From NCBI GenBank assembly GCA_029209985.1, contig JARGNZ010000011.1:1-64000 (forward strand): a stretch of 64,000 nucleotides of DNA, given 5' to 3'. Shown one piece after another: positions 1 to 64,000 of the stretch. The stretch comes from Parvibaculaceae bacterium. Lineage in GTDB: Bacteria; Pseudomonadota; Alphaproteobacteria; Parvibaculales; Parvibaculaceae. Position 1 is the stretch's first letter, and every line of letters begins with the position of its first letter. Position numbers and translations under genes: made by a program. The notes under the pieces were generated by a model. That model was given only the letters and a program-made list of their open reading frames with translations, was not told where the DNA came from and did not search any database.

Positions 1-851
1 GTCTGTTTCCTGTGGGGATCGGCTCTGCCCCGAACTCTCACTTCATGAACCGTGCCGCACAAATGGGACGCGGCACCTTCACCCACATTGGATCCTTGGC
101 CCAAGTGCAAAGCCGCATGGAAGAGCTGTTCTACAAACTTGAACGCCCCGTCCTCACCGACTTGGCGCTCAAATGGCCAGATGGTCAGAAAGTTGAAGCA
201 TGGCCTGCCCGCCTTCCCGATCTTTATGCAGGCGAACCCATCGTCTTGTCCGCGCGCATGGGCAAGGCCTCAGGCACGCTCACCATCACCGGGCAATTTG
301 AGAACGAAGCCTGGGCTGTCAATCTGCCCCTCGACAAAGCCGCCCAACGCCCCGGCATTGCCAAGCTTTGGGCCCGCAACAAAATTGCAGATCTTGAGTT
401 CCACCGCCTTCGCTCAACCGACTATCAGCGGTTTGACGATGAGATCACCCAAGTTGCGTTGGATCACCACCTTGTGAGCCGCCTCACCAGCCTTGTCGCC
501 ATAGACAAAACCCCAGCCCGCCCCGCAAGCGAAGAACTGCACTCAACAGATGTGCCGCTCAACCTACCAGCAGGATGGGACTTTGATGCGGTCTTTGGCG
601 AGCCAGAAGCAGAAGCGGCCATGCAACAAGATGCCGCCCGTTTCAAAACCATGGCACCACAAATGCTGGCCATGTCAGCCCCACCAAGTGCAGCACCCAA
701 AACTGCGAAGATGAAAAAAGGAGCCGCTCTTCCCCAAACAGCAACTGCTGCGGAGCTAAGCATTCTCTTTGGTTTGTTCTTACTCGCTCTCAGCGCTCTA
801 ATATGGGGTACACGGCGCTTTTTGAAACAGAAACCTGCTCACGCTGCATAA
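1..851 (+). CDS. Marine proteobacterial sortase target protein, C-terminal part (cut by window edge)
   Basis: The reading frame is open at the left edge (first full codon at base 3) and ends at 849-851, so only the last ~283 residues are seen. The visible part starts within the end of a von Willebrand A-type domain (GIGSAPNSHFM, GRGTFTHIG), continues with a beta-rich segment, and ends with an Ala/Pro/Lys-rich linker, the sorting motif LPQTA, a hydrophobic membrane span and a basic tail (RRFLKQK). This is the arrangement of the VIT/VWA sortase-substrate family of marine proteobacteria. The class GN sortase directly downstream is its expected processing enzyme. The cargo's function is unknown. 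Confidence 0.88.
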   Translation, partial: LFPVGIGSAPNSHFMNRAAQMGRGTFTHIGSLAQVQSRMEELFYKLERPVLTDLALKWPDGQKVEAWPARLPDLYAGEPIVLSARMGKASGTLTITGQFENEAWAVNLPLDKAAQRPGIAKLWARNKIADLEFHRLRSTDYQRFDDEITQVALDHHLVSRLTSLVAIDKTPARPASEELHSTDVPLNLPAGWDFDAVFGEPEAEAAMQQDAARFKTMAPQMLAMSAPPSAAPKTAKMKKGAALPQTATAAELSILFGLFLLALSALIWGTRRFLKQKPAHAA

Positions 852-856
852 GCATG

Positions 857-903
857 ACCGGTCCAGCTGGGGAAAGGCAGCGTCTCCCCCTAGCTGGACC
901 GGT
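857..903 (+). promoter_or_regulatory. Long hairpin between sortase substrate and sortase genes
   Basis: A perfect 12-bp inverted repeat (ACCGGTCCAGCT at 857-868, AGCTGGACCGGT at 892-903) is extended inward by GGGG (869-872) pairing with CCCC (887-890) around one bulged T. No U-tract follows, so it is not a typical intrinsic terminator. It sits between two genes that work together, so it may be an mRNA-processing or attenuation element that sets the substrate:sortase ratio. That role is an inference. Confidence 0.6.
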
Positions 904-922
904 TCAAATATAGAGAAGTATA

Positions 923-1513
923 ATGCTAGTATTCAGTATTCAAAAATGCACCACGCTCTTAATGGCCGCGCTCGTCGTTGTCGGCCTCTATTTTTGCGGC
1001 AGCGGTCTCTACATTTATGCAAAGGCTGAGCTGGCTCAACAGTTGATGGCAAGAGCGTGGAGCCAAACCCTAGAGAACAGCGGCACCCCAACTAAGGCAT
1101 GGCCGTGGGCCGATACGTGGCCCGTCGCCTACATGGAAATTCCAACACAAAACATCCGCCTCTATATCTTGTCAAACAGCAGCGGCGAAGCCCTTGCCTT
1201 TGGCCCCGGTCACCTAACAACCACACCCACACTGGGGAGTTTTGGCACCAGCATTGTCGCCGGGCACAGAGACACCCACTTTAATTTCCTTCAGCACTCC
1301 AAAATTGGAGAGCGAATAATTCTCACTTTGAACAATGGGGCTCGGCAAGAATATCAGATAACAGACTTTATGATTGTAGATGCAGCGCAGTCTGGAATTG
1401 ACCCGCAGTCTGGTGAAGGAGACCTCGCGCTGGTCACCTGTTTTCCTTTTGACGGTATCACGCCAACCCAAGAAAGATTCGTGGCGCTGGCCTCCAAACC
1501 CCATTCTTCCTAA
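923..1513 (+). CDS. Class GN sortase (transpeptidase)
   Basis: The product is 196 residues with an N-terminal membrane anchor (about residues 10-32) and a sortase beta-barrel. The catalytic triad is visible: His115 in AGHRDTH, Cys173 in VTCFPF and Arg185 in QERFV. The enzyme should cleave the LPQTA motif of the protein encoded just upstream and transfer it to an acceptor outside the inner membrane. It starts at the ATG at 923, 71 bases after the substrate stop, separated by a strong hairpin. Class GN sortases are the Gram-negative class and usually occur, as here, with one dedicated VIT/VWA substrate. Confidence 0.9.
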   Translation: MLVFSIQKCTTLLMAALVVVGLYFCGSGLYIYAKAELAQQLMARAWSQTLENSGTPTKAWPWADTWPVAYMEIPTQNIRLYILSNSSGEALAFGPGHLTTTPTLGSFGTSIVAGHRDTHFNFLQHSKIGERIILTLNNGARQEYQITDFMIVDAAQSGIDPQSGEGDLALVTCFPFDGITPTQERFVALASKPHSS

Positions 1514-1705
1514 AAACAAACAGCCGTTTTTACCTAGGATATTTTGATACAAGACGGACTATCTGAAAAATTACTGGTTAATAGTGCCTACATTTGAAGC
1601 GATACAGAAATAAACCAAAATTTGTCTGTATTTCTGGCTGCAAAAGCACTTTTTAATTTTCGTCATAAAACTACTGTGTTATGTAAAAGACGAGTGACGG
1701 GGGTC

Positions 1706-2368
1706 ATGAGAATGGTAAGAAACATGAATCAAGAAACACCGACTACAGCTAGATCTGGCCTAGAGAACTATCGACGCCGCGTAAGTGCGACTAAACGTCG
1801 GTCAATTCTTGATGCAGGCAGAGAAGAATTCCAGGGCAATGGTTTTACACACGCTGCGATGGCTGAAATAGCCCGCAAGGCTGATGTCTCAACCGCCACC
1901 CTTTACAAGCATTTCAATTCAAAAGAGGAACTCTTCGCTGCAGTTGTGGCAGAAGCTTACAGCAACCTCGAGTTGAATGCTGATGCAATTGCAGATGCCG
2001 ACACTGTTGAAGAAGCTCTGGCAACACTTGCTGACAATTATCTCAAAGTTCAATTTGATCAAGGCCTCAACGACTTGATGCGCGCTGTGATCTCTGAAGT
2101 TTCCGGTTTACCTGAAGTGGGCCGCGAATTTTATGAAATGAGCATCAAGCGTCGCCACGATGAATTGTCCGGCCTTTTTGACCGCCTCATTCAGCGCGGC
2201 ATGCTCAAACCACACGACACAAGCATGTCAGCCCATGAAGTTGCCGGTATGTTGAAAGAGAGCCTCATTTGGCCAGCTCTTTTCGACCCAAGCTTCAAAT
2301 TACCCGACAACAAAGATAAAATTGTTTCCGCAGCTGTGGCAACATTTGTGGCCCGCTACGGCGCCTAA
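1706..2368 (+). CDS. TetR/AcrR family transcriptional regulator
   Basis: The N-terminal helix-turn-helix reads RRSILDAGREEFQGNGF...MAEIARKADVSTATLYKHFNSKEELF, the TetR signature. The ligand-binding C-terminal half resembles the AefR-like group. The frame is open upstream to a TTG at 1622, but the ATG at 1706 (with further ATGs at 1712 and 1724) is preceded by the purine-rich GACGGGGG and removes an unlikely leader, so I start there (220 residues). A strong terminator follows. The target is unknown; no efflux pump is adjacent. Confidence 0.85.
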   Translation: MRMVRNMNQETPTTARSGLENYRRRVSATKRRSILDAGREEFQGNGFTHAAMAEIARKADVSTATLYKHFNSKEELFAAVVAEAYSNLELNADAIADADTVEEALATLADNYLKVQFDQGLNDLMRAVISEVSGLPEVGREFYEMSIKRRHDELSGLFDRLIQRGMLKPHDTSMSAHEVAGMLKESLIWPALFDPSFKLPDNKDKIVSAAVATFVARYGA

Positions 2369-2391
2369 CACCACACCATGGTGAAACTTAT

Positions 2392-2420
2392 AAAAAGGCC
2401 GTTCTTAGAACGGCCTTTTT
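2392..2420 (+). terminator. Rho-independent terminator after TetR gene
   Basis: AAAAAGGCCGTTC, a 3-nt loop and GAACGGCCTTTTT form a perfect 13-bp stem with a T5 tail. The symmetric A/T flanks mean it can also act on the opposite strand, where it would end the PH-domain-like gene. Confidence 0.88.
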
Positions 2421-2464
2421 GTTTGGCACCAAGGCACCCATACTCACGAACCTATGCTCCCAAT

Positions 2465-2911
2465 CTATATGGCAGAGCCCGTCCGCGTTACGCCTCCAAA
2501 AGCCTCTTCCGCTTTACGCACCCGCGCCATATCACTCAGAGATATAACCCTGCCTCCCTTGAGATAAATATCCAAAGTGCCCGCCCCTAACAATCGCTGA
2601 AGAAGCGACTGACGCACACAGACACGCTCAACCATAGACAAGGCCGCCCCAATTTTTTCAGACTTAAACCCGCTCTTGCGCACATAGAGACCCTCGCCCA
2701 AAACAAATTCACTGCCCCACGCCCGCAACCATGCTGCAAAGTACAGCCCCGGCACAAAGAAAGCCTCAATCACCACAGCTAACCAGCGCACAGAAACCAG
2801 CTTTGGTTCCTGTGCATCAGCCCAAACCAACAAAGCACCCCAAATAAGCGACACCAACAATGCCGGAAGGTAGATCGACCAATGGGTGCGGGTGGCAAAG
2901 GCAAGGTTCAT
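2465..2911 (-). CDS. Small membrane protein with PH-like (bPH2-type) domain
   Basis: About 148 residues. Two hydrophobic spans near the N-terminus (IYLPALLVSLIWGALLVW and the VVIEAFFVPGLYFAAW region) are followed by a soluble part that reads as a bacterial PH fold (LYVRKSGF..., then a GGRVISLSDMARV ending). This layout is typical of YdbS/YdbT-like inner-membrane proteins of unknown function. The start at 2911 (MNLAF) is chosen over the GTG at 2956, which would add 15 residues. Convergent with the TetR gene and divergent from uvrB. Family assignment is moderate. Confidence 0.6.
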   Translation of the reverse strand: MNLAFATRTHWSIYLPALLVSLIWGALLVWADAQEPKLVSVRWLAVVIEAFFVPGLYFAAWLRAWGSEFVLGEGLYVRKSGFKSEKIGAALSMVERVCVRQSLLQRLLGAGTLDIYLKGGRVISLSDMARVRKAEEAFGGVTRTGSAI

Positions 2912-3030
2912 CGGACTAGCATCCTGTGCAGTGAACAAAATAAACAATGCGCACACCTTACGGCAAAACTTCTCAATAATAGTGAGAAATCACTCTGGTC
3001 ATCCCTCCATTCCATCCCCATATTGAGACC

Positions 3031-5286
3031 ATGAGCGAGTCAACAAAAGAACCCACTGGATTTGAGGAAGCCCCCGGCGCTGCATTTGTCGCCGAAGGCA
3101 CGGCACCGCTCGACGATGTCTCAAACCTTCCCTTCATGGTGGATAAAAACAACCGGCACAAAAAGAGTGAAGGCGGGATTGAGCTGGTCCTCTCCTCGGA
3201 GTTTGAACCAGCCGGCGACCAACCAACCGCAATCAAAGAATTGGTGGAAGGCATTGACCGGGGCGACAAGGACCAAGTGCTTTTAGGAGTGACCGGGTCC
3301 GGCAAGACCTTCACCATGGCCAAAATCATTGAGCAGACCCAACGCCCTGCCCTGATCCTCGCACCCAATAAGACACTCGCCGCCCAGCTCTATGGAGAAT
3401 TCAAAAGCTTTTTTCCCGACAACGCGGTCGAATATTTTGTCTCCTATTACGACTATTACCAACCCGAAGCCTATGTCCCCCGCTCTGACACCTACATTGA
3501 AAAAGAAAGCTCCATCAACGAGCAGATTGACCGGATGCGCCATGCGGCAACCCGCTCTGTACTAGAGCGAGATGACGTGGTGATTATCGCCTCTGTTTCG
3601 TGCATCTACGGCATCGGCTCCGTTGAGACCTACCAAGAGATGACGATTTCAATCAACATTGGCGACCGGATTGACCGGAACCAATTGATTGCGGACTTGG
3701 TGGCCCTCCAATACAAGCGCAACGACATGGCTTTTCAACGCGGGGCCTTCCGCGTGCGCGGCGACGTGATTGAAATTTTCCCGGCGCACTATGAAGACCG
3801 GGCTTGGCGTGTCTCCCTCTTTGGCGATGAGGTTGAGGACATTACTGAGTTTGACCCGCTCTCTGGTCACAAAACCCAGCGCCTGACAAAGTTAAAAGTA
3901 TATGCAAACTCTCACCACGTAACACCGCGCCCGACGCTGTTGCAAGCCATGGTGCAGATCAAGGCGGATCTCATCACCCGGCTCGAAGAGCTCAACGCAC
4001 AAGGCAAATTGCTTGAAGCACAACGCTTAGAACAACGCACCCATTTCGATTTAGAAATGATGGAAGCGACCGGCGCCTGTGCGGGGATTGAAAATTACTC
4101 TCGATATCTATCTGGCCGCAAACCGGGCGAGCCACCTCCCACATTGTTTGAGTACCTGCCCGAAAATGCATTGGTCTTTGCCGATGAAAGCCACGTTTCC
4201 GTGCCCCAAATTGGCGGCATGTATAAAGGTGACTTCCGTCGCAAATCCACCTTGGCTGAATATGGCTTCCGCCTTCCTTCCTGCGTCGACAATCGACCGC
4301 TGAAGTTTGAAGAATGGGATGCCATGCGACCTCAATCCGTTTTCGTATCAGCGACCCCGAACCAATGGGAGCTGGATCAGAGCGGCGGTGTTTTTGTAGA
4401 GCAAGTGATCCGCCCCACCGGGTTGATTGACCCCGTGTGCGAAATTCGCCCTGCCACCACCCAAGTGGATGATTTGATTGCCGAGTGCCATGAGGTCACT
4501 AAAGCCGGGTCTCGAATTTTGGTGACGACGCTGACCAAACGCATGGCCGAAGATCTCACCGAATATATGCATGAGCAAGGCCTGCGTGTGCGCTACATGC
4601 ATTCTGATATTGATACGTTAGAGCGCATCGAAATTATTCGGGACCTACGACTGGGTGCTTTTGATATTTTAATTGGCATCAACCTTCTACGTGAGGGACT
4701 GGATATTCCAGAGTGCTCACGTGTGGCCATTTTGGATGCCGACAAAGAAGGGTTTCTGCGCTCCGAAACATCATTGATCCAAACCATTGGACGCGCCGCC
4801 CGTAATGTGGACGGCAAAGTCATTCTTTACGCTGATAAGATGACAGGGTCCCTAGAGCGCGCGATTGCAGAAACCGACAGACGCCGGGAAAAACAACAAG
4901 CCTATAATGATGCCCACGGCATCACCCCTGCGAGTGTGCGCAAAAACATTGGCGATATTCTCGACAGCGTTTACGAAGCAGATCACGTGCGTGTGGATAC
5001 CGGTGCCTCTGAAATGACCGAACTGGTCGGACACAACCTCAAAGCACATATCGCCGATCTTGAAAAGAAAATGAAAGACGCCGCTGCAGACCTAGAGTTT
5101 GAAGAAGCAGGACGCCTGCGAGACGAAATCAAACGCTTGCAAGAAACCGAGCTGCTGATTGCAGATGACCCCATGGCCCGCCAATCCACCATAGAAGCCA
5201 AAACATCTGGCAAAGGGGCTTCCCGCCCCTCCGCACGCTCAACAGGCGGCAAAGCTGGAACGCGTACATATAAACGCAAAAAATAA
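3031..5286 (+). CDS. uvrB: Excinuclease ABC subunit B (nucleotide excision repair)
   Basis: 751 residues. UvrB is loaded by UvrA, verifies the lesion and recruits UvrC. Visible features are the Walker A GVTGSGKT (residues 86-93), the beta-hairpin region starting [20 protein letters not shown], the DESH Walker B motif, the helicase motif [10 protein letters not shown], and a C-terminal UVR motif ([24 protein letters not shown], in two stretches) that contacts UvrC. An approximately 50-residue N-terminal extension and a basic Ser/Lys-rich tail make it longer than E. coli UvrB (673 residues), as is common in Alphaproteobacteria. uvrC lies 5.8 kb downstream on the same strand. Confidence 0.98.
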
Positions 5287-5668
5287 TAGGCCTCAGCCCA
5301 ACCTATAAACCGCCGGATACCCCCCTGCAGTTGCGTGGCACTATTAGCTTCATATTAAACAGTTAACTGATGAATTTGAGCGCCATCGCGCCTGAAACGA
5401 TGTCAGTAAATTTACTGCATCAACCGCATTGTCATGTCACAGACCAATATCCGCGCACAACTAAGAAACAGTCTTACCTAGAGAAAAGTTTTCCACTTAT
5501 ACCAATCAATTAAGGCTGTTTGCTCTTCACAGGTTTCTCTTTGTTCCCTAGATTGGAGGTCTGATTCTCAATCTAATTGATCTTGTTCGCGATGATCGAT
5601 TTGATGGACACACTGGAACGCAGACGTGTCGATCACAGCTTGTTGAAGAGGTTTAGTTTTATTAGGCG

Positions 5669-5905
5669 TTGAAAAACATTTGAAAATGCAGATATGTAAT
5701 TTTGAATTTCAACGAAACAGTTCCGTTTCAGCTGCCGCTTAAATTCTAGTTTAAGTGGCGCTGAGCTGGTGCCTTTGACGACACGATATTACCCGGTCAC
5801 TTACCTCTGGTAAGTGGCCCCAGCCGGCCTTTCCCCGAGGGCTGGTTATTAGCTCCATCGAAGCTGTTGCCAACACGGCTTTGATGGAGCGCCTATTTTT
5901 CCTAC
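5669..5905 (+). ncRNA. Candidate structured small RNA, unidentified family
   Basis: The 690-base gap after uvrB holds at least four stable hairpins in a row. They are 5727-5743 with 5750-5765 (about 16 bp, one bulge); 5795-5805 with 5809-5819 (11 bp, TCT loop); 5820-5825 with 5840-5845; and 5852-5864 with 5878-5890 (13 bp including a G-U pair), the last followed by GCCTATTTTT like a terminator. A weak sigma70-like pair, TTGAAA at 5669 and TATGTA at 5693, lies ahead. No ORF fits the region. I infer a transcript of roughly 200 nt from about 5702 to 5900. I cannot match it to a known Rfam family; 6S RNA was considered but not shown. Confidence 0.45.
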
Positions 5906-5978
5906 AGAAAAGTGATGTGTTCCGCTATGCTAAGTGCCGCGTCCAATGGGCGACGAACACTCAGCCTATGGAGCCCAC

Positions 5979-6299
5979 GTGATTTACAGACAGACCTTCC
6001 TTCGCCAAAAAACTTGCGCCCTTGCCATAATATCTGCCCTCTTCCTCAGCCCAATGGCCCCGTCTATAAGTGCGGCCAAAGATGTAAACCTCAATCGCTT
6101 GAGCTGTGCTGATTTATCCAAAACCGACATGACAAGCTTCTACGTCTGGCTCGACGGATACCGCGCGGGCCTTGCAGGCAGTGGCAAATCCGATGAAAGC
6201 TGGATGCGCCATTTAGCGCACGCATTACCGAGGGAATGTGAGGACAATCCAGAAGTAGACCTACTGCCTTTGATCGAAGAAATGATCCGGCGTCACTAA
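5979..6299 (+). CDS. HdeA/HdeB-like secreted small protein
   Basis: 106 residues. The GTG at 5979 is preceded by GGAG at 5970-5973 (5-nt spacing) and yields a clean signal peptide (MIYRQTFLRQKTCALAIISA...APSISAA), so I prefer it to the GTG at 5934 or ATG at 5946, which lack a ribosome-binding site. The mature part has LSCADLSKTDMTSFYVWLDGYRAG and a second Cys near the end (PRECEDNP). One Cys pair around a YxxWLDGY core is the pattern of HdeA-type periplasmic acid-stress chaperones. No hde partner is nearby. The function is inferred from this short motif only. Confidence 0.6.
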   Translation: MIYRQTFLRQKTCALAIISALFLSPMAPSISAAKDVNLNRLSCADLSKTDMTSFYVWLDGYRAGLAGSGKSDESWMRHLAHALPRECEDNPEVDLLPLIEEMIRRH

Positions 6300-6328
6300 C
6301 GCTGCACGGTAATCGCAAGGACCCCATC

Positions 6329-6892
6329 ATGGACACACCAAAGGACTGCCGGTCATTGATGATTGGGGCAACCGGCATGTTGACCCCCGCCTTACATCAC
6401 GCCGCCGCGCAAGCAACCCATATGCTCAACCTGGCCCGCCACGCCACCCAGTTCACGCCTCCGCCGGGCGTACCTAAAGAGACGTATGAGGCACATGATG
6501 TGGACTACGAGAACGTAAAAGCCGTTGAGCAACTTTTGAACGCCCATGGCCCCTTTACCACCGCCCTCACATGGATACAGCCCAAGGCCTTGCCCCTACG
6601 AGATCTTATTGCCAACCACATGCGTCCGCAGGGACACTTAATTGAGGTGATGGGATCAGCGGCGAGCAGACCCGGTGCCTTGGCCGACCAACGACGCGCA
6701 ACAATGGCGGCATTTCCAAACATAACTTATAGCCAACTTATTTTGGGGTTCATGCCCAAAGACGAAACCTCCCCCACAAGCCGGTGGCTCACCCACGACG
6801 AAATTGCGACGGCTGCATGCGCTATACTCGACACCCCCGCCCCCCGCACAATTGTAGGGCACGTTGAGCCGTGGGAGGCCCGCCCCCAATAG
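6329..6892 (+). CDS. Rossmann-fold (SDR-like) protein of unknown function
   Basis: 187 residues with a nucleotide-binding start, SLMIGATGML, and a dinucleotide-binding-like alternation afterwards, but no SDR catalytic Tyr-x3-Lys that I can place. It is shorter than classical SDRs. It starts with ATG at 6329 after AAGGA (8-nt spacing), 29 bases after the HdeA-like gene. It may bind NAD(P) without being a classical dehydrogenase. Substrate unknown. Confidence 0.5.
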   Translation: MDTPKDCRSLMIGATGMLTPALHHAAAQATHMLNLARHATQFTPPPGVPKETYEAHDVDYENVKAVEQLLNAHGPFTTALTWIQPKALPLRDLIANHMRPQGHLIEVMGSAASRPGALADQRRATMAAFPNITYSQLILGFMPKDETSPTSRWLTHDEIATAACAILDTPAPRTIVGHVEPWEARPQ

Positions 6893-6978
6893 TCGCCGAG
6901 AAGCCTAACCGTCATTGTCTGTCATAGAGTTCTCTAATTGGCATTGCCCCCTGCCCTTGAACTCGACACACTGGCGCG

Positions 6979-7476
6979 ATGAAACACTCCACTGATCGTG
7001 CGGGCACGCTCGCCCATAAAGAATGGATCCCCGGCCAATGCCTCTGCGGCACGGTACGGTTTGAAATAAAATTTCCGGCACGGTGGGCATGGCACGATCA
7101 TTCTCGCCACAGCGCCCGTGCCCATGGGGCCAGCCCTGTCACCTATGTAGGCAGTTGGACGAAACGCTTTCGATTGCTTAGCGGTGAGGAAAGTGTGGAC
7201 CGCTTTCGCCAAGAAGACCAAGAAGCAACCCGCCATTTTTGCCTCGACTGCGGCACCCCCGTTTATTACACCCGCGACAAATCCCCCCACATGGTCAACA
7301 TTCCGCGCGCACTGTTTGAGGAAAGCGTGGGACGCGAACCGCGCTACCACATCCGATTCCACGACCGGCCCGAATGGAGCTATGGAGGCGAACCGCTAAA
7401 AGCTCTTAAAAACTACCCATCGGTGATGCAAGGACGCCCTAAAAAGCGCCAAAAGAACCCGTTTGAAGAAGAATAA
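6979..7476 (+). CDS. GFA/CENP-V family protein with His-substituted zinc motif
   Basis: 165 residues. GQCLCGTVRFEI and CLDCGTPVYY are the first and last zinc-binding segments of the GFA (glutathione-dependent formaldehyde-activating enzyme-like) fold. The central segment, normally a Cys-rich CHC-x2-C, is here WHDHSRHSARAHGA, rich in His and lacking Cys. The rest of the domain is intact and the frame is unbroken, so this looks like a subfamily variation, not decay. Despite the family name, most members have no proven formaldehyde role. Confidence 0.8.
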   Translation: MKHSTDRAGTLAHKEWIPGQCLCGTVRFEIKFPARWAWHDHSRHSARAHGASPVTYVGSWTKRFRLLSGEESVDRFRQEDQEATRHFCLDCGTPVYYTRDKSPHMVNIPRALFEESVGREPRYHIRFHDRPEWSYGGEPLKALKNYPSVMQGRPKKRQKNPFEEE

Positions 7477-7490
7477 AGACCGACGCAGAC

Positions 7491-8039
7491 CTAGAGCAAA
7501 GCACGGGCAGCAGCTTGCACAGCCTGTTCAAAGGCTGCCAATGCATCCAGCCCCGCCGCATGACAAAAAATGGTGCTGCCCGACGCATCCACCGCCCCAT
7601 CCAGCATAAGATTATCAACCATCGAAAAATCTTCGATCAACAAACCCGCGCCATCATGCGTTGCCTGCGCAGGCAGGGACAAGGCGGTGCGCACCCGCTC
7701 AGCAAAAAGAGGGACGGCGCCGCTGTAGGCAAACACAGGTTTACCCAACCCCCGCATATGCCCCACCTCATAAGCAGTGCCCACATCAGCACTGTCCCCC
7801 CGGTAGGGCGTGAGATTTGCCAAACAAGCATCGGCTTTTTCAATCAACCCAATATTCGCCTCGTAAATGCGCAAGCCCGCAACCCGGGGTGCAAGCCCAT
7901 CTAAGGCCAAGTCAGCATCCAATGGGAAAAGCCCTTCCAACCCATAAGCTGCGCAAATTTCTCTTTTTTGCTGCCCCACGGCTACCGCATTTGGCAGGAA
8001 TACATCTGGCCCAGCTAAATAGACTTTTGGAATTGTCAT
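7491..8039 (-). CDS. Nucleoside 2-deoxyribosyltransferase family protein
   Basis: 182 residues. MTIPKVYLAGPDVFLPNA at the N-terminus, then ADACLANLTPYRGDSADVGTAYEVGHM with the conserved Asp and Glu, match the nucleoside 2-deoxyribosyltransferase fold, which exchanges bases or hydrolyses deoxynucleoside glycosidic bonds. The ATG at 8039 is favoured over 8069 because GAGGG lies just upstream and family members begin at this strand. Convergent with the GFA gene. Members also act as nucleotide hydrolases, so the exact activity is open. Confidence 0.8.
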   Translation of the reverse strand: MTIPKVYLAGPDVFLPNAVAVGQQKREICAAYGLEGLFPLDADLALDGLAPRVAGLRIYEANIGLIEKADACLANLTPYRGDSADVGTAYEVGHMRGLGKPVFAYSGAVPLFAERVRTALSLPAQATHDGAGLLIEDFSMVDNLMLDGAVDASGSTIFCHAAGLDALAAFEQAVQAAARALL

Positions 8040-8276
8040 CGCACCCTCATCTTGCCGCTCTTTGTGCAACCATGCCGGTCACAGGCCCCTTTTGCCCTCA
8101 AAGTGAGGTATATTGACCGCAGCATCCATATTTGCACGGGTTTTTTAATCATCCGCCCCTATATAAAGTGGACCAACTTGTGCCGCTAGGCTAGGCATAG
8201 AGACAACTTAGGGGCACTAACTGCATGCCCGCCAATACCGATCCACCGAATACCGGCGACGACAGGAGTTCTGCGA

Positions 8277-9251
8277 ATGATGATGCTGTTCTACCTCATT
8301 GGAGGCCTAGTCACTTTACTTATTTGTGGCGACCTCTTGGTCCGAGGCGCAGTAGCTCTTGCGGTGAAATTTGGTGTTCCCTCACTAATCGTTGGTCTCA
8401 CCGTGGTGGCCTTTGGGACATCTGCACCAGAACTTATGGTGTCTGTCGGTGCAGTGCTCAACGGCACACCCGGCCTCGCCATCGGCAACATTGTTGGGTC
8501 TAATGTCGCCAACGTCCTGCTGGTCCTTGGCCTGCCAGCGTTGGTCTATCCCATTGCCTGCAATCAGCCTTCCTTGCCCCGCAACACCTTGACCATGCTG
8601 GCCGTGACCGTTCTCTTTGTCATTATTTGCCTCGGCGGTGTTTTAAGCGTGCTGCAAGGCCTTTTGCTGTTCACGCTCCTGATTATTTTTCTGACCTATT
8701 CTGGATATCACGCCACCCGCTGGCCAGAAGAAGAGCACGTTGATGATCCAGAAAATATTGATGGCGTCAGCGGTTTGCCTAAGTCCCCCCTCGCGATTGC
8801 AGGTTTCATTCTGATTGGTGTCGTGGGCCTACCCGCAGGTGCCCATTATTTTGTGGAAGGCGGCACCGAGATCGCTCGTTTCTTCGGCGTATCAGATGCA
8901 GCCATTGGCCTCTCTGTCATTGCGCTGGGCACATCTGCCCCAGAACTCGCCACCACAATCATGGCGGCCCTGCGCAAACAACCAGATCTTGCCATCGGGA
9001 ATGTGCTCGGGTCTAATATTTTCAACCTACTCTGCATCATGGGGATCACCCCAATGATTGCCGATATCCCCATTCCACACGCATTCATCTACTTCGACCT
9101 TTGGGTCATGTTGATCGCTGCAATGGCCATTGTGCCCTTTGCCATGGCAGGCCGCACCATCACCCGTCGGGCTGGCATATTCTTTCTCGCCGCTTATGTC
9201 GCCTATATGTATTTCCTCTTTGTCGCTGACAACCACAGTGGATTGGCCTGA
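8277..9251 (+). CDS. Calcium/sodium antiporter (CaCA family, YrbG-like)
   Basis: 324 residues with about ten hydrophobic spans and the two alpha repeats of the cation/Ca2+ exchanger family. The first is TVVAFGTSAPELMVSV...GNIVGSNVANVLLVLG and the second VIALGTSAPELATT...GNVLGSNIFNLL. The duplicated GTSAPE and GSN motifs carry the ion-binding residues. It starts with ATG at 8277 after AGGAG (8-nt spacing). Its stop overlaps the next start by one base, so it is co-translated with the FolM-like gene. A paralogue at 62015-63011 is frame-broken. Confidence 0.92.
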   Translation: MMMLFYLIGGLVTLLICGDLLVRGAVALAVKFGVPSLIVGLTVVAFGTSAPELMVSVGAVLNGTPGLAIGNIVGSNVANVLLVLGLPALVYPIACNQPSLPRNTLTMLAVTVLFVIICLGGVLSVLQGLLLFTLLIIFLTYSGYHATRWPEEEHVDDPENIDGVSGLPKSPLAIAGFILIGVVGLPAGAHYFVEGGTEIARFFGVSDAAIGLSVIALGTSAPELATTIMAALRKQPDLAIGNVLGSNIFNLLCIMGITPMIADIPIPHAFIYFDLWVMLIAAMAIVPFAMAGRTITRRAGIFFLAAYVAYMYFLFVADNHSGLA

Positions 9252-10030
9252 TGACACCCACCGCACCTGCCAGCATGTTGATCACCGGAGCCGCGCAACG
9301 CATTGGGCGCGTGCTCGCCCTGCACTTTGCCCGTGCAGGCTGGGAAATTGGCATCCACTACAATACATCGAAGGCCGCCGCCGAAAGCTTGAAAGCAGAA
9401 ATTGAAGCGCTGGGGTCAAGCGCCGTGCTCTTTTCAGCAGATTTGAGCAATGACACAAACCTCACCCGGCTGGCGGACCAAGCACCGGAAAAGCTGAAAA
9501 ACTTTACCTGCCTCATCAACAACGCCTCTTTGTTTGAGGAGGATGACCTTGAAAGCCTGACCCCCCAAACGTGGGACAAGCACATCAACGCCAACCTTAA
9601 AGCGCCAGCCTTTTTATCCCAGGCCTTGGCAAGCCACCTCAAGGCAGGCACCGACACAGCCGCCCCAGGCAATATCATCAACATCATCGACCAACGGGTG
9701 TGGCGACTAACCCCCCGCTTTCTCTCCTATACGGTGAGTAAAGCCGGATTGTGGACCCTGACGCAAACTCTCGCGCAAGCTTTGGCCCCCTCCATTCGCG
9801 TCAATGCCATTGGTCCCGGCCCCACATTGCAGAATAGCCGACAGGAAACCGAAGATTTCGCCCGTCAGTGCCAAAATATATTGCTGCAACGAAGCACCAA
9901 CCCGCAAGAAATTGCAGAGGCTATAAGCTTTATGCTTGCAGCTCCGGCCATGACCGGGCAAATGATAGCTCTCGATGGGGGGCAACATCTTGCGTGGGAA
10001 ACACCAGATGTTGCGGGAATACCTGAATAG
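9251..10030 (+). CDS. SDR family, pteridine reductase/FolM-like oxidoreductase
   Basis: 259 residues. The cofactor loop is TGAAQRIG, in which the second Gly of the classical TGxxxGxG is replaced by Arg, a hallmark of PTR1/FolM pteridine reductases. NNAS, YTVSK (Tyr-x3-Lys) and GPGPTLQ follow as expected. folB directly downstream supports a role in dihydrofolate/dihydromonapterin reduction or folate metabolism. It overlaps the antiporter stop by one base. The alternative is an SDR of unrelated substrate. Confidence 0.8.
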   Translation: MTPTAPASMLITGAAQRIGRVLALHFARAGWEIGIHYNTSKAAAESLKAEIEALGSSAVLFSADLSNDTNLTRLADQAPEKLKNFTCLINNASLFEEDDLESLTPQTWDKHINANLKAPAFLSQALASHLKAGTDTAAPGNIINIIDQRVWRLTPRFLSYTVSKAGLWTLTQTLAQALAPSIRVNAIGPGPTLQNSRQETEDFARQCQNILLQRSTNPQEIAEAISFMLAAPAMTGQMIALDGGQHLAWETPDVAGIPE

Positions 10031-10101
10031 TTGTTTTACTCCATTGGCCGGTGCCCCAAGGCCTGACCAATCGCTGTATTAAAGTCCAAGAAGGACCGAC
10101 C

Positions 10102-10539
10102 GTGACCCAATCCAAAACCAGTCAGACCCAAACCAACGACCTAAACAGCAGCGTAACCCCCTTACGCATTGCCGATGAGGCCCGCTCGGTGCGCCACGTC
10201 TTCATCCGCGATCTCGTATTGGACATGGAAATTGGTGTCTATGAGACAGAATTGGATTTGCAACAGCCCGTGCGCTTCAACGTGGACCTGACCGTTTCTG
10301 AAAGCCCCCACGGCGATGACTACGCCAATGTTGTTTGCTACGATCAAGTGGTTCAGCAGATCAAAGCTTTATTGATTGAGGGCCGCGTAAACCTCGTCGA
10401 AACACTCGCCGAAATGATTGCAGGTAAATGCTTGGAAGATGAGCGTGTTTTAGCCGCTCGTATCCGCGTAGAAAAATTAGCAGCCATTCCAGAAGCCGCC
10501 GCTGTTGGGGTGGAAATTGAACGCCGCCGCCCGCAATAA
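10102..10539 (+). CDS. folB: Dihydroneopterin aldolase
   Basis: 145 residues. FolB converts 7,8-dihydroneopterin to 6-hydroxymethyl-dihydropterin in folate synthesis. Visible motifs are FIRDLVLDMEIGVYETEL near the start, the Asp/Tyr region NVVCYDQVV, and the active-site stretch NLVETLAEMIA. I choose the GTG at 10102 because AAGGA lies 6 bases upstream; the frame extends to a GTG at 10051 without such a site. It follows the FolM-like gene closely, consistent with a small folate operon. Confidence 0.9.
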   Translation: MTQSKTSQTQTNDLNSSVTPLRIADEARSVRHVFIRDLVLDMEIGVYETELDLQQPVRFNVDLTVSESPHGDDYANVVCYDQVVQQIKALLIEGRVNLVETLAEMIAGKCLEDERVLAARIRVEKLAAIPEAAAVGVEIERRRPQ

Positions 10540-11088
10540 AGCGCAAGAATTTCCAAAATCCCGTCACACAAACCGTCCTAAAAACGGTAAGTCCTTATGA
10601 CCATTGGTTTCTTTCCCAAGACTCAGGGCTGGAATTTTTACGCGCCCTATTTTCGCCCCGTCAAGGCCTTTGTGCACATGAGCCCCCGAAACAAAATTAA
10701 CCATGTTTTTCCAAGCTTTCTAAGCCTGAACTACATTTCACAATACTGTTACAAGGAAAACCATAACAAAAACAATAGGTTATAACATTAACCACAAAGC
10801 CCCGAATATGCTGAGAATTAACCAAATCCAGCACCCGCCTAGACTTCCTACTTTTTTACACACACTTATCCACAGGGGTGTAGGGGATGACTTGAAGTCG
10901 TAATAGCTATTCATTTCTAATAATGACACGGCTGTAAAATGAATACTCAACAACAGATTTTTCATTTCAAAATGATGACCAAGTTAAACCCGCGACAACG
11001 CTTTACGTGCCTCCTCTAGACGTGCCTCCCCTAGTAAGCGAGCAGGCGGCGACTATATACCACCCACCCACTCCTATATACTTGGCCT
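10540..11088 (+). other. AT-rich intergenic region with one perfect DnaA box
   Basis: There is no convincing gene in this 549-base gap. It contains a perfect DnaA-box consensus TTATCCACA at 10866-10874 and a one-mismatch copy TTAACCACA at 10788-10796, plus a short weak hairpin after folB (ACCGT/ACGGT, 10572-10588). Two boxes are too few to call an origin, and no origin-linked gene (dnaA, parAB, gidA, hemE) is adjacent. Confidence 0.4.
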
Positions 11089-13029
11089 ATGACCTCAGAC
11101 GACTCACCACATTCTGCCCCTTCTGCGTCAACGCCGCTCTCAACAGGACCGGAATTGATCGCCGAAAAAGTACGCACCCTCCCCGATAGCCCCGGCGTCT
11201 ATCGGATGATGGATGCTGCCGGAGAGGTGCTTTACGTCGGCAAAGCCCGTAGCCTCAAAAAGCGTGTCGCCAATTACACAAAAATCAACGGCCAATCGAA
11301 CCGCATCGCCCGTATGATTATGAACACTGCCGCCATGGAGTTCATCACAACGGCGACCGAAACCGACGCGCTGTTGCTTGAAGCCAATCTCATCAAACGC
11401 CTCAAGCCCCGCTACAATGTATTGCTGCGTGACGACAAGTCATTTCCCTATATTTTACTACGGGCAGACCATGAGTATCCTCAGGTTCTCAAACACCGAG
11501 GGAGCCGCAATAAGGATGGCACCTACTTTGGTCCCTTTGCCTCTGCGGGATCGGTCACACGCACCCTCAACGCCTTGCAAAAGGCATTTCTATTGCGCTC
11601 ATGTTCCGATTCCGTTTTTGAAAACCGCACCCGCCCCTGCTTACTGTTTCAAATCAAACGCTGTGCCGCTCCCTGCACAGATGAAATCAACAAAGCTGAT
11701 TATCTGGAACTGGTGAGCGAAGCGCGGGATTTCTTGCAAGGCAATTCGCGCAAGACCCAAGAAGACCTTGTAGGCCAAATGCAACAAGCTGCCGACGCCA
11801 TGGACTTTGAACGGGCCGCGATTTACCGCGACCGGATCCGTGCGCTGACACAAATTCAATCCCATCAGGGCATCAACCCCCAAGGGGTTTCAGAGGCAGA
11901 CGTTTTTGCGCTCTCTGAAGACAAAGGCCAAACCTGCATTCAAGTCTTTTTCTTTCGCTCTGGCCAAAACTGGGGCAACAAAGCCTACTTCCCCCGCCAC
12001 GATAAAGAAATTAGCGCCGACGAAGTCCTCGATGCCTTTTTGGCGCAATTCTATGATGACCGCCCCCCACCGGCCCTCATCTTAATCAACCAAGATGTGC
12101 CGGGCCGTATGCTCTTGGCCCAAGCCCTCTCTTTGCGGGCGGAGCGCAAAGTAACCGTGAGCGTGCCGCAACGCGGTGAAAAACGGGAACTGGTAGAACA
12201 CGCTGCCACCAATGCGAAAGACGCCTTGGGGCGACGCATGGCAGAAAGCAGCACCCAACGCAAAATCATGGAAGAGATGGCCGAGATATTCGCTCTTGAG
12301 GCCCCACCTAAGCGCATTGAGGTCTATGATAACAGCCACATACAGGGCACCCATGCCGTGGGTGGTATGATCGTGGCTGGTCCTGAAGGTTTTCTAAAAA
12401 ACCAATATCGAAAATTCAACATCAAGGACAAAACAACCGAGCCGGGCGATGATTACGCGATGATGCGCGAAGTGCTGACCCGTCGTTTCTCGCGACTATT
12501 GAAAGAAAATGGCACCCGCTCTGACGGAGACATCGACCTCAAGGATGCCAGCCGCCCCCCACAATGGCCCGATGTTATTTTAATTGATGGCGGCCCCGGC
12601 CAATTATCCATCACAAAAGAAGTGATGAATGATTTGGGCATAGACGATGTCACCATCATCTCTATTGCCAAAGGGCCAGATCGCAATGCCGGACGCGAGC
12701 ATTTTCACATGCCCGGCCGCGCGCCCTTCATGCTGGAAGACCGCTCGCCGGTTTTATACTACTTGCAACGCCTGCGGGATGAAGCCCACCGCTTCGCCAT
12801 TGGCACCCACCGGGCCAAGCGGTCAAAAGCCATCGTCAGCAATCCTCTAGATGAAGTGCCCGGCATTGGCCCCAGCCGCAAACGCGCCCTGCTCCAACAT
12901 TTCGGGTCCGCTGCCGCTGTCGCCCGCGCGGGCCAAACCGATTTGGAAAATGTCGAGGGCATCAGTCATAAAGTCGCCAAACAACTTTATGACTTCTTTC
13001 ACGGCAACCCTGAGCAAAACCAGCGTTAG
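11089..13029 (+). CDS. uvrC: Excinuclease ABC subunit C (dual incision nuclease)
   Basis: 646 residues. The N-terminal GIY-YIG nuclease ([20 protein letters not shown]) makes the 3' incision. Four cysteines, in [15 protein letters not shown] and KRCAAPC, match those reported to bind an iron-sulfur cluster in E. coli UvrC. A UVR motif ([19 protein letters not shown]) contacts UvrB. The RNase H-like domain ([10 protein letters not shown]...[11 protein letters not shown]) makes the 5' incision, and C-terminal helix-hairpin-helices ([18 protein letters not shown]) bind DNA. Confidence 0.98.
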
Positions 13030-13197
13030 GGCGCATTTCACGAGCAAATCTCAGGGGCAGACTTAAAGCCCCATCCACGAAAATTTGTTCTGAAAGTCAC
13101 ACATAAGCCCCTTTCTCATGATAAGTTGACCAGCATTCACCCAAGCACCCACCCTCAGGCAGACGCGTTTCGTCTATCTAACTGCCTGACAAGAGAG

Positions 13198-13848
13198 ATG
13201 CAGAAGCCGATGATTACCAGCCTGCCAAACCTACTCACTTATCTCCGCATTATTATGGTGCCGGCCTTGGTCGCAACATTCTACATGGAGGGTGATAATG
13301 CCCATTGGGCGGCATTGGCGCTGTTCACGGTTGCCTCTGTAACAGACTATTTTGATGGGTATTTGGCACGCGCGTGGGAACAACAGTCGAACTTAGGCCG
13401 CATGTTAGACCCGATTGCCGATAAGCTTCTTGTCTCTGCAGCCCTGTTGATGTTGGTGGCCAATGGCACGATTGGATGGGGCTCTGTGCCTGCGGCCGTG
13501 GTGATTTTGAGCCGAGAAATTCTAGTCTCCGGCTTGCGGGAATATTTGGCGGAACTACGCGTCAGCGTGCCTGTGTCAAACCTCGCAAAATGGAAAACCG
13601 CCATTCAAATGATCTCTTTAGGCTTTTTGCTGGCAGGCCCTGCGGGCGACCAAGTCCTGCCCCACAACACTCAAATTGGGATTGTGCTGCTCTGGATTGC
13701 CGCCATGCTGACCCTCTACACCGGATATGATTACATGGTTGCGGGCCTACGCCACATCATTGATGAAGATATACAAATTCAGAAAGACCAAGACGAGCAG
13801 AAGCAAGAGAACCAAACCGCCTCTAACCAAGGAGACGGCACTCAATGA
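13198..13848 (+). CDS. pgsA: CDP-diacylglycerol-glycerol-3-phosphate 3-phosphatidyltransferase
   Basis: 216 residues. The CDP-alcohol phosphatidyltransferase signature is complete: D-x2-DG-x2-AR-x8-G-x3-D-x3-D, beginning DYFDGYLAR and ending GRMLDPIADK. Several membrane spans surround it. It makes phosphatidylglycerophosphate at the inner membrane. The ATG at 13198 (or 13210, MITSLPNLLTYLR) is more likely than the TTG at 13126. The tail is charged and Gln-rich. Its TGA overlaps the moaD start (ATGA), so pgsA-moaD-moaE are translationally coupled. Confidence 0.93.
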   Translation: MQKPMITSLPNLLTYLRIIMVPALVATFYMEGDNAHWAALALFTVASVTDYFDGYLARAWEQQSNLGRMLDPIADKLLVSAALLMLVANGTIGWGSVPAAVVILSREILVSGLREYLAELRVSVPVSNLAKWKTAIQMISLGFLLAGPAGDQVLPHNTQIGIVLLWIAAMLTLYTGYDYMVAGLRHIIDEDIQIQKDQDEQKQENQTASNQGDGTQ

Positions 13849-14096
13849 AATTGCTCTATTTTGCATGGCTGCGCGAACGCATTGGCGTACCTGAAGAAGA
13901 AAGAGACTTGCCCGCGTCTGTCACTACCGCTCATGAGTTGATCGATTATCTGAGTGCACAAGGCAGCGCCTATCAAGCCGCGTTTGCCGACCGGGAGCTG
14001 ATTAAAGTCGCGATCGACCAAGAACATGCCGCCCTAACGGCCTCTGTTGTGGGTGCCCATGAGGTCGCCTTTTTTCCTCCCGTCACAGGAGGCTAA
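13845..14096 (+). CDS. moaD: Molybdopterin synthase sulfur carrier subunit
   Basis: 83 residues, a ubiquitin-like fold starting MKLLYFAWLRERIG and ending PPVTGG. The terminal Gly-Gly is adenylated and thiocarboxylated to donate sulfur to precursor Z in molybdenum-cofactor synthesis. It overlaps pgsA by 4 bases and is 3 bases ahead of moaE, its catalytic partner. Confidence 0.95.
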   Translation: MKLLYFAWLRERIGVPEEERDLPASVTTAHELIDYLSAQGSAYQAAFADRELIKVAIDQEHAALTASVVGAHEVAFFPPVTGG

Positions 14097-14099
14097 GCC

Positions 14100-14561
14100 A
14101 TGGTGCGCGTAGAAGAAGATGATTTTGACCTCAGCACCGAAGTTAAAAAGATAACCGACGGACGCACGGACATTGGCGCGGTCGTGAGCTTTACCGGGTT
14201 GGTGCGCGACTTTCAAAACAACGCGGACACACCTAAGCCGGACCAAGGGCAGATGACCCTAGAGCATTATCCCGGCATGACAGAAAAACAATTAGAGCAG
14301 ATTGAAGCAGAGGCCCACAAACGCTGGCCCCTAAGCGCAAGTCTAATCATCCACCGCTTTGGCACGCTGAACCCCGGCGACCAAATCGTCTTAGTGCTCA
14401 CCGCCTCCCCCCACCGCCAAGCAGCTTTTGAAGCTGCAATGTTTCTAATGGACTGGCTCAAAACAAAGGCCCCGTTCTGGAAAAAAGAAACGGGGCCCGA
14501 GGGGGAAGCGTGGGTTGCAGCAAAATCAGATGACGATGCCGCAGCCGATAAATGGTCGTAA
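14100..14561 (+). CDS. moaE: Molybdopterin synthase catalytic subunit
   Basis: 153 residues. GAVVSFTGLVRDF, the LEHYPGMTEKQLEQI segment, IIHRFGTLNPGDQIVLV and the end KTKAPFWKKETGPEGEAWV are MoaE signatures. The Lys residues in the last motif include the catalytic pair. It forms a heterotetramer with MoaD to convert precursor Z to molybdopterin. Convergent with ilvE, 9 bases away. Confidence 0.96.
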   Translation: MVRVEEDDFDLSTEVKKITDGRTDIGAVVSFTGLVRDFQNNADTPKPDQGQMTLEHYPGMTEKQLEQIEAEAHKRWPLSASLIIHRFGTLNPGDQIVLVLTASPHRQAAFEAAMFLMDWLKTKAPFWKKETGPEGEAWVAAKSDDDAAADKWS

Positions 14562-14570
14562 GCGCAAGCC

Positions 14571-15458
14571 TTACGCACCTGCCTTTTTAGGCTGCACTTC
14601 AGCCATATAATCATCCATCAAAACTTGTGTGATTTCACCGGGCACAAATTTATGGGGACCAATCTCGCCAACCGCTGTCACTTCAGCCGCTGAACCTGTG
14701 ATAAAGCACTCAGAAAAATCATCTAATTCTTCAGGCAGAATATGGCGCTCAACCACCTCATAGCCCCGCTTCTTGGCCAAGCCAATAACAGTGCGCCGGG
14801 TGATCCCATCAAGGAAACAATCCGGTGTTGGCGTATGAATGACCCCGTCTTTGACAAAGAAGATATTGGCGCCGGTCGCCTCAGCAACATACCCGCGATA
14901 ATCAAACATCAGCGCATCAGCGTAGCCTTTAGCTTCTGCTGCATGTTTAGAGATCGTGCAAATCATATAAAGCCCCGCCGCTTTACTTTTGCACGGAATG
15001 GTTTCCGGTGACGGTCGTTTATATTCCGCAATATCCATGCGAATGCCTTTAAGGCGCTGCTCAGGATCGAAATAAGAAGGCCATTCCCAAGCCGCAATCG
15101 CAACATTGATCCGATTGTTCTGCGCAGACACACCCATCATCTCACTACCGCGCCACGCAATCGGGCGCACATAGCCATCTACAAGACCTGCATCTTCAAC
15201 AGCTTCAATACAAGCGGCATTAATTTCTTCAACGGTATAGGGAATTTTGAAGCCCAAAATTTCAGCCGATTCAAACAAACGCTCCGTATGTTCGTTCAGT
15301 TTGAAGATCTCGCCTCCATAGACACGTTCCCCTTCAAATACCGAGCTGGCATAATGCAAGCCGTGCGTAAGCACATGGATTTTGGCCTCTTTCCAGGGAA
15401 TGAGTTCACCATTAAACCAAATAGAACCGTCTCGTTGATCAAAAGGGATATCCGCCAT
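14571..15458 (-). CDS. ilvE: Branched-chain amino acid aminotransferase
   Basis: 295 residues, fold type IV PLP enzyme. SIWFNGELIPWKEAKIHVLTHGLHYASSVFEG is the N-terminal signature (in two stretches); the Lys of CKSKAAGLYM is the Schiff-base lysine; EATGANIFFVKDG and TGSAAEVTAVGEI complete the family pattern. It catalyses the last step of Val/Leu/Ile synthesis. Divergent from the MarR-type regulator, an arrangement also met in other Alphaproteobacteria. Confidence 0.95.
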   Translation of the reverse strand: MADIPFDQRDGSIWFNGELIPWKEAKIHVLTHGLHYASSVFEGERVYGGEIFKLNEHTERLFESAEILGFKIPYTVEEINAACIEAVEDAGLVDGYVRPIAWRGSEMMGVSAQNNRINVAIAAWEWPSYFDPEQRLKGIRMDIAEYKRPSPETIPCKSKAAGLYMICTISKHAAEAKGYADALMFDYRGYVAEATGANIFFVKDGVIHTPTPDCFLDGITRRTVIGLAKKRGYEVVERHILPEELDDFSECFITGSAAEVTAVGEIGPHKFVPGEITQVLMDDYMAEVQPKKAGA

Positions 15459-15665
15459 GGGACTAATCCTGTTTCCTTGTCCGCAAAGTGGGTAGACTAT
15501 GCGAAAGCAAATTGGGTTACGTCAAAATGCAGAAAGGCCTAGAGTTGGGACAATTTAGAAAATGAGAGTAAAATGTGCCACTGAAAGCATTTCCGCGCCG
15601 CCTGTTTTGCATTTATGTCTTATCAGGCGCGACTTTTGTAACATTCAAGACAAAGATATGTCAAC

Positions 15666-16268
15666 ATGACTGACATAAAATTAGCTGAAAAACAGGTTTT
15701 TGTGCAGAACTCTGCGCTTCGTGATGCTGCAAAAACAGCTTTAATGGAAGCTGTTGCGTCAAAAATGGCCGCCCCAAACAAAAAAGAAGCCCAGCACGAC
15801 CCTCTAAACGAGGTGATTGAGCTGCTCTTTTTTGCTTATCGAGATTTCACAAGCGACCCGGATGCGATTCTGGCCGATTACGACTTTGGCCGCGCACACC
15901 ACAGAGTGATTCACTTTGTCGGCCGCCACCCCGGCATCACCGTCGCCCAATTGCTGGCCATTCTCGGCATTACCAAACAAAGCCTTGCCCGTGTGTTGAA
16001 GCAATTGGTTGAAGAAGAATATGTCATCCAAAAAACCGGCACCCGCGACCGCCGCCAGCGCTTACTGCATTTAAGCAATAAAGGCGAACAACTAGAGCGC
16101 CGCTTGTCTGAGCCTCAGCGCAAACGCGTATCCAAAGCCCTCAACCAAGCAGGCCCGGAAGCCATCGACACCTTTCGCAAAACACTGCTGGCGCTCATCA
16201 ATCAAGAAGATCAAGCAACCGTCGAAAAATTGACCGGCAAAGGATCGACAAAGGGGGAAACCTCTTGA
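15666..16268 (+). CDS. MarR family regulator (PetP-like)
   Basis: 200 residues with a MarR winged helix: RAHHRVIHFVGRHPGITVAQL, ILGITKQSLARVLKQLVEE (recognition helix), then the wing TGTRDRRQRLLHLSNKG. Its pairing with an OmpR-type regulator whose start overlaps its stop matches the petP-petR pair of Rhodobacter, where both genes are needed for cytochrome bc1 expression. The petABC operon is in this window but about 26 kb away, so the functional link is an inference. Confidence 0.85.
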   Translation: MTDIKLAEKQVFVQNSALRDAAKTALMEAVASKMAAPNKKEAQHDPLNEVIELLFFAYRDFTSDPDAILADYDFGRAHHRVIHFVGRHPGITVAQLLAILGITKQSLARVLKQLVEEEYVIQKTGTRDRRQRLLHLSNKGEQLERRLSEPQRKRVSKALNQAGPEAIDTFRKTLLALINQEDQATVEKLTGKGSTKGETS

Positions 16269-16999
16269 GCATAACGACCAGCCCGGCCCAAGCGCCCCAA
16301 CGGGACCTTCTCGATGAAGAAACCCCTCACCTCCTCATTATCGATGATGATCGCCGCATCCGTGAATTGCTCAAGCGTTACTTGAGCGATAATGGCTACC
16401 GCGTCTCCACCGCCGAAAGCGCCAGTGATGCCCGCGAAAAATTACGCAGCCTGACGTTTGATCTATTGGTGCTCGACGTCATGATGCCCGGCGAAACAGG
16501 CTTCGAGCTGACCCGCGACTTACGCCGAAGGTCTGATGTGCCTGTACTCTTGTTGACCGCTCTGGCTGAAACAGAAGAACGCATCGAGGGGCTGGAAACG
16601 GGCGCGGATGATTATTTATCCAAGCCATTCGAGCCAAAAGAATTACTCCTGCGTATTCGCATGATCTTAAAACGGTTCCGCACGTCACAACCCGTTGAAA
16701 CAACCGGCGGGGAAATCACTTTCGGACCATGCCGATTGGATGCAAAAAATGGTCGCCTATGGCGCGATGACGAACCGGTACGCCTGACCGACCGCGAGCT
16801 GCAATTACTCACGCTGTTTGCCAATCGCCCCGGTCAAATTTTCTCTCGCGACGACATCCGTGAAGATGAGCAAGCAGGCGGCGAGCGTGCAGTGGATGTG
16901 CAAATCAATCGCTTGCGCCGCAAAATTGAACGCGACCCCAAGAACCCTCTCTACCTCCAAACCGTGCGCGGCGCAGGCTACGTATTCAAGCCGGATTGA
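16265..16999 (+). CDS. OmpR family response regulator (PetR-like)
   Basis: 244 residues. Receiver domain: acidic IDDDRR, phospho-acceptor Asp71 in LVLDVMMPG, and Lys in YLSKPFEP. The C-terminal OmpR winged helix ends VQINRLRRKIERDPKNPLYLQTVRGAGYVF (in pieces). The start is TTG at 16265, overlapping the upstream stop as TTGA, with AAGGGGGAA just ahead; no better start exists before the receiver domain. The kinase gene follows after 10 bases. Confidence 0.92.
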   Translation: MSITTSPAQAPQRDLLDEETPHLLIIDDDRRIRELLKRYLSDNGYRVSTAESASDAREKLRSLTFDLLVLDVMMPGETGFELTRDLRRRSDVPVLLLTALAETEERIEGLETGADDYLSKPFEPKELLLRIRMILKRFRTSQPVETTGGEITFGPCRLDAKNGRLWRDDEPVRLTDRELQLLTLFANRPGQIFSRDDIREDEQAGGERAVDVQINRLRRKIERDPKNPLYLQTVRGAGYVFKPD

Positions 17000-17009
17000 G
17001 ACCGACCCC

Positions 17010-18494
17010 ATGAATAAAACGCCCCCCACCCAGACGCCCGCGCCAACTGCAGACAACACAAAGCGCCCAACAGACAGGGCTTCCTCAAGCACGTCTCCTC
17101 GCCCAAAACCCCTATGGGCACGCCGTTTCAGGGAAATTAAAAAGCTGGTCAGCTTACCTTTTATTTGGCTCAAGCCTTACCTGCCCGAGGGTCTTTTTGG
17201 CCGTTCATTGCTCATTATCGTCACCCCCATGGTGCTGCTGCAAATGGTGGTGACATATGTTTTTCTGGAGCGCCATTGGGAACTTGTCACCAACAAGCTC
17301 TCCACCGAGGTCGCCCGAGAAATTTCATTTATCATTGATATATATGAAACCTATCCCGGCCCGCCGGATGCCCCGATTTTGACCGAAACCGTTAAAAACA
17401 CTTTGCAAATGCCGATCCGCTTTGCCCCCGGCGATACATTGCCCACAGAGCAAGCCCCCACAAGTTACATCTTGTTGGAAGGCACCCTTGAACATGAGCT
17501 TCAAACACGCCTCGGCAAACCATTCTGGATTGACGCCACGACAAAAGACTACGTCGATATTCGCGTGGGCATTGAAGGCGGCGTCTTACATTTACGCCCA
17601 AACAGAGGACGTGTGTACGCCAGCAATTGGCACATTTTCCTTGTCTGGATGATGGCCGCCTCTTTCATTCTGGTCACGGTCGCCGTGCTCTTCTTACGCA
17701 ATCAAATTCGGCCCATCCAACGCTTAGCCACCGCTGCCGAACACTTTGGCCTTGGCAGAGAAGTAGAAACCTTCAAACCTGTCGGTGCCTCTGAAGTGCG
17801 CCGCGCCTCCCTCGCCTTCTTGCAAATGCGCGACCGCCTGACACGTCAAATTGAACAACGCACAACCATGCTGGCCGGTGTGAGCCATGACCTACGCACA
17901 CCGCTCACCCGCTTCAAATTGCAACTGGCCATGCTGGGCGAAAGCCCTGAAATCGAAGAACTGCGCACAGATGTTTCTGAAATGGAACACATGCTGGAAG
18001 ACTATTTAGCTTTCGCAAAAGGCGACCAAGGCGAGCCAACCTTGCCCTCAGATTTGAAATTTGTTTTGGAAGAAATCTGCACGGCCGCCGATCGCCACAA
18101 CGCCTCATCTGGCAAGCCAAGCCAAATCCAATTACATCTGATGGGCGATCTGATTATTCCGGTACGCCGCAACGCCATGAAACGCTGCCTGACCAACCTC
18201 ATCAGCAATGGCTGCAAATACGCCGATCGGGTGACAGTCAGCACCGAGCGCGACGAGCACCTCATCACAGTTCACATTGATGATGATGGGAAGGGTATTC
18301 CAGCCGAAAAGCTTGAAGATGTGTTCCGGCCTTTCCTGCGTCTCGATGAAGCCCGCAATTTGGACGAAGGCGGGTCCGGTCTCGGCCTTGCCATCGCCCG
18401 CGACATCGCCAGAAGCCATGGGGGGGAAATTTTTCTCAGCCAAAGCCCAAGCGGCGGTTTGCGCGCAACACTCACACTACCCGTCTCAATATAA
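17010..18494 (+). CDS. EnvZ-like sensor histidine kinase
   Basis: 494 residues. A proline/serine-rich cytoplasmic N-tail precedes TM1 (about 66-86), a periplasmic segment of roughly 120 residues, TM2 (about 210-229) and a HAMP linker. The HisKA box VSHDLRTPLTR carries phospho-acceptor His293. The ATPase domain has the N box (NLISNGCKYA), G1 (DDDGKGIP) and G2 (GGSGLGLAIA). The ATG at 17010 follows the response-regulator stop; the longer frame back to 16818 overlaps that gene and is rejected. It is the cognate kinase of the regulator upstream; signal unknown. Confidence 0.92.
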   Translation: MNKTPPTQTPAPTADNTKRPTDRASSSTSPRPKPLWARRFREIKKLVSLPFIWLKPYLPEGLFGRSLLIIVTPMVLLQMVVTYVFLERHWELVTNKLSTEVAREISFIIDIYETYPGPPDAPILTETVKNTLQMPIRFAPGDTLPTEQAPTSYILLEGTLEHELQTRLGKPFWIDATTKDYVDIRVGIEGGVLHLRPNRGRVYASNWHIFLVWMMAASFILVTVAVLFLRNQIRPIQRLATAAEHFGLGREVETFKPVGASEVRRASLAFLQMRDRLTRQIEQRTTMLAGVSHDLRTPLTRFKLQLAMLGESPEIEELRTDVSEMEHMLEDYLAFAKGDQGEPTLPSDLKFVLEEICTAADRHNASSGKPSQIQLHLMGDLIIPVRRNAMKRCLTNLISNGCKYADRVTVSTERDEHLITVHIDDDGKGIPAEKLEDVFRPFLRLDEARNLDEGGSGLGLAIARDIARSHGGEIFLSQSPSGGLRATLTLPVSI

Positions 18495-18529
18495 CGCGAG
18501 CCATAAGATGAGTGGTAAGAGAGCGATGA

Positions 18530-19114
18530 TTAAAACGGCAAATATTTTTGACCGCGCTTCATCCACTTTTCCCCTTTCGCCAATCGTTGGTCTAGCAGCG
18601 CCATGGTTTGTGGCATATCCGGCCCCTCTTTAAGCCAAGTGCGAAAACACTCTGCCCAAATAGCGGCCAATCCGTGCAACCGCGCCAAGCCAGAAAAGCC
18701 CCGCGTTCCTAATCCCGCTGCATCCAGCAACCAACGCAGGCTTTGCATTTCATTATGCGCCCACCCCACCAATGCACCTGGGTCTTGCAGCAAGTCTTCG
18801 GAAATAACTTCCAGCGTATATTTATAAGGCTCCATCACTTCAAACCGGGTCATCAAGACATCAAACAACCGATCCCGCGCTGGCTCCCCCTCTAAATCTT
18901 CTAATTCAATTTCTTTAAGGGTCGCCGCATCCAACCGCTTTTGAAGCCCCCATAAAATATCATTCTTACGGCGGAAAGCATCATGTAGCTGATCAAGGGA
19001 AACCTCTGAGACCTGCGCAAGCTCAGACAGGGAGAGATCAAGCCACCCCTTTTCTGCGATCAGCCCCACGGCAACATCGAGAATTTTTTCTTTGCGAGCC
19101 TTACGCGCAGCCAT
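18530..19114 (-). CDS. TetR-like helix-turn-helix protein
   Basis: 194 residues. ARKARKEKILDVAVGLIAEKGWLDLSLSELAQVSEVSLDQLHDAFRRKNDIL is a TetR-type DNA-binding domain (quoted here only by its ends: ARKARKEK to RRKNDIL). The remainder is helical, with WLLDAAGLGTRGFSGLARLHG resembling the COQ9/TetR-like C-terminal part. The ATG at 19114 is taken instead of the TTG at 19126. Convergent with the kinase gene. It could be a regulator or a COQ9-type lipid-binding protein; the HTH is clearer than the rest. Confidence 0.7.
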   Translation of the reverse strand: MAARKARKEKILDVAVGLIAEKGWLDLSLSELAQVSEVSLDQLHDAFRRKNDILWGLQKRLDAATLKEIELEDLEGEPARDRLFDVLMTRFEVMEPYKYTLEVISEDLLQDPGALVGWAHNEMQSLRWLLDAAGLGTRGFSGLARLHGLAAIWAECFRTWLKEGPDMPQTMALLDQRLAKGEKWMKRGQKYLPF

Positions 19115-19311
19115 TCCAGTCCCCAAAATTATGGCACCCTATCCGGTATCTCACCCAGTGTTCACCACGGACGCCTTCACATTGACACCCTCATGAGACG
19201 GCTTCAATCTTCTCGCAAAAACGTCAAGATAAGATAACCAGTAAAAGAGTAACAGGCTGAAACGATCTGTCTATGCGACAGTGCGCCCGTCATAACCGCC
19301 AAAGCGGCCAA

Positions 19312-20139
19312 TTAGGCCCCAAGCTCTTTGGACCGGTCACGGGCAGCAGTAAGCGCCTTAGCCATTAATTCAGACAAACCATGCGGCCCCATCAGCACCT
19401 CAAGCGCCGCCGCTGTTGTGCCCCCCGGCGAGGTCACATTTTGGCGCAATTCTCCCGCAGAAGTCTCAAGCTGGCGCATCATTTCGCCTGACCCTTCAAT
19501 GGTTTTGCGCGCCAAGATCATCGAAAGATCCGCAGGCAATCCAAGAGAAACACCCGCCGCAGCCATGGCTTCCACCATATGGAAAACATACGCAGGCCCG
19601 CTCCCCGAGACAGCCGTCACCGCATCAATAAGCGCCTCATCTTCCAGCTCGACCACCTCCCCAATCGCGGCAAGCAAATCAGCGCACAGGCGGTTCATCT
19701 CATCGGAAACTTTGTCATTGGCAACCATCGCCGTAACACCGCGCCCAACAGAAGCAGGCGTATTGGGCATGGTCCGCACCAAACACGCGCCCCCGCCCAA
19801 CAAACCGTCAAGCTGAGCAATGGAAAGTCCTGCAGCAATCGACAAAAAGACCGTCTCAGGCCCCACAAGCTGGGCAAGTCGAGGAAGAATATCTCCCATC
19901 ATTTGCGGCTTAACGGCCAAAACCACAACAGCAGGTTTGATTTTCGCTAAGACATCAACCGGGGTGTTGTGATGGCCCCCATGTGTTTCCAGTTGCAGGC
20001 GCAACTCATCAGACGGCATGGGATCCAGCACATGAACAAGATCCCCGGCCAAGCCATTGGCTAACCACCCAGACAACATGGCACCCCCCATCTTACCAGC
20101 ACCAAGCAAAACAACGGGGCGAGACAACGACAAAGTCAT
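19312..20139 (-). CDS. proC: Pyrroline-5-carboxylate reductase
   Basis: 275 residues. VVLLGAGKMGGAMLSGWL is the NAD(P)-binding start; VLAVKPQMM and MPNTPASVGRGVTAM are conserved; the C-terminal signature AVSGSGPAYVFHMVEAM and LRQNVTSPGGTTAAALE is complete. It reduces P5C to proline. The upstream neighbour on the same strand is a YbjN-like gene, a frequent partner of proC in Alphaproteobacteria. Confidence 0.96.
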   Translation of the reverse strand: MTLSLSRPVVLLGAGKMGGAMLSGWLANGLAGDLVHVLDPMPSDELRLQLETHGGHHNTPVDVLAKIKPAVVVLAVKPQMMGDILPRLAQLVGPETVFLSIAAGLSIAQLDGLLGGGACLVRTMPNTPASVGRGVTAMVANDKVSDEMNRLCADLLAAIGEVVELEDEALIDAVTAVSGSGPAYVFHMVEAMAAAGVSLGLPADLSMILARKTIEGSGEMMRQLETSAGELRQNVTSPGGTTAAALEVLMGPHGLSELMAKALTAARDRSKELGA

Positions 20140-20232
20140 GGAGTGGACCTTTCAAAAACAGAGAACCACGCCATCAAACAAGACAGCGCGGCAGAGAACA
20201 AGTTTTCATTCAGAAATGGGGAAAGTTCAACC

Positions 20233-20736
20233 TTATGCAGTCCCCTGCGTGTCAAACATGCAGGCTGTAACCGCCTCTTCAGGGGGTTTACCCGCCCAAA
20301 TGACGTATTGAAACGCTGGATAATATCGCTCGCACGCTTCCATCGCCAGATTAACCAATTGATCGCACTGCTCTGGCGTGGCGGTCGCTCCACCGCTTAA
20401 CAACAAAGAATCTCGGAACATGATCGTGCCGTCTTCAGACCACAGATCGAAATGGCCAGACCACAAATGTTCGTTGATTAAGGGCAGTAACTTGAGCACA
20501 GCCGACACTTTTTCCGGCGGCACCCGCACATCGGGCAAACACGCCATATGCAGCCCACCAATATCTTCGCGCCAATTCAAGGAAACGTGGTAATCGCGCC
20601 ATTCCCCACTAATCGACAGGTTCAATTCCTGCTCGTGAGAACGGTCAAACGGCCAGTTGCGTATATCGGCAACCTGCTCCAACAGATCAAGGGGATTTGC
20701 ATCCACATATTCTGGTTCAATCGTATGAAGACTCAT
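20233..20736 (-). CDS. YbjN domain-containing protein
   Basis: 167 residues. NPLDLLEQVADIRNWPFDR at the N-terminus and LVNLAMEACERYYPAFQYVIWAG near the end (quoted in part) are typical of the YbjN family, soluble proteins with a type III secretion chaperone-like fold and no agreed function. It lies 93 bases upstream of proC on the same strand, probably one transcript. The TTC/ATG region at 20736 has a G-rich upstream sequence. Confidence 0.8.
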   Translation of the reverse strand: MSLHTIEPEYVDANPLDLLEQVADIRNWPFDRSHEQELNLSISGEWRDYHVSLNWREDIGGLHMACLPDVRVPPEKVSAVLKLLPLINEHLWSGHFDLWSEDGTIMFRDSLLLSGGATATPEQCDQLVNLAMEACERYYPAFQYVIWAGKPPEEAVTACMFDTQGTA

Positions 20737-21048
20737 AATGCACCCAGCCCCCCATGTAACATGCTGATCTCGTGCTTGAGCATCCTTACCAGACTAATCG
20801 GCACCGAAATGCCCTTTTGCAGCGTTTAGAACACCCAAAAGGCCTAGCAAGAACCTTTACTGACCATTAAAGAGGCTAGATATAGTAGCTAGCACCCCAA
20901 CAGACACAAATATCGTGCCCGATGCGGCGAGTCGGCGCAAGTCCATGACTGTGGATAGAGCTATATTTATGTGAATAGATTGGAAAGCCGAACACGCCTC
21001 CCCCCAAGTGCCCTCAAAGCACCCAAGAAGACGCGCTTAAATTGTGGC
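20737..21048. other. Intergenic region, nothing recognised
   Basis: 312 bases between the YbjN gene and ubiK, both on the minus strand. I see no ORF with coding character, no strong hairpin and no repeat. Confidence 0.5.
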
Positions 21049-21303
21049 TTATTTTGCGGCAATCGCGGCTTCTAAAGCCTCAACTCGTGCGGCAAGCGTT
21101 TCGTTTTCTTCGCGCGCCTTGCGCACCATGTCTTGCGACACTTCAAACTCTTCCCGGCTCACCAAGTCCAAATCAGCAAGCAAACGCTCTGCTTGGCTGC
21201 GGAACAGTGTTTCAACTTCCGAGCGCACACCCTGCGCCGCACCAGCGGCTGAAGTGAACACTTTGGCAAGGTCGTCCAATAGGCGGTTTTCATATTGCGT
21301 CAT
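21049..21303 (-). CDS. ubiK: Ubiquinone biosynthesis accessory factor UbiK (BMFP family)
   Basis: 84 residues. MTQYENRLLDDLAKVFTSAAGAAQG is followed by an amphipathic helix and a C-terminal coiled coil (REENETLAARVEALEAAIA), the pattern of UbiK/YqiC, a membrane-peripheral factor of the aerobic ubiquinone complex. The ATG at 21303 has GGAG 6 bases upstream and fits the family start; the frame extends further up without a better signal. Divergent from lgt. Confidence 0.85.
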   Translation of the reverse strand: MTQYENRLLDDLAKVFTSAAGAAQGVRSEVETLFRSQAERLLADLDLVSREEFEVSQDMVRKAREENETLAARVEALEAAIAAK

Positions 21304-21522
21304 GATGGTCTCCATATTTATCTGCACCATACTCTTTTTGTGCCAGATTGCGAGCCCCAACACCCATAGAAACAGGGGCGACCTCTCGTCACACGAAAAT
21401 CAAGCGCCCTCATCCACAGGCCAGATGTATAGGAGCCTTGACACACTCGCCTAGGCGGGGAGACTAACCGCAACTCAAAACACGCACGGCGCAGACGCGT
21501 CGGCCCCAAGCTTAGGCACCCT

Positions 21523-22380
21523 ATGACCGGCATTCCTTTCCCCCAAATTGATCCGATCCTCATTGAAATCGGACCCCTGGCCATTCGCTGGTATGCCCTC
21601 TCTTATATCGTCGGCTTACTGGTGGGCTGGCGCTACATCATTCAAGTTGCCGAAACCCACCGACTATGGCCGGGCGGGCAACCTGTAACCCGCGATCAAG
21701 TAGACGACATTCTTTTATGGGTCGCCCTCGGTGTCATACTGGGCGGGCGCTTAGGCTATGTTTTCTTCTACGATCCGATGAAATATCTCAGCGACCCGCT
21801 CACCATTCTACAAGTATGGAATGGGGGCATGTCCTTCCACGGGGGGTTCCTTGGGGTTGTCTTCGCCATCATTCTTTTCTCCAAAAAAGAAAAACTCGCG
21901 ATGTGGTCCATCGGCGACCTCATGGCAGGCGCAGCCCCGATCGGGCTTTTCTTTGGGCGCATCGCTAATTTCATCAATGCCGAACTGTGGGGCCGCACCA
22001 CCGATATGCCATGGGGCGTTATTTTTCCAAACGGTGGCCCCTTTGCCCGCCACCCAAGCCAGCTATATGAAGCCTTGTTGGAAGGTGTTGTGCTGTTCAT
22101 TGTTATTCGCTACCTCAGCCACAAAACGCATATTCTGCGTCATCCCGGTGGCCTTGTCGGTGTGTTTATCATGGGCTATGGCCTAGCGCGCATCATCGTT
22201 GAGTTTTTCCGCGAACCCGACCAACACATTGGCTATCTCGCAGGCTTCATAACAATGGGCATGGTGCTGTCCCTGCCAATGGTCATTATTGGTGGCCTTA
22301 TTTTGCGCTGGGCGTTAGACAAGCCAGCGATCAAAGACAAACAAGTTTCCAAAAAGAAGTCAGCTAAAAAACCCTCATGA
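21523..22380 (+). CDS. lgt: Prolipoprotein diacylglyceryl transferase
   Basis: 285 residues, about seven membrane spans. Conserved pieces are IRWYALSYIVGLLVGW, GGRLGYVFFYDP, MSFHGGFLGV (with the essential His), the Lgt signature GRIANFINAELWGR and RHPSQLYEALLEG. It transfers diacylglycerol to the lipobox Cys of prolipoproteins. Its TGA overlaps the midA ATG by 4 bases. A lipobox protein is encoded three genes downstream. Confidence 0.97.
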   Translation: MTGIPFPQIDPILIEIGPLAIRWYALSYIVGLLVGWRYIIQVAETHRLWPGGQPVTRDQVDDILLWVALGVILGGRLGYVFFYDPMKYLSDPLTILQVWNGGMSFHGGFLGVVFAIILFSKKEKLAMWSIGDLMAGAAPIGLFFGRIANFINAELWGRTTDMPWGVIFPNGGPFARHPSQLYEALLEGVVLFIVIRYLSHKTHILRHPGGLVGVFIMGYGLARIIVEFFREPDQHIGYLAGFITMGMVLSLPMVIIGGLILRWALDKPAIKDKQVSKKKSAKKPS

Positions 22381-23495
22381 TTGATACTGTTCCCCCCGCA
22401 GGGGCACCTTCACTGGCACATATCATCGCCCAACAAATAGCAACGGAAGGGCCCTTACCCCTAGCTGACTATATGGCGCTGGCCCTGAACCACCCGACCT
22501 TGGGATATTACCGAAAACAAGACCCCTTGGGCACTGCCGGGGACTTCACCACCGCGCCGGAAATTTCCCAAATGTTTGGCGAGCTGGTTGGCATGTGCCT
22601 CCTAGATGTGTGGTCGCGGGCGGAGATGCCGAAAATCTTATTGGCTGAAATCGGACCGGGCCGGGGCTCTTTGATGGCCGACGTTTGGCGGGCCACAAAT
22701 ATCCTGCCCCCTTTCCAAGTCGCTGCCGACACCCATTTGATCGAAACCTCCCCGGTCTTGCGGGCAGAACAACAAAAGCGCGTCCCCCATGCAACATGGC
22801 ATGAGCGGTTGGAAAGCCTACCAACTGACAAGCCGCTTTATCTGGTAGCCAATGAATTATTCGATGCCCTCCCCATCCATCAATATGAACGGGTGAACGG
22901 CAATTGGTTTGAACGCTATGTGCGCCTAAGCGCCAAGAGCACACCGAAGGCGCCCCTGTTTGAACCCTGCCTTGTGCCGTTGGCCCCCGGTGCTGAAGAG
23001 TTACTGCCGCCCGCAATGCAAGACTGTCCAGATGGCAGCATCATCGAACATTGCCCCCCAGCCCTTGCCCTCATCGAAGAGCTGAGCCACCGCCTCGCCA
23101 AACAAGGCGGCATGGCCCTAATCATCGACTATGGTTTTGACGGGCCAGCAGGCGGCGACACATTCCAAGCATTACGAAGCCACAAATTTACCGACCCCTA
23201 CAAGGACCCCGGTACCGCAGACCTGACAGCCCATGTTAATTTCCTCAGCCTCAAAACCGCAGCTCAACGCGCAGGCGTACAGGCCCTTGGAAGCATTGAA
23301 CAAGGGGCTTTCTTGCGCAATCTCGGCATCGACGCCCGCGCCCAAACATTGATTGCAAAAGCCTCTCCCGAACAACAAGAAGAAGTGGCAAGCGCCCTGC
23401 ATCGCTTGACCGATAAAGAAGAGATGGGCAGCCTGTTCAAAGTGCTCGCTTTGGTCGGGGCCAATACGCCCACCCCCGTTGGGTTTGGACACTAA
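22377..23495 (+). CDS. SAM-dependent methyltransferase, MidA/NDUFAF7 family
   Basis: 372 residues. The family marks are PLADYMALALNHPTLGYYRK, GDFTTAPEISQMFGELVG and the SAM-binding loop LLAEIGPGRGSLMADVWR. The mitochondrial homologue NDUFAF7 methylates an arginine of a complex I subunit; the bacterial target is presumed similar but not proven. It is translationally coupled to lgt. Confidence 0.93.
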   Translation: MIDTVPPAGAPSLAHIIAQQIATEGPLPLADYMALALNHPTLGYYRKQDPLGTAGDFTTAPEISQMFGELVGMCLLDVWSRAEMPKILLAEIGPGRGSLMADVWRATNILPPFQVAADTHLIETSPVLRAEQQKRVPHATWHERLESLPTDKPLYLVANELFDALPIHQYERVNGNWFERYVRLSAKSTPKAPLFEPCLVPLAPGAEELLPPAMQDCPDGSIIEHCPPALALIEELSHRLAKQGGMALIIDYGFDGPAGGDTFQALRSHKFTDPYKDPGTADLTAHVNFLSLKTAAQRAGVQALGSIEQGAFLRNLGIDARAQTLIAKASPEQQEEVASALHRLTDKEEMGSLFKVLALVGANTPTPVGFGH

Positions 23496-23528
23496 ACCTT
23501 TCTAAGTTCATATTTCCATGGAGACCCC

Positions 23529-24344
23529 ATGCCCAACACCCCATCCGACAACACCGCCACACCGCAAAATGCCATGCGCCTTGAAGGGCGCGCACTTGGC
23601 AAACTAAAACACACCGCACACGGATTTTTTACCCGTGCGCACGGGGTGTCGGAGGGCATATATCGCGGCCTTAATTGCGGGGCAGGCTCAAATGACAAGC
23701 CGGAACATGTGGCAGAAAACCGCAAACGGGTAGCGCAAAGCTTGGGGCTCAAAGCAGATGAGCTCGTCAGCGTGCATCAAATCCACAGCCCGCGCACCGT
23801 CTATGTAGATCGCCCATGGAACGTGGACGATAGTCCTCAAGCAGACGCAATGGTGACGGACACGCCCGGCATTGGGTTGGGCATATTGACCGCAGATTGC
23901 ACGCCAGTTTTACTAGCAGACGCCGAGTGCCCCCTCATTGGCGCAGCCCATGCTGGTTGGAAAGGCGCAGTCGGCGGTGTGTTAGACAGCGTTGTCGATG
24001 AGATGATCTCACGCGGGGCCAAACATGCCTCGCTCATCGCCACCATCGGCCCCACCATTTCCCAAGCCAATTATGAAGTCGGCGCAGAGTTTAGAGAGCA
24101 ATTCCTCCAACAAGACCCACACAGTGAACAATGGTTTGTGCCGGGGAAAAGAGACGAGCACTTCCAATTCAACTTGCCCGGCTTTGTGTGTAATCGCCTG
24201 AAGCAACTTGGCGTTGGCACCGTCGAAGACATGGGGCTATGCACCTACGCCGACGAAGACCGCTTTTTCTCCTACCGCCGCACTACCCACCGCACGCAAA
24301 GCGATTATGGGCGGGGTATTTCGGTAATAACGCTGCCCAAATAG
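23529..24344 (+). CDS. pgeF: Peptidoglycan editing factor PgeF (laccase-domain)
   Basis: 271 residues. The zinc-binding residues of the laccase-domain family are visible in VHQIHS (His), TADCTPVLLAD (Cys) and AAHAGWKGAVGGVL (His), with a C-terminal CTYADEDRFFSYRR motif. PgeF removes misincorporated residues from peptidoglycan precursors; the family was earlier called polyphenol oxidase. The start ATG at 23529 follows GGAG at 5-nt spacing. Confidence 0.93.
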   Translation: MPNTPSDNTATPQNAMRLEGRALGKLKHTAHGFFTRAHGVSEGIYRGLNCGAGSNDKPEHVAENRKRVAQSLGLKADELVSVHQIHSPRTVYVDRPWNVDDSPQADAMVTDTPGIGLGILTADCTPVLLADAECPLIGAAHAGWKGAVGGVLDSVVDEMISRGAKHASLIATIGPTISQANYEVGAEFREQFLQQDPHSEQWFVPGKRDEHFQFNLPGFVCNRLKQLGVGTVEDMGLCTYADEDRFFSYRRTTHRTQSDYGRGISVITLPK

Positions 24345-24516
24345 CGCTATATCTCCCTGATTGAATTGGGAAACTTGGCTATTGCGGGGAGCCTGATAGG
24401 ATCAAGAAACGAATCATTATCGCATAGCGCGTACTCAAAACTCTGCGCACCGATAAACATTCAAGACGAAACCAATACAAGACATCGACATTCAAGAGCA
24501 AAGCTTGCGCAGCCAA

Positions 24517-25548
24517 ATGAGATTACAAAAAACCCCTCATGCCGCCTCCCGAAAGGCCTCTCGCTTTCTGCGCCTCCCCGTGCTGCTGTTGCCCCTTGCC
24601 GTTTTCGGCTGTAGCGATCCCTTTTCCCCCATGGCCCCTGAAGCCTCTCCCTTGCGCAAGGCCCCCCTCACCACAGGCACTGTTGTCAACTCTGTCGGGG
24701 AAGATGTTGCCTCAAACATTTCAGCACAAAACAGCCTCGCCATTGAGCAGCCCCAAAGCATGCCGGAGAGCCAAGGCCGCACCCTACAAAACATGTTGAT
24801 TGAACAATCCGTGCGCCACGGCATCCCGTTGATTGTGTCTCAATCTCCAACAGACCAGAATGCAAACTACGCCCTCAAAATCGTGGCACAAGCCGCCAGC
24901 ACCCCCAAAGGCGCAATCCTCATCTATGTGGGCGATCTCGTAGATGCCATGGGCACACGTCAATATAGGGTCACCCGTGAGCACCAAGTTCCCGGCTTTG
25001 CGCAAGACCCTTGGGCCCTTATTCCCAAAGATATGTTGGATGAAATTGCCAAGGACACCGCCCAAGAGATTGCCGATTGGTATGACACCAAAGGCTTGCA
25101 ACGGGTGGGCCTTGCCATGAATGATACTCATGGCTTGAATGAAACCATCGCCACCGCTGCCATTCAAACCAACCACACCATTCAAACAACGCCGCCTCGC
25201 TTTCTCGTCACCGTTTCCCCAACTCCGGGCAATGGGAACGACGTTCTCGCCAAGGCCCTACGCAGTGCGCTTATTCTCACCAAAATCCCGCCCACAGGCG
25301 GCGCGTATTATGTGCAGGGTACCGTAGCGATTCGCAGGACCCCTGAGCTGGCCCCCGGACATTCCCATGTTTCCATCATTTGGGAGGTAACAGACCCAGA
25401 TGGCATCGCTTTAGGGACGATTTCGCAAGAAAACGACGTAAAAACGCGCGTTCTGGCAACAGATTGGGGCCCTGAGGCCCATGCAGCCGCCCGCGCAGCC
25501 GCCCAAGGCATCAAAGAATTGCTCAGCCCCCTCCACTTTCGTGGCTAA
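24517..25548 (+). CDS. Predicted lipoprotein of unknown function
   Basis: 343 residues. A basic N-terminus and a hydrophobic stretch end in the lipobox LAVFGC (Cys near residue 32), followed by Ser, so it is expected to be sorted to the outer membrane. The body has no motif I recognise; it looks like a soluble alpha/beta periplasmic domain with two similar halves (the IPLIVSQSP and RFLVTVSPTP regions). ATG at 24517 is taken rather than TTG at 24505. It is located between pgeF and prs. Confidence 0.7.
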   Translation: MRLQKTPHAASRKASRFLRLPVLLLPLAVFGCSDPFSPMAPEASPLRKAPLTTGTVVNSVGEDVASNISAQNSLAIEQPQSMPESQGRTLQNMLIEQSVRHGIPLIVSQSPTDQNANYALKIVAQAASTPKGAILIYVGDLVDAMGTRQYRVTREHQVPGFAQDPWALIPKDMLDEIAKDTAQEIADWYDTKGLQRVGLAMNDTHGLNETIATAAIQTNHTIQTTPPRFLVTVSPTPGNGNDVLAKALRSALILTKIPPTGGAYYVQGTVAIRRTPELAPGHSHVSIIWEVTDPDGIALGTISQENDVKTRVLATDWGPEAHAAARAAAQGIKELLSPLHFRG

Positions 25549-25754
25549 AAACACCCAAAGTGCATCAAATCACCCCTGAACGGTCTTTCAGGCCACGTTC
25601 CCGGTTTACAAGCCAGCTTTGAGCTTGTTACAAACCGCGCGCCGGGCGATAAGAAATTGTCATGATATCTCGCGCAGAGCGAAAAGGGGCCAACAGCCCG
25701 CTCTCGTTTTGACCAGATACGGCCACTGACCATTTTTTTAAGGGATTTGCCGAA

Positions 25755-26687
25755 ATGAAGCTTGTTGCTGGGAATTCAAACCGCGCACTATCTGAATCAA
25801 TTGCCGCTTATTTGGACATGCCACTCACGAAGTCTGTTGTGCGCCGCTTTGCGGATATGGAAGTGTTTGTGGAAATTCAGGAAAACGTGCGCGGGGAAGA
25901 TGTTTTCATCATTCAATCCACCTCGTTTCCAGCCAATGACCACTTGATGGAATTGCTGATCATAATTGATGCGCTCAAGCGCGCCTCAGCCAAACGCATC
26001 ACCGCCGTGCTGCCGTACTTCGGCTACGCCCGCCAAGACCGCAAGCCACAGGCGCGCACACCGATCTCAGCTAAATTGGTCGCCAATTTGATCACCACCG
26101 CAGGGGCCGACCGGGTGATGACCCTCGACCTCCATGCGGGTCAAATTCAGGGCTTCTTCGACATCCCTACCGACAACCTATTTGGCGCCCCCGCGCTGGC
26201 TCAAGACATCAAAGAGCGGTATCACGGCAAGTCAGTGAAAGTAATTTCACCAGACGTTGGCGGCGTTGTACGCGCCCGCGCCTTGGCCAAACGTATTGAT
26301 GCAGACCTTGCAATTGTCGACAAACGCCGAGAACGGGCTGGCGAGTCTGAAGTCATGAACATCATCGGTGACGTTGAAGGCCGTTCTTGTATTTTGGTTG
26401 ATGACATTGTTGATAGTGGCGGCACCTTGTGCAACGCGGCAGAGGCTTTGCTCAAAAACGGCGCGACCGAAGTATCCGCCTACATCACCCACGGCGTCCT
26501 TTCAGGCGGCGCTGTTGCCCGCGTCACCGCCTCTCAACTGAAAGAATTGGTCATCACCGATTCCATTCAAGCAACAGAAGCTGTACGCGTCGCACACAAC
26601 ATTCGCACCCTCTCCATCGCACCCCTCATCGGTGAAGCGATGCGCCGGACAACAGAAGAACGCTCCGTCTCCTCTTTGTTCGATTAA
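25755..26687 (+). CDS. prs: Ribose-phosphate pyrophosphokinase
   Basis: 310 residues. [17 protein letters not shown], the ATP-binding [11 protein letters not shown], the [18 protein letters not shown] loop and the PRPP-binding [18 protein letters not shown] (all conserved) identify PRPP synthase. PRPP feeds purine, pyrimidine, His and Trp synthesis and the Apt reaction encoded at 39.3 kb. AAGGG precedes the ATG. A strong terminator ends the transcript. Confidence 0.98.
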
Positions 26688-26703
26688 AACGCACACACGT
26701 TTT

Positions 26704-26742
26704 GCAAAAGCCCCACAGGCCCCAAGCCTGTGGGGCTTTTGC
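26704..26742. terminator. Strong bidirectional terminator after prs
   Basis: A perfect 17-bp inverted repeat, GCAAAAGCCCCACAGGC (26704-26720) and its complement (26726-26742), closes a CCCAA loop. The A and T ends make it work on either strand; it ends prs. Confidence 0.9.
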
Positions 26743-26790
26743 ATATGTGCCGCCCCCGCTCTCCATGCCTTCATCCCCACTCCCTCCCCC

Positions 26791-26945
26791 CCCCACCGCG
26801 TCATTACCGGACTCGTTCCGGTAATCCACGGATCCGCAAACTGTGCCGAAAATCTATCGCCCCCCGTCACGACAGCACGGCTTCCCGAGCCCTCAACCCA
26901 ACACCGGACGAAAGATGGATTGCCGGAACAAGTTCGGCAATGACG
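26791..26945. repeat. Palindrome-ended intergenic repeat, copy 1 (155 bp)
   Basis: This 155-bp unit is 152/155 identical to copy 2 by eye. Its left end carries TTACCGG/CCGGTAA and its right end TTGCCGG/TCGGCAA (one mismatch in this copy) as internal palindromes, and the two ends are inverted relative to each other. It is non-coding and resembles REP/BIME- or MITE-like alphaproteobacterial elements. It lies between prs and rplY. Confidence 0.85.
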
Positions 26946-27072
26946 ACATAGGAGTGGAAGGGGTATTTGGAAGAAGCATAGGAGTTGTAAGACTTTGGCA
27001 TACGCTCAAGGCTCTTAGCCCCGCGCATACCCTCCTCACGGCCCGCACTCTCCTCACGGCCTCCCGCCTCAT
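26946..27072. other. Spacer between the two repeat copies
   Basis: 127 bases with no gene. It ends in a small direct repeat, CTCCTCACGGCC twice, a few bases apart. Confidence 0.6.
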
Positions 27073-27227
27073 CCCCACCGCGTCATTACCGGACTCGTTC
27101 CGGTAATCCACGGATCCGCAAACTGTGCCGAAAATCTATCGCACCCCGTCACGACAGCACGGCTCCCCGAGCCCTCAACCCAACACCGGACGAAAGATGG
27201 ATTGCCGGAACAAGTCCGGCAATGACG
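27073..27227. repeat. Palindrome-ended intergenic repeat, copy 2 (155 bp)
   Basis: Same orientation as copy 1, differing at three positions. In this copy the right end is perfect (TTGCCGG/CCGGCAA). Left and right ends match as inverted repeats over about 30 bases at 27 positions; the left palindrome uses A-T where the right uses G-C, so base pairing within each palindrome is kept. This implies that a folded form matters. Confidence 0.85.
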
Positions 27228-27468
27228 GCTAAAAAGGGTGTGAAATAACTAGCCTCAGCCCGCGCACGAACCTCCCAAAAAGCGTTAAATTCCCCCCAAA
27301 TCATCCCCTCTCAAATCCATCCGTTCTCCCTCGCCTCCTATTGTCTTTTGCACGCTTTAAGGCTATAAACCGCCCTGCTCAAGCGCCGACACCCCTGGAG
27401 GCGAAGCAAGAGCACATGTCTTTGGGTCTGGGCATAATGCTAAGGCCCTGTTTTTATTGGATAATATA

Positions 27469-28125
27469 ATGTCTGCGAATTACAAACTAAGCGCATCCAA
27501 ACGCGACCGGGCTGGCAAGGGGGCCTCTCGGGCATTGCGTCGGGCACAACTCGTGCCTGCCGTCATTTATGGCGACAAAAAATCCCCTGAATTAGTGACT
27601 GTTACGTTCCGTGACGCGTCCATGCTTTACAACACAGGCTCTATGATGAGTAACCTGATCGACCTCGACGTCGATGGCAAAGTAGAACGTGTGATCCCGC
27701 GTGACGTACAGCTTGATCCAGTGCGCGACTTTGTCATGCACATCGACTTTCTTCGCCTCGGTAAAGGCGCAACTGTTGCGGTTAACGTACCAGTGCACTT
27801 CATCAATGAAGAAGAGTCAGAAGGCCTGAAACGTGGTGGTGTGATCAACGTGGTCCGTCACGAAGTTGAATTGAACTGCCCAGCAGACTCAATTCCAGAA
27901 TCTCTGGAAATTGACCTCACCGGCACCGACATCGGCGACTCAATCCACATCTCAGCCATCAAACTTGGTAAAGGTGTTACCCCAGTTATTTCTGACCGGG
28001 ACTTCACCGTGGCAACAATTGCTGCCCCTGCTGGCTTGACATCTGCTGAAGATGAAGCGGCTGAAGAAGGCGAAGAAGCAGCAGCTGATGCAACACCAGA
28101 AGCTGAAGAAGGCGGAGAAGGCTAA
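27469..28125 (+). CDS. rplY: 50S ribosomal protein L25/general stress protein Ctc
   Basis: 218 residues. N-terminal 5S-rRNA-binding L25 domain (YKLSASKRDRAGKGASRALRR) and the C-terminal TL5/CTC beta domain, ending in an acidic Glu/Ala-rich tail. The two-domain form is the long L25 typical of Alphaproteobacteria. The ATG at 27469 is preceded by GGA and fits the family start; the TTG at 27457 is unnecessary. It heads a block with pth and ychF. Confidence 0.95.
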   Translation: MSANYKLSASKRDRAGKGASRALRRAQLVPAVIYGDKKSPELVTVTFRDASMLYNTGSMMSNLIDLDVDGKVERVIPRDVQLDPVRDFVMHIDFLRLGKGATVAVNVPVHFINEEESEGLKRGGVINVVRHEVELNCPADSIPESLEIDLTGTDIGDSIHISAIKLGKGVTPVISDRDFTVATIAAPAGLTSAEDEAAEEGEEAAADATPEAEEGGEG

Positions 28126-28176
28126 GCAATTAGCATTCACTCCGATGCTCTTTGAGGGCATCTAAAGGAGGCAGGC

Positions 28177-28965
28177 ATGAAACTTTTCGTAGGTCTCGGC
28201 AATCCGGGAACGAAATATGCCCGCCACCGCCACAACATCGGATTTATGGCGGTGGATGAAATCATCCACCGCCATTCCTTTGGGCCAGCCTCTAAAAAAT
28301 TCCAAGGCATGCTCAGCGAAGGGCGTATCGGCTCAGAAAAAATTCTGATCCTCAAGCCCACCACCTACATGAATGAATCCGGGCGTGCTGTGGGTGAAGC
28401 CATGCGGTTCTACAAATTAGCGCCTGAAGATGTTTACGTTTTCTACGACGAGCTGGACCTACCAGCCGCGAAGGTGAAGGTAAAACAAGGCGGCGGTGCC
28501 GCAGGGCACAATGGCATTCGCTCGACTGCAAGCCACATTGGGCCAGACTTTTGGCGCATTCGCTTAGGCATTGGCCACCCCGGCGCAAAAGAACGCGTCA
28601 CAGGCCACGTGCTGGGTGATTTTGCCAAAGCAGACCAAAAGTGGCTTGAAGATCTTTTGCGCGCCGTAGCCGATGAGGCTGGCTTACTTGCAGAGGGGAA
28701 AGAAAGTACCTTTGCCAACAAAGTCCACATTGCGGTGAACGGCAAACCAGAACGCAAACCAAATCCACAGAGACGGCCAAACCTCTCTGCTCTCAAAAAG
28801 CCCAAAGCGGTTAAGCCATCCTCTGACACGACTTCTGGCACGGCTTCGGACAAGACAAAGAAAACACCTCCTCCCCCCTCTCAAGGTGTGGGCACAACAA
28901 TTAAAGAAGGTCCCCTAGCTGAGATGTTAAAAAAGCTCATGGGCGACCCAAAATCAGACTCCTAA
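28177..28965 (+). CDS. pth: Peptidyl-tRNA hydrolase with long C-terminal extension
   Basis: 262 residues versus about 190 in E. coli. The catalytic core is complete: [18 protein letters not shown] (His), [12 protein letters not shown] (Asn), [10 protein letters not shown] (Asp), [12 protein letters not shown]. The extra ~70 residues are Lys/Pro/Ser-rich, low complexity, and end in [13 protein letters not shown], a short helix. It recycles peptidyl-tRNA. A very strong AAAGGAGG site precedes the ATG. rplY-pth-ychF neighbourhood is common. Confidence 0.97.
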
Positions 28966-29004
28966 GGCCATGTGCGACACGGCGTAACCAAAGAGATCAA
29001 AATT

Positions 29005-30102
29005 ATGGGCTTTAAATGCGGCATTGTGGGCCTACCCAACGTAGGCAAATCCACTCTATTCAACGCGCTGACCAAAACGGCTGCTGCGCAGGCTGAGAAC
29101 TATCCTTTCTGCACCATCGAACCCAATGTGGGCGAAGTAGCTGTGCCTGATGAACGCATGGACAACCTTGCTGCCATTGCTGGCTCTAAAGAAATTCTTC
29201 CCACTCGCCTGACATTCGTAGACATCGCCGGCCTCGTGGCAGGTGCCTCCCAAGGCGAAGGGCTGGGCAACCAATTCCTTTCCCACATCCGCGAAGTAGA
29301 CGCGATTGCCTATGTGCTGCGGTGCTTTGAAGATGAAGACATCACCCACGTAGATGGACGCATCGACCCGCTGTCTGATGCAGAGACCGTGGAAACAGAA
29401 TTGATGTTGGCCGATTTGGAAAGCCTTGAAAAGCGCCTCCCCAACTTGGAGAAAAAGGCCAAGGGCAACGACAAAGAAGCCAAACTCGCCATTGACTTGA
29501 TCAACCGCGCATTGGTGCCCCTACGCAACGGCAAACCTGCCCGCCAAACAGAGATCGCAGAAGACGAAATGAAAGCCTTCATTGGCTTAAACCTACTGAC
29601 CTCTAAGCCGATCCTCTACGTATGCAACGTGGACGAAGCATCAGCAGAAAATGGCAATGCATATTCTGACGTTGTGAAGAAACGCGCGGCAGAAGAAGGC
29701 GCGCAAGTCATCATCATCTCTGCGCAAATCGAAGCTGAAGTATCTCAACTCGATGCAGAAGAAGCCGCAGAATATTTGAACGACCTCGGCCTAAAGGAAC
29801 CCGGCCTTAATCGGTTGATCCGCACAGGCTACGCCCTGCTCGACCTCATCACCTATTTCACCTGTGGGCCAAAAGAAACCCGCGCGTGGACCATTCCACG
29901 GGGCACCAAAGCCCCTGCGGCAGCAGGCGTGATCCACACAGATTTTGAAAAAGGCTTCATCCGCGCCGAAACCATTGCCTACCCAGACTACGTTGAGTTT
30001 CAGGGCGAAACCGGCTGTAAAGACGCAGGCAAAATGCGCCTCGAAGGCAAAGAATACACAGTGCTGGATGGCGACGTGATGCATTTCCGCTTCAACACTT
30101 GA
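29005..30102 (+). CDS. ychF: Redox-regulated ATPase YchF (Obg-like)
   Basis: 365 residues. P-loop GLPNVGKSTLFNALT, switch region FVDIAGLVAGASQGEGLGN, a central coiled coil, and the C-terminal TGS domain (LITYFTCGPKETRAWTI ... KGFIRAETIAY). YchF prefers ATP because its specificity motif is non-canonical (here NVDE). It binds ribosomes and affects the oxidative-stress response. The ATG at 29005 matches the family start; the frame extends to a GTG at 28972. Confidence 0.97.
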   Translation: MGFKCGIVGLPNVGKSTLFNALTKTAAAQAENYPFCTIEPNVGEVAVPDERMDNLAAIAGSKEILPTRLTFVDIAGLVAGASQGEGLGNQFLSHIREVDAIAYVLRCFEDEDITHVDGRIDPLSDAETVETELMLADLESLEKRLPNLEKKAKGNDKEAKLAIDLINRALVPLRNGKPARQTEIAEDEMKAFIGLNLLTSKPILYVCNVDEASAENGNAYSDVVKKRAAEEGAQVIIISAQIEAEVSQLDAEEAAEYLNDLGLKEPGLNRLIRTGYALLDLITYFTCGPKETRAWTIPRGTKAPAAAGVIHTDFEKGFIRAETIAYPDYVEFQGETGCKDAGKMRLEGKEYTVLDGDVMHFRFNT

Positions 30103-30128
30103 TGCGCCTTAAAAACACTGAACAAAGA

Positions 30129-30160
30129 AAAAGCCCTCCCCGTTGCCGGGGAGGGCTTTT
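30129..30160. terminator. Terminator after ychF
   Basis: A perfect 14-bp stem, AAAAGCCCTCCCCG and its complement, closes a TTGC tetraloop. It is symmetrical and probably serves both ychF (plus) and the GH5 gene (minus), which converge here. Confidence 0.92.
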
Positions 30161-30180
30161 GCCTTCTAAATAGGCCACAG

Positions 30181-32181
30181 CTACTCTTCATCTTCGACAT
30201 ACGGCTCAACAAACATTTCCACATCTGCAGCCCCGTCGGAACGCACATGAAGCAACTGGCGCTGATCTTCATAAATAGCTTTAGCGCCCTTCAACTGAAT
30301 TGAATATCCCTCTGGGAATAAGGTACGCGGCATAAAAATTTCACTCGTGCCTTTTCCATCTGAATGGAATTTAAGGCAAAAGGTCCGCTCTTCCCTTTTG
30401 TAAACAACCTCTGTCACCAGGCCACTAATGGCACGTGGGTAAGGCCGCAAGAACCCCTTCAAACCCCGAGCGCCTGAATTCAAATCATTCGGGTTGGCTT
30501 GTTGGTCACGCGAAAAGATAGACAGGTCCTCTTGGTTCCACCCATCCCCAATGGCCAAATCATTACGGTTAGACGCCGTGTAGTTCCATTGCGTTGAAGA
30601 AATTCCTAAATGATCCAGCGCGTTATAAAGAAACTCTTGTGCAAGGTTCTGTCGCTCCCACGGAGCATCAGTATGATCGCCCTTTGCAAAAGCGTGATAA
30701 GCAGCCCCTTCTTCAAAATCAAAAGGGATGCCGCATTCACCAATCAGGGTTGGCCCACCAGCGCCCCCATTCAGACCTTTAGACGCAGCTTGAATTTGCC
30801 CAAGACTATCATTGTAAAACGCTTGAATTTCTTCCCGCCCGTTCATCATCTTACCGGAGAAGATATTGAACCGCTCAGGGTAATCAAAAGTCTTGGTATA
30901 GAGCGTCACAACATCATACCAGTGAGAAGCATTGACCACATTGTCAGGACTGCTCGCGGGGAAGCCTTCCCCTGTGATACCAGACAGAGGGTCCAACTCC
31001 GCAAACACCATCCAATCGGCGTTATAGGTCCGCACTGCCTCTGCCACCCGGCAAAAGAATGGCCCCATATAATCTTCTTCTAAATGAACAATGCGCCCAT
31101 CAACCTTTTCAAAAAAATCTTCGCGCGTGACAGTGACCGCGCCCGTCGCGGGATCGACCGCATAGGCCCCCGCCGCTGCAAAAGGATCAACCGCGCCGTC
31201 ACACCAAATAGAGACTTGATTGGGGTTCAAAATATCTTCCCCTGTTTTGCCCAAGGAAAGGTCATCTTTCAGGCCTACAATCGGAATGGTCCGCGTGTTC
31301 CCATGAGACACCGCAACATTGTCGAGCACCGACCACGCAAGACCGGGCCGCGCGATTTCAGGGTCTGCCTCGCTGGGGCCTAAATGTTGATAGCACATAG
31401 GCTGACCGATAAAACCCCGCCCCGGCTCATTCAACGTATCAAACCCAATCACATGGGGCATGTCTTTCACCCGTCGCGCAATTTGCGTCATGGCCCCAAT
31501 ATAATGAGCTTGCAAATAATCTTGAATGTTCTGCCCATCCACTTCCAAGCCCGGCGCAAAATCGCGGCCCGCAAAAAAGAGCGTCCACATGATACCATTT
31601 ACAGGGCGAGAATAGTTTTGCGACCACGACATTTGCGGGTAGTTCTCTTCTTGGCGCCCACCCCGTTCAAAGTCATAGGTGTGCTGCATCACATGCGCAG
31701 CATCAGAGGCATGAAAGCGGGTCATGTCGATCCCTGCTTTCTCAAAGCACCACGCGGGCGCCCCCGACCCCCCACTCATGCGGCTCCACACATCTTGGTG
31801 AAAGTCCACAAACACATAAAGCCCGTAGTCAGCGGCTTTCGCACAGAGTGCGGCGTAATAATCTAAATAAACTTCGTCATACTCTTGCGGGCCTGCATGT
31901 TCCACAGCCTCCCACGTGGTCAACAAGCGCAAACAGTTAAAGCCCCAATTTTGCAATCGGGAAAAGTGCTCGTCTGCTTCCGCCATCGGAAACGGACGGC
32001 CTATAAATGAAACCGTTTTATAATCTTGGAAGTCCGTCGGGAAATGAGTGCCCCCTTCTGGAAAAGGAAGTTTGCAATCCCCTCCCAAATTAACACCGCG
32101 CAAAATCACTTTGCGCCCCGCCTCATCGACAAAATGTGACCCTTCAATATGAAGTGGCTTAAGGGGTTCTGGTCCTGACAT
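30181..32181 (-). CDS. Intracellular GH5-family glycoside hydrolase (endoglycoceramidase/glucosylceramidase-like)
   Basis: 666 residues. The (beta/alpha)8 start KVILRGVNLGGDCK, LRLLTTWEAVE, YVFVDFHQDVWSR, the acid/base Glu in FDTLNEPGRGF and the nucleophile Glu in LIGECGIPFDFEEG mark clan-A family GH5. The sequence around these motifs resembles the subfamily containing fungal glucosylceramidases. There is no signal peptide, so the enzyme should act in the cytoplasm. A C-terminal beta domain follows the barrel. It starts with ATG after GGGAG. Substrate unproven. Confidence 0.82.
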   Translation of the reverse strand: MSGPEPLKPLHIEGSHFVDEAGRKVILRGVNLGGDCKLPFPEGGTHFPTDFQDYKTVSFIGRPFPMAEADEHFSRLQNWGFNCLRLLTTWEAVEHAGPQEYDEVYLDYYAALCAKAADYGLYVFVDFHQDVWSRMSGGSGAPAWCFEKAGIDMTRFHASDAAHVMQHTYDFERGGRQEENYPQMSWSQNYSRPVNGIMWTLFFAGRDFAPGLEVDGQNIQDYLQAHYIGAMTQIARRVKDMPHVIGFDTLNEPGRGFIGQPMCYQHLGPSEADPEIARPGLAWSVLDNVAVSHGNTRTIPIVGLKDDLSLGKTGEDILNPNQVSIWCDGAVDPFAAAGAYAVDPATGAVTVTREDFFEKVDGRIVHLEEDYMGPFFCRVAEAVRTYNADWMVFAELDPLSGITGEGFPASSPDNVVNASHWYDVVTLYTKTFDYPERFNIFSGKMMNGREEIQAFYNDSLGQIQAASKGLNGGAGGPTLIGECGIPFDFEEGAAYHAFAKGDHTDAPWERQNLAQEFLYNALDHLGISSTQWNYTASNRNDLAIGDGWNQEDLSIFSRDQQANPNDLNSGARGLKGFLRPYPRAISGLVTEVVYKREERTFCLKFHSDGKGTSEIFMPRTLFPEGYSIQLKGAKAIYEDQRQLLHVRSDGAADVEMFVEPYVEDEE

Positions 32182-32391
32182 TTTGTTCTCCCGGTAAACG
32201 ACACGATTTCAGGAGTCCCCTCCCATTTTGACGCCACATCTTAGGAGGAGAACGCAAGCACTGGCAAGAAAAGCTCGCCAACCGAATACCGTGTCGCCTC
32301 CGAGGTCACACTTGCATCTAGCTGGTGCGCACGTCACACTACGGCCAACAATATTTGGAATTTAATCGTTCAGTAACAACAGAGAGCTTCC

Positions 32392-33450
32392 ATGTCATCA
32401 TCTGACCTGCCTACCCTTCCAGCTCAACCCGCAAATGTTCCCTTTCCAACCAAAGCATGGCCCATCGCCAAGCCAAAAGCCGGAACAGATACGGAAAAAT
32501 TGGAGGCTCTGCTAGACCATGCCTTTGGCACCAAAGAAACAGAAGAAATGGGCGAGACCCACGCCTTGCTCGTGGTGCAGAACGGCACAATCGTAACTGA
32601 AAGATATGCAGAGGGCCTGAGCGCAGAAGATAGCTTCCCCTCATGGTCTATGGCCAAAAGCATCACCCATGCGTTGACCGGCATCCTAACCCGTGACGGC
32701 AAAATTGACATCAACGCCCCCGCGTATGCGCCCGAATGGCAAGGCCAAGACGATCCACGCAAAACCATCACCCTCGATCAATTGCTGCGCATGTCGAGCG
32801 GCTTAGCCTTCCAAGAAGATTACAATCCAGAACATCCCTCAGACGTGATCGAAATGTTGTGGGGCAGCGGCAAAGACGATGTGGCCCATTTTGCAGCAAG
32901 CTTCCCCCTTGCTCACGCACCTGACAGCACATGGTATTATTCCAGCGGCACCAGCAACATTGTGTCACGCGCGGTTGCCCACGGTCTCGGCTCAAGCTCC
33001 CCCGAAGAATTTGAAGTCTTCATGCGGTCAGAGCTTTTTGACCCCATCGGCATGAAGACGGTTGAGCCAAAATTCGATGCTGCCGGGACCTTCATTGGGT
33101 CCTCTTTCTGTTTCTCACGGGCCCGAGACTTCGCCCGCTTTGGCCTACTATATTTGCGGGACGGCGTGTGGGATGGAAAACGGATTTTACCAGAAGGCTG
33201 GGCCGATTATGCCCGCACCCCAACAGCCCAAACACCAGAGAACATAGAAGAAGACGGCGGCTATGGCGCGCACTTCTGGATCGGTTTTGGCGGCCCCAAT
33301 ACCTTCTCTTGCAATGGATTTGAAGGCCAATACATCGTTATGGTGCCCGAATTAGACTTGATTCTGGTCCGTCATGGCCGCACCCCAACAGAGAAAAAGA
33401 CAAATACGATTGCCTTCATGCAAGACGTAATCGGCTGTTTTAAGCCTTAG
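32392..33450 (+). CDS. Serine hydrolase of the beta-lactamase/PBP4* family
   Basis: 352 residues. SxxK is S86-M-A-K89 (PSWSMAKS); the second motif region is WYYSSGTSN, and HGRTP stands at the KTG-like position. No signal peptide is evident. Family members include esterases and D-aminopeptidases rather than true beta-lactamases, so antibiotic resistance is not implied. It faces the GH5 gene divergently. Confidence 0.85.
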   Translation: MSSSDLPTLPAQPANVPFPTKAWPIAKPKAGTDTEKLEALLDHAFGTKETEEMGETHALLVVQNGTIVTERYAEGLSAEDSFPSWSMAKSITHALTGILTRDGKIDINAPAYAPEWQGQDDPRKTITLDQLLRMSSGLAFQEDYNPEHPSDVIEMLWGSGKDDVAHFAASFPLAHAPDSTWYYSSGTSNIVSRAVAHGLGSSSPEEFEVFMRSELFDPIGMKTVEPKFDAAGTFIGSSFCFSRARDFARFGLLYLRDGVWDGKRILPEGWADYARTPTAQTPENIEEDGGYGAHFWIGFGGPNTFSCNGFEGQYIVMVPELDLILVRHGRTPTEKKTNTIAFMQDVIGCFKP

Positions 33451-33513
33451 TCAGTATTATTTAGATTAGGACAAATTTTCCTACTTGGGTGTTGAGATCT
33501 TAACCTGTAATAT

Positions 33514-33531
33514 GTATTTTACGGAAAATAC
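33514..33531. promoter_or_regulatory. Inverted repeat upstream of hypothetical gene
   Basis: GTATTTT-ACGG-AAAATAC is a perfect 7-bp inverted repeat ending 9 bases before the ATG at 33541. It could be an operator overlapping the promoter or a small hairpin near the ribosome-binding site. Role inferred. Confidence 0.35.
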
Positions 33532-33540
33532 GGAGTTATC

Positions 33541-33846
33541 ATGGGTGTTGTTCTCGCATTTCCAAAAGCCGCGAAAGCGGATAATTGGTTGTCAGCTCAG
33601 GAGTGGGCGCAACTAAGGCAGTTGCTTGCGCAAACGCCCTTTGAAATGCACTACGAACAATTCCCATTAGATAACGGCCCTTTCCATATCTACATCTACG
33701 TGTGCGGCTGGATAGCCCCCAGCTTTGAAGTAGAAAAACACGCGGGCGAATGGTCCATCATTGATTTGCGCAAAAGCGACAAAACAACCATTTGCACCAG
33801 CGGAGAACCAGAAGAAATTGTACGCTACCTGGTGCAACAGCGTTGA
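33541..33846 (+). CDS. Hypothetical protein
   Basis: 101 residues, not recognised. A short alpha/beta protein without signal or membrane segment; the middle has alternating beta-like stretches (FHIYIYVCGWIAPSFEVE) and one Cys, with a second in TTICTSG. GGAG lies ahead of the ATG. It sits between two serine-hydrolase genes on the same strand. Confidence 0.6.
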   Translation: MGVVLAFPKAAKADNWLSAQEWAQLRQLLAQTPFEMHYEQFPLDNGPFHIYIYVCGWIAPSFEVEKHAGEWSIIDLRKSDKTTICTSGEPEEIVRYLVQQR

Positions 33847-33923
33847 GATAAACCTTCCCCTTTGAGCAAGCACAATCCATACTTCCCAAAAATTATGGGG
33901 AGGCCGCATAAGCGGTATATAGC

Positions 33924-35165
33924 ATGAACATCACCACACCAATCTCATCAGCCCAATCACTTGGCTTTGACCCGGACCGTTTGGACAAAATTCCAACTTT
34001 CCTCCAGTCCTACATCGACAGCGGAAAATTGGCGGGCACATCGGTCATCATTTCACGCCACGGCGAGATCGTGCAGTTCGAAGTTAACGGCAACAAAGAC
34101 CGCGAAAATAATCTACCACTGGAAAAAGATAGCATCTTCCGCATCTATTCCATGACCAAGCCCATCACCTCTCTGGCATTGATGATGTTGTATGAAGAAG
34201 GCAAATTGCAGCTCATTCATCCAGTATCCCACTACATTCCTTCTTTCGCAGACTTACAGGTCTGGGACGAAGGCACATGGGACAACTACACAACCAAAGC
34301 GCCAGACCGCGAAATGCGGGTCTATGATTTGCTGACCCACACATCTGGCCTCACTTATGACTTCATGATGGCCCACCCGGTAGACAAACTCTATCGCAAG
34401 AACAAATTAGGCGGTGCAGGCCGAACCAATTTGACCTTAGAAGAAATTGTAGACGGGCTTTCCAAAATGCCGTTGCAGTTTTCACCGGGCACCAAATGGA
34501 ATTATTCCATGGCCACAGATGTGTGCGGCCGTTTGGTCGAAATCATCTCCGGGAAACCCCTCGATGTCTTCCTAAAGGAACGTATTTTCGAGCCGCTTGG
34601 CATGGTGGACACAGGCTTCCACGTACCAGAAGACAAGTGGGACCGCTTTGCCCCTTGTTACCGCAAAGACCCCGAAACAGGCGTCACAGGCCGGGTAGAT
34701 GAAGCCGACGCAACCGGCCAATTCACCTCGCCTCCTTCTTTTCTGTCTGGCGGCGGCGGTTTAGTCTCCACCCAATCAGATTATTTAGCCTTCTGCCAAA
34801 TGCTGCTCAACGGCGGGGAGGCAAATGGCACCCGGTTCGTGTCGCCCAAAACCATTGACCTCATGACCATGAACCACTTGCCCGACAACAAAACCATGCG
34901 GGAAATGGACAACTCAGCATTTTCAGAAACCGGCATGGATGGCGTCGGCTTTGGGCTAGGCTTCTCTGTGCTTTTAGACCAAGGCGCGTCTCATTCATTG
35001 GGCACACCGGGCATCTATTCTTGGGGCGGACTGGCCTCTACATATTTCTGGATTGACCCTGTGGAGGACCTGACAGTCATTTTCATGACCCAACTCATGC
35101 CCTCCAGCAGCTATCCAATTCGCCCTCAATTGCAGCAACTCGTCTATGCCGCAATGATCGACTGA
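33924..35165 (+). CDS. Serine hydrolase, class C beta-lactamase-like/family VIII esterase
   Basis: 413 residues. SxxK is S76-M-T-K79 in RIYSMTKPITSLALM; the second motif WNYSMATDV supplies the Tyr; the end has GTPGIYSWGG and FMTQLMP, common in family VIII carboxylesterases (EstB-like). No signal peptide. It is unrelated in detail to the hydrolase at 32.4 kb beyond the fold, so not a recent tandem duplicate. Confidence 0.88.
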   Translation: MNITTPISSAQSLGFDPDRLDKIPTFLQSYIDSGKLAGTSVIISRHGEIVQFEVNGNKDRENNLPLEKDSIFRIYSMTKPITSLALMMLYEEGKLQLIHPVSHYIPSFADLQVWDEGTWDNYTTKAPDREMRVYDLLTHTSGLTYDFMMAHPVDKLYRKNKLGGAGRTNLTLEEIVDGLSKMPLQFSPGTKWNYSMATDVCGRLVEIISGKPLDVFLKERIFEPLGMVDTGFHVPEDKWDRFAPCYRKDPETGVTGRVDEADATGQFTSPPSFLSGGGGLVSTQSDYLAFCQMLLNGGEANGTRFVSPKTIDLMTMNHLPDNKTMREMDNSAFSETGMDGVGFGLGFSVLLDQGASHSLGTPGIYSWGGLASTYFWIDPVEDLTVIFMTQLMPSSSYPIRPQLQQLVYAAMID

Positions 35166-35180
35166 TTTCTGTTAGCGGCT

Positions 35181-35549
35181 TTACGCCTCTTCAGGGATCA
35201 GCCCAAATTTCAACAAATTGCCGTGCGGGTCATGGACATAGAATTCTTTCATGTTCCAGTCCCGGACGGCAAAGTCGCTCAGGCGCCCCTTTTGGGCAAC
35301 AATCAAGTCCTCACGCCCCCGAAAATCCTCATAGAGCGAAGGCACTTGCCCCCCGCGAATATAGCAAGATGTGTTCTCTGCAATTTGGCGATCAGGGCAT
35401 AACCAAAAATGCAGTTCAATCTCATCGCGTTTCATAATGAGATAGTCTCCAAGCTCTTCACCGTGGAAACCAAGAGCCGTCCGATAGAAAGCTTCACTTT
35501 CAGCAATATCAAGTGAGGCCAAAAGCGGAATAGCGCGTGCATAGTCCAT
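35181..35549 (-). CDS. VOC family protein (bleomycin-resistance/glyoxalase fold)
   Basis: 122 residues. RAIPLLASLDIAESEAFYRTALGF is the first beta-alpha-beta unit, ELHFWLCPD the second strand set, and FYVHDPHGNLLKFG the final VOC motif. This matches the bleomycin-binding subgroup, though such proteins are often uncharacterised. The ATG at 35549 has AGGA 7 bases upstream; an in-frame ATG at 35555 is possible. Confidence 0.8.
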   Translation of the reverse strand: MDYARAIPLLASLDIAESEAFYRTALGFHGEELGDYLIMKRDEIELHFWLCPDRQIAENTSCYIRGGQVPSLYEDFRGREDLIVAQKGRLSDFAVRDWNMKEFYVHDPHGNLLKFGLIPEEA

Positions 35550-35630
35550 ATTCATTTCCTATTTCTGCTGCGTTCGGTCGGTCTTCTGTTAAAATGCCCG
35601 CAATGAAGAACAAAATAAATCGGAAATTTT

Positions 35631-36113
35631 ATGACGGCACCAATATATTTTTGGGAAGACATTGCTCCTGACCTCTCATTTGAAACCGCCAGCCACAAAG
35701 CCAGCACAGAAGAAATCATCGAATTTGCACAAGAGTTTGACCCCCAACCGTTCCACCTAGATGCAGAGGCGGCAAAGGATTCATTGTTGGGTGGCCTGTG
35801 TGCCTCCGGTTGGCATATTTGCTCTCTCTCCATGCGCCTGATTTACGATGCGTTTCTTTACAAATGCGCGGCCCTTGGTGCCCCCGGCATCGAAGAGGTG
35901 CGCTGGCGCAAACCGCTGTTTGTGGAAGACACCGTTCGGGTCAAGGTGACAGTCCTTGAAAAACGAAGCTCTGCCAGCAAGTCCGATATGGGCCTTGTAA
36001 AATGGCAATGGGAAATGCTCAATCAAAACGATGAAACCATTGCACTGTTGAGCAGCTGGATGATGTTCAGCAAACGCCCTCACCCCCACACCCCGTCTGA
36101 GGAGCACGCCTAA
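35631..36113 (+). CDS. MaoC family dehydratase (first of tandem pair)
   Basis: 160 residues, hot-dog fold. EFDPQPFHLDAEAAKDSLLGGLCASGWH contains the hydratase motif with Asp and His. It hydrates enoyl-thioesters, probably acyl-CoA. It overlaps the next gene by one base and shares the same motif, suggesting a heterodimer or a two-domain enzyme split into two genes. Confidence 0.85.
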   Translation: MTAPIYFWEDIAPDLSFETASHKASTEEIIEFAQEFDPQPFHLDAEAAKDSLLGGLCASGWHICSLSMRLIYDAFLYKCAALGAPGIEEVRWRKPLFVEDTVRVKVTVLEKRSSASKSDMGLVKWQWEMLNQNDETIALLSSWMMFSKRPHPHTPSEEHA

Positions 36114-36610
36114 TGCCTTGGTTTGAAGATGTTAAAATTGGCACCAGCTCCGAGCTGGGCAGCTACACATTCACACAAGAAGAAATCATCGCCTTTGGTA
36201 AAAAGTTCGATCCTCAGCCCTTCCATGTGGACCCTGAGGCAGCAACAGAAAGTGCCTTTGGCGGCCTCATCGCTTCCGGCTGGCACACGTGTTCCATATG
36301 GATGAAATTGATGATTGCCAGTCGCACAGACGACCCCGTTGAAGAAGAACCCGACGAAGATGGTCGCACCCCACCCCGTGGTGGCCCCTCCCCCGGTGTG
36401 CTCGACATTCGTTGGAAAAAGTCAGTGCGCCCGGGCGATACAATCAGCTACCGCACCGAAGTCGTAGAAAAGATCGATCTCAAATCCCGCCCCAACCTCG
36501 GCATCGTGAGAAGCCTGAACACCGGCACCAATCAAAATGGGGAGACGGTCATCACCTTTTTGGGGCAAGGGTTAGTCGAACGCAAAGCACCGCTCAACAC
36601 CGCAAACTAA
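36113..36610 (+). CDS. MaoC family dehydratase (second of tandem pair)
   Basis: 165 residues. KFDPQPFHVDPEAATESAFGGLIASGWH parallels the neighbour. An acidic insert (VEEEPDEDGRTPPRGGPS) distinguishes it. TAATG coupling with the upstream gene and GAGGAG as ribosome-binding site indicate equal expression. Substrate unknown; no acyl-CoA synthetase or dehydrogenase is next to it. Confidence 0.85.
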   Translation: MPWFEDVKIGTSSELGSYTFTQEEIIAFGKKFDPQPFHVDPEAATESAFGGLIASGWHTCSIWMKLMIASRTDDPVEEEPDEDGRTPPRGGPSPGVLDIRWKKSVRPGDTISYRTEVVEKIDLKSRPNLGIVRSLNTGTNQNGETVITFLGQGLVERKAPLNTAN

Positions 36611-36613
36611 AGA

Positions 36614-36646
36614 GCAACCAACAGCTCCCAAGGGGCTGTTGGTTGC
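36614..36646. terminator. Hairpin after the MaoC pair
   Basis: GCAACCAACAGC and its perfect complement (36635-36646) form a 12-bp stem just after the stop codon. There is no U-tract on the plus strand, so it may stabilise the mRNA end rather than terminate alone. Confidence 0.6.
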
Positions 36647-36831
36647 CCTCCGTATTCCCGCCCATGCGCCGTGCGTATGACACTTTAAGCAAACACCATC
36701 TTAGCTCTTGAATTCAGAACAAAATCCTCACAGGATCAAACCAATTTTACGACACAGCACACCACCGTCGCTCACTCCTACATCCGATAGTGAGACAACA
36801 GCGGCAAAACAACAGACACAAAGAGGGTCAC

Positions 36832-37500
36832 ATGGGGCAAATGGTACAACTCACAGGCGATGAGGGGTTTGCCCTTTCTGCTTATCACTCTCCGGCAATC
36901 GGTGAACGTAAAGGCGGCCTTGTGTTGGCCCAAGAAATCTTTGGGGTCACTGACCACATCAAAGAACTCTGCGATGGATTTGCCGCCGACGGATACGATG
37001 TGATCGCCCCTTCCCTCTATGACCGTGCGCACCGCGACTGGCGGGCAGACTATTCAGAGGAAGGCATTGCCACATCCATCAAACTGGCCAAAGCAACAGG
37101 CATCAAATACAGCGCAGGCGACATCCAAGCCGCGATTGATTACCTCGATGGGCAAGGCAATAAACGTATCCATATCACAGGCTATTGTTACGGCGGCGCT
37201 ATTGCGTGGCTCGCCGCGTGCCGATGCTCTGGCCTTACGTCAGCCGTAGGCTATTACGGTCGCCTTATTATGGACCTCGACACTGAGGTCCCCACCTGCC
37301 CCACCATGCTGCATTTCGGCTCAAAGGATGCCAGCATTCCAATGGACTGGGTAACCGAATTTAAGGAACGCAGAAAAGACATCACCATCCATATTTATGA
37401 GGCCGACCACGGCTTCAACTCAGACAGACGCGAAAACTATGATGCCGATGTCACCGCGCAAGCCCGCGCACGCACCCTTGAGTGGTTCGAGAAAGCTTAA
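36832..37500 (+). CDS. Dienelactone hydrolase family protein
   Basis: 222 residues, alpha/beta hydrolase. The nucleophile is Cys in ITGYCYGGAIAWLA; the acid and base are in LHFGSKDASIP and YEADHGFNSD. The ATG at 36832 follows AGAGGG and matches the family start. Cys-type dienelactone hydrolases open lactones of aromatic degradation, but many members have other roles; no catechol pathway genes are nearby. Its end overlaps the aldolase end by 3-4 bases, convergently. Confidence 0.88.
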   Translation: MGQMVQLTGDEGFALSAYHSPAIGERKGGLVLAQEIFGVTDHIKELCDGFAADGYDVIAPSLYDRAHRDWRADYSEEGIATSIKLAKATGIKYSAGDIQAAIDYLDGQGNKRIHITGYCYGGAIAWLAACRCSGLTSAVGYYGRLIMDLDTEVPTCPTMLHFGSKDASIPMDWVTEFKERRKDITIHIYEADHGFNSDRRENYDADVTAQARARTLEWFEKA

Positions 37501-38168
37501 ACCTCAGGCTGTTTGCCATAGGTCTTAAACTTCTCCAACACACGTGCCATTTCCTGTTTATCCAAAATAGTTGGGGTGCCTACTTGGCAGGCCAAATGAT
37601 AGTGCTGCGCCAATGTTTCGACTTCATGCGCAAGGCCATAAGCTTTCCCTAAGCTCTCCCCCGTCGCAATTTGCCCATGATGGGACAACAAACAGGCAGC
37701 GCGTGTGGCCAAACCCGCCACCACATGGGCGCCTAACTCATCCGTGCCGAAGGTGGCATAGGGCACACAGGGAATATCATCTCCCCCCGCCACTGCGACC
37801 ATATAGTGAAACGCCGGAATGCTTTGCTCTAAACACGCCAGTGCCGTCGCATAGGGTGAATGCGTGTGCACAATCCCGCGCACATCCCCCCGCGCCCGAT
37901 AGATGGCACAATGAAAATGCCATTCAGAGGAAGGCAAGCGAACACCGCTTAACACCTCCCCTTGCAACGAGAGCGACACAATGTCATCCGGCAAAAGATC
38001 CGCGTAGGCCATGCCACTTGGGGTGATGAGAACGTGATCTCCAAACCGCATGGAGACATTGCCCGACGTGCCCGGTGACAATTTACTATCCGACATTGCC
38101 AACGCCGTATCGATCACCTCTTGGCGCGCCCAGTCTTCATCACCAATATTTTTAACAAGACGGCTCAA
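37497..38168 (-). CDS. Class II aldolase, probable Ald2-type of 5-deoxyribose/MTA shunt
   Basis: 223 residues. [19 protein letters not shown], the Glu of PSSEWHFH, the metal ligands in IVHTHSPYA and the third His in LLSHHGQIA are the zinc-aldolase pattern. Context (mtnP, apt, mtnA on the same strand, overlapping) points to the Ald2 aldolase that splits 5-deoxyribulose- or methylthioribulose-1-phosphate to DHAP and an aldehyde. I choose the TTG at 38168, overlapping the mtnA stop as TTGA with GGAGAAGG just upstream; an ATG at 38219 would overlap mtnA by 55 bases. MtnB or fuculose aldolase are alternatives. Confidence 0.82.
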
Positions 38169-39256
38169 GATGCCTTCTCCGGGTAAAGGGAAGCCAACCC
38201 CGCCTGTGAGGCCGCGCACACCCCGCGCTCCGTAATCAATCCGCTGACCAACCGAGCCGGGGTCACATCAAAGGCCGGATTTGCCGCAGGACTGCCCGGC
38301 GCTCCAATGCCAACCTGCACCACCTCATCCCCGCAGCGCCCTTGCATCGTCAACACTTCATCTGGGGCGCGTTCTTCAATGGGAATATCCGCGACACCGT
38401 CCTCAATTGACCAATCGATCGTGGTATGGGGCAGCGCCACATAAAACGGCACATCATTGTCTTGAGCCGCAAGCGCTTTGAGATAAGTGCCAATTTTATT
38501 GGCCACATCTCCACGCGCTGAGGTGCGATCCGTCCCCACAATGCACAGATCAACCTGTCCCTGCTGCATCAAATGTCCCCCCGCATTATCAACAATAATA
38601 TGGTGAGGCACACCGTGCTGGCCAAGTTCAAAAGCTGTTAAAGCCGCCCCTTGATTACGAGGCCGGGTTTCATCCACCCAGACATGAATAGGAATGCCTG
38701 CATCATGCGCCATATAAATGGGCGCCGTTGCCGTGCCCCAATCAATCGTTGCCAACCACCCCGCATTGCAATGCGTTAAAATATTGACCGGCTCGCCATT
38801 TTTAGTGGCCGCAATTTCTTCAATGAGTTTCAACCCATGCGCCCCAATTTGACGACACGTTTCGACATCATCATCACAAATCTGCGCCGCCCGTGCATAA
38901 GCCCCCACCGCCCGTTCTTCAGGAGGCAAAAGGCGCACAGCAAGGTCCAGTTCTTTCAACGCCCACTGCAAATTGATCGCTGTGGGCCGCGTCGCTCCCA
39001 ACAATGCCAAAGCCGCATCGAGAGCCGCATCCGACGGGTTTGCTCGCATGGCCAAAGCCACACCGTAAGCCGCCGTTGCCCCGATCAACGGCGCCCCCCG
39101 CACAACCATATCTTTGATAGCCCGCGCCGCTTCAGAAACAGACGTCAGCGTTTGAGTTTCAAAAACATGGGGCAGCTTTATTTGATCAATGACCTCAACA
39201 GACCATCCATCTTGAGCCACCCAAATTGTGCGATAGGCTGTCGCGTTGATCCGCAT
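38165..39256 (-). CDS. mtnA: S-methyl-5-thioribose-1-phosphate isomerase
   Basis: 363 residues. [15 protein letters not shown] (catalytic region), [18 protein letters not shown], the Cys of THCNAG and the Asp of [17 protein letters not shown] are MtnA signatures. The enzyme converts the aldose-1-phosphate to the ketose-1-phosphate; it accepts both methylthio- and 5-deoxyribose forms. It overlaps apt by one base (TGATG). Confidence 0.95.
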
Positions 39257-39783
39257 CAGTCACCTGCAAAAGAACAAAGAGACCGCACATCAATGTTGTG
39301 ATTTTCTAACCGCGCCCGGCCCCCAAGATCTGGCAACTCGATCACAAAAGTAGAGCCGACCACAATGCCGCCCGCCCGGTTGATCAATTTCACAGCCGCC
39401 TCAGCCGTACCACCTGTCGCGATCAAATCATCGATCACCAAAACACGGGCCCCCTTGCTGATCCCGTCCTTGTGGATTTCCACAGCATCCGTGCCATATT
39501 CAAGGTCATATTCTTCTGAGATGGTTTCATGGGGCAGCTTGCCCTTTTTGCGGACTGGCAAAAACCCTTTGCCAAGTTGGTGCGCAACCGCCCCGCCCAA
39601 AATAAAGCCACGTGCTTCAACACCCGCAATCATATCAATGTCAGAATCCACATGAAGCTGCACCAACGCGTCCACCGCCATACGAAAGCCACGCGCATCA
39701 GACAACAACGTCGTCACATCGCGGAACATGATCCCGGGTTTTGGATAATCTGGAATGGTGCGAATAAAATCTTCGAGCTTCAT
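39256..39783 (-). CDS. apt: Adenine phosphoribosyltransferase
   Basis: 175 residues. [21 protein letters not shown] at the start, the PRPP loop [19 protein letters not shown] and [19 protein letters not shown] are diagnostic. It converts adenine plus PRPP to AMP, recovering the base released by MtnP, whose gene stops just 4 bases upstream. Four overlapping or touching genes form one operon. Confidence 0.97.
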
Positions 39784-39787
39784 GAGT

Positions 39788-40669
39788 TTAATTTCCGTTC
39801 AATACGCGGCCAGCGACCGCTTCTAATTTAGCAACCATGGCAGGGTCTCGCCCTTCAGGTGCCGTGATGATGGCATGGTCCAGAACACGGTCAAAGCCTT
39901 GCGGACAGGGAGCGCGCTCTTTCCCCGTAAGGCTTTCGGCCAATGCGCGGATCATATGGCCAGCCTTATCGGCATTGCCGCGCAAGACCTCCAGCACATG
40001 GGTCACTTCCACATTCTCTTCTTCCTCATGCCAACAGTCATAATCAGTCACCATGGCAATCGTCGCGTAATTAATCTCTGCTTCTCGCGCCAATTTGGCC
40101 TCTGGCATATTGGTCATGCCAATTACAGAACACCCCCAAGAGCGATATAACTCGCTCTCCGCGCGCGAAGAAAACTGAGGCCCTTCCATCGCCAAATAGG
40201 TGCCGCCGCGCGTATAGGCAACCTCAGCGGCCTCACAGGCAGCGCTGAGCTGATCTCCCAGACGACGACATACCGGATCGGCCATAGAAACATGCGCAAC
40301 GCAGCCTTTCCCAAAAAAGCTCTTTTCGCGGGCAAAGGTCCGGTCAATAAATTGATCCACAATAACAAAATGACCGGGGGGGAGGTCTTCCCGCAACGAC
40401 CCAACTGCAGAGACCGAGACAATATCGGTTACCCCTGCCCGTTTAAGCGCGTCAATGTTGGCCCGGTAGTTGATGTCGCTTGGCGCAAAGGAATGGCTGC
40501 GGCCATGACGGGGCAAAAACACCATGTCAACGCCCGCTAATTGACCAAAGTGCAATTCGTCTGAGGCCTCGCCAAATGAACTGTCTACCCGTTCCCATCG
40601 GCTATTCTCAAAACCGGGTGGATTGTAAATCCCACTGCCACCGATCACACCCAAAACCATTTTGCTCAT
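39788..40669 (-). CDS. mtnP: S-methyl-5'-thioadenosine phosphorylase
   Basis: 293 residues. VLGVIGGSGIYN, PRHGRSHSFAPSDINYRANI, FVIVDQFIDRT, the methionine-containing YLAMEGPQFSSRAES and MTNMPEAKLAREAEI mark MtnP. It phosphorolyses methylthioadenosine, and in the shunt also 5'-deoxyadenosine, to adenine and the sugar-1-phosphate. GGAGGC 3-8 bases upstream fixes the ATG at 40669. Operon promoter should lie within 40670-40781. Confidence 0.96.
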   Translation of the reverse strand: MSKMVLGVIGGSGIYNPPGFENSRWERVDSSFGEASDELHFGQLAGVDMVFLPRHGRSHSFAPSDINYRANIDALKRAGVTDIVSVSAVGSLREDLPPGHFVIVDQFIDRTFAREKSFFGKGCVAHVSMADPVCRRLGDQLSAACEAAEVAYTRGGTYLAMEGPQFSSRAESELYRSWGCSVIGMTNMPEAKLAREAEINYATIAMVTDYDCWHEEEENVEVTHVLEVLRGNADKAGHMIRALAESLTGKERAPCPQGFDRVLDHAIITAPEGRDPAMVAKLEAVAGRVLNGN

Positions 40670-40781
40670 AGAGCCTCCAAATTCCACAATATGTCTCACA
40701 CCGCCGACATCAAAACGTCCGGTTCTCGTGGAAACCGAAGGTCACTCTTCTATAAAACGCAAATGTGACGACTACGTATGA

Positions 40782-41801
40782 CTACCACCGGTTAAACACT
40801 TCCTCAGCAAACCCACGCACTCCCTCAATCGCAAGCGCGGTGCCATCGTCCAAAATAACCGTGCCAGAGTATGTACCAAAAACCTGCTGAGTTTTAACCT
40901 TGATGAGTTTCAAATCGGTGTGAACGTAGCGTTCAACAAGCGGTTCAAATTTCATCTCAAACCGACCATCCGAACTGGAAAAGCGCCACGGCTCGTCACA
41001 ATGCCCTGACTCAGGAATATGAAATTCTAACCGATCCAGCTTATGCGCCCGCCCCTCAAAAAATACCATGTTCTCACTGGCCGCAGACACATCCCCAAAG
41101 CCGTACCCAATATTAAACCCAAACGGCTTGCCCTCATGCAGACCGGAAGCAGATCCCCAGTACCATGTATTTTCATACGTCCAGACCCCACGCCCCCAAT
41201 CCAACACGCCAAAGCTGGAGGCAGGATCAAAGGTATGCGTTTCCTCGCCCAAACGCACAGTGCCGCTCGCCGCCATACAATTAATTTTCTGATTGTAGTA
41301 AAAGGCTTTGGGCGCCCCCGGAAACGGCGTTGCAATAACCATCGTATCCATAGGCGGCTGTGCCAAGAAAACCTCCCCCGACAACCCCGCCCCATCCTTA
41401 AACTTTGGAGAGGAAAAGCGAAGCATTCGCCCGCCCGGCTGATGGGTGAAAGAAAGGGACATACCGTCTCTCTCCATCACAATGTCGCCAGTTTCAGAAC
41501 TCGACGGCAGTCCAAGGCGCCCACGAGTGAGAAACGGCATAACCGTATCTTCGTGCACAGTGCCCGCCTCAAAATCAATCCACGTTAAACTGAGAAGTCC
41601 CATGTAACTATTATCGGCAACCACCATCGCCAGCGCGAAGCGTTCGTTCTGCACACAATAATAATCCCATTCTTTAATACGGTGCCAAGGCGCTTTAATC
41701 GCGGAGCGGTCGTAACGGCGAACCAACTCCGTGCCCCAACCCGCTTCAACCAAATGGCCGCGTTGATCTAAGAGTGGTCCTGCGGTGAGCTTGTGCTGCA
41801 T
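40782..41801 (-). CDS. DUF2804 family protein
   Basis: 339 residues, beta-rich, no signal. Conserved pieces of the DUF2804 family: IKEWDYYCVQNERFALAM, the SSFGVLDWGRGVWTYENTWYW segment (quoted in pieces) and GKPFGFNIGYGFGD. The fold is predicted to be lipocalin/AttH-like (my inference). The ATG at 41801 fits better than TTG at 41810. It lies upstream of mtnP on the same strand but separated by 112 bases, probably a separate unit. Function unknown. Confidence 0.82.
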   Translation of the reverse strand: MQHKLTAGPLLDQRGHLVEAGWGTELVRRYDRSAIKAPWHRIKEWDYYCVQNERFALAMVVADNSYMGLLSLTWIDFEAGTVHEDTVMPFLTRGRLGLPSSSETGDIVMERDGMSLSFTHQPGGRMLRFSSPKFKDGAGLSGEVFLAQPPMDTMVIATPFPGAPKAFYYNQKINCMAASGTVRLGEETHTFDPASSFGVLDWGRGVWTYENTWYWGSASGLHEGKPFGFNIGYGFGDVSAASENMVFFEGRAHKLDRLEFHIPESGHCDEPWRFSSSDGRFEMKFEPLVERYVHTDLKLIKVKTQQVFGTYSGTVILDDGTALAIEGVRGFAEEVFNRW

Positions 41802-41861
41802 CTTCTTCAACCCTTTGCTTTTGCAAAGAGAATAGCAAGCCCCAACACTTACTCAAGCCCC

Positions 41862-41889
41862 AAACAAAAGGGCCCCCGAAGGAGCCCTT
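41862..41889 (-). terminator. Intrinsic terminator of the pet operon
   Basis: Reading the minus strand: AAGGGCTCC, a TTCG tetraloop closed by C-G, GGGGCCCTT, then TTTGTTTG. The 9-bp stem has one G-U pair. It follows the petC stop by about 25 bases. Confidence 0.9.
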
Positions 41890-41914
41890 AAAAGTCATGG
41901 AACAAGCGATCAAC

Positions 41915-42760
41915 TTAGTGCTGATCGGCCCAAAGCTTGCGCGTAACGAAGTAAAGCAAACCAGCCAAAACCAGAAGATACAGGATCACTTGGAACCCAA
42001 TCTGTTTGCGTTCTTCCATTTTAGGCTCAGCAGCCCAATACATGAATGCAACAACATCCTTAGCATATTGGTCCAAAGTCATCGGCGTGCCGTCTTCATA
42101 CTCGACAATCTCGTCTGACAAAGGCGGTGCCATGCCGATCTGATGCCCTTCGAAGTAGGCGTTGTATGACATGCCCTCATTCATTTCCAAACCAGCAGGC
42201 GCATCTTCATAGCCTGTCAGCAAAGAATAAATGTAGTTCACCCCATTTGGACGCGCTTTTGCCAAAACGGAAAAGTCAGGTGGCAAAGCCCCACCGTTCG
42301 ACGCCCGTGCAGCATTGTCGTTTGGAAATGGTGCTGGGAAACGGTCACGCGGCAAAGCAGGACGTTCAATAGGGTCACCTGCTTCGTCAAATTCCACCGG
42401 ATCAACAATCTCAAACTCAGCCGCAATCACTTTAACTTCAGCTTCGCTAAATTCCGGGCCGCCAGGTTGTGACAAGTTACGGAATGATACGAGGTCCATG
42501 GAATGACATGCAGAGCATACTTCCTGATAAACCTTATACCCACGTTTGAGTTGTGAACGATCAAAGGTGCCGAACGGACCATCAAAGGTCCATTCAACGT
42601 TCTTGTATTCAATGCCTCCGCCGGCCGCTTTCGCGTCACCAGCGAACACAAATGTATAACCCAATACAGCAATCGCAAGCGCTGTTAGAAACGGGGTCAC
42701 ACCGCAGGCTCGCGTAAAAATGCAAGGCCGGCCTTCTGTTTTATGTGTTGTGTCAGTCAT
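41915..42760 (-). CDS. petC: Cytochrome c1
   Basis: 281 residues. A cleavable N-terminal signal (ALAIAVLGYTFVFAGDAKAAG), the heme site CSACHSMD, and a C-terminal anchor (VILYLLVLAGLLYFVTRKLW). It carries electrons from the Rieske protein to soluble cytochrome c. The ATG at 42760 is behind GGGGAG (9-nt spacing); the TTG at 42781 would overlap petB as TTGA and cannot be excluded. It ends with a strong terminator. Confidence 0.96.
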   Translation of the reverse strand: MTDTTHKTEGRPCIFTRACGVTPFLTALAIAVLGYTFVFAGDAKAAGGGIEYKNVEWTFDGPFGTFDRSQLKRGYKVYQEVCSACHSMDLVSFRNLSQPGGPEFSEAEVKVIAAEFEIVDPVEFDEAGDPIERPALPRDRFPAPFPNDNAARASNGGALPPDFSVLAKARPNGVNYIYSLLTGYEDAPAGLEMNEGMSYNAYFEGHQIGMAPPLSDEIVEYEDGTPMTLDQYAKDVVAFMYWAAEPKMEERKQIGFQVILYLLVLAGLLYFVTRKLWADQH

Positions 42761-42777
42761 TGTTCTGAACTCCCCGC

Positions 42778-44043
42778 TCAACGTTTTTCAGGCGCTGCTG
42801 CCGCATTGGCAGAAGCAGACCCACCATGCGCATCCAACACCGCTTTCGAGATGCTTTCTGGCAATGGCTTAGGTTTCTCAATCATGCCCAAGACAGGCAA
42901 GATGACCAAGAAGTGAGCGAAATAGTAAATCGTCAGAATACGCGATGCGATCACGTAGATCCCTTCAGCAGGCATAGCGCCGAGGTAACCAAGACCCAAA
43001 CAACATGCAAGGAAGATGAAGAAGAACTGACGATACAACGGACGGAACCGCGCAGAACGTACTGCAGACCGATCCAACCACGGCAGGATGAACAACACCG
43101 CAATCGCACCAAACATAGCAATCACGCCGCCCAACTTATCAGGCACAGCCCGCAAGATGGCGTAGAACGGCAAGTAATACCATTCAGGCACAATGTGCGC
43201 AGGTGTCACCAACGCGTTGGCCCGAATGTAGTTGTCCGGGTGGCCCATCGCATTTGGATTGAAGAACACAAAGTAGCTAAACAGGATCAAGAAGAGAACC
43301 AATGCAAAGCCGTCTTTGGCCGTCATGTAAGGGTGGAAAGGAACCGTATCCTGTTTATCCTTGACGTTGATGCCGAGCGGGTTGTTGTTACCCGGTACGT
43401 GCAGCGCCCAAATGTGCAAGATCACAACACCCGCAATGATGAACGGGATCAGATAGTGCAAGGAGAAGAAGCGGTTCAAGGTTGGGTTATCAACTGAGAA
43501 GCCACCCCAAAGCAATTCCCGAATAGCATCGCCCACGTATGGGATCGCCGAGAAGAGATTGGTGATAACAGTTGCACCCCAGAAGCTCATTTGGCCCCAA
43601 GGAAGCACGTAGCCCATGAAACCTGCTGCCATCATCAGCAAGAAGATGACAACGCCCAAGATCCAAAGCACTTCGCGCGGCGCTTTGTAAGATCCATAAT
43701 AAAGGCCACGGAACATGTGGATATATACAGCGATAAAGAACATAGATGCGCCATTAGCGTGCGCATACCGGATCAAATGGCCGTAGTTCACATCACGCAT
43801 AATGTGTTCAATAGAATTGAACGCCATGCTTACGTGCGGCGTGTAGTGCATCGCCAAGATGACACCGGTAACAATTTGTGATGCCAAGCAAAATGAAAGA
43901 ATCCCGCCGAAAGTCCACCAGTAGTTGATGTTCTTTGGTGTTGGGTAATCCATCATATGATCGACAATGCCCATGATAGGCAAACGTTCGTCAAGCCACC
44001 GAGTAAAGGCGTTTGACGGCTGATAAGTGTGGTCTCCGCTCAT
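42778..44043 (-). CDS. petB: Cytochrome b of the bc1 complex
   Basis: 421 residues, eight membrane spans. Conserved heme-ligand helices ([23 protein letters not shown] in part, and [23 protein letters not shown]), the Qo-site [14 protein letters not shown] (PEWY) and [19 protein letters not shown] precedes the ATG. It is 11 bases after petA and 20 or fewer before petC. Confidence 0.98.
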
Positions 44044-44054
44044 CGTGCGCTCCT

Positions 44055-44630
44055 TTATCCGATTTTGATTTTTGTATCAGACAAGAAAGTGAGTACGGGC
44101 ACTTCCAAGTTCTGAGGGGCTGGACCTTTACGAATACGGCCAGCCGTATCGTAGTGCGATCCGTGACAAGGGCAGAACCAACCACCAAAGTCGCCTTTTT
44201 TATCTGACATGCTCTGCCCCTTTGGCACACAGCCAAGGTGGGTACAAATGCCAACCATGATCAACCACTCTTCTTTACCAGCGGGTGCACGGTTTTGGTC
44301 ATCAGCAGGCGAACCGTCAGGCAGGTTGTCATTACGTGCTTCAGGGTCAATCAAATCAGAAAGAGGCACAGCACGCGCTGCTTCAATTTCTTCTGCTGAC
44401 CGGCGACGAATGAAAACAGGCTTGCCGCGCCATTTAACGGTCATGCTCTGACCAACCTCGATCGAGCTCAAATCGACCTCGATAGAAGCGAGTGCAAGCG
44501 CAGACGCATCAGGATTCATTTGGTCAATGAGCGGCCAGACAAGATATGCCCCGCCAATTGCGGTGAAAGAGCCAGTGGCGATATATAGAAAATCGCGCCG
44601 TGTCGGCTCATCCGTGTCGGTAACTGCCAC
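44055..44630 (-). CDS. petA: Ubiquinol-cytochrome c reductase iron-sulfur (Rieske) subunit
   Basis: 191 residues. Tat signal-anchor [18 protein letters not shown], and the 2Fe-2S ligands in [10 protein letters not shown] and CPCHGSHYD. The real start is the GTG at 44630, with AAGGAG 9 bases upstream; a longer frame to 44873 contains sequence unlike the family. It heads petABC. Its upstream region is shared with trmL and holds overlapping inverted repeats. Confidence 0.97.
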
Positions 44631-45000
44631 GGTCGACGTCTCCTTATGGTTTCCAGCAAAATCCCGAAATGCCAATAAACCTGCCCTATTTAGCCCCCAA
44701 TTTGGACACTCAGTTAGGTTGGTTCGATATTGGATCGCAGGGTTTTTACCTAAAATCTGCTGTGCACGGCATAGAACTGGCCCTCCCAGTCCATGCCGGA
44801 CGTTCAGCGGTTTTGCCACCCAATGGGGTGAATGTCCAGACCCGGCACGCGGGAATGTGTCAGGATGCCGCACATTCCTGACACAATTCGATTTCTTCTG
44901 GCAAAATGCTCAAAATCGGGGCACCCCTACACACCCCTTTCTGGAGTAATGTTGCGATTAATTTTCACATTCACCCCCTCACGTTTACCGGATCAAAACC
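44631..45000. promoter_or_regulatory. Divergent petA/trmL control region
   Basis: 370 bases between the start codons. No gene. The distinctive element is the inverted-repeat cluster at 44852-44889 described separately. I do not see a clean sigma70 promoter for either gene. Confidence 0.5.
44852..44889. promoter_or_regulatory. Overlapping, mutually exclusive inverted repeats
   Basis: GGAATGTG (44852-44859) pairs with CACATTCC (44871-44878), while GTGTCAGGA (44857-44865) pairs with TCCTGACAC (44876-44884), extended by GAAT/ATTC outside. The shared bases mean only one hairpin can form at a time. Either a switchable RNA element or two overlapping operator sites; a PetR-type target is a guess. 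Confidence 0.45.
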
Positions 45001-45465
45001 ATGCATTTGGCGCTCTATCAACCCGACATTCCGCAGAATACTGGCACAATATTGCGATTAGGCGCCTGTCTCGACCTACCGGTGGACGTGATTGAACCCT
45101 GTGGTTTCCCCTTTTCTGATAGATCGCTCAAACGAGCTGGCATGGATTATCTGGATCAAGTGAACCTGACCCGACACACAGACTGGGAACAATTCGAAAC
45201 CGTTCGCAAGGCCAGAGGCCGCCTGATTCTCCTCACAACCAAGGCCGAAACCACTCATTTGGATTTTCGATTCGCTCCAACTGATACCTTATTGCTTGGC
45301 CGAGAAAGCCTTGGGGTGCCACAAGAAGTGCACGAGAGCGCGGATGCCCGTGTGGTCATTCCGATGAACCCCAATATGCGTTCCCTCAATATTGCGGTCG
45401 CCGGGGCGCTGATCATCGGGGAGGCACTGCGCCAAACCGACCAATTCCCCAAAATCCAACTTTAA
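45001..45465 (+). CDS. trmL: tRNA (cytidine(34)-2'-O)-methyltransferase
   Basis: 154 residues, SPOUT methyltransferase. LALYQPDIPQNTGTILRLGACL, LLTTKAE, then the knotted SAM site LLGRESLGVPQEVHE and VIPMNPNMRSLNIAVAGALI. It methylates the wobble base of tRNA-Leu. Start at ATG 45001. Confidence 0.95.
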   Translation: MHLALYQPDIPQNTGTILRLGACLDLPVDVIEPCGFPFSDRSLKRAGMDYLDQVNLTRHTDWEQFETVRKARGRLILLTTKAETTHLDFRFAPTDTLLLGRESLGVPQEVHESADARVVIPMNPNMRSLNIAVAGALIIGEALRQTDQFPKIQL

Positions 45466-45611
45466 GAGTTACGAGACCCTAAAGAGCCGGGTATCCTGAA
45501 CAGCAAAAAACGGGTGTGCTTGACAGGTTTGCCCACAAGGCACTACCCCTGAGCCATTCGTATCACCGACCCCCGCTGCTTTTCAGCCTTTCAAAAGACG
45601 GACCCCTGATC

Positions 45612-46529
45612 GTGGAAAAAACAATAGAAGAAAAGAAATCCCTCGCAGAAACATGGTTCCAATCCCTGCGCGACCAAATCTGCGCGTCATTTGAAACCTT
45701 AGAGCGCGACCTCACAGGCTCCCATCAAGACTTAGACGCTGGCACGTTTGAACAAACCGTTTGGGATCGGGCAACACACGGCAAAACAGAAGCCGAAGTC
45801 AAAGCAGCTCAAGCCCACGTGGGCGAAATGGGCGGCGGTGTCATGTCGATCCTAAAAGGCCGTGTCTTTGAAAAAGCAGGGGTGCACACCTCCAGCGTCT
45901 TTGGCGAGTTCTCAGAAGAGTTTCGCAAACAAATTCCCGGCGCCGAAGAAGATCCGCGCTTTTGGGCCAGTGGCATTTCATTGATCGCCCACCCCCATAA
46001 CCCCCATGTGCCAGCGGTACATATGAACACGCGCATGATCGTGACCACAAAATGCTGGTTTGGAGGCGGCGCAGACCTCACCCCCGTACTGGATGCTAAC
46101 CGCACCCAAGAACATCAAGATAGCCTCGACTTCCATGCCGCCATGAAACAAGCCTGCGACGCACACGGCGACGACTATCACGCCCGCTTCAAAAAATGGT
46201 GCGATGAGTATTTCTTTCTCCCCCACCGCAACGAACCACGTGGCATCGGCGGCATTTTCTATGACCGCTTAGCAACAGGAAATTGGGAAAAAGACTTCGA
46301 CTTTACACAAGATGTCGGCAAGGCGTTTTTGGACTCATATCCCGCCATTGCCCGCCGCCACATGGACAAGCCATGGAGCGCCCAAGAACGCGAAGAGCAA
46401 TTAATCCGCCGTGGCCGTTACGTAGAATTCAACCTGTTGTATGATCGCGGCACAACCTTCGGCCTCAAAACAGGTGGCAATGTGGATTCTATTCTGTCGT
46501 CCATGCCCCCAGAAGTGAAATGGCCTTAA
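45612..46529 (+). CDS. hemF: Oxygen-dependent coproporphyrinogen III oxidase
   Basis: 305 residues. [66 protein letters not shown] and [18 protein letters not shown] are the family signatures. Heme synthesis under aerobic conditions. The GTG at 45612 ([20 protein letters not shown]) matches known starts; the frame continues up to 45516 with unrelated sequence. Its heme product serves petB and petC nearby. Confidence 0.95.
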
Positions 46530-46559
46530 AACGACCGCTTAGACCCGCGAGGCACCCTC

Positions 46560-47042
46560 ATGGCAAAAGACGAGACCGCAGCGGGAAGAAACCTTCGTCT
46601 TGCAAAGGTGGCACACGCGTTCCACGAAATTGATGTGCCCAAAGACCGCAAGACCAGCGCCCTCGACATGGCTCAGGCAAGTGGGCTGGACCCTGCGCGC
46701 CTGTTCAAAACCCTGATCGTGACAACCACTGAGGCAAAGCTTGCCACCGCCATAGTGCCTGCAGACAAAGACTTAGACCGCAAAGCCCTCGCCAAGCACT
46801 TAAAGACAAAGCGCGTTGATTTAGCAGATCAAAAACATGCCGAAAAAATAACCGGCTACAAAGCTGGCGCTATTTCGCCTGTTGGCCAGAAGAAACACTT
46901 ACCCACGTTTTTGGATGAAAGTGCGCAGACCTTCGACACCATTTATGTGAGCGGTGGACGTTGGGGCTTGGAATTAGAAATCGCCCCAAACGACCTCATC
47001 AAAGCAACGCGTGGCACGCTCTGCGCGATCGCGCTGCCTTAA
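46560..47042 (+). CDS. ybaK: Cys-tRNA(Pro) deacylase YbaK
   Basis: 160 residues. LDMAQASGLDPARLFKTLIV, AIVPADKDLDRKALAK, GYKAGAISPVGQKK and YVSGGRWGLELEIAP mark the YbaK branch of the INS-like editing family. It hydrolyses misacylated Cys-tRNA(Pro). Thirty bases after hemF; convergent with cca. Confidence 0.94.
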   Translation: MAKDETAAGRNLRLAKVAHAFHEIDVPKDRKTSALDMAQASGLDPARLFKTLIVTTTEAKLATAIVPADKDLDRKALAKHLKTKRVDLADQKHAEKITGYKAGAISPVGQKKHLPTFLDESAQTFDTIYVSGGRWGLELEIAPNDLIKATRGTLCAIALP

Positions 47043-47048
47043 ACATCT

Positions 47049-48311
47049 CTAATAGATGGTTGCTTGCACCACAGCTTTAAGCCGCTCAATCAATGAAAAC
47101 TCATCGTCGATAAAGTCTGCATCAACCCACCATTCTTCAACTTCGCGAAACACCCGGCCCATCTCAGGCCCCTCGGGCACACCCGATGCTTTAAGCATGG
47201 ACCCAGTTAAGCCAAAATCTGGCCGCTCCCACGTATCCGCCAAGGCCAGCAGCGCCCGCCATTGCATGGCGTTGTGGTCTTTGCCGTCAGCCGCCCACCC
47301 CAACAGGGCTTTGTCTTTGAAAAGCTCAACCCCAAGCCAATAAAGCGCCCGGCGCACTTCACGCATAGAAAGATAACAAACCATCTTAGTCGGGTCCGTG
47401 TGCATTTTGAGAACACGGGTACGTTCTTTATTAGAAAGCCGCAGACGCTCTGCGACCGCACGCAACTTATCTGCGTCCCCCTCAAGGAGAGCACTCAGGC
47501 GCAAAATCGCGTCCTGACTAAAGAGCTGTCCGACTTCAATATCCACCAGTTTTTCCAACCGGTCTAAGCGGGCAGCTTCAGGTAAAACCTCAGACAAAAT
47601 GCCCGCCGCCGCCATTTGACGCAACACCGTAGCCGCCTCATCTGCTTCCAGCAAACGAAGCAATTCGCCGCGCACCCGTTCTCCCGACAATCCTTTCAAG
47701 CCGGCCTTTTGCGCCGCACAGGCCGCCAGCCCTTCTGCATCCATTTGGCCTTGGCCGTAATGCGCTTGAAACCGAAAGAACCGCAAAATGCGTAAATAGT
47801 CTTCCTGAATACGCGCAGTCGCATCCCCAATAAACCGCACCCGCCGCGCATCCAAATCTGCGCGTCCATTCAACGGATCATGCACCGTGCCATCTATATC
47901 AGCATAAAGAGCATTCATCGTGAAGTCGCGCCGCTTGGCGTCTTCCGCCCAATCCTGTGTAAACGCGACTTCCGCATGACGTCCATCTGTCGCCACGTCC
48001 ACACGCAACGTTGTCACTTCAAATGGCCGCCCGTCTTCAATCGCGGTAATCGTGCCATGAGCTAACCCCGTCGGCACCACCTTGATGCCAGCTGCTTCAA
48101 GCCGAGCCATCGCGTCTTGGGGCGTAAGGCTGGTGGCAATATCAAGGTCTTTAACCGGTTCCCGCAACAAAGCATTGCGCACACATCCCCCCACAAACCG
48201 CGCTAAACCCTCTTGGGCACCCAACGCGTTCATCACCTTTTGCGTGGCAGGTTCTTTAAGCCAAGGAGCCAAAGCCAGTTCACCGGTTGCTTGCACTGAA
48301 TTATCGCTCAT
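47049..48311 (-). CDS. cca: CCA tRNA nucleotidyltransferase (poly A polymerase head domain)
   Basis: 420 residues. FVGGCVRNALLREPVKDLDIATSLTP has the catalytic Asp pair (DLDIAT); RRDFTMNALYADIDG and LRILRFFRFQAHYG follow. The C-terminal helical domain binds tRNA. It adds or repairs the CCA end. GAGGAA precedes the ATG at 48311; a 14-bp palindrome lies 49 bases upstream. Confidence 0.94.
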   Translation of the reverse strand: MSDNSVQATGELALAPWLKEPATQKVMNALGAQEGLARFVGGCVRNALLREPVKDLDIATSLTPQDAMARLEAAGIKVVPTGLAHGTITAIEDGRPFEVTTLRVDVATDGRHAEVAFTQDWAEDAKRRDFTMNALYADIDGTVHDPLNGRADLDARRVRFIGDATARIQEDYLRILRFFRFQAHYGQGQMDAEGLAACAAQKAGLKGLSGERVRGELLRLLEADEAATVLRQMAAAGILSEVLPEAARLDRLEKLVDIEVGQLFSQDAILRLSALLEGDADKLRAVAERLRLSNKERTRVLKMHTDPTKMVCYLSMREVRRALYWLGVELFKDKALLGWAADGKDHNAMQWRALLALADTWERPDFGLTGSMLKASGVPEGPEMGRVFREVEEWWVDADFIDDEFSLIERLKAVVQATIY

Positions 48312-48359
48312 TTCCTCACCTTTATTTTTTTACAATGAGGACGCAGCTACCATCAAAGG

Positions 48360-48373
48360 TGACGCATGCGTCA
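48360..48373. promoter_or_regulatory. Perfect 14-bp palindrome upstream of cca
   Basis: TGACGCATGCGTCA is a perfect palindrome in the 168-base gap between cca and the DUF6111-like gene. It has the symmetry of a dimeric repressor site at about -49 from the cca start codon. No regulator can be named. Confidence 0.35.
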
Positions 48374-48480
48374 TTTTCATCATTTGTAACATGCTTTTCA
48401 GGCGGCACATTGCTTTAGATCAACCAGGTCCTGGCCGATTTGAGGAGACCCATAGGTGAGACGGACAGCAGCAAGCACAT

Positions 48481-48666
48481 TTAAGTGCCTTGCGTAACAA
48501 AAACCGCCACAAACAGCCCCGTCATGAACAATCCAAAGCCGATCAGCGTGAGCCACACCAGGGGCGCATCGCGCCAATGTAAAGGCTTATCGCTGCGCAT
48601 CGCAATCAACCAATAAATGATGAATGGCGCCAAAAAGAGAAGAAAGTTTAGAAAGACACGGATCAT
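48481..48666 (-). CDS. Small membrane protein, DUF6111-like
   Basis: 61 residues with two membrane spans (FLNFLLFLAPFIIYWLIAM and PLVWLTLIGFGLFMTGLFVAVF, in part), joined by a short charged loop. Its ATG overlaps the NUDIX stop by 4 bases. The position between a CoA-type NUDIX gene and cca is conserved for DUF6111 in Alphaproteobacteria. Function unknown. Confidence 0.75.
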   Translation of the reverse strand: MIRVFLNFLLFLAPFIIYWLIAMRSDKPLHWRDAPLVWLTLIGFGLFMTGLFVAVFVTQGT

Positions 48667-49349
48667 GTAAAAGCAGCCTCTCCGCCCAACCGATCAGACA
48701 TATTTTTCAACATGCCAGCGGTTGCGCCCCAAATATAAAACCCATCATACGTCATTGCATAATAGGCTCGATCTTTCCCGCGCCAAAATACGCTATGGCG
48801 CTTTTGGTTTTCCGGGTTCATCAAAAACGCCAGCGGCACCTCAAAAATGTCCGCCACCTCATTTGCATCCGCTTGAAGCGTAAACCCCGGTTTGACAAAA
48901 CTCACAACCGGCAGAATACGAAACCCAGACCCTGTTTCGTACACGTCTAAGTAACCCTGCACATCCACGAAAGACCGATCAAGCCCGACTTCTTCTTCCG
49001 CCTCACGCAACGCTGCATTGAGCAGACTTTCGCCCGGCTCCACTTTGCCGCCGGGAAAAGCCACTTGCCCAGAATGCGAGTTCAGATGATCTGCCCGCCG
49101 TGTCAAAAGCACAGTTGGCCCCTCTTTCCGCTCCACAATGGGGACCAACACAGCCGCCAACCGTAAGGACCGAGTTTCGCCCTTATCGTCAATCCATTCA
49201 TCGTCTTTTGGGGCACGCCCATCGGCATTTGTTTTTTCTACCGGATTAAGGTCGTGATCTCCCCGCGCAGACCGGCTGAGTAAAATATCATCGGGGCTGG
49301 GCATATGAGCGTCGATGGCATCCAATATTTTTTGTCGGTACTCGATCAT
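48663..49349 (-). CDS. CoA pyrophosphatase-type NUDIX hydrolase
   Basis: 228 residues. The CoA signature LLTRRADHLNSHSGQVAFPGG runs directly into the NUDIX box GKVEPGESLLNAALREAEEEVG (quoted in two parts). It cleaves CoA or oxidised CoA to phosphopantetheine and ADP. ATG 49349 follows AAGG at 6-nt spacing; a GTG at 49355 is possible. Coupled by ATGA to the small membrane protein. Confidence 0.9.
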   Translation of the reverse strand: MIEYRQKILDAIDAHMPSPDDILLSRSARGDHDLNPVEKTNADGRAPKDDEWIDDKGETRSLRLAAVLVPIVERKEGPTVLLTRRADHLNSHSGQVAFPGGKVEPGESLLNAALREAEEEVGLDRSFVDVQGYLDVYETGSGFRILPVVSFVKPGFTLQADANEVADIFEVPLAFLMNPENQKRHSVFWRGKDRAYYAMTYDGFYIWGATAGMLKNMSDRLGGEAAFT

Positions 49350-49399
49350 GGCCACCTTATCTCTTTTTGTTTTTATCTCTACGGGGTCGTCGGTCTAGT

Positions 49400-50053
49400 T
49401 TAAAATTGCAATTCATCCGCTGGCACAAAGGGAAAGAAAGTCCCAGAACTCCAAACACCAAACCAGTTTTTACCGTCAATCGTCTTTTCTTGGCCCAAAG
49501 CAACCAAATCATAAAACACCGCTCGGTTGATCAACCCTTCTAACCGCGCGCGCACCAATATATAGGGCGCTGGCTCACCGGTTTCATCGTCCACCTCAAA
49601 GCGAATGGGCGCATCCGGGCCTGCAATCGTGTCATCCCCCACATTGGTGGTGAAGGTAAGGACTTGTTCTTCCCCCTCCCCAGCCACAGACATCGCAACA
49701 ATAACAAAGGGCACGTCATCCACTTTGATGCCGATCTTTTCAACCGGTGTCACAAGGTAATACCGCTCGTCGTCATCATATCTCAACACCGTTGAAAATA
49801 GCCGGACCAGACGTTCGCGCCCGATGGGAGACCCCATATAATGCCAGCTCCCATCGCGTTTGATGTGGATATCTAATTCGCCACAAAACTCTGGATGCCA
49901 CAAATGCACCGGGGGCAAGCCTTTCGGATTTTTTTTCGCGGCCGCCTCCGCCTGAGTGATTCCCTGCAAGACCAACCCAGAACCAGCCGTCGACGCTGAT
50001 GCCTTCCCCCCCACTGACGGGGCTTTAGGGTTTGATTTGGTGTCATCACTCAT
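49400..50053 (-). CDS. DUF1285 domain-containing protein
   Basis: 217 residues. LPPVHLWHPEFCGELDIHIKRDGSWHYMGSPIGRERLVRLFSTVLR (quoted by ends: LPPVHLWHPE to STVLR) and YYLVTPVEKIGIKVDDVPFV are characteristic of DUF1285. A low-complexity N-tail of about 35 residues precedes. AGGAGG is strong. The gene heads the DUF1285-NUDIX-DUF6111-cca block and diverges from moxR. Function unknown. Confidence 0.88.
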   Translation of the reverse strand: MSDDTKSNPKAPSVGGKASASTAGSGLVLQGITQAEAAAKKNPKGLPPVHLWHPEFCGELDIHIKRDGSWHYMGSPIGRERLVRLFSTVLRYDDDERYYLVTPVEKIGIKVDDVPFVIVAMSVAGEGEEQVLTFTTNVGDDTIAGPDAPIRFEVDDETGEPAPYILVRARLEGLINRAVFYDLVALGQEKTIDGKNWFGVWSSGTFFPFVPADELQF

Positions 50054-50349
50054 ACTGCAACCTCCTGATCTAAAACAAGAAACGCCATTATAGACGCATT
50101 TTGCTCAAAATCTTCACTCTCATTTTACTGGGCTATTTACACTATCTATAGCGCCTGAGCCTGCAACCGCCATAATGGAGCCATATTAGACGCCAAAGTG
50201 TGAGTTCAAGAGCAAGAGTACAAGAGCGAGAGGTTAAAGGCGTGCGGTGCCCCTATAGGGCGATGCCAATTTCCATGCGCTCAATCAGGCCATAAGGCCC
50301 CCACCAGGGATGCGCACTGCCAAAGCGCACCCAAAATAAATGTAGGCCA

Positions 50350-51348
50350 ATGCAGTCAATCAGTGAAGCCGGCGAGACAATCGTCGCAGAAGTTGAAAAA
50401 GCCGGACACCGTTTGAACGAAGCCCAACAGGCCATTGGCGATATTATATTTGGTCAAGAAACTGTTGTTGAGCAATCCCTCATCACCTTGCTCGCGGGTG
50501 GCCACGCTTTGCTGGTCGGCGTGCCCGGCCTTGCCAAAACACTGTTGGTCCACGCCATTGGCACAACAATGGGGCTGGACAACAAACGCATTCAATTCAC
50601 CCCAGACCTGATGCCCGGCGATATTGTCGGCTCTGAGGTTCTGGAAGAAGGCGAAAATGGCCGACGCTCTTTTCGCTTCATCAAAGGCCCAGTCTTTTGC
50701 CAATTACTGATGGCAGACGAAATCAACCGCGCCAGCCCGCGCACCCAATCTGCCCTGCTGCAAGCCATGCAAGAACAGCATGTCACTGTCGCTGGACAAC
50801 GCCACGAATTGCCCCACCCCTTCCATGTCCTCGCGACCCAAAACCCGCTAGAGCAAGAAGGCACCTACCCCCTACCTGAAGCCCAACTTGACCGCTTCTT
50901 GTTGCAAATTGATGTGCACTATCCCAACATGGAAGCAGAGCGGCGCATGTTGCTCTCCACCACAGGGGCAAAAACGGTTCAACCGCGCCAAGTGCTCAGT
51001 GGTGATGATCTAAGCGCCCTTCAACACTTAGTCCGCCGTATGCCTGTGGGTGACAAAGTAATTGATGCCATTTTGGAATTGGTGCGTTCTGCGCGTCCCG
51101 GCGAAGGCACATCAGAAGAAGTCGACACACATATTTCATGGGGCCCCGGCCCCCGCGCCTCGCAGGCCTTGATGCTGGCTGTCCGGGCGCGCGCGTTAAT
51201 GGATGGACGCTATGCACCGTCCATTGAAGATGTCATTGCCTTAGCTGCCCCCATTTTGCGCCACCGTATGGCCCTCAATTTTGCCGCCCGTGCGGATGGG
51301 ATCACCCTTGCCGGTGTGATTGATCGATTAACCCAGCGTATCAGCTAG
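50350..51348 (+). CDS. MoxR family AAA+ ATPase
   Basis: 332 residues. Walker A GVPGLAKTLL, Walker B LLMADEINRASPRTQSALL, the AAA_3 pattern VTVAGQRHELPHPF, VLATQNPLEQEGTYPLPEAQLDRFLL. MoxR proteins act as chaperone-like ATPases that activate VWA-domain partners. The next gene (DUF58) and the two membrane proteins after that form the conserved cluster. Target unknown. Confidence 0.93.
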   Translation: MQSISEAGETIVAEVEKAGHRLNEAQQAIGDIIFGQETVVEQSLITLLAGGHALLVGVPGLAKTLLVHAIGTTMGLDNKRIQFTPDLMPGDIVGSEVLEEGENGRRSFRFIKGPVFCQLLMADEINRASPRTQSALLQAMQEQHVTVAGQRHELPHPFHVLATQNPLEQEGTYPLPEAQLDRFLLQIDVHYPNMEAERRMLLSTTGAKTVQPRQVLSGDDLSALQHLVRRMPVGDKVIDAILELVRSARPGEGTSEEVDTHISWGPGPRASQALMLAVRARALMDGRYAPSIEDVIALAAPILRHRMALNFAARADGITLAGVIDRLTQRIS

Positions 51349-51359
51349 TAGGACATATC

Positions 51360-52331
51360 GTGGTCGATACCGCCGATACAATTGTCAGCTCCCGCGCCCT
51401 GCGCGCCCAAGCAGACCAACTTGCCGATCCGATGCCTCCCCTCTTGGTGGAAGCAGAACGAGTGGCAAGCACGGTTGCGCAAGGGGTGCATGGACGCAAA
51501 CGCGTCGGCGCTGGAGAAACCTTTTGGCAATATCGCCAATTTGCCCAAACCGATGCCTACTCAAGTGTAGACTGGCGCCGGTCCGCCCGTTCCGACCAAC
51601 TTTACGTCCGAGAGACCGAATGGGAAGCCGCCGAAAGCGTATGGATTTGGTGTGATCGCTCTGCCTCAATGGAATATGCAGCCCCCACCAGCCCCTGCAC
51701 AAAAAAACACAGAGCCGCTGTACTCGCGCTTGCATGTGGTTCCTTGTTGATGCGCAGCGCCGAGCGCATTGCTCCCTTGGGCGCACACATCCCCCCCAGC
51801 AATGGCCGCGAAGCCCTACGGCGTTTATCTCGTTATATTTTGGCGGAAGAAACCTCCGCGCCTTCCATCCCCAGAACCAATGCCAGCCCAGAGACTCGTA
51901 CTAGCAAAGAAACTGACGATAGCCTGCCTCCTCTTGAGGATTTACCGCGCCATGCCGGTCTCGTGCTCATCAGTGATTTTCTCTCGCCCATCGACGCACT
52001 CACCAAGCGCCTAGAGCGTTTTGCCAAACGCGGCTTAAAAGGCCACCTCTTGCAAGTGCTCGATCCGTCTGAAGAGGACCTTCCCTTTTCGGGACGCACT
52101 GAATTTCATGGCATCGAAGAGGACACCCGTTTGATGGTGAGCCGCGCCGAAAACTTGCGCAGTGCCTATCATCAACGCTTGGCCGCCCACCGCGCCGCCA
52201 TTGCCGATATCTGCCGCCACTATGGCTGGTCGTTCACAACCCACCGCACCGACAAGCCCCCACAACTAGCCTTGCTCTCCCTCTACACGGCCATTTCTGG
52301 CGACCATCAAACCAACAAGGGGGCACGCTAA
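51360..52331 (+). CDS. DUF58 domain-containing protein
   Basis: 323 residues. GAGETFWQYRQFAQTDAYSSVDWRRSARS is the DUF58 core (in part), followed by the VWA-like CDRSASMEY with a DxSxS-like metal site. GTG start at 51360 behind AGGA; 11 bases after moxR. It is likely the MoxR partner and may use metal-dependent adhesion. Confidence 0.88.
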   Translation: MVDTADTIVSSRALRAQADQLADPMPPLLVEAERVASTVAQGVHGRKRVGAGETFWQYRQFAQTDAYSSVDWRRSARSDQLYVRETEWEAAESVWIWCDRSASMEYAAPTSPCTKKHRAAVLALACGSLLMRSAERIAPLGAHIPPSNGREALRRLSRYILAEETSAPSIPRTNASPETRTSKETDDSLPPLEDLPRHAGLVLISDFLSPIDALTKRLERFAKRGLKGHLLQVLDPSEEDLPFSGRTEFHGIEEDTRLMVSRAENLRSAYHQRLAAHRAAIADICRHYGWSFTTHRTDKPPQLALLSLYTAISGDHQTNKGAR

Positions 52332-52334
52332 CTC

Positions 52335-55175
52335 ATGCTCACCCTTGGCCCCCTCGCATTTGCAACCCCCTGGATTTTGCTGGCACTTGCAAGCTTGCCG
52401 CTGATCTGGTGGTTACTACGGGTGACACCGCCAGCGCCCAAAAGAATTAAATTCCCCGCCATCCAATTACTGATGGGCCTTGATGCACACGAAGAAAGCC
52501 CCTCAAAAATGCCTTTGTGGCTTTTGCTTGTGCGCCTGTGTTTAGCGGCTTTGCTGATCCTTGCCCTCGCAACCCCTTTATGGCGTCCCGCACCCAACAC
52601 ACACGCAGAAAGCGGCTTCCTGATTGTCATCGACAATGATTGGAGTGCAGCAGCACATTGGGACAGCCTCACACGCGAAGCCCAAGCCCTGATTGAACAG
52701 GCAAAACGCACCAATCAACCCATTGCCCTGCTCACCACCACAGGGCCAAATGCCCAGCGCCCGGCAGAACTGCAAACCGCCGACGACGCTCTTGCTAAAC
52801 TGCGTGCCTTAGCCCCCTTTGCACTGCCCGCCAACCGCGCCACCACAGCCCTTGCGCTGGAAACCCCGGTCGCAGGCATCTCCGCATTAAGCCCCGTTTG
52901 GATCAGCAACGGCCTAGAAGATTGGCAAGCAGAAAGCCTCTCCGCTGCACTGGTGGACACCACAGGCAAAGACATCACCCTTATTCGCCCCACTCCCGCC
53001 CAAACCCCTGTGCTCATTCTGCCCCCCACCGCAGGCTCAGAAGGACTAGAAATTACGGTTCGCCGGGTCGAAGAAAGCACAGCCGCGACCACCCATGTAT
53101 TACGGGCGCGCGCAGAAAATGGGGCCTCCCTTGCCACACTCAACATTCCGTTTAATGCCGGTGAGATAGAGCACACCGTCAGCCTTGCCCTTCCGCTGGA
53201 ACTGCGCAATCGCCTGTCCCGCCTCGACATCGAAGGCATGCACACGGCAGGCAGCACCTTTTTGCTAGACCAGAGATGGAAGCGGCGCACCGTGGGCATC
53301 ATCACAGCAAGCAGAGAGAAAGAAGGCCAACCCCTGCTCTCTGATGTCTACTATCTTGAACGCGCCTTGCAGCCTTTTGCCGAAATTCTACATCCACAAG
53401 CCGCCCCATCTACAACGGCTCCAGATGCAACAAGAGCAGACGCACAAAGCGAAATCATTGGGTTGCTGAAACAAAACCTTTCTGTGCTCATCCTCTCCGA
53501 CATCGGCCAACTGTCGCAAGGGGACGCAGAGGCCATCACACAATGGGTAAAGGCAGGCGGGTTCTTAGTGCGCTTTGCAGGCCCCCGCCTCGCAACAAGC
53601 TCAGATGCGCTCATGCCCGTGTCATTGCGCAACGGCAATCGCTCCCTTGAAGGCGCTCTGTCTTGGACCACACCGCAAACCCTCTCCCCTTTTGATGAGA
53701 AAAGCCCCTTCTATGGCTTAACACTTGGGGGCGATGTTTCCATCAATCGGCAAGTTTTGGCAGATCCCAACAGCCTACAAAACGCAACCACATGGGCCGC
53801 CCTCAACGACGGCACACCGCTCGTAACGGGCCGCACCTTGGGCGCAGGGTCTCTTGTCCTCTTTCACGTCACCGCCAACACCGAATGGTCCAACCTGCCC
53901 TTGTCTGGTTTGTTCGTGGATATGCTGTCGCGCATTGTAGATCTGTCAGAGGGCGTGCCCCCGAGCATGGGAAGCGAACAATTGGCCACACTCAACCCCA
54001 AATCCATTTTGACTGGCACCGCGCAATTAATCGCGCCCCCGCCATGGGTTGAGGCGTTGCAGATCACACCAGACACGACACTTATTCCCGATGCGCAGCA
54101 CCCCGCAGGTCTGTATGGTGACGGTGGTTTGGGCCGCGCGCTCAACATTGGCGCTCTCGACATTGACTTAGTCGCACAGAAAAACCGTCCCTCCTTCGGC
54201 CTCATCAAAGGATTGGAGCCACAAGCCGAACAACGCCTCAAAGCACCGCTGTTGGTGGCGGCATTTATTCTGTTCCTCATCGATTGTGTCGCAGCACTCT
54301 ATTTGTCAGGAAAATTATCCGGCACACCCCTTCCCCAAAAAGGCCGTGTGAAATCAACCATGGCTCTTGTGGTCTTGGCCGCTAGTTTGATGATCATGGC
54401 CCCCGCCCATCTGCATGCGCAAGAAAACACCGACGAACCTGTCTCCAGCAAAACACTAGAGGCTGCGTTAAAAACACGCCTTGCCTATGTTCTAACCGGC
54501 GACACCCAAACCGACGACGTCTCCAAACTCGGCCTTGAAGCGTTAAGTGAAAAATTACACGACCGCACCGCCATTTCGCCGGGCAAGCCCATCGCGATCG
54601 ACATTGAAACCGATGAGCTATCGATCTATCCGTTTCTCTATTGGCCTGTTCTCTCAGACCAACAGCCTCTGTCCGATGCGACGGCCGCTCGAGTGGACGC
54701 TTATATGAAACGCGGCGGCATGATTTTATTCGACACGAAGGCACAAGGCGACGCCCGTGCGCGGGCAGACGGGCGTTCAGACGCCTTAGTAGGCTTGTTA
54801 GAAAAACTAGACATCCCAGCCCTCACCCCCGTGTCTGACGGCCATGTGCTCACGCGCAGCTTTTATCTCATGCAGACCTTTCCCGGTCGCTGGGACAATG
54901 GCCCCCTATGGGTGGAAGTCGCCCGCAACACGAGCATAGGCCAAGGAAGCTCCAATGACGGCGTGACCGCAATTTTGATTGGTGACAATGACTATGCCGG
55001 CGCATGGGCACAAGACGGCGCAGGCCGTCCCCTCTTTCCGGTTGTGCCCGGCGGCGAGCGGCAACGCGAGTGGGCCTACCGCTTTGGGGTCAATTTGGTG
55101 ATCTATTCTATGACCGGCAACTACAAAGCCGACCAAGTACACGTGCCCGCTTTGTTGGAAAGGTTGGGTCAATAA
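52335..55175 (+). CDS. DUF4159 domain protein with BatA-like N-terminus
   Basis: 946 residues. N-terminal BatA-type segment with two spans (FATPWILLALASLPLIWWLL and LVRLCLAALLILALATPLW); long extracytoplasmic middle with VWA-like strands; a further TM near residue 640-680; and the C-terminal DUF4159 domain (IETDELSIYPFLYWPVLSD, REWAYRFGVNLVIYSMTGNY, in part). Starts after AAGGGGG. TAATG overlap with the following gene. Confidence 0.85.
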   Translation: MLTLGPLAFATPWILLALASLPLIWWLLRVTPPAPKRIKFPAIQLLMGLDAHEESPSKMPLWLLLVRLCLAALLILALATPLWRPAPNTHAESGFLIVIDNDWSAAAHWDSLTREAQALIEQAKRTNQPIALLTTTGPNAQRPAELQTADDALAKLRALAPFALPANRATTALALETPVAGISALSPVWISNGLEDWQAESLSAALVDTTGKDITLIRPTPAQTPVLILPPTAGSEGLEITVRRVEESTAATTHVLRARAENGASLATLNIPFNAGEIEHTVSLALPLELRNRLSRLDIEGMHTAGSTFLLDQRWKRRTVGIITASREKEGQPLLSDVYYLERALQPFAEILHPQAAPSTTAPDATRADAQSEIIGLLKQNLSVLILSDIGQLSQGDAEAITQWVKAGGFLVRFAGPRLATSSDALMPVSLRNGNRSLEGALSWTTPQTLSPFDEKSPFYGLTLGGDVSINRQVLADPNSLQNATTWAALNDGTPLVTGRTLGAGSLVLFHVTANTEWSNLPLSGLFVDMLSRIVDLSEGVPPSMGSEQLATLNPKSILTGTAQLIAPPPWVEALQITPDTTLIPDAQHPAGLYGDGGLGRALNIGALDIDLVAQKNRPSFGLIKGLEPQAEQRLKAPLLVAAFILFLIDCVAALYLSGKLSGTPLPQKGRVKSTMALVVLAASLMIMAPAHLHAQENTDEPVSSKTLEAALKTRLAYVLTGDTQTDDVSKLGLEALSEKLHDRTAISPGKPIAIDIETDELSIYPFLYWPVLSDQQPLSDATAARVDAYMKRGGMILFDTKAQGDARARADGRSDALVGLLEKLDIPALTPVSDGHVLTRSFYLMQTFPGRWDNGPLWVEVARNTSIGQGSSNDGVTAILIGDNDYAGAWAQDGAGRPLFPVVPGGERQREWAYRFGVNLVIYSMTGNYKADQVHVPALLERLGQ

Positions 55176-57298
55176 TGTTCAATCAAAACCTTTCGCTTGT
55201 CTTCTCACCGCTGATCAACACCAATTTACTATGGGCATTGGCCATCCTCTCGCTCTGCCTGATCGCGGTCATGCTATGGCGGCGGGCACGCGGTGTTGTC
55301 TGGCGCACACTCACCACCTTGGCGCTCTTAGCCATTCTCGCCAATCCTGTTGCCCGCGAAGAAGAACGCGACCCCACCCCCGATGTGGTGGCCATTGTTT
55401 CAGACCGCAGCGATAGCATGAGCTTAGAGAAACGCAGCCAAACCGTTGACGCCGCACTGGAAAGCCTACGAGCACAGTTGGGCCGCCTCAAAGGCGTAGA
55501 AACCCGCTTCATTGAAGCTGGCGCCCAAACATTTGAGGGCACCGAGACAGCCGCCAACAATGGCACCAGTCTTTTTGCGCCCCTCTCCGACGCCCTTGCA
55601 GACATTCCCTTAGACCGCCTCGGCGGCATCATCATGCTCACCGATGGGCTGGTCGATGATGCAACGCCCGCCGTCCTTGCAAAGCTCAAAGATGTCTCAT
55701 CTAAAAGCGCGGCCCCTCTGCATGTCCTACTCACCGGCGACCCAAAAGCCATGGACCGCCGATTAGTGATTGAACAAGCCCCCCGTTTCGGGATTGTTGA
55801 TGAGCCTGTCACCATCAGCTTTCGCGTGGATGAAACCGGCACAACCAAAGAAGCAGCACAACCTATTCCCATTCGTCTGCGCTTAGACGGCATTGAAGTG
55901 GCGGCCACAACAACCCTGCCGGGCCAAGTGACTGATTTGACATTTGATTTGCCCCACGCAGGCCGTAACGTCATCGAAATTGAAGCCGACACAGCCCCCG
56001 GAGAGCTGACCGAGCAAAACAACGTCGCCGTCACCCTGACCAATGGCATCCGCGATCGCTTGCGGGTTTTGCTCGTATCCGGCGAGCCACACCCCGGCGA
56101 ACGCACATGGCGCAACTTGCTCAAAGCAGACCCCGCTGTAGATCTTGTGCATTTCACCATTTTGCGGCCACCAGACAAGCAAGACAGCACCCCGGTCAAC
56201 GAGCTATCGCTGATCGCTTTTCCAACACGCGAGCTGTTTTCACTGAAATTGGCTGAATTTGATCTCATCATCTTCGACCGTTATCAGCGGCGCGGCGTGT
56301 TGCCGATTACCTATCTCTATAACGTGGCTGACTACGTTGAAAACGGCGGCGCTGTGCTGAACGCTGCGGGGCCTGACTTTGCCTCCAGCCTTTCAATTTA
56401 TCGCACCCCCTTAGCCGCAATTCTTCCCTCCGCGCCAAGCGGTGGCCTTTACGAAGGCGCATTTCGCCCCCACATCACACCGCAGGGGCACCGCCATCCC
56501 GTGACCGCTGGCCTGCCAGACGGCGGCACACCCACCACCGATCCCAGCTGGGGCCGATGGATGCGTTTGGTTGAAAGCGAACAAACCTCCGGTGTGTCCG
56601 TCCTGACCGGCCCGAACGATCAACCGCTCTTGTTGCTCGATCGCATTGGCGAAGGCCGCGTTGCCCAACTGCTCTCTGACCACGCATGGCTTTGGAGCCG
56701 GGGCTTTGATGGAGGCGGCCCCCAAGCAGAACTCCTGCGCCGCCTTGCCCATTGGTTGATGAAAGAACCAGACCTTGAGGAAGAACAGCTCCTCTTGAGC
56801 GACCGCAATGGCCAACTGCTCATAGAACGCTTCACCATGAAAGAAGAGGCCCTGCCGCTCGCGCTGACATACCCAGATGGACACGTAGAGACCATCACCT
56901 TGGCCCCAAAATCCGATGGGGTGTTTAGTGCGCAACTCGACACGAAACAACATGGCCTCTACCGCGCAGACGATGGAGAACTCACCGCCATAACCGCACT
57001 TGGACCTGCCAACCCCAAAGAGTTTCAAGAGGTCGTCAGCACAGAGACACGCCTTGCCCCTCTGGTAGAGGCAACCCAAGGGGGGGTATTCTGGCTTGAT
57101 GAAGATGCCGGGAATACGCCTTACCTGCGCCAAACCAAACTGAACCGAGATGCGGCGGGCAACAATTGGATTGGCCTACGCCAAAACGGCGAATATGTAT
57201 TACGCGCGGTCAAAGAGACATCCCTTTTGGGGCCTTTACTTGCCCTCATCATCGCCTTTGGCTTTTTGATTGGGGGGTGGGTACGCGAAGCCCGCTAA
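55175..57298 (+). CDS. Membrane protein with VWA-like and glutamine-amidotransferase-like domains
   Basis: 707 residues. TM spans at the N-terminus (LLWALAILSLCLIAVMLW) and the C-terminus (LLGPLLALIIAFGFLIGGW); between them a VWA-like domain (IVSDRSDSM, IIMLTDGLVDDA) and a class I amidotransferase-like region (RDRLRVLLVSGEPHPGERTW, FDLIIFDRYQRRG). The ATG at 55175 overlaps the upstream stop by one base; the longer frame to 55004 is a shadow. Last gene of the MoxR cluster. Probably senses or assembles something in the envelope; not known. Confidence 0.78.
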   Translation: MFNQNLSLVFSPLINTNLLWALAILSLCLIAVMLWRRARGVVWRTLTTLALLAILANPVAREEERDPTPDVVAIVSDRSDSMSLEKRSQTVDAALESLRAQLGRLKGVETRFIEAGAQTFEGTETAANNGTSLFAPLSDALADIPLDRLGGIIMLTDGLVDDATPAVLAKLKDVSSKSAAPLHVLLTGDPKAMDRRLVIEQAPRFGIVDEPVTISFRVDETGTTKEAAQPIPIRLRLDGIEVAATTTLPGQVTDLTFDLPHAGRNVIEIEADTAPGELTEQNNVAVTLTNGIRDRLRVLLVSGEPHPGERTWRNLLKADPAVDLVHFTILRPPDKQDSTPVNELSLIAFPTRELFSLKLAEFDLIIFDRYQRRGVLPITYLYNVADYVENGGAVLNAAGPDFASSLSIYRTPLAAILPSAPSGGLYEGAFRPHITPQGHRHPVTAGLPDGGTPTTDPSWGRWMRLVESEQTSGVSVLTGPNDQPLLLLDRIGEGRVAQLLSDHAWLWSRGFDGGGPQAELLRRLAHWLMKEPDLEEEQLLLSDRNGQLLIERFTMKEEALPLALTYPDGHVETITLAPKSDGVFSAQLDTKQHGLYRADDGELTAITALGPANPKEFQEVVSTETRLAPLVEATQGGVFWLDEDAGNTPYLRQTKLNRDAAGNNWIGLRQNGEYVLRAVKETSLLGPLLALIIAFGFLIGGWVREAR

Positions 57299-57316
57299 CC
57301 CGTCCCTGACACACCT

Positions 57317-57910
57317 TTAAGAATGTGCCAGTGTCTCAAAATAAGCTTTGCCCGGCTCTGGATTGTAAGAGAAATCTTTGCCCACATCACCGGAGACACC
57401 GTCAAAAGCGCCCGGTGTCAGCTCACACACGAGTAACCGAGACGCATCAACCGGCCCCGGCATGACGATTTGCCCTTGCGGCACAGGCTTAAACCCAACC
57501 TTGGCATAATAAGGCGCGTCGCCCACAAGGATGACCAATTTATGCCCCTTGTCACGGGCCACATCGAGCGCATGCCCCATAAGCTTCAAGCCGCCCCCTT
57601 GGCCACGCACGGTGGGATCCATCGCGAGCGGTCCCAGCATAATAGCAGGAGTTTGACCCAACAAAACCGGCCAAAAACGCAAAGAACCAACCATGTGGGC
57701 AGCATGCCCAGAAGTGCTAGAGACATCAGAAGAAGTGCCATCCGCCCCAACGTCATCGCACCACGCCACAAAGTTCAAGTCCTCCAGTGCGCGCACCCCT
57801 TCGCGTAAACGGTAAGCAGTTTTCGCATATCGGCCAGGGCCAAAAGCACGGTTCAGCAGGGCTTCGACATCAGAACGATCACGAGGTTCTTCTTTGGAAA
57901 TATGAAACAT
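57317..57910 (-). CDS. GNAT family N-acetyltransferase (YhbS-like)
   Basis: 197 residues. SLRFWPVLLGQTPAIMLGPLAMDPTVRGQGGGLKLMGHAL (parts) contains the acetyl-CoA loop RGQGGG; LVGDAPYYAKVGFKP is the later GNAT strand. The gene has an unusually long, structured leader (57911-58100) with a small Arg-rich ORF and three hairpins on its strand. Acceptor unknown. Confidence 0.85.
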   Translation of the reverse strand: MFHISKEEPRDRSDVEALLNRAFGPGRYAKTAYRLREGVRALEDLNFVAWCDDVGADGTSSDVSSTSGHAAHMVGSLRFWPVLLGQTPAIMLGPLAMDPTVRGQGGGLKLMGHALDVARDKGHKLVILVGDAPYYAKVGFKPVPQGQIVMPGPVDASRLLVCELTPGAFDGVSGDVGKDFSYNPEPGKAYFETLAHS

Positions 57911-57939
57911 GGAAATTCTCGGTTCTCAAAACGGTCTAT

Positions 57940-57957
57940 TGAAAAGATGGCTTTTCA
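57940..57957 (-). promoter_or_regulatory. Hairpin in the GNAT leader, near start
   Basis: TGAAAAG-CCAT-CTTTTCA on the minus strand, a perfect 7-bp stem 30 bases before the GNAT start codon. It may block or expose translation, in step with the leader ORF upstream. Confidence 0.4.
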
Positions 57958-57997
57958 GGGAGCGGTTTAGAGGCCGAGTGCAACACCTGCCATAATG

Positions 57998-58096
57998 TTA
58001 GCAGGACGCAGACACAGGCCGACCACCACAAACCCCTAATCGGGTGTTTGCGCAGCGTCGTCGTCGCTGGTCGGTTTTATGTGTCATCATCTTCAT
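57998..58096 (-). CDS. Putative Arg-rich leader peptide upstream of GNAT gene
   Basis: Small ORF of 29-32 codons ending TAA at 57998-58000, with ATGs at 58096, 58090 and 58087. AGGA stands 5 bases ahead of the ATG at 58090. The peptide has QRRRRCANTR followed by LGVCGGRPVSASC; codons CGA-CGA-CGA-CGC are four Arg in a row. The coding stretch overlaps a large hairpin (58019-58074), and another hairpin (CCTGC/GCAGG, 57986-58005) spans its stop. This is the layout of a leader that controls a downstream gene through ribosome stalling. It is about 88 bases ahead of the GNAT start. Confidence 0.5.
   Translation of the reverse strand: MKMMTHKTDQRRRRCANTRLGVCGGRPVSASC
58019..58074. promoter_or_regulatory. 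Large hairpin within the leader ORF
   Basis: CCGACCA (58019-58025) pairs with TGGTCGG (58068-58074), enclosing an inner stem CAAAC-CCC (58029-58036) with GGG-T-GTTTG (58042-58050). On the plus strand it is followed by TTTTAT, so it could also terminate any plus-strand transcript. Whether the active strand is minus (toward GNAT) is an inference from the leader ORF. Confidence 0.45.
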
Positions 58097-58339
58097 CCTA
58101 AAAGGTGCAGGTCGTCAAAACCTTGCAACAAAAAGGGATTATCACGCAGAATAAGGACCGTCCAGCAAAACCGTCAGGCTAGAAGAAGCGCAAAATTTAG
58201 CCCCCAAAGCCATTTGTCCGACATTCCGCCTCCAATGGCATAAAGAAGACTGGCAGAGCCCTTCTCAACCCGGTAGTTTTCTGCCAACGGGAAGCGAACC
58301 TCGCTTCAAACAGACATCCCTTTACGTTAGGAAAATACT
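58097..58339. other. Remainder of GNAT/SDR divergent intergenic region
   Basis: No gene, hairpin or repeat stands out in this 243-base stretch, which should hold the promoter of the SDR gene and that of the GNAT leader. Confidence 0.4.
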
Positions 58340-59254
58340 ATGGGTCTCTTGGACGGCAAAACAGTTCTCATCACTGGCGCTGGGCGCGGCATCGGCGAAG
58401 CCTGTGCCCTCATGGCAGCCGAACACGGCGCCAATGTTGTCGTAAATGATCTCGGTGCCTCCCTGACAGGCGACGATGCGGGGGGCGCGGGTCCTGCCGA
58501 TGACGTTGTTAAAAAGATTAAAGCCGCTGGCGGCAATGCCGTTGCCAACTCAGACAGCGTGTCAGACCGCAAAGGCGTGGACTACATGGTGCAACAAGCC
58601 ATGGACGAATTTGGAGGCCTTGACACCATCATCAACCCAGCCGGGATTCTGCGTGATGGTATGTTCCACAAAATGTCAGAAGACGATTGGGATGCGGTGA
58701 TCGATGTACACTTGAAAGGGTCTTTCAATGTGACACGCGCCGCCATTGAACATTTCCGCGATAAAGAGTCTGGCAACTTTGTGCTCTTCACTTCTACGTC
58801 TGGCTTAATCGGGAACATTGGCCAAGCCAATTATGCCGCCGCCAAAATGGGGATTGCAGGCCTGTCTCGCATTATTGCCATGGAAGGTGAGCGCAGAAAC
58901 ATTCGCTCCAACATCATCGCCCCCTTCGCATGGACCCGCATGATCGCCTCCATCCCGGTAAAAGACGAAGCCGGTGCGCAACGTGTGGAACGGATGAAAA
59001 ATGCCATGCGCCCCGAACAAGTCGCCAATTTGTCCATCGCGCTCTCAGCACCTGAGTGTAAAACCAGTGGCCAAATTTTTGTCGTGCGCGGCAACGAGTT
59101 GGTGTTGTTCAATCAACCACGCCCGGTTAAAAGCGTCGCTCGATTGGAAGGCTGGAACCCGGAGACAATTTTGAGCCATGCCCTTCCTTCCATGGAAGCC
59201 AGCATGACAGACCTTGGCGCCTCAGCTTCTGTCTTTTCTTGGGAACCTATTTAA
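58340..59254 (+). CDS. SDR family oxidoreductase (MFE-2/hydroxyacyl-CoA dehydrogenase-like)
   Basis: 304 residues. TGAGRGIGEACA is the NAD(P) loop; the insert VVVNDLGASLTGDDAGGAGPAD resembles peroxisomal multifunctional enzyme type 2 dehydrogenases; catalytic Ser and Tyr-x3-Lys in STSGLIGNIGQANYAAAKMG. The usual NNAG is NPAG here. The C-terminal extension goes past a typical SDR. Likely acts on 3-hydroxyacyl-CoA, but the MaoC partners are 22 kb away. TAGGA precedes the ATG; a terminator follows. Confidence 0.82.
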   Translation: MGLLDGKTVLITGAGRGIGEACALMAAEHGANVVVNDLGASLTGDDAGGAGPADDVVKKIKAAGGNAVANSDSVSDRKGVDYMVQQAMDEFGGLDTIINPAGILRDGMFHKMSEDDWDAVIDVHLKGSFNVTRAAIEHFRDKESGNFVLFTSTSGLIGNIGQANYAAAKMGIAGLSRIIAMEGERRNIRSNIIAPFAWTRMIASIPVKDEAGAQRVERMKNAMRPEQVANLSIALSAPECKTSGQIFVVRGNELVLFNQPRPVKSVARLEGWNPETILSHALPSMEASMTDLGASASVFSWEPI

Positions 59255-59277
59255 TCCCGTCAGCACACACGACAAAC

Positions 59278-59305
59278 AAAGGCCGCGTCTTCGATGCGGC
59301 CTTTT
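59278..59305. terminator. Terminator between SDR and LysR genes
   Basis: AAAGGCCGC ... GCGGCCTTTT, 9-bp stem with a 9-nt loop and T4. Serves the SDR on the plus strand and, by symmetry, the LysR gene on the minus strand. Confidence 0.82.
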
Positions 59306-59333
59306 GCGTACGCCAATAAGGTACGTGCAGAGA

Positions 59334-60257
59334 TTATTTAAACACACCCAACCAAGGCGCACGGCCCTCTCCGAGCTTTTCCACCATAAAGTCAATGAAA
59401 GCCCGCACCTTGCCGGGCAAATGTCGCCGTGCTCCATAGATCACCTGCAAGGTGAGTTTCGGTGCGGCCTCATACTCAGGTAAAAGCTGCACCAATTGCC
59501 CCGATGCGACATAAGGATAAAGAATAAAGTCTGGCCAATTGGCAATGCCATGCCCCTCTAACAACGGTGCAATCAAAGCTTCCGACGTTGTAGCCGACAA
59601 GCTCCCTGACACGGGGATCACGTGTTCCTGCCCATCCGCTCCAATGAATCGCCAACGGTCAAAATGCGGATCTAAACTATAGCGCAAGCAATTATGCTCC
59701 CGTAGGTCCTCAGGCGTCTTCGGAGCCCCATGCTTTTCTAAATAAGCGGGCGCCGCCACCACATAGCGTTGGATCGGTGCAAGCTGGCGCACAATCAAAC
59801 TTGAATCTTTAAGCTGGCCAATCCGCACCCCCACATCATAGCCCCCGTCGACAAAATCAATACTGTGATCGGTCAAGTCAAGGTCGAGCTTCACATCTGG
59901 ATAACGGGTCATAAATTCAGACAAAAAGGGAGAAAGCTCGTTGATCGCAAAGGTGATCGGCCCGCTCACCCGTAACAATCCGCTCACAGTGCCCGCCGTC
60001 TGGCTTGCAATGGCCTCCACATCGCCGGCAACTTCCAACATGCGCTCTGCCCCCAACAACACCTCTTCGCCCGTAGGTGTAAGGGACAAGCGCCGCGTGG
60101 TGCGGTTGAGCAAACGCACGCCCAGCTCTTCTTCCAAAGCACTAATGTGGCGGCTCACCGCCCCCTTTGACATGCGCAAGTCCTTTGCCGCAGCCGTAAA
60201 GCTCCCGGTGGATACAACACGCTCAAATATCCGCAATAAGTTCAAGTCCATCGCCAT
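59334..60257 (-). CDS. LysR family transcriptional regulator
   Basis: 307 residues. N-terminal HTH: MDLNLLRIFERVVSTGSF and AAKDLRMSKGAVSRHISALEEELGVRLL, then the periplasmic-binding-like effector domain. M1 at 60257 or M3 at 60251. Divergent from wrbA, as is usual for a regulator and its target; CATATT half-sites lie between them. Proposed effector: a quinone or related electrophile, by context only. Confidence 0.9.
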   Translation of the reverse strand: MAMDLNLLRIFERVVSTGSFTAAAKDLRMSKGAVSRHISALEEELGVRLLNRTTRRLSLTPTGEEVLLGAERMLEVAGDVEAIASQTAGTVSGLLRVSGPITFAINELSPFLSEFMTRYPDVKLDLDLTDHSIDFVDGGYDVGVRIGQLKDSSLIVRQLAPIQRYVVAAPAYLEKHGAPKTPEDLREHNCLRYSLDPHFDRWRFIGADGQEHVIPVSGSLSATTSEALIAPLLEGHGIANWPDFILYPYVASGQLVQLLPEYEAAPKLTLQVIYGARRHLPGKVRAFIDFMVEKLGEGRAPWLGVFK

Positions 60258-60301
60258 ATTAGAACCATATACGAAACAATATGTTATTGAAAAGCCATAT
60301 T
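60255..60301. promoter_or_regulatory. Candidate LysR operator half-sites
   Basis: CATATT (60255-60260), its inverse AATATG (60278-60283) and CATATT again (60296-60301), spaced 18-23 bases apart in the LysR/wrbA divergent gap. The first overlaps the LysR start codon. Weak evidence, as the sequence is AT-rich here. Confidence 0.3.
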
Positions 60302-60372
60302 ATCATTATTGTTGGCGCTAATTATATCTACCTCACATCAACGAAACGTAACGCTCAACAGTGAGGCATCCC

Positions 60373-60978
60373 ATGACTACTCCCAAAATTCTCGTTCTTT
60401 ATCACTCTTCCTACGGCCACATCGAAACATTGGCACAAGCCATTGCAGAAGGCGCACGCAGCGCCGATGCGGACGTAACCGTAAAACGCGTGCCCGAAAC
60501 AATGTCAGTTGAACAAATGGCGGGCGCAGGCATGAAGACCGACCAAGCCGCCGACATTGCCACCCCTGAAGAACTTGCCGATTACGACGGTATTCTATTT
60601 GGCACCCCCACGCGCTTCGGCAATATGTCTGGCCAAATGCGTCAATTCCTCGATCAAACAGGGGGTCTGTGGGCGCAAGGAAAATTACAGGGCAAAGTCG
60701 GCTCTGTGTTTGTCTCCAGTGGTTCAGGGGCCGGGAATGAAACCACCATCACGTCCTTCCACACCACCCTTCTGCACCACGGTATGGTCATCTCTGGCGT
60801 GCCTTACGCCATTCCAGAAATGGCCGACACCTCAGAAGTACGCGGCGGCTCCCCTTACGGCGCAGGCACGATTGCAGGCAATGATGGGGCGAGAACAGTA
60901 TCGGACATCGAAAAAAGCATCGCTCATTTTCAAGGCGCCCGCGTGGCACACCTAGCAGGCAAACTAATCGCCTCCTAA
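60373..60978 (+). CDS. wrbA: NAD(P)H:quinone oxidoreductase, WrbA type
   Basis: 201 residues. FMN loop [41 protein letters not shown], and [11 protein letters not shown] are WrbA motifs. It performs two-electron quinone reduction, avoiding semiquinones. The ATG at 60373 has GAGG 6 bases upstream; the GTG at 60361 is less likely. Followed by a glutathionyl-hydroquinone reductase. Confidence 0.94.
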
Positions 60979-61038
60979 CCGCCACAACTCCGCACAGCCC
61001 CTATAGGGCACACGATAGACAGACCGAAAGGAACTTCC

Positions 61039-62004
61039 ATGGGACACTTAGCAAACGGCAAATGGCTTGATGAATGGTACGACACCAAATCAACAGGCGG
61101 AAAATTCGCCCGGACCCAAGCCCAATTTCGTAATTGGGTGACCATGGATGGTTCCCCCGGTCCAACAGGGAGCGGCGGCTTTATCCCCGAAAGCGGCCGC
61201 TACCACCTCTACATCTCTCATGCTTGCCCATGGGCCAACCGCACGGCAATTTTTCGCACCCTCAAGGGACTAGAACCACACATTGGTATCAGTGTCGTCG
61301 ATGCCTATATGGGAGCGGAAGGATGGACCTTTGGCCAAGAAGCAGGCAGCAAGCCCGATAGTTTATTGGGCAAAACCCGCGCTTACGAAATTTATCTCGA
61401 AGCAAACCCAACCTATACAGGCCGCGTGACGGTGCCAATTTTATGGGACACACAGCTTCACACAATCGTCTCCAACGAGAGTGCAGACATCATCCGCATG
61501 TTCAATTCAGCCTTTAATGGGCTTGAGGGAGTAACCGCTGATACAAACTTCTATCCGGCAGAATTGGCCGACGAAATCAACGCCGTCAACGATCCGATCT
61601 ACAACGACATCAACAACGGCGTTTACAAAGCCGGTTTTGCCACCAGCACAGCCGCATACGAAGAAGCCGTCACCGCTCTTTTTGAACGCCTTGATTGGGT
61701 GGAAGAAAAATTGAGCCGCCAGCCTTATCTTGTCGGTGATCGCTTAACGGAAGCTGATTGGCGCTTGTTCACAACTCTCATTCGGTTTGACCCCGTCTAT
61801 GTGGGGCATTTCAAATGCAACATCCGCCGCATCGCAGATTATAAAAACATCTACGCCTATATGAAAAAGCTCTATCAACACCCCGGCGTGGCCAAAACCA
61901 TCAACTTCGATCATATCAAGCGCCACTACTACACCAGCCACAAAACCATCAACCCAACCGGCATTGTGCCCCTTGGCCCTGATTTATCAGACTTAGAGCG
62001 ATAA
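61039..62004 (+). CDS. Glutathionyl-hydroquinone reductase (Xi-class GST)
   Basis: 321 residues. The catalytic Cys63 in SHACPWANRT (CPWA motif) separates this class from Ser/Tyr GSTs. Xi-class GSTs reduce glutathionyl-hydroquinones to hydroquinones. AAAGGAA precedes the ATG. Together with wrbA, 60 bases upstream, and the divergent LysR it makes a quinone-repair unit. Confidence 0.93.
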   Translation: MGHLANGKWLDEWYDTKSTGGKFARTQAQFRNWVTMDGSPGPTGSGGFIPESGRYHLYISHACPWANRTAIFRTLKGLEPHIGISVVDAYMGAEGWTFGQEAGSKPDSLLGKTRAYEIYLEANPTYTGRVTVPILWDTQLHTIVSNESADIIRMFNSAFNGLEGVTADTNFYPAELADEINAVNDPIYNDINNGVYKAGFATSTAAYEEAVTALFERLDWVEEKLSRQPYLVGDRLTEADWRLFTTLIRFDPVYVGHFKCNIRRIADYKNIYAYMKKLYQHPGVAKTINFDHIKRHYYTSHKTINPTGIVPLGPDLSDLER

Positions 62005-62014
62005 GACGGGCTGC

Positions 62015-63011
62015 CTATCCTGCCAAGGACGTAAAGATACGCGGCAAGCCTGTGAACAGGCTGGTGATGTAAAGCGCATAAAAGCTAACAAAAACCAGGC
62101 CTTCCGAGCGAACCATTCTCTTGCCTGTCAACAGCACGGGCAAGAGAACAATGGAGGCCAACAGCATGACCCACACATCATAAGACGCGATTTGAGCCGG
62201 GACATCGACATCAACAATCAAAGAAGTGATGCCAAGAATACCCAAAATATTGACGATATTACTGCCCAAGATATTGCCGATCGCCACATCACCGCGCCCG
62301 CGAACCGCCGCCATAATAGAAACAGCCAGCTCAGGTAAGGACGTGCCGACAGCGACCAAAGACAACCCAATCACAGCCTCCGACACGCCAAATTGCGTGG
62401 CAATGGCAACCGCCCCCTCCACAAGCAAATCAGCGCCGAACACAACACTGGCAATGCCCGCCACCAACAAAGGCAACGTCACAAAATAGCTTTGCGACAT
62501 GCCTTTCAGTTCATCCACCGCTGCCGCACTCTCAGCAATGACGCTGTTTTTAGAGGCCCGCCGACGGTCCACCCAGTAGCTAAAGACAACATAAACCGCT
62601 AACAAAAGCAGGAACAGCGTGCCTTGCGCCGCCGTGATGGCGCCCGTGAGACACACAGCCGCAAAAGCAATGGTCACAGCCAACATGAAAAGGCCGTCGC
62701 GCAAAATCACACTACGCTCAGGATGAAGGGTTTGGATCAGGGCGGTGATGCCCAGCACCAAAAATATATTTGAAATATTACTGCCGACAACACTCCCAAC
62801 CGTAATCCCTGATTCCCCCCCCAAGGGCGGCGGTGATGGCGACAGTAAGCTCTGGTGCACTAGTACCAAAAGCGACAATGGTCAGCCCAATCAAGACCGG
62901 CGACACGTTGAGACGTCCGGCCAAGGCCACAGCAGCGCGCACCAACACTTCACCGCCAACGCATAAAAGCGCCAAGCCCATCAAGACATAAACATACATT
63001 GTCATCATCAC
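62015..63011 (-). pseudogene. Frameshifted second calcium/sodium antiporter
   Basis: Two frames make one CaCA protein of about 331 residues. The N-part runs from 63011 (VLVRAAVALAGRLN, IVAFGTSAPELTVAITAALGG) and the C-part continues SGITVGSVVGSNISNIFLVLG and VGTSLPELAVS to 62015. They meet at a run of eight C (plus strand, 62815-62822); seven would restore the frame. The rest is intact, so this may be a sequencing or assembly error, phase variation at a homopolymer, or recent loss. An intact paralogue lies at 8277-9251. Confidence 0.85.
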
Positions 63012-63137
63012 CCCACACCCTGTCCGGGTTCATCAAATATTACAGCGCACCCACGACACAACGGGGCATAGTCTAATATGGTAGTGAAGAGGCCAATCAC
63101 CAAGGAACAAGTTCACTCCTGCGTGAGTACCGCAAGG

Positions 63138-63605
63138 CTACCAAAATTCCGGAGGCGGAGAACTCGTTAAGACCTCGCGCATCCGCATCAATGTAGAACC
63201 CGTTGTCCCCTCTGGGGCCTCGTCCAAGTGGAAAAATCCAAATTCCGCAATTTCACGGTTTGGGCGCGGTTCCATCTCATAGTCCCGCACCAAATAAAGC
63301 GCGACGTGATCGGATTTATGTTCGCGGAAATTGGCAAAGACACCGATCAAAGGAGCCTCGCCCCGCACCAATACGCCAACCTCCTCATCCAACTCCCGAA
63401 CCATAGCCTCGCGCAAAGTTTCATTTTTATCAACACCGCCACCGGGTAAATACCAGCCGGGAATATAGGTGTGGCGCACCAGTAAAATACGGCCCTCGCC
63501 ATCTTGCACAACGCCCCGCGCCCCTGCCGTAAGCGGGCGTGTGATGCGCCAATAGAGTTGCAGAAAAAAGCGAACTATCGGCCAAATTACGCGTCGCAAC
63601 ATCAT
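63138..63605 (-). CDS. NUDIX hydrolase
   Basis: 155 residues. LVRHTYIPGWYLPGGGVDKNE leads into the NUDIX box GGGVDKNETLREAMVRELDEEVG (in two parts). An N-terminal hydrophobic helix (MLRRVIWPIVRFFLQLYW) is unusual and may be a membrane anchor. Substrate unknown; it differs from the CoA-type member at 48.7 kb. Confidence 0.85.
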   Translation of the reverse strand: MMLRRVIWPIVRFFLQLYWRITRPLTAGARGVVQDGEGRILLVRHTYIPGWYLPGGGVDKNETLREAMVRELDEEVGVLVRGEAPLIGVFANFREHKSDHVALYLVRDYEMEPRPNREIAEFGFFHLDEAPEGTTGSTLMRMREVLTSSPPPEFW

Positions 63606-63739
63606 TTAAGCTCCCTGCTCCTCTAGGTTCAACGGTCTTCTCCTTCATCTTTAGCTAACCATACCGCGTTAAGCTGGCCCTGAGTGCATTTTATCAGTTC
63701 AGAGACAAGAGTCTGGAACAAAGCATCGCCGGGGGGCAC

Positions 63740-64000
63740 ATGTCACAATCAAATGATTTTCAACCTGATCCAAATCAGCTTATCGCGCGAACCGGTGAGG
63801 AAGTTGATTTTCGTGGCCGCCACCTGCAAATATCAGTTGAAACACTCGAATTGGCGCTCACGACAATCACCAAAATTGAGGCATGTTTGAGCGAAATGGC
63901 CGAATCCGTGCTCGACGCGCGCATGGACACCAGCCGAGTGGCCCAACAATTAGCCATTCAAGAAACATATCAATACGAGCGCTATCAAATCGAAACATTA
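63740..64000 (+). CDS. Hypothetical protein, N-terminal part (cut by window edge)
   Basis: The frame is open to the last base: 87 codons from the ATG at 63740, preceded by GGGGGG. The N-terminal 30 residues are polar; then a Glu/Thr/Leu-rich helix with heptad-like spacing (LELALTTITKIEACLSEMAE) suggests a coiled coil. Not recognised. Confidence 0.6.
   Translation, partial: MSQSNDFQPDPNQLIARTGEEVDFRGRHLQISVETLELALTTITKIEACLSEMAESVLDARMDTSRVAQQLAIQETYQYERYQIETL

Follow-up and report, generated by a model that had tools for sequence, protein, structure and literature searches.

Two features usually give a leader peptide away: a conserved amino-acid sequence, or a series of codons that all specify a single amino acid. 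In the his and trp transcription attenuators, runs of one amino acid's codons gauge the speed of decoding, and a terminator is used. In leaders of the ermC type, a stalled ribosome masks segment 1, segment 2 pairs with segment 3, and the ribosome-binding site (RBS) in segment 4 is freed, the stall being due to the drug together with the nascent peptide; in the macrolide leaders with an R/K-X-R/K motif, arrest is set by the amino-acid motif, whichever codons encode it.

Two further systems resemble the leader described here. The toiL leader of the E. coli topAI-yjhQ transcript is a short translated uORF that precedes a toxin–antitoxin operon, with a structure-occluded RBS that is relieved upon stalling and with several drug classes sensed along its length; the parts of that paper covered mention neither an Arg run nor a CGA run (PMC12121999). 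In orf34 of the Salmonella speF leader, consecutive Arg codons (AGG CGG) within a conserved DUF2618 peptide steer the folding of the leader and the downstream expression of ornithine decarboxylase, according to the parts of the report covered (PMC6386406).

In the leader of a GNAT acetyltransferase gene studied here, the constant part is instead one synonymous codon repeated three times, CGA-CGA-CGA, which was found in 65 of the 130 class-sampled alphaproteobacterial genomes with the gene and in 35 of the 62 sampled families. This leader differs from those of the ermC type and from toiL in having a synonymous codon run, and not a peptide, as its constant element; since the peptides around the run are unrelated, a search for conserved small proteins would overlook it. 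No description of a GNAT leader with three CGA codons was found in the literature by title or start of abstract, most subscription papers and all preprints being beyond reach. We consider that this leader is probably a cis-acting translational attenuator that would turn GNAT on when CGA is decoded slowly, a reading drawn from sequence and computed folding. It provides a natural system in which synonymous codon choice can be tested as a regulatory signal.

The locus was examined in a 64,000-nucleotide stretch of DNA (the window) from a Parvibaculum-related alphaproteobacterium. On its minus strand, a mini-ORF of 29–32 codons lies in a strongly folded leader upstream of a YhbS-like GNAT gene (57317–57910, 197 aa). 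An earlier note, made from the letters alone, had pointed to an Arg-rich ORF of this length with the codons CGA CGA CGA CGC, to an AGGA before an internal ATG and to three hairpins, and all of these are present. The longest version of the mini-ORF runs from 58096 to 57998, contains two internal ATGs (58090 and 58087) and encodes 32 aa (MKMMTHKTDQRRRRCANTRLGVCGGRPVSASC). Its likely start is the ATG at 58090 (58090–57998; alternatives 58096 and 58087), which the AGGA at 58099–58096 precedes by 5 nt, and the stop TAA occupies 58000–57998, leaving a gap of 87 nt to the GNAT gene. The complete run of Arg codons spans 58066–58055, of which 58066–58058 is the CGA-CGA-CGA found conserved in the comparison of GNAT leaders and 58057–58055 is the fourth codon, CGC. 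The HIRRT*HIMM core of speF orf34 (as given in the parts of PMC6386406 covered) is absent from the window peptide, read by eye; in contrast to that conserved peptide, only the CGA codons of the GNAT leader are conserved.

The leader region 58110–57900 folds with −69 kcal/mol, compared with −53.6 ± 4.6 kcal/mol in 200 shuffles (z = −3.4). Of the three hairpins, one (H1, 58050–58029, CAAACACC...GGGGTTTG) lies within the ORF directly 3′ of the CGA run, another covers the mini-ORF stop (58005–57986), and the third joins 57980–57965 to 57932–57918 near the GNAT start. Rfam at its gathering score gave no match anywhere in the 64 kb window.

The first clue that the arrangement is not confined to the window came from a DNA similarity search with the leader alone. 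Beyond the window it returned short weak matches only, and those in two genomes (G004 and G008) were located before GNAT. Among 30 loci of the leader search (L032–L061), mini-ORFs before GNAT were seen in L032, L037, and L039, and L034 carried one CGACGACGC frame ahead of a 161-aa ORF. The best 24 family loci, including the window, each have a small ORF with a CGA Arg cluster upstream of GNAT, with strict CGA-CGA-CGA in 23 of them. The exception, L019, has CGA CGA GAA CGA CGA about 134 nt upstream of the GNAT match, that is, two CGA pairs split by one codon.

The locus set was then widened by taking upstream DNA from named genomes and from an even draw of the class, in which 130 of 133 genomes were examined (G025, G035, and G225 omitted). 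Removal of exact and near duplicates reduced the set from 247 to 243 and to 238 loci; the pairs L083/L068 and L013/L012 have a gene 60-mer in common and are different records, and L027, L029, and L031 were kept out of the table of loci, their matches being partial or beginning inside the gene. A mini-ORF opened by ATG with an in-frame CGA-CGA-CGA within 300 nt upstream of GNAT was found at 98 of the 238 loci, compared with 0 in the reverse complement and 0.4 in dinucleotide shuffles. One double (L028/L178) stays in this count; its removal gives 97 of 237 distinct GNAT loci. The claim that the leader arrangement exceeds chance is borne out by its recurrence upstream of GNAT orthologues across the class.

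The codon choice within the run is strict. All three codons are CGA (third bases AAA) in 98 of the 126 in-frame CGN triples, CGA making up 2.8% of the 3198 Arg codons of the GNAT genes and 14% of the 306 other Arg codons of the mini-ORFs; where a fourth Arg codon extends the run, it is CGA in 11 of 40 cases. The frame is equally marked. Counted by ATG-opened frames, the run is read as CGA in 98 entries, as GAC in 12, and as ACG in 13, and the CGA frame is closed by a stop before GNAT in 97 of 98 loci, against 56 and 51 for the other two frames (Fisher p < 1e-13, relatedness ignored).

These frame contrasts bear on a reading of CGACGACGA as a nucleic-acid motif, an operator or an RNA helix, and not as a codon run. 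A segment complementary to the run lies 24–48 nt after it, with a mean duplex energy of −3.2 to −3.6 (shuffles, about −2.2), so the motif pairs as well. The anti-CGA segments TCGTC and CGTCG cluster at +30 to +50 after the run and at −30 to −11 before GNAT; their excess over shuffles is modest (TCGTC, for example, occurs in 26 of 98 loci, against 17.6 ± 2.7), and the GNAT-side signal is weak in the duplex-energy test. A pure nucleic-acid motif predicts neither the bias of frame nor that of stops, and only 13 of 98 loci have an exact TCGTCG downstream, so that the partner strand varies where the CGA codons are constant. We regard this reading as very improbable.

The peptides are another matter. 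They range from MRRR*, MVNRRRR*, and MSNTRILRRRHG* (Microvirga) up to frames of about 40 residues, and beyond the Arg run nothing is evidently common to them. The earlier note, with stalling leader peptides of the R-x-R kind in mind, had suggested that GNAT expression may respond to Arg starvation, translation inhibitors or another signal, and had named conservation of the small ORF as a check. The CGA-CGA-CGA run and its frame are conserved and the peptide beyond RRR(R) is not, which favours decoding of the codons over arrest by the peptide; a stall-responsive leader before GNAT remains well supported by the comparative and folding evidence, and the note's proposal is in this sense partly supported.

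The same data weigh on the possibility of a drug-responsive leader, in which R-R-R(R) would be an R/K-X-R/K arrest motif at which a ribosome-targeting antibiotic stalls the ribosome and induces a drug-modifying or cell-protecting GNAT, as in the erm leaders or toiL. RRR is encoded in every counted mini-ORF, by construction; the predicted GNAT model is nearest YhbS, with Eis and AAC(2′)-Ia further down among many GNATs; and toiL, in the parts of its report covered, provides a precedent for a uORF that senses several classes of drug (PMC12121999). The motif is present, as in the macrolide leaders, but CGA is conserved beyond the amino acid: an amino-acid motif leaves unexplained both the excess of all-CGA triples and the freedom of the fourth Arg codon, and the common GNAT fold reveals no substrate. 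Such a leader appears unlikely, and decoding of the codons themselves is the preferred reading. The erm stall, which needs drug and nascent peptide, likewise differs from a rare-codon run set among unrelated peptides.

The tRNA set of the window's genome is consistent with slow decoding of CGA. Among the 30 of 33 tRNA matches that were read, the tRNA-Arg anticodons are ACG, CCG, CCT, and TCT, and no TCG anticodon was found; a TadA homologue is present with E = 9e-41, below the family cut-off. This set suggests that tRNA-Arg(ICG), by a weak I–A wobble, is the sole reader of CGA. According to the parts of the cited papers covered, tRNA-Arg(ICG) reads CGU, CGC, and CGA in most bacteria (PMC3711424), CGA is poorly decoded in Salmonella his-leader assays, and pairing with CGA there gave the highest de-attenuation for each Arg codon but AGG (PMC4046918). 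A general rule of slow CGA decoding is opposed by the finding that four consecutive CGA codons were no hindrance to lacZ in wild-type B. subtilis (PMC10454642), and in speF orf34 frequent Arg codons sense arginine as well as rare ones (PMC6386406). The latter finding implies that arginine sensing alone would not force CGA; the strict choice asks for something more than arginine, be it a slow baseline, the status of tRNA-Arg(ICG), or a drug effect on the weak wobble.

On this basis the following regulation may be envisaged. The transcript would begin upstream of a mini-ORF whose sole constant feature is the three CGA codons. When the run is decoded fast, or when the leader is naked, segment C would cover segment D in the GNAT ribosome-binding region and GNAT would be off; a ribosome slowed or stalled on the run would mask segment A, leave B free to pair with C, and so release D for translation of GNAT. 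The signal would most likely be too little charged tRNA-Arg(ICG), or any other state in which CGA is decoded slowly. A wider version is put forward only tentatively, as a possibility short of even chances. In it, the run would be a class-wide cis sensor whose three tandem I34–A3 wobble codons gauge the supply or integrity of inosine-bearing tRNA-Arg(ICG) (charging, TadA modification, or attack on the tRNA), and the gene it turns on would encode a dedicated acetyltransferase, the only gene of the window's genome to which, as far as found, such control would apply. The codon run, its frame, the in-frame stop, the promoter-like site, and a folding switch that goes beyond controls come directly from sequence and computation; actual stalling on the run and induction of GNAT are what we infer.

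In the window, the four segments are A (58075–58067, ACCGACCAG), B (58035–58013), C (57980–57965, CACTCGGCCTCTAAAC), and D (57932–57918, GTTTTGAGAACCGAG), D lying within the GNAT ribosome-binding region. In the computed naked leader, A pairs with B (pair sum 17.1) and C with D (8.0). When A is masked, as by a ribosome on the CGA run, B pairs with C (13.5) and D opens, the C:D sum falling to 0.7; past the run, C:D returns to 7.9. In silico, this exchange of A:B and C:D for B:C follows the four-segment logic of ermC-type leaders.

As a measure of access, the opening energy of the GNAT start region (−18 to +12) was computed across loci for successive positions of the boundary at which free RNA begins on the 5′ side. 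The folding scan kept 88 of the 98 leaders, those with a run-to-GNAT distance of about 105 nt or less being left out. The mean opening energy over these 88 loci was 11.66 kcal/mol with the boundary 30 nt before the run (naked leader), 9.0–9.6 kcal/mol with the boundary at +6 to +45, and 10.1–10.6 kcal/mol beyond +51; at the boundary set by a stalled ribosome it was 9.09, and past the run 10.58 kcal/mol. The gain from naked to stalled was 2.57, compared with 0.87 ± 0.19 in 20 dinucleotide shuffles per locus, and the rise from stalled to past was 1.49, compared with −0.11 ± 0.13 in the same number of shuffles. In 135 loci without the mini-ORF, taken at a matched position, the gain was 0.40 and the rise −0.17. 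With one locus per family (30 loci) the values were 2.96 and 1.44; counted by family, a gain above 0.5 kcal was seen in 70% and a past-stall rise above that value in only 53%. The window alone gave a gain of 5.0 and a rise of 6.7 kcal/mol, where its shuffles gave −0.1 ± 0.7 and 0.3 ± 1.6.

A first version of this test on 94 loci gave the same order of states (11.86 naked, 9.13 stalled, and 10.46 with the ribosome at the stop); the stalled value was below the naked one in 62 loci and above it in 16, and the value at the stop was above the stalled one in 47 loci and below it in 24.

The route by which the RBS is occluded is less uniform. With fixed segments over 30 families, the naked A:B sum was 6.7 (shuffles, 5.2 ± 0.6), the stalled B:C sum 7.9 (8.2 ± 1.0), and the naked C:D sum 5.2 (4.4 ± 0.5). 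Since these sums are not clearly above shuffles, the route of occlusion probably differs between lineages. A first profile showed no more pairing of the RBS in the naked leader than in mononucleotide shuffles, and RNAalifold on 13 subclades found hairpins near the run and no whole-leader structure in common.

The hairpin next to the run is the most regular structural element. In 79 of 98 loci, the start of the best local hairpin lies within 14 nt of the CGA run, where about 37 such loci would be expected from mononucleotide shuffles; this start is approximately at the edge of a ribosome with the third CGA in its A site. Because shuffling destroys H1 too, part of the average access effect may stem from H1. 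The excess of hairpins so close to the run would also be expected if ribosomes queued on CGA beside H1 triggered cleavage or exposed a Rho site and thereby altered the GNAT mRNA, and the speF and toiL leaders, in the parts of their reports covered, join RBS occlusion with Rho or RNase control (PMC6386406, PMC12121999). An effect on mRNA fate does not predict that RBS access should be best near the stall position and that the pattern should be absent in controls; we hold it to be rather improbable, below the drug-responsive leader, and keep translational attenuation as the preferred reading.

Two other mechanisms were considered and rejected. A programmed frameshift into GNAT does not fit, as the +1 frame of the window stops at 58038 and the −1 frame at 57938, and across the set of 98 loci, shifted frames that stay open show no preference for the GNAT frame (7 of 42 and 17 of 47). 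TadA-type mRNA editing of the loop, for which UACG is the motif, was dropped by eye, the loop having no UACG.

The position of the transcript start had been raised by the earlier note as a check, and its outcome agrees with the note's reading: in relatives, TGNTA sites resembling an extended −10 element cluster 31–100 nt before the CGA run, and the window has such a site at 58144 (TGATAAT, 58144–58138). For TGCTA, TGATA, and TGTTA together, a motif set picked after viewing the sequences, 62 occurrences in 97 loci fall into the bins −100 to −31 ahead of the run, compared with 12 in those from 0 to +119 after it. A strict sigma-70 consensus scan detected no promoter in the leader region of the window, so we infer the start site of the leader, near 58131, from the motif pile-up. 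One consensus scan of the window found no intrinsic terminator on the minus strand of 57850–58400; in contrast to the his and trp attenuators, regulation is predicted at translation initiation. A stretch resembling a Shine–Dalgarno (SD) sequence precedes the nearest mini-ORF ATG in only 47 of 98 loci (26.8 at control offsets), which weighs against the attenuator, and the GNAT ATG in 54 of 98.

The downstream gene is a YhbS-like GNAT, judged by its GNAT domain and by the closest solved relative of its predicted model. Family search gives a generic GNAT (Acetyltransf_1, 26.2 bits, cut-off 20.7), and phmmer matches E. coli YhbS (4rs2, E = 5e-9). The model (pLDDT 83.8) is closest in fold to the same protein (Z 18.1, rmsd 3.2, 158 aligned), followed by a Brucella melitensis GNAT (4zbg; Z 15.8, rmsd 2.5, 136 aligned), Eis (Z 14.7, rmsd 3.0, 144 aligned), and AAC(2′)-Ia (Z 14.5, rmsd 2.8, 151 aligned). 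N-acetylglutamate synthase was also considered and is not favoured, sequence and fold being nearest YhbS and ArgA scoring lower (Z 13.4). The cause of ribosome pausing on CGA would give a handle on the role of this widespread acetyltransferase.

The gene itself (E < 1e-25) was found in 58 of 199 Pseudomonadota genomes, all 58 of this class. The window's own genus was represented, in the search that yielded L027, L029, and L031, by a single genome, 70% complete, without a GNAT match. One point against an attenuator is that the triple CGA is missing from roughly half of the class genomes that carry this GNAT. With ATG, GTG, or TTG starts allowed, CGACGACGN is present in 77 of 130 class-sampled genomes and 38 of 62 families, and a CGACGACGN mini-ORF was not found in the other 24 sampled families. 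Of 80 named-genome loci, 76 are in the table and 13 of them have the run; an out-of-sample check of 21 further loci found CGACGACGN in 3. In one family genome (G005), a second GNAT paralogue (L281, contig C68) showed no Arg-triple mini-ORF, although the three CGA codons are present at the first copy, L011.

Within the window's draft genome, 14 matches to ATG-N(3-33)-CGACGACGA were found and 13 examined (L290 is nested with L291). In three, ATG and run share a reading frame: the window's own match, L285, which stops at once, and L289, which is antisense to a 550-codon stop-to-stop frame. By this pattern with ATG starts, the draft genome holds no other in-frame CGA-CGA-CGA mini-ORF outside genes.

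None of the Bradyrhizobium-named loci (among L066–L117) has the CGA-CGA-CGA mini-ORF, though GNAT is present; in several of them an TGCTATCC-like motif is visible by eye in translations close before the gene, which suggests a short leader. The codon preceding the run is Leu or Gln in 63 of 98 loci (14 of 30 with one locus per family), possibly a P-site context effect. Upstream of the window leader, a divergent SDR-like gene, recognised by eye, lies on the plus strand (58340–59254). A similar divergent gene start is visible by eye in L014, L021, and L027, and in L012/L013 the leader is kept with a different gene upstream.
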